Shown here one piece after another: positions 1 through 7,251 of a stretch of 7,251 nt of DNA. The first letter of the stretch is position 1. Every line of letters begins with the position of its first letter. The notes beneath the pieces were generated by a model that was not told the origin of the DNA, did not search any database, and saw only the letters and a program-made list of their open reading frames with translations. The translations under genes and the position numbers were made by a program. This stretch comes from Alphaproteobacteria bacterium (GTDB lineage Bacteria > Pseudomonadota > Alphaproteobacteria > Acetobacterales > Acetobacteraceae): the NCBI GenBank assembly GCA_013298245.1, contig JAAFHD010000178.1, forward strand, positions 1 to 7,251. The letters run 5' to 3'.

Positions 1-141
1 CAGCAGCACGCGCAGCTGTTCGGTGGGACGCATCAGGTCACGCAGCACGCCGGCCTGCAGCGCGGCGAAACCGAACAGCGCGATCGCCGCCAGCACCAGC
101 AGCCCGACCCATTCATCCGCGTGCCTGAGGCGCCAGTTCAT
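1..141 (-). CDS. MlaD/MCE-family protein, N-terminal part (cut by window edge)
   Basis: The ATG at 141 opens a frame that runs off the window after 47 residues. It begins MNWRLRHADEW, followed by one hydrophobic helix (about residues 11-30), then LQAGVLRD and the start of a beta-like stretch (LRVLL). A short basic cytoplasmic start, one membrane anchor and a following MCE domain is the usual plan of MlaD-like proteins, which form periplasmic rings that carry lipids between membranes. The MCE domain itself lies outside the window, so the call rests on the N-terminus and on the MlaE-type permease and ABC gene just upstream. Its ATG overlaps the stop of the ABC gene by 4 nt (ATGA), and an AGGAG lies 8 nt before the start. 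An unrelated single-pass protein is possible but unlikely in this context. Confidence 0.75.
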   Translation of the reverse strand, partial: MNWRLRHADEWVGLLVLAAIALFGFAALQAGVLRDLMRPTEQLRVLL

Positions 142-809
142 GCCGCGCGCTCCTGCATGGTGGGCACCAGGCCGCGTGCCGTCAGGCGCAACTGCTGCGC
201 CGCGATGCCGCCGCGTTCACGCCAGCGCGTGGGTGATGTGGTCAGCCACAGGCAGGCCGCGTTGCGTGTCATGGCGATGGCTTGCAGCAGCGGTGCCATC
301 AAGTCAGGCACCGCGCCGCCATCCAGGGGGTTCTCCAGCACCAGCAGCGCAGGTTCGCCCACGAAGGCGCGCACGAGAGCAGCGCGTTGCAACTCCGCGC
401 GGTCGAAATGCGCGGGCATGCCGAGCGGCAGGCCCGGCAGCAGGAAATGCCGCGCCCAGCGCGCCGCCGCTTCGGTGCGCGCGGCGCGCGACGCGCCGTC
501 CTGGAACAGGCCCGGCAGCAGGATGTTTTCGGCCAGTGGCAGATGCGCGAGCCACCCACCACGGAAGAAGCAGCGCCCGATGCGGCCGCGCAGCACATCG
601 CCAGCGTCATCGGCCAAGGCGGCCCAGTTCTGACCAAGAAAGCGTATGCTGCCCGATGCCGGCCGCGACAGGCCGGTCGCGAGATCGGCCAGGGCCGCGA
701 GCGAATGCTCATCATCGCCCAGCACCAAGGCGGTTTCGCCGGCATCCAGGTGCAGCTTTACAGCCATGCCGCCGGGCAGTTCCGCATCGATCTCCAGCGC
801 CGCCGTCAT
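138..809 (-). CDS. ABC transporter ATP-binding-like protein with all catalytic motifs degenerate (pseudo-ATPase)
   Basis: This 223-residue protein has the length and layout of a MlaF-type ABC ATPase and sits between a MlaE-type permease and a MlaD-type protein. The fold can be followed by landmarks: an early strand and loop, GSIRFLGQ (53-60), the segment IGRCFFRGGWLAHL leading to AENILLP, LQRAALVRAF (140-149) and ALLVLENP (154-161). Every catalytic motif is altered. The Walker A position reads GDDEHSL (31-37) with no Lys. The Q-loop Gln is Phe82. The LSGGQ position reads FDRAE (135-139). Walker B ends in Glu-Asn (159-160) in place of Asp-Glu. The H-loop His is replaced in LTTSP (189-193). ATP binding and hydrolysis therefore look lost, though the frame is open and intact. 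Start ATG at 809 overlaps the permease stop by 4 nt; no strong ribosome site precedes it, which fits translational coupling. It could be a structural partner of the permease, or part of a decaying transporter. Confidence 0.8.
   Translation of the reverse strand: MTAALEIDAELPGGMAVKLHLDAGETALVLGDDEHSLAALADLATGLSRPASGSIRFLGQNWAALADDAGDVLRGRIGRCFFRGGWLAHLPLAENILLPGLFQDGASRAARTEAAARWARHFLLPGLPLGMPAHFDRAELQRAALVRAFVGEPALLVLENPLDGGAVPDLMAPLLQAIAMTRNAACLWLTTSPTRWRERGGIAAQQLRLTARGLVPTMQERAA
150..154 (-). promoter_or_regulatory. Ribosome binding site of the MlaD-like gene
   Basis: The minus strand reads AGGAG here, 8 nt before the ATG at 141. It lies inside the last codons of the ABC ATPase-like gene. 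It is the best Shine-Dalgarno match in the transporter module and suggests that the MCE protein is made at higher or more independent levels than the genes before it. Confidence 0.6.
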
Positions 810-1588
810 GCCGCGAAACTCAAGCCGGCGGAGGCGAGCACCACCGCCAGCACGCCGCGCACGAAACCGCGTGGCAGCAGGCGTTCCGTGCCCTCCGCGC
901 CATTGCGGCCGAGGCCGGTCACGGCGGCGATGGCGCCGATCAAGCCGCCGATCACCAGCAACTTCGCGGGCACGATCGCGAAGTCGATCGCACGCATGGC
1001 GCGCAGCACGCCATCCAGCGCTTCGGGCAGCGATTGCGCCTGGCCCGACACCAGCCCCGCCGTGAGAAAGCCGGACAGCAACGCCAGCAGAATGAACACA
1101 ACACCGAGCGTGAAGGCCGCCAGCGCGAAGGCGACGATCATTGGCGTAACCAACAGCAGCATTGGGTCCACGCCCTGAGACGCCAATGCGCGCGCGGTGC
1201 CGTCGCGCTGCATCGCGCCCAATTCTATCATGCCAACCAACCCGCTGCGGCCGAGCAACAGCAAGCCCACCAGCACCGGCACCAATTCGCGCACCATCAC
1301 CGTGACGATCACCTGGCCCAGCAGGGCTTGCTGCCCGGCGAAGCCCAGCCACGTCACCGCCTGCACTACCATGCCAAGGCCCAGCACCAGGCCCAGCACG
1401 ATGGTGGCCGGCAGCGCACCCAGCACCGCTTGTGTCAGGCGTCGGCGGAACTCCGCACGCGCGGGCACTGACCAGCTGGCCGGCCGCACCGCGATACGCG
1501 CGGCATGCGCGGATACCGCCAGCGTTTCCAGCAGCGTCAGCATGCGCGCGCGGGTGAAGCGGCCAATGCGGGCGAGGGCGCGCCTCAC
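806..1588 (-). CDS. MlaE-family ABC transporter permease (MCE system)
   Basis: This 260-residue inner-membrane protein has about five hydrophobic segments (roughly 57-80, 86-115, 143-175, 205-225, 243-258). It shows the MlaE family core: RELVPVLVGLLLLGR (100-114), IELGAMQ (121-127) and GVDPMLLLVTPMIVA (139-153). MlaE dimers pass phospholipid between the membrane and the MlaD ring. The family stretch that normally reads close to EQIDALEVMG is here DGTARALASQG (129-139), so the region that touches the ATPase is diverged, in step with the degenerate ABC partner. I chose the GTG at 1588 because it overlaps the sensor gene's stop by 4 nt (GTGA) and has a weak AGG 6 nt upstream. The ATG at 1543 would give 245 residues but has no ribosome site. 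Its stop overlaps the ATG of the ABC gene. Confidence 0.88.
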   Translation of the reverse strand: MRRALARIGRFTRARMLTLLETLAVSAHAARIAVRPASWSVPARAEFRRRLTQAVLGALPATIVLGLVLGLGMVVQAVTWLGFAGQQALLGQVIVTVMVRELVPVLVGLLLLGRSGLVGMIELGAMQRDGTARALASQGVDPMLLLVTPMIVAFALAAFTLGVVFILLALLSGFLTAGLVSGQAQSLPEALDGVLRAMRAIDFAIVPAKLLVIGGLIGAIAAVTGLGRNGAEGTERLLPRGFVRGVLAVVLASAGLSFAA

Positions 1589-3891
1589 ATGGCACCTGCC
1601 AGCAGAAAGCTGCGCTGGATGCCGATGCGCGGCATGTGGAAGCTGCCGCGCGGGCGGAACAAGAAGTGGTCCTGGCAGGCGCTGTGGAAGGCCTCGCTGG
1701 CCTGGATGCCGCCTTCGGGCGCGGTCTGCGCGAGGTGTTCGGCCATGCGCACCGCATCGCCCCAGAGGTTGAACAGCGCAGCACCCGGTGCGGCCGCGAC
1801 CGGCGTGCCGATGGCGATGCCGAGGTCGATGCCGATCCGAAAGCGCGGTGCCTCGCCGGCTTCCTCCAGGATGCGCGTGGCGGCCGGCCGGAGAGCCAAC
1901 GCGAAGGCCGCGATGCGGGCGGCTGATTGCGCCGGCGTCTCGCGCGCATCGATGCCAGAGGCGGCGATGAACTGGTCCGCGAGCAATGCCAGGAAGGGCA
2001 GTTCCGCATCGCTTGCAGCGTCCTTCGCCGCCGCTGCGATGCGCTGCATCAGCGTGGCGCCATCGCCGCCAGGTGTGGCGCGGCCGAGTGCCAGCGGGTC
2101 CGAAAACCGTGCCAACAGCACGGCGCATTGCGGGAATACTTCTGCTTGCAAGCCCTGCGTCATGGCGGCGGGCAGGCTGCGTCGCGCGGGCGCGGCTTGC
2201 GTGGGCGTCGCACGCACAGCTGGCGTTGCGATCGCCGCCAGGCCCTGTGACATGCGCGGGATCAGCAGACGCGCCACCGCGGCCTGGAATTCGCGCGCCT
2301 GGTCGCCGCGTTCGGCCGCATCCTCCACCCAGCAGGCGCCGAGCAGGCGGCCCTTGTGCGTGATCGGTTCGATAGCGACCGCCTGGCTGCCGAGCGGGTG
2401 CAGCCAGACGCGATGCAATTCCGCAAGGCCCGGCACGCGCGCCGCGTCCTCGGCGGTGACGCGCGCGCCCTTGTCGAGCAGCGCGAAGAAGGCGGGCAAT
2501 TCGTCGCGCAGCAATTCCGCACCTGCGATGTGGCCGCCGCCGGCGGCCTCGAAGGCATCCTCACAGGTCAGGCGGCGCGCATTGTCCGACAGGCGCCAGA
2601 TGCTGGCGCGGCGCGCGCGGCAGATGAGTGCCAGGCGCTCACACAGCATGGGCGGCACCGGTTGCGCGGGGTCGAACACCGCGGGCGATGCGGCGAGTTC
2701 CGAAAACGCCTGGGATTGCGCGGCGATGGAGGCGCTTTCGCGCGCGATGCGGCGCGCCGCGCGATCGGCGCGTAGGCCCTGGCGCACCAGCACCACCGCC
2801 AATCCCAGCGCCAGCACAACGATGCCGAGTGAGAGCAGCAATGCGTTGCGATTGGTCGCGTTGACGAAGCCGGTGAAATCGCTTTCGGGCACCGTCACCA
2901 CCACCTGCCAGCCGAGCCCGTTTCCCGGCCCGATCGGGTCGGCCAGGATGATGTGGCGCTCACCATCGATGGTCTCGACCGTGTGCAGGCTGGGGGCAAG
3001 GCGCATGCGGTCATAGGCGCGCGCGAGCACCGGGTCGCCCAACGCATCCAGACGGCGCGCGGCGACGCCTGTGGGTGTTTCCTCGAGCATCGCCGCACTG
3101 TCCGGGTGCGCCACGACCCGGCCGGTGCGATCCACGATCACCGCGCGACCGCGTTGGCCGATGCGCAGGCCCCGCAGGAATTCCGACAATGCGGGCAGGG
3201 CGATGTCGAAGCCCACGACGCCGCGCACCGCGCCATCGGGCGCGCGTATTGCGTAGCTGGCGGTCACACCCGGCTGGCGCGTTTCGAAAAAGATGTAGAG
3301 GTCTGTCCAGACCAGGCTCTGCGCCGCCGCGGCACTGGTGAACCAGGGGCGTTGGCGTGGTTGGAAATTGTTCTCGGCGATGTCTTCCAGAAGTGTCGCG
3401 GTGCCGGCCATGTTGGTGGTGGTGCGCACCAGGCGGCGGGGCGTGCCATCGAAGATGCGCAAGGTGCGGAAGCTGTCGTCGCCGATGCGACGGAAGCCCA
3501 GGTAGTTGCCCTCCGCATCGGCCGCCAGGAACTGGAAACCCTGCGGCAATTCGCTGGTGATGCCGCGCAGATAGGCTTCCAGCTGCGGGCTGCGCGCCTC
3601 GCGAAGCGTGGTCGGTTCCACATAGGCTGCGGCGATGCGCGTGGCGCGCGCCATGGGATCCAGAAAGGCGCCGATCTCGGCCTCCACGCGCTGGTGCAGC
3701 GTCGCGAGCAGTTCATCGGTCAGCGCCAGCGCGCCGCGCCGGTTGGCGTCGAAGCTGTACAGCGCGATGGCGAGGATGGCGGCGATGATACCCGCAACAC
3801 CGGCCAACGGCAGGACCACGCGCAGCAATGCGCGGCGGCGACGGCGCCGATCCTCCAGCAGGATCAGCCCGGCATCCGCCGCCACGGTCAT
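1585..3891 (-). CDS. Membrane sensor: dCACHE, GAF and degenerate class III cyclase domains
   Basis: This 768-residue protein has a basic N-terminus, a transmembrane helix (about 21-45), a periplasmic double-CACHE domain (about 60-335), a second transmembrane helix (about 348-370), a linker helix, a GAF domain (about 410-545), a Pro/Ala linker (555-575) and a cyclase-like domain (about 580-768). The CACHE part has R181-x-W183-F184, Y199 and D229, close to the amino-acid-binding pattern of this family. The cyclase part is recognised by FRIGIDLG (684-691), FNLWGDAV (707-714), IQASEAF (729-735) and FRPRG (745-749). Where the first metal-binding Asp belongs there is Arg595; D639 and D712 remain; the catalytic Asn and Arg positions hold Arg715 and His719. 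Cyclase activity is therefore unlikely. The ATG at 3891 overlaps the preceding stop by 4 nt, and the stop overlaps the permease GTG by 4 nt. It may control the transporter by contact or ligand sensing; that role is inference. Confidence 0.85.
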   Translation of the reverse strand: MTVAADAGLILLEDRRRRRRALLRVVLPLAGVAGIIAAILAIALYSFDANRRGALALTDELLATLHQRVEAEIGAFLDPMARATRIAAAYVEPTTLREARSPQLEAYLRGITSELPQGFQFLAADAEGNYLGFRRIGDDSFRTLRIFDGTPRRLVRTTTNMAGTATLLEDIAENNFQPRQRPWFTSAAAAQSLVWTDLYIFFETRQPGVTASYAIRAPDGAVRGVVGFDIALPALSEFLRGLRIGQRGRAVIVDRTGRVVAHPDSAAMLEETPTGVAARRLDALGDPVLARAYDRMRLAPSLHTVETIDGERHIILADPIGPGNGLGWQVVVTVPESDFTGFVNATNRNALLLSLGIVVLALGLAVVLVRQGLRADRAARRIARESASIAAQSQAFSELAASPAVFDPAQPVPPMLCERLALICRARRASIWRLSDNARRLTCEDAFEAAGGGHIAGAELLRDELPAFFALLDKGARVTAEDAARVPGLAELHRVWLHPLGSQAVAIEPITHKGRLLGACWVEDAAERGDQAREFQAAVARLLIPRMSQGLAAIATPAVRATPTQAAPARRSLPAAMTQGLQAEVFPQCAVLLARFSDPLALGRATPGGDGATLMQRIAAAAKDAASDAELPFLALLADQFIAASGIDARETPAQSAARIAAFALALRPAATRILEEAGEAPRFRIGIDLGIAIGTPVAAAPGAALFNLWGDAVRMAEHLAQTAPEGGIQASEAFHSACQDHFLFRPRGSFHMPRIGIQRSFLLAGAM

Positions 3892-4178
3892 TCGCGCAGC
3901 GCCCGGGGGTTCGAGACGACGAGGCGCGCGCGTGCATCGGCGCGCAGCGCGGCCAAGGTGGCGGCATGATCATGTAAGCCAGCGCGGATCCCAGCTGCCA
4001 GGCCCGGCGCGCATTGTGACGTGGCTGCGTCCACGCCGAGCCGCGCGGCCACTTCCATCGCGCGCACCACCATGCGCGCATCCAACTGCAAGACGGGCGG
4101 TAGCGCGGGCAGGATGCGGTCCAGCATCACCGCGCGCGCGGTGGCCAGAAGGTTTGCGGCATCAGGCGGTTCCTGCAC
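3888..4178 (-). CDS. DUF6285-like small protein, partner of the acyl-CoA kinase
   Basis: This 96-residue soluble, Ala-rich helical protein matches the family of small proteins (DUF6285) that usually follow phosphotransferase and acyl-CoA dehydrogenase genes. It shows the typical start (MQEPPDAANLLATAR), a middle helix with LDARMVVRAMEV, and the typical end IRAGLHDH ... LRADARARLVVSNPRAL. The biochemical role is not known to me for the family. By size and position it resembles LvaB, a small protein acting with the kinase LvaA in levulinate catabolism, but I cannot show homology here. The start is GTG at 4178, supported by a GGAG 7 nt upstream; it overlaps the kinase stop by 17 nt. Its own stop overlaps the sensor start (ATGA), which joins the catabolic genes to the transporter genes. 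At 96 residues it is somewhat short for the family as I remember it. Confidence 0.75.
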   Translation of the reverse strand: MQEPPDAANLLATARAVMLDRILPALPPVLQLDARMVVRAMEVAARLGVDAATSQCAPGLAAGIRAGLHDHAATLAALRADARARLVVSNPRALRE

Positions 4179-5095
4179 GCAGGTGCTCCGTCATTTCCAG
4201 TGCGTCGAATTCCAACTCTGGCACCATATGGCCGGTCAATGCGAGTTCGAGTGATGTCTCGCGCCCAGACAAATGGCGCGCGGCCTGGCCCGCTGCGATG
4301 ATCGCCCAGCGGATGGTCGCGGCCAGCTGCCAATGGCGCACGATTGCGGCATCCGGGCGCCAGCCGGCTTCAGCGGCGTAGCCGTCCAGGAAGGCATCCA
4401 GCGGGCCGATGCCGCCGGCTTCCAGCGCGTCCTGTCCGAAGCACCAGCATCGGGCGGTGAACCAGCCGAGATCCTCATGCGGATCACCCCAGGCGGCGAA
4501 TTCCCAATCCAGCACGGCGGTGATGCGACCGTTGTCGATCATGATGTTGCCGCTGCGGAAATCGCGATGGCACAACACCGGCGCGCGTGCCGCGGGCGGG
4601 TGGGTTTCGAGGAAGCGCAGCGCCCATTCCAGCTGAGGGCGTGGGCGGCCCAGCGTGTCGATGCGCGCGCGCATCTCGGCGATGAAGGCGGGCATGGCGG
4701 TGCACGCGCGCGAGTTCGCGCCCATGCGCGGCGGTCAGCGCTGCATCGCCGCCCGCAGCGGCCGCGCGCTTGGCATTGGCGTGCCCGGATGCTTGGCCGG
4801 TGACGCGGCGCATCACGAAGAAGGGCGCGCCTGTGATGCTGGCGTCTTCGCAGAGGCGCAGCGGTTCGGGCACGGTAACTCCCGCCGCATGCGCGGCCTG
4901 CAGCAGCGCGAATTCCTGCGCGCGCGTCAGGCTTTCGGGCAGCGTCGCGGCATTGTCGGTGCGCAGCACCCAGGCTTCGGGCGTGCCATCGCGTTCGACA
5001 TCCAGCGCCCAGTTCTGCTGGATGGCGCCGCCCGAGAGCCGCGCCATGTGGGTGATGCGCGCGCCAAGCCAGGCCTCCAGCCGCGCCTTATCCAT
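4162..5095 (-). pseudogene. Phosphotransferase (APH-fold, ACAD10/11- or LvaA-like kinase), frameshifted
   Basis: Two frames together make one kinase. From ATG 5095 to about 4700 the frame encodes the N-lobe: LSGGAIQQNWAL (20-31), WVLRTDN (42-48), EFALLQAAHAAGVTVPEPL (61-79), GAPFFVMRRVTG (89-100), ending near GRELARVH (125-132). From about 4692 to 4162, shifted by one base, the C-lobe follows: PAFIAEMRARID, LEWALRFLE, the catalytic loop LCHRDFRSGN (Asp codon 4563-4561), VLDWEFAAWGDPHEDLGWF (metal Asp codon 4509-4507) and the ARCWCFG segment. Key residues are kept in both parts. Besides the frame change, about 16-20 residues usual between the LARVH helix and the next helix are missing, so a deletion of 3n+2 bases fits. 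The family phosphorylates hydroxyacyl-CoA in 4-hydroxy acid catabolism. The start overlaps the dehydrogenase stop by 8 nt, after a GGGGTG sequence. An assembly error is the main alternative. Confidence 0.8.
4186..4189 (-). promoter_or_regulatory. Ribosome binding site of the DUF6285-like gene
   Basis: The minus strand reads GGAG here, 7 nt before GTG at 4178. It decides in favour of this GTG start, which lies inside the end of the kinase gene, because no in-frame ATG early in the protein would keep the conserved first helix. Confidence 0.55.
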
Positions 5096-6293
5096 GCGCA
5101 CCCCAGGCGAAGAAGTCGCGCCCGCGTGCGCGCAATTCCTGCGCGAGCACCATGCGATGTACCTCCGATGCGCCATCCACAAGGCGCGCCTGGCGGGCGT
5201 AGCGGTACATCCATTCGACCGGCGTGTCCTTGGAATAGCCCCTCGCACCCAGCAATTGCAGCGCGGTGTCGGCGGCCTTGTGCAGCGCATCGGCGGCGAT
5301 GATTTTGGCCATGGAGATGTCCTGCTTGGCACGGTCGCCCTGGTCCAGCTTCCAGGCCGCGCGCATGGTCAGCATGCGCGAGATATCCAGTTGCAGTGCG
5401 GCCTCGCCCATCAGCGTCTGTACGCTTTCGCGGTCGGCGAGCTTCATGCCGAAGGAGGTGCGGCTTTCGATATGCGCCTGCGCGATTTCGAGCGCGCGGC
5501 GGCCCATGCCGGTCCAGCGCATGCAGTGCGTCAGCCGCGCGGGGCCGAGCCGAATCTGCGCCATCTTCAGCCCGTCGCCCACGCCCATCAGCAGGTTTTC
5601 GTCCGGGATTTCCAGGCCGTCGAATTCCAGCTCGCAATGCCCGCCATGCTCCTCCGGGCCCATGATCGGGATGCGGCGGATGATGCGCCAGCCGGGCTGG
5701 TCCTTGTGGAAGAGGAAGGCCGAGAGGCCCTTGCGCGCGTCATCGCTGGTGCGCGCGAGGATGATGAAATGCGTCGCTTCGCCGGCGCCGGTGATGAACC
5801 ATTTGCGGCCGTGAATCTGCCACCTGTCATTGCCCACGCGCTCGGCGCGCGTGTAGGTCTGGCCAGGGTCAGAACCCGCGCCACCAGGCTCGGTCATGGC
5901 GAAGGCGGATTGCACCTCGCCATCGATCAGCGGCTGCAGCCACCAGGTTTTCTGCGCGGGTGTGGCGACGCGTTCCATCACCATCATGTTCCCGTCATCG
6001 GGCGCTGCGCTGTTGAAGACGACGGGGCCGAAGATGGAGCGGTTCATCTCCTCATAGCAGGCGGCCATGCCGGTGAAGGGCAGTTCGCCACCGCCGCGTT
6101 CGCGCTTGGATTGCAAGGCCCAGAGGCCGGCGGCCTTGGCCTCTGCGCGCAGTTCGCGCAGCAGCGTGGGCGCGATATTTTCGTGTTCATCGTAGCTGGC
6201 GCGATCGGCCTCCAGCGGGATCAGCCGGTCCTGCACGAAATCGCGCACGCGCTTGCGGATGGCGTCCAGTTCGGGGGCGAGAGCAAAATCCAT
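5088..6293 (-). CDS. Acyl-CoA dehydrogenase, ACAD10/11-like
   Basis: This complete 401-residue flavoenzyme has the usual three parts: an N-terminal helical domain (1-125), a beta domain with the FAD/substrate signature FAMTEPGGAGSD (131-142) and WFITGAG (165-171), and a C-terminal helical domain with RTSFGMKL (278-285) and LLGARGY (347-353). At the position of the catalytic Glu of medium-chain enzymes it has Asp373 in VDGASEVH, as in the ACAD10/ACAD11-type subgroup. That subgroup works next to or fused with an APH-type kinase and removes phosphate from 4-phospho-acyl-CoA to give an enoyl-CoA. The gene sits directly before such a kinase, so the same role is likely, though ordinary alpha,beta-dehydrogenation of a branched or hydroxylated acyl-CoA cannot be excluded. 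The ATG at 6293 is 9 nt after the SDR stop, with AGGA overlapping that stop codon. Expected cofactor FAD, cytoplasmic, electrons to ETF. Confidence 0.92.
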   Translation of the reverse strand: MDFALAPELDAIRKRVRDFVQDRLIPLEADRASYDEHENIAPTLLRELRAEAKAAGLWALQSKRERGGGELPFTGMAACYEEMNRSIFGPVVFNSAAPDDGNMMVMERVATPAQKTWWLQPLIDGEVQSAFAMTEPGGAGSDPGQTYTRAERVGNDRWQIHGRKWFITGAGEATHFIILARTSDDARKGLSAFLFHKDQPGWRIIRRIPIMGPEEHGGHCELEFDGLEIPDENLLMGVGDGLKMAQIRLGPARLTHCMRWTGMGRRALEIAQAHIESRTSFGMKLADRESVQTLMGEAALQLDISRMLTMRAAWKLDQGDRAKQDISMAKIIAADALHKAADTALQLLGARGYSKDTPVEWMYRYARQARLVDGASEVHRMVLAQELRARGRDFFAWGAHG

Positions 6294-6300
6294 GCTGCGA

Positions 6301-6304
6301 TCCT
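6301..6304 (-). promoter_or_regulatory. Ribosome binding site of the acyl-CoA dehydrogenase gene
   Basis: The minus strand reads AGGA, 7 nt before the ATG at 6293. The motif overlaps the TAG stop of the dehydrogenase/reductase upstream, so a ribosome ending there could start again on the next gene. Confidence 0.5.
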
Positions 6305-7043
6305 AGAGCGAGGCGACGGAATGGCCGCCATCAATGGTGATGGTGCTGCCGGTCATGTGCGATGAGGCATCGGACGCCAGCAACAGCAGCGCGCCGGTCA
6401 GATCATCGGGGTTGCCTAGGCGGCGTTGCGGGATGCGCTTGACCATGGCCCGGCCGGGTTCACTGGCGAAAAATTCGCGGTTGATGTCGGAGGCGATGTA
6501 GCCCGGCGCGATGGCATTCACGCGGATCGAATGGCGCGCGAGTTCAACGGCCATCTGGCGCGTCAGATGCAAAAGCCCGGCCTTGGCGGCGGTGTAGCCG
6601 GCCACGCCCGGGATGATGCGCTCGCCCAGGATGGAGGCGATGTTGATAATGGAACCGCCCTGCTTGCGCGCGACCATCCCGCGCGCCGCTGCAGTTGCCA
6701 CCAAAAAGCAGCCGCGCAGATTCACATCGATCACCTGGTCGAAATCCGCGGGTTCCTGCGCCAGCAGCGGCTTGGTCACGGCGATGCCGGCATTGTTGAC
6801 CAGGATGTCGATGCGGCCTGCCGCGGCGATGGCGTCGCGCACCGATGCGGGGTCGGTCACGTCCAGCGCGACGGTGGTGGCGCCGATGGTGGCGGCGGTT
6901 TCGGCCATCGCATCAAGGCGGCGCGCGGCCATCACGACGCGAGCACCGGCGCCTGCAAGCACGCGGCAAAATTGCGCGCCGAGCAGGCCCGATGCGCCGG
7001 TGACAAAGGCCGTGCGGCCCGAGAGATCAAGGATATTCTGCAT
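6303..7043 (-). CDS. SDR-family NAD(P)-dependent oxidoreductase
   Basis: This 246-residue classical short-chain dehydrogenase has a nucleotide loop TGASGLLG (15-22), two Arg after the second strand (AARRLD, 39-44) that favour NADP(H), DVTD (61-64), NNAG (83-86), and the full catalytic tetrad N108, S137, Y150, K154 (YTAAK). PGYI follows at 180-183, and the C-terminus ends TGSTITIDGG plus a short tail, as in FabG-like enzymes. It catalyses a hydroxyl/ketone interconversion in the cytoplasm. Placed before the acyl-CoA dehydrogenase and kinase, it corresponds by position to LvaD, which reduces a 4-oxoacyl-CoA to the 4-hydroxyacyl-CoA. A 3-hydroxyacyl-CoA dehydrogenase role is the alternative. I chose ATG 7043 because the fold starts right after it; an upstream extension to 7187 would overlap the previous gene and adds residues that do not look like protein. 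No clear ribosome site precedes it. Confidence 0.9.
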   Translation of the reverse strand: MQNILDLSGRTAFVTGASGLLGAQFCRVLAGAGARVVMAARRLDAMAETAATIGATTVALDVTDPASVRDAIAAAGRIDILVNNAGIAVTKPLLAQEPADFDQVIDVNLRGCFLVATAAARGMVARKQGGSIINIASILGERIIPGVAGYTAAKAGLLHLTRQMAVELARHSIRVNAIAPGYIASDINREFFASEPGRAMVKRIPQRRLGNPDDLTGALLLLASDASSHMTGSTITIDGGHSVASL

Positions 7044-7053
7044 GGCGTATCGC

Positions 7054-7068
7054 GCGGCAGCGTGCCGC
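7054..7068. repeat. Small perfect inverted repeat upstream of the SDR gene
   Basis: GCGGCA and TGCCGC are separated by 3 nt and form a 6-bp perfect stem. It lies in the only intergenic gap of note (7044-7090), about 10 nt before the SDR start. There is no T-run after it on the minus strand, so it is not a convincing terminator. It may be chance in such GC-rich DNA, or a weak hairpin that affects SDR translation. Confidence 0.3.
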
Positions 7069-7090
7069 CACCCGCGCGCCACGTCCAGCG

Positions 7091-7251
7091 TCAGCCGGAA
7101 AGGTTCATGCGCGCGACGATGGGTGCCCAGCGCGCGACCTCGGCCTCCACATGGCGCAGCGCGGCGGCAGGTGAGGGGTCGAGCCAAGGTTCGACATTCG
7201 CGGCGGCGAGGCGTGCCGCCACGGCAGGATCACGCAGCGCGGCGAGTGCGG
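7091..7251 (-). CDS. C-terminal end of a Bug/TctC-type solute-binding protein (cut by window edge)
   Basis: The last 52 codons of a gene that begins outside the window are visible, ending in TGA at 7093-7091. The peptide contains LAALRDPAVAARLAAANVEP and ends in HVEAEVARWAPIVARMNLSG. This is the usual end of periplasmic binding proteins of the tripartite tricarboxylate transporter family: a short helix with LRDP and a loop, then a helix ending in RWAPIV. Such proteins bind carboxylic acids in the periplasm, often as orphans without their membrane partners. The gene ends 47 nt before the SDR and could be in the same operon, in which case it may bring in the acid that the following enzymes degrade. 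The ligand cannot be told from this fragment. Confidence 0.75.
   Translation of the reverse strand, partial: ALAALRDPAVAARLAAANVEPWLDPSPAAALRHVEAEVARWAPIVARMNLSG

What the first reader, a model, noticed from the sequence alone, without database searches (positions are those of the whole stretch)
1..3891. Receptor and MCE lipid-transport genes joined in one translationally coupled unit
Sensor, permease, ABC protein and MCE protein follow each other with 4-nt overlaps (3891/3888, 1588/1585, 809/806, 141/138). MCE operons usually hold transporter parts only. A dCACHE-GAF-pseudo-cyclase receptor as first gene, together with a pseudo-ATPase, suggests a lipid-transport system gated by an outside signal rather than by normal ATP hydrolysis. 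I do not know a described system of this make-up.
Basis: partly seen in the sequence, partly recalled or inferred. Interest (0 to 1): 0.7.

Follow-up and report, generated by a model that had tools for sequence, protein, structure and literature searches.

The report
ATPase-dead lipid bridge with receptor
A five-gene unit found in many relatives of acetic-acid bacteria joins a receptor predicted to sense signals outside the inner membrane to a predicted lipid-transport complex whose energy subunit has lost its ATP-binding motif, so lipid movement there is likely switched by a signal instead of being driven by ATP.

Summary
Receptor, MlaE-type permease, ABC-like protein and the start of an MCE gene lie on the minus strand with 4-nt overlaps. 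The first three recur in that order in 63 of 68 distinct receptor loci; four of the other five are cut by contig ends, one is a true exception. MCE follows in 60 of 60 and a likely TPR lipoprotein in 55 of 55 loci with room. In 149 other family genomes receptor and ABC-like protein occur together in 44, receptor alone in 3, ABC-like alone in 0. The ABC-like protein keeps the fold, but none of 63 has the Walker A lysine, while 30 of 31 canonical MlaE loci have a Walker A neighbour. The permease lacks the EExDA-type motif (0 of 62; canonical 31 of 31). dN/dS is 0.04-0.34. Best reading: a separate MCE system kept as a non-ATPase and likely controlled by its receptor. Contact, gating and cargo are inferred. 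Nine text searches aimed at it found no description.

The parts
1585..3891 (-). receptor: TM1, dCache_1 sensor, TM2, GAF, cyclase-like domain (768 aa)
   Evidence: hydropathy peaks at residues ~20-45 and ~345-370
2857..3759 (-). dCache_1 sensor domain between the two predicted TM helices (residues ~45-345)
   Evidence: Pfam dCache_1; best solved relative PctA, E 5.4e-12
2266..2643 (-). GAF domain (residues 417-542)
   Evidence: 20.9 bits, just under the cut-off; GAF is listed for most relatives
1588..2139 (-). cyclase-like output domain (about residues 585-768), likely catalytically inactive
   Evidence: Pfam Guanylate_cyc above cut-off; solved class III cyclases; residue counts
806..1588 (-). 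MlaE-type permease of a divergent subtype
   Evidence: PF02405 100 bits; PDB MlaE/YrbE matches of its family profile
1163..1225 (-). permease coupling loop (residues 122-142) lacking the EExDA-type motif
138..809 (-). ABC nucleotide-binding-domain-like protein without Walker A (pseudo-ATPase)
   Evidence: AF2 model pLDDT 93.4; NBD fold
696..719 (-). place of Walker A in the ABC-like protein (GDDEHSLA instead of GxxGxGKS)
1..141 (-). start of the MCE (MlaD-like) gene, cut by the contig end
1585..1588 (-). 4-nt stop/start overlap receptor/permease
   Evidence: available in 55 of 64 loci
806..809 (-). 4-nt overlap permease/ABC-like protein
   Evidence: available in only 20 of 63 loci
138..141 (-). 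4-nt overlap ABC-like protein/MCE
3888..4178 (-). DUF6285-like ORF whose stop overlaps the receptor start (local neighbour, not part of the conserved unit)
   Evidence: (23.9 bits, cut-off 28.1)

Best explanation
The window holds the front of a conserved gene unit (receptor, MlaE-type permease, ABC-like protein without Walker A, MCE protein and, in relatives, a likely TPR lipoprotein) that likely builds a lipid conduit between the two membranes, switched by an outside signal rather than driven by ATP hydrolysis. Shown by sequence: the order, its recurrence, the joint loss of Walker A and of the permease coupling motif, and selection to keep the proteins. Inferred: the MCE protein with its long, probably helical tail would span the periplasm to the lipoprotein at the outer membrane; the pseudo-ATPase would sit under the permease as a structural clamp; the receptor would bind a small, perhaps carboxylate-bearing ligand in the periplasm and pass the change through GAF and a catalytically silent cyclase-like dimer to that clamp, opening or closing the permease so that lipid moves down its gradient. 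Contact between receptor and pseudo-ATPase, direction of flow, ligand and cargo are all untested.
For: Order receptor-permease-ABC on one strand in 63 of 68 distinct receptor loci. MCE follows in 60 of 60 and the fifth gene in 55 of 55 loci with room (4 and 5 of these loci seeded the profiles). Co-occurrence in 149 other family genomes: both 44, receptor only 3 (two contig ends, one locus in pieces), ABC-like only 0, neither 102. Walker A Lys 0 of 63 (one gap); Walker B Asp 2 of 63 and H-loop His 2 of 63, against 29 of 30 each in canonical neighbours; signature glycines mostly gone. The 30 canonical proteins were picked by their Walker A, so only the other motifs are a free control; independently, 30 of 31 canonical MlaE loci have such a neighbour. 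Coupling motif 0 of 62 against 31 of 31; a paper names EExDA as a strong candidate for the ATPase-binding site of mycobacterial Mce permeases (PMC9947336, passages). dN/dS of the ABC-like gene 0.04-0.34 in the 11 of 13 pairs that could be computed. Tree distances: receptor-MCE r = 0.95 over 57 loci, partial r 0.90 with canonical MlaE as control over 23 genomes. NBD fold kept. Cyclase Asn kept in 1 of 65 and Arg in 5 of 65 rows. dCache pocket: Arg181 52 of 52, Tyr199 51 of 52, Asp229 48 of 52.
Against: No biochemical or genetic data. By sequence the ABC-like protein is nearer to YbbA, LolD and FtsE than to MlaF (44, 42 and 39 against 19 bits for the window's protein; same trend), so it need not descend from the MlaF that binds MlaE. 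One Desulfobacterales genome keeps the receptor with no permease beside it (L119) and no clear ABC-like relative (best 65 bits), so the receptor can live alone. The unit is patchy: 1 of 9 genomes of the window's genus, about a third of the family. Reading frames are broken in L110, L106 and L093. A canonical MlaF from elsewhere could still power the permease. The first cyclase metal Asp is ambiguous (Asp or Glu nearby in 53 of 65 rows). 17 of 63 ABC-like proteins keep Gln at the Q-loop position and 13 of 63 Glu at the catalytic Glu position. Several dS values exceed 1, so those ratios are rough. That MCE cargo is lipid is taken from the family.
Confidence: 0.42

Rival explanations
1. The permease borrows an active MlaF from a canonical Mla locus (as mycobacterial Mce1 and Mce4 share MceG), and the pseudo-ATPase is a regulatory or asymmetric partner.
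For: 49 of 50 receptor genomes also hold a canonical-scoring MlaE (187 bits or more; the exception, G126, has it in pieces), and 30 of 31 canonical loci examined have a Walker A protein beside it. A shared ATPase is published for Mce1/Mce4 (PMC9947336, passages).
Against: The coupling motif of the receptor-linked permease is gone in 62 of 62, and the pseudo-ATPase has mostly lost its signature glycines too, so neither composite ATP site of a mixed dimer looks competent.
Confidence: 0.22
2. The flow of information is reversed: the MCE complex senses lipid state between the membranes and signals to the receptor protein, which relays it in the cytoplasm.
For: No ATPase motifs and little cyclase catalysis left in the unit, so it could be a pure sensor; GAF and cyclase-like domains are typical signalling modules (general knowledge).
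Against: The receptor has its own dCache pocket with conserved ligand residues, which suggests input there. Whether a regulator is conserved near the unit was not tested.
Confidence: 0.14
3. Receptor and MCE genes are only co-expressed: the receptor is a weak nucleotide cyclase or signalling protein with its own role, and the gene overlap sets amounts only.
For: L119 has the receptor without MCE genes in its neighbourhood; some rows, the window among them, keep the second metal Asp (10 of 65), and Asp or Glu stands near the first in 53 of 65.
Against: 44 of 44 genomes with the ABC-like protein have the receptor; overlap available in 55 of 64; tree agreement beyond the canonical MlaE signal; Asn and Arg almost always lost.
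Confidence: 0.15
4. The ABC-like protein is a decaying gene product and the unit is a relic.
For: In G126 receptor, permease and ABC are in pieces, in G136 receptor and permease are split, and the permease of G142 has a stop; distribution is patchy.
Against: dN/dS well below 1, long open frames in most loci from Acetobacteraceae to Desulfobacterota, a conserved new loop motif (62 of 62 with G[IVLM][DNE]), and presence in genomes of 1.9-2.2 Mb.
Confidence: 0.03

Closest known systems
Mla (MlaFEDB/MlaC/MlaA), E. coli and others
   Same: MlaE permease family, NBD fold, single-MCE-domain protein
   Different: Here no Walker A and no EExDA-type motif; a receptor and a likely TPR lipoprotein in the unit. 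Canonical MlaE genes are present separately in 49 of 50 such genomes. The ABC-like protein is nearer to LolD/YbbA than to MlaF by sequence.
Mpc (MpcEFDA), Brucella (PMC12436622, passages seen)
   Same: Alphaproteobacterial permease, NBD, MCE protein with needle, and a lipoprotein
   Different: There the ABC transporter is described as well conserved, MpcE carries a STAS domain, MpcA is PqiC-like and no receptor is named in the passages seen; here the lipoprotein has TPR matches.
PqiABC and LetAB, E. coli
   Same: MCE bridges whose inner-membrane subunit is described as lacking an ATPase domain (PMC12436622, passages seen)
   Different: PqiA/LetA are not MlaE (general knowledge) and no NBD-like protein is present; here an NBD is kept but has lost its motifs.
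Mycobacterial Mce1/Mce4 with shared ATPase MceG (PMC9947336, passages seen)
   Same: MlaE/YrbE permeases and MCE proteins without a working ATPase in the operon
   Different: MceG keeps the ATPase motifs, acts for two systems, and the permeases keep EExDA.
dCache_1 amino-acid and amine chemoreceptors (PctA, PctD; PMC10104139, passages seen)
   Same: Sensor fold and pocket residues matching PctA R126, W128, Y144 and D173 (numbering fitted by motif spacing)
   Different: Phe replaces the Asp two residues after Y144 (49 of 52); output is GAF plus cyclase-like domain, not a chemotaxis domain.

Membership tests
MCE-type ABC lipid transporter (Mla-like) | MlaE-family permease | tested here: met
   PF02405 100 bits, cut-off 22.5; but NCBIfam TIGR00056 only 53.7 against cut-off 212.2
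MCE-type ABC lipid transporter (Mla-like) | MCE (MlaD) protein in the operon | tested here: met
   47-aa start in window matches relatives; three of three relatives scanned pass PF02470
MCE-type ABC lipid transporter (Mla-like) | ATPase with Walker A | tested here: not met
   Lys 0 of 63, one gap; Walker A pattern in 0 of 69 ORFs, duplicates included
MCE-type ABC lipid transporter (Mla-like) | EExDA-type coupling motif in the permease | tested here: not met
   0 of 62 against 31 of 31 canonical (loose pattern set after seeing the canonical rows, strict form 30 of 31)
MCE-type ABC lipid transporter (Mla-like) | lipid transport activity | not testable with these tools
   needs biochemistry
ABC NBD superfamily (fold) | NBD fold | tested here: met
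class III nucleotide cyclase (active) | transition-state Asn and Arg | tested here: not met
   Asn 1 of 65, Arg 5 of 65; window has Arg and His there; which residues are catalytic is recalled
class III nucleotide cyclase (active) | two metal-binding Asp | tested here: inconclusive
   second Asp 10 of 65, kept in the window; first Asp position ambiguous in alignment
dCache_1 amino-acid sensor (dCache_1AA) | AA motif including the Asp two after Y144 | tested here: not met
   Phe in 49 of 52; that this Asp belongs to the motif is recalled, R126, W128, Y129, Y144 and D173 are in PMC10104139 passages
Mpc (Brucella) | PqiC-like lipoprotein and STAS-MlaE | tested here: not met
   fifth gene: TPR matches in 2 of 3 scanned, none in the third, no PqiC-type match; only MlaE found in the window's permease and the two relatives scanned

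The most novel reading that the evidence does not exclude
A third way to run an MCE lipid bridge: neither ATP-driven like Mla nor PqiA/LetA-type, but ligand-gated. A periplasmic receptor with a silenced cyclase dimer holds a silenced ABC ATPase dimer, two dead enzymes kept as a mechanical relay, and opens an inner-to-outer-membrane lipid channel on demand.
Probability: 0.33. Interest if true: 0.88.

Novelty: new variant of a known kind. Interest (0 to 1): 0.74.

Why it matters
What drives lipids through MCE bridges, and in which direction, is debated (general knowledge). A natural MCE system that has kept the NBD and permease folds while shedding ATP motifs, with a dedicated receptor instead, separates the conduit from the motor and offers a system in which ligand-controlled lipid movement could be measured. 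It also suggests a use for enzyme-dead cyclase and ABC domains as a signal relay.

Tried and rejected
Receptor-permease fusion: P0127 (1044 aa, dCache-GAF-MlaE) looked like a natural fusion, but its middle reads as a frame-shifted cyclase domain (by eye), so it is not used as evidence. Defence system: no PADLOC match for receptor, permease or ABC-like protein. Phage or plasmid cargo: no phage match for the ABC-like protein; partial matches, sensor part only, in three Paracoccus plasmid records for the receptor. Misbinned contig: rejected, the acyl-CoA dehydrogenase upstream is 83-96% identical in all eight other genomes of the genus searched; an assembly chimera at the DUF6285/receptor junction is not excluded, though GC is 69-70% on both sides of it. 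Loss of metal Asp 1 in the cyclase domain: dropped as a claim because HMMER and MAFFT align it differently. A conserved 4-nt overlap permease/ABC: not supported (20 of 63). The canonical control was chosen by its Walker A, so its 30 of 30 lysines prove nothing; I use 30 of 31 loci instead. The pocket position for PctA Y121 was mis-numbered and is not used. Weak receptor matches (13 of 61 genomes, best E 6.9e-18, nearly all in the sensor domain) were left out of the 47. A structure of the receptor and a Foldseek search could not be run.

Paper searches: searches were aimed at this unit or its parts, at the sensor motif; listings seen, no description of the unit found. The library lacks most subscription papers. 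Seen: PMC5561183 passages plus section 7; passages of PMC12436622, PMC7367683, PMC10104139, PMC10094684 and PMC9947336.
Full report
What is there. The window is contig C88 (7251 bases) of a draft genome of 3.7 Mb in 523 contigs. The family is Acetobacteraceae: contigs of same-family genomes equal, by length, named Acetobacteraceae and Elioraea records. The genes run on the minus strand: SDR (7040..6303), acyl-CoA dehydrogenase (6293..5088), a kinase of the APH family in two frames, a DUF6285-like ORF (4178..3888), receptor (3891..1585), MlaE-type permease (1588..806), ABC-like protein (809..138) and the first 47 codons of an MCE gene.

How widespread. In 150 genomes of the family (the window's own included) the receptor is found, beyond weak domain matches, in 47 of the 149 others. 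The ABC-like protein gives a clear match (E below 1e-20; next best 2.9e-13) in 44, all among those 47. The three others are two receptors at contig ends (G108, G091) and one locus in which receptor, permease and ABC are in pieces (G126). I fetched all 47 regions and 26 named loci; six of the latter repeat contigs already held. Of 68 distinct loci including the window, 63 have receptor, permease and ABC-like gene in that order on one strand (L110, L106 and L093 among them have broken frames). Of the other five, L069, L095, L118 and L130 end with the contig, and L119 is a real exception: a Desulfobacterales chromosome with the receptor but neither permease nor ABC-like gene beside it, and no clear ABC-like relative in the genome (best 65 bits against 259-288 in three genomes with the unit). 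The named loci include Rubritepida, Neoroseomonas, Plastoroseomonas, Elioraea, Acetobacter, Azospirillum, one MAG labelled Gammaproteobacteria and four labelled Deltaproteobacteria or Desulfobacterales/-aceae, three of which have the unit. Beyond the family it is rare: in 385 genomes of the class, full-length receptors appeared outside the family in two (G185, G500), both with all five genes and no Walker A; in 398 genomes of the phylum, which overlap that set, no further case outside the class appeared.

The later genes. Downstream of the ABC-like gene an MCE protein follows in 60 of 60 loci with room, and after it a further protein in 55 of 55 with room (the seeds of the profiles are among them, and the decayed L110 counts with a weak match). 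The three MCE relatives scanned carry one MlaD domain (PF02470) followed by a long tail, probably helical; of three examples of the fifth protein two match TPR families and one matches nothing. Its sequences begin like lipoproteins (hydrophobic start and a cysteine; read by eye in five sequences). In the window the rest of the MCE gene and the fifth gene lie beyond the contig end.

The receptor. Two hydrophobic stretches flank a dCache_1 domain; GAF and a class III cyclase-like domain follow. In 65 aligned rows the catalytic Asn is kept in 1 and the Arg in 5, the second metal Asp in 10 (the window keeps it); the first metal Asp is ambiguous (the names of the catalytic residues are recalled). 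I therefore call it likely inactive. The sensor pocket resembles the amino-acid sensor PctA: positions matching R126 (52 of 52), W128 (51), Y144 (51) and D173 (48 of 52) are kept, but Phe stands where PctA has Asp two residues after Y144 (49 of 52). R126 binds the ligand carboxylate in PctA (PMC10104139, passage). A carboxylate-bearing ligand that is not a plain amino acid is my guess.

Co-evolution. Patristic distances of receptor, permease, ABC-like and MCE trees correlate at 0.85-0.95 over 57 loci. Canonical MlaE of 23 of these genomes correlates with them at 0.63-0.74; with it as control the partial correlations stay at 0.65-0.90, highest for receptor-MCE. Pairs of distances are not independent, so these numbers are descriptive.

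Patchiness. In the window's own genus 1 of 9 genomes has the receptor. The other eight keep SDR, acyl-CoA dehydrogenase and the kinase, and six of eight have a detectable DUF6285-like ORF, with no receptor in the stretch fetched. So the unit was gained here, or lost in its kin; the DUF6285 overlap is a local junction.

Mechanism. The best-supported reading is an MCE lipid conduit that works without local ATP hydrolysis and is controlled by its own receptor. The conserved order, the co-occurrence and the joint loss of ATPase and coupling motifs support it; direct contact, gating, cargo and direction are inference. The main rival is a borrowed canonical MlaF. It fails two defining tests of the ATP-driven Mla/MCE family, though it may work like the bridge part of it.

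Novelty. A published neighbourhood survey of MCE genes in Proteobacteria names permease, ATP-binding, DUF330, Tol, STAS, MlaA, NDUFA12 and PqiA neighbours, and its main text has no hit for 'adenylate cyclase' or 'cache' (PMC5561183; passages and section 7). Nine text searches aimed at the unit or its parts (listings seen) found no description of it in the held library.

Noticed in passing
window 4162-5100, minus strand: The APH-family kinase gene between acyl-CoA dehydrogenase and the DUF6285-like ORF lies in two different frames; in close relatives (L220, L221) both halves lie in one frame. Real break or assembly error not decided.
   Followed up: partly
L119 6947-9418: Orphan receptor in a Desulfobacterales chromosome with a stronger cyclase match (95 bits) than the window's (36 bits), next to an AP_endonuc_2-type gene and solute-binding protein genes; its Asn and Arg positions are also changed.
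   Followed up: partly
L110 (G126), L106 (G136), L093 (G142): Receptor, permease and ABC-like genes are in pieces together in L110; receptor and permease are split in L106; the permease of L093 has a stop.
   Followed up: partly
L220-L227, downstream of the kinase/DUF6285 genes: The SDR-acyl-CoA dehydrogenase-kinase run is conserved in eight same-genus genomes, but what follows it varies among them; in the window the MCE unit sits there.
   Followed up: partly
whole genomes: About two thirds of the 50 receptor genomes hold a second MlaE class of about 187-231 bits in long open frames (often about 400 aa or more), perhaps STAS-MlaE as in Brucella Mpc; not tested.
   Followed up: no
L104 8443-9434: About 1 kb separates receptor and permease in G013, unlike the usual 4-nt overlap.
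   Followed up: no
window 138-809: The ABC-like protein scores higher against YbbA, LolD and FtsE models than against MlaF; its origin may differ from that of MlaF.
   Followed up: partly
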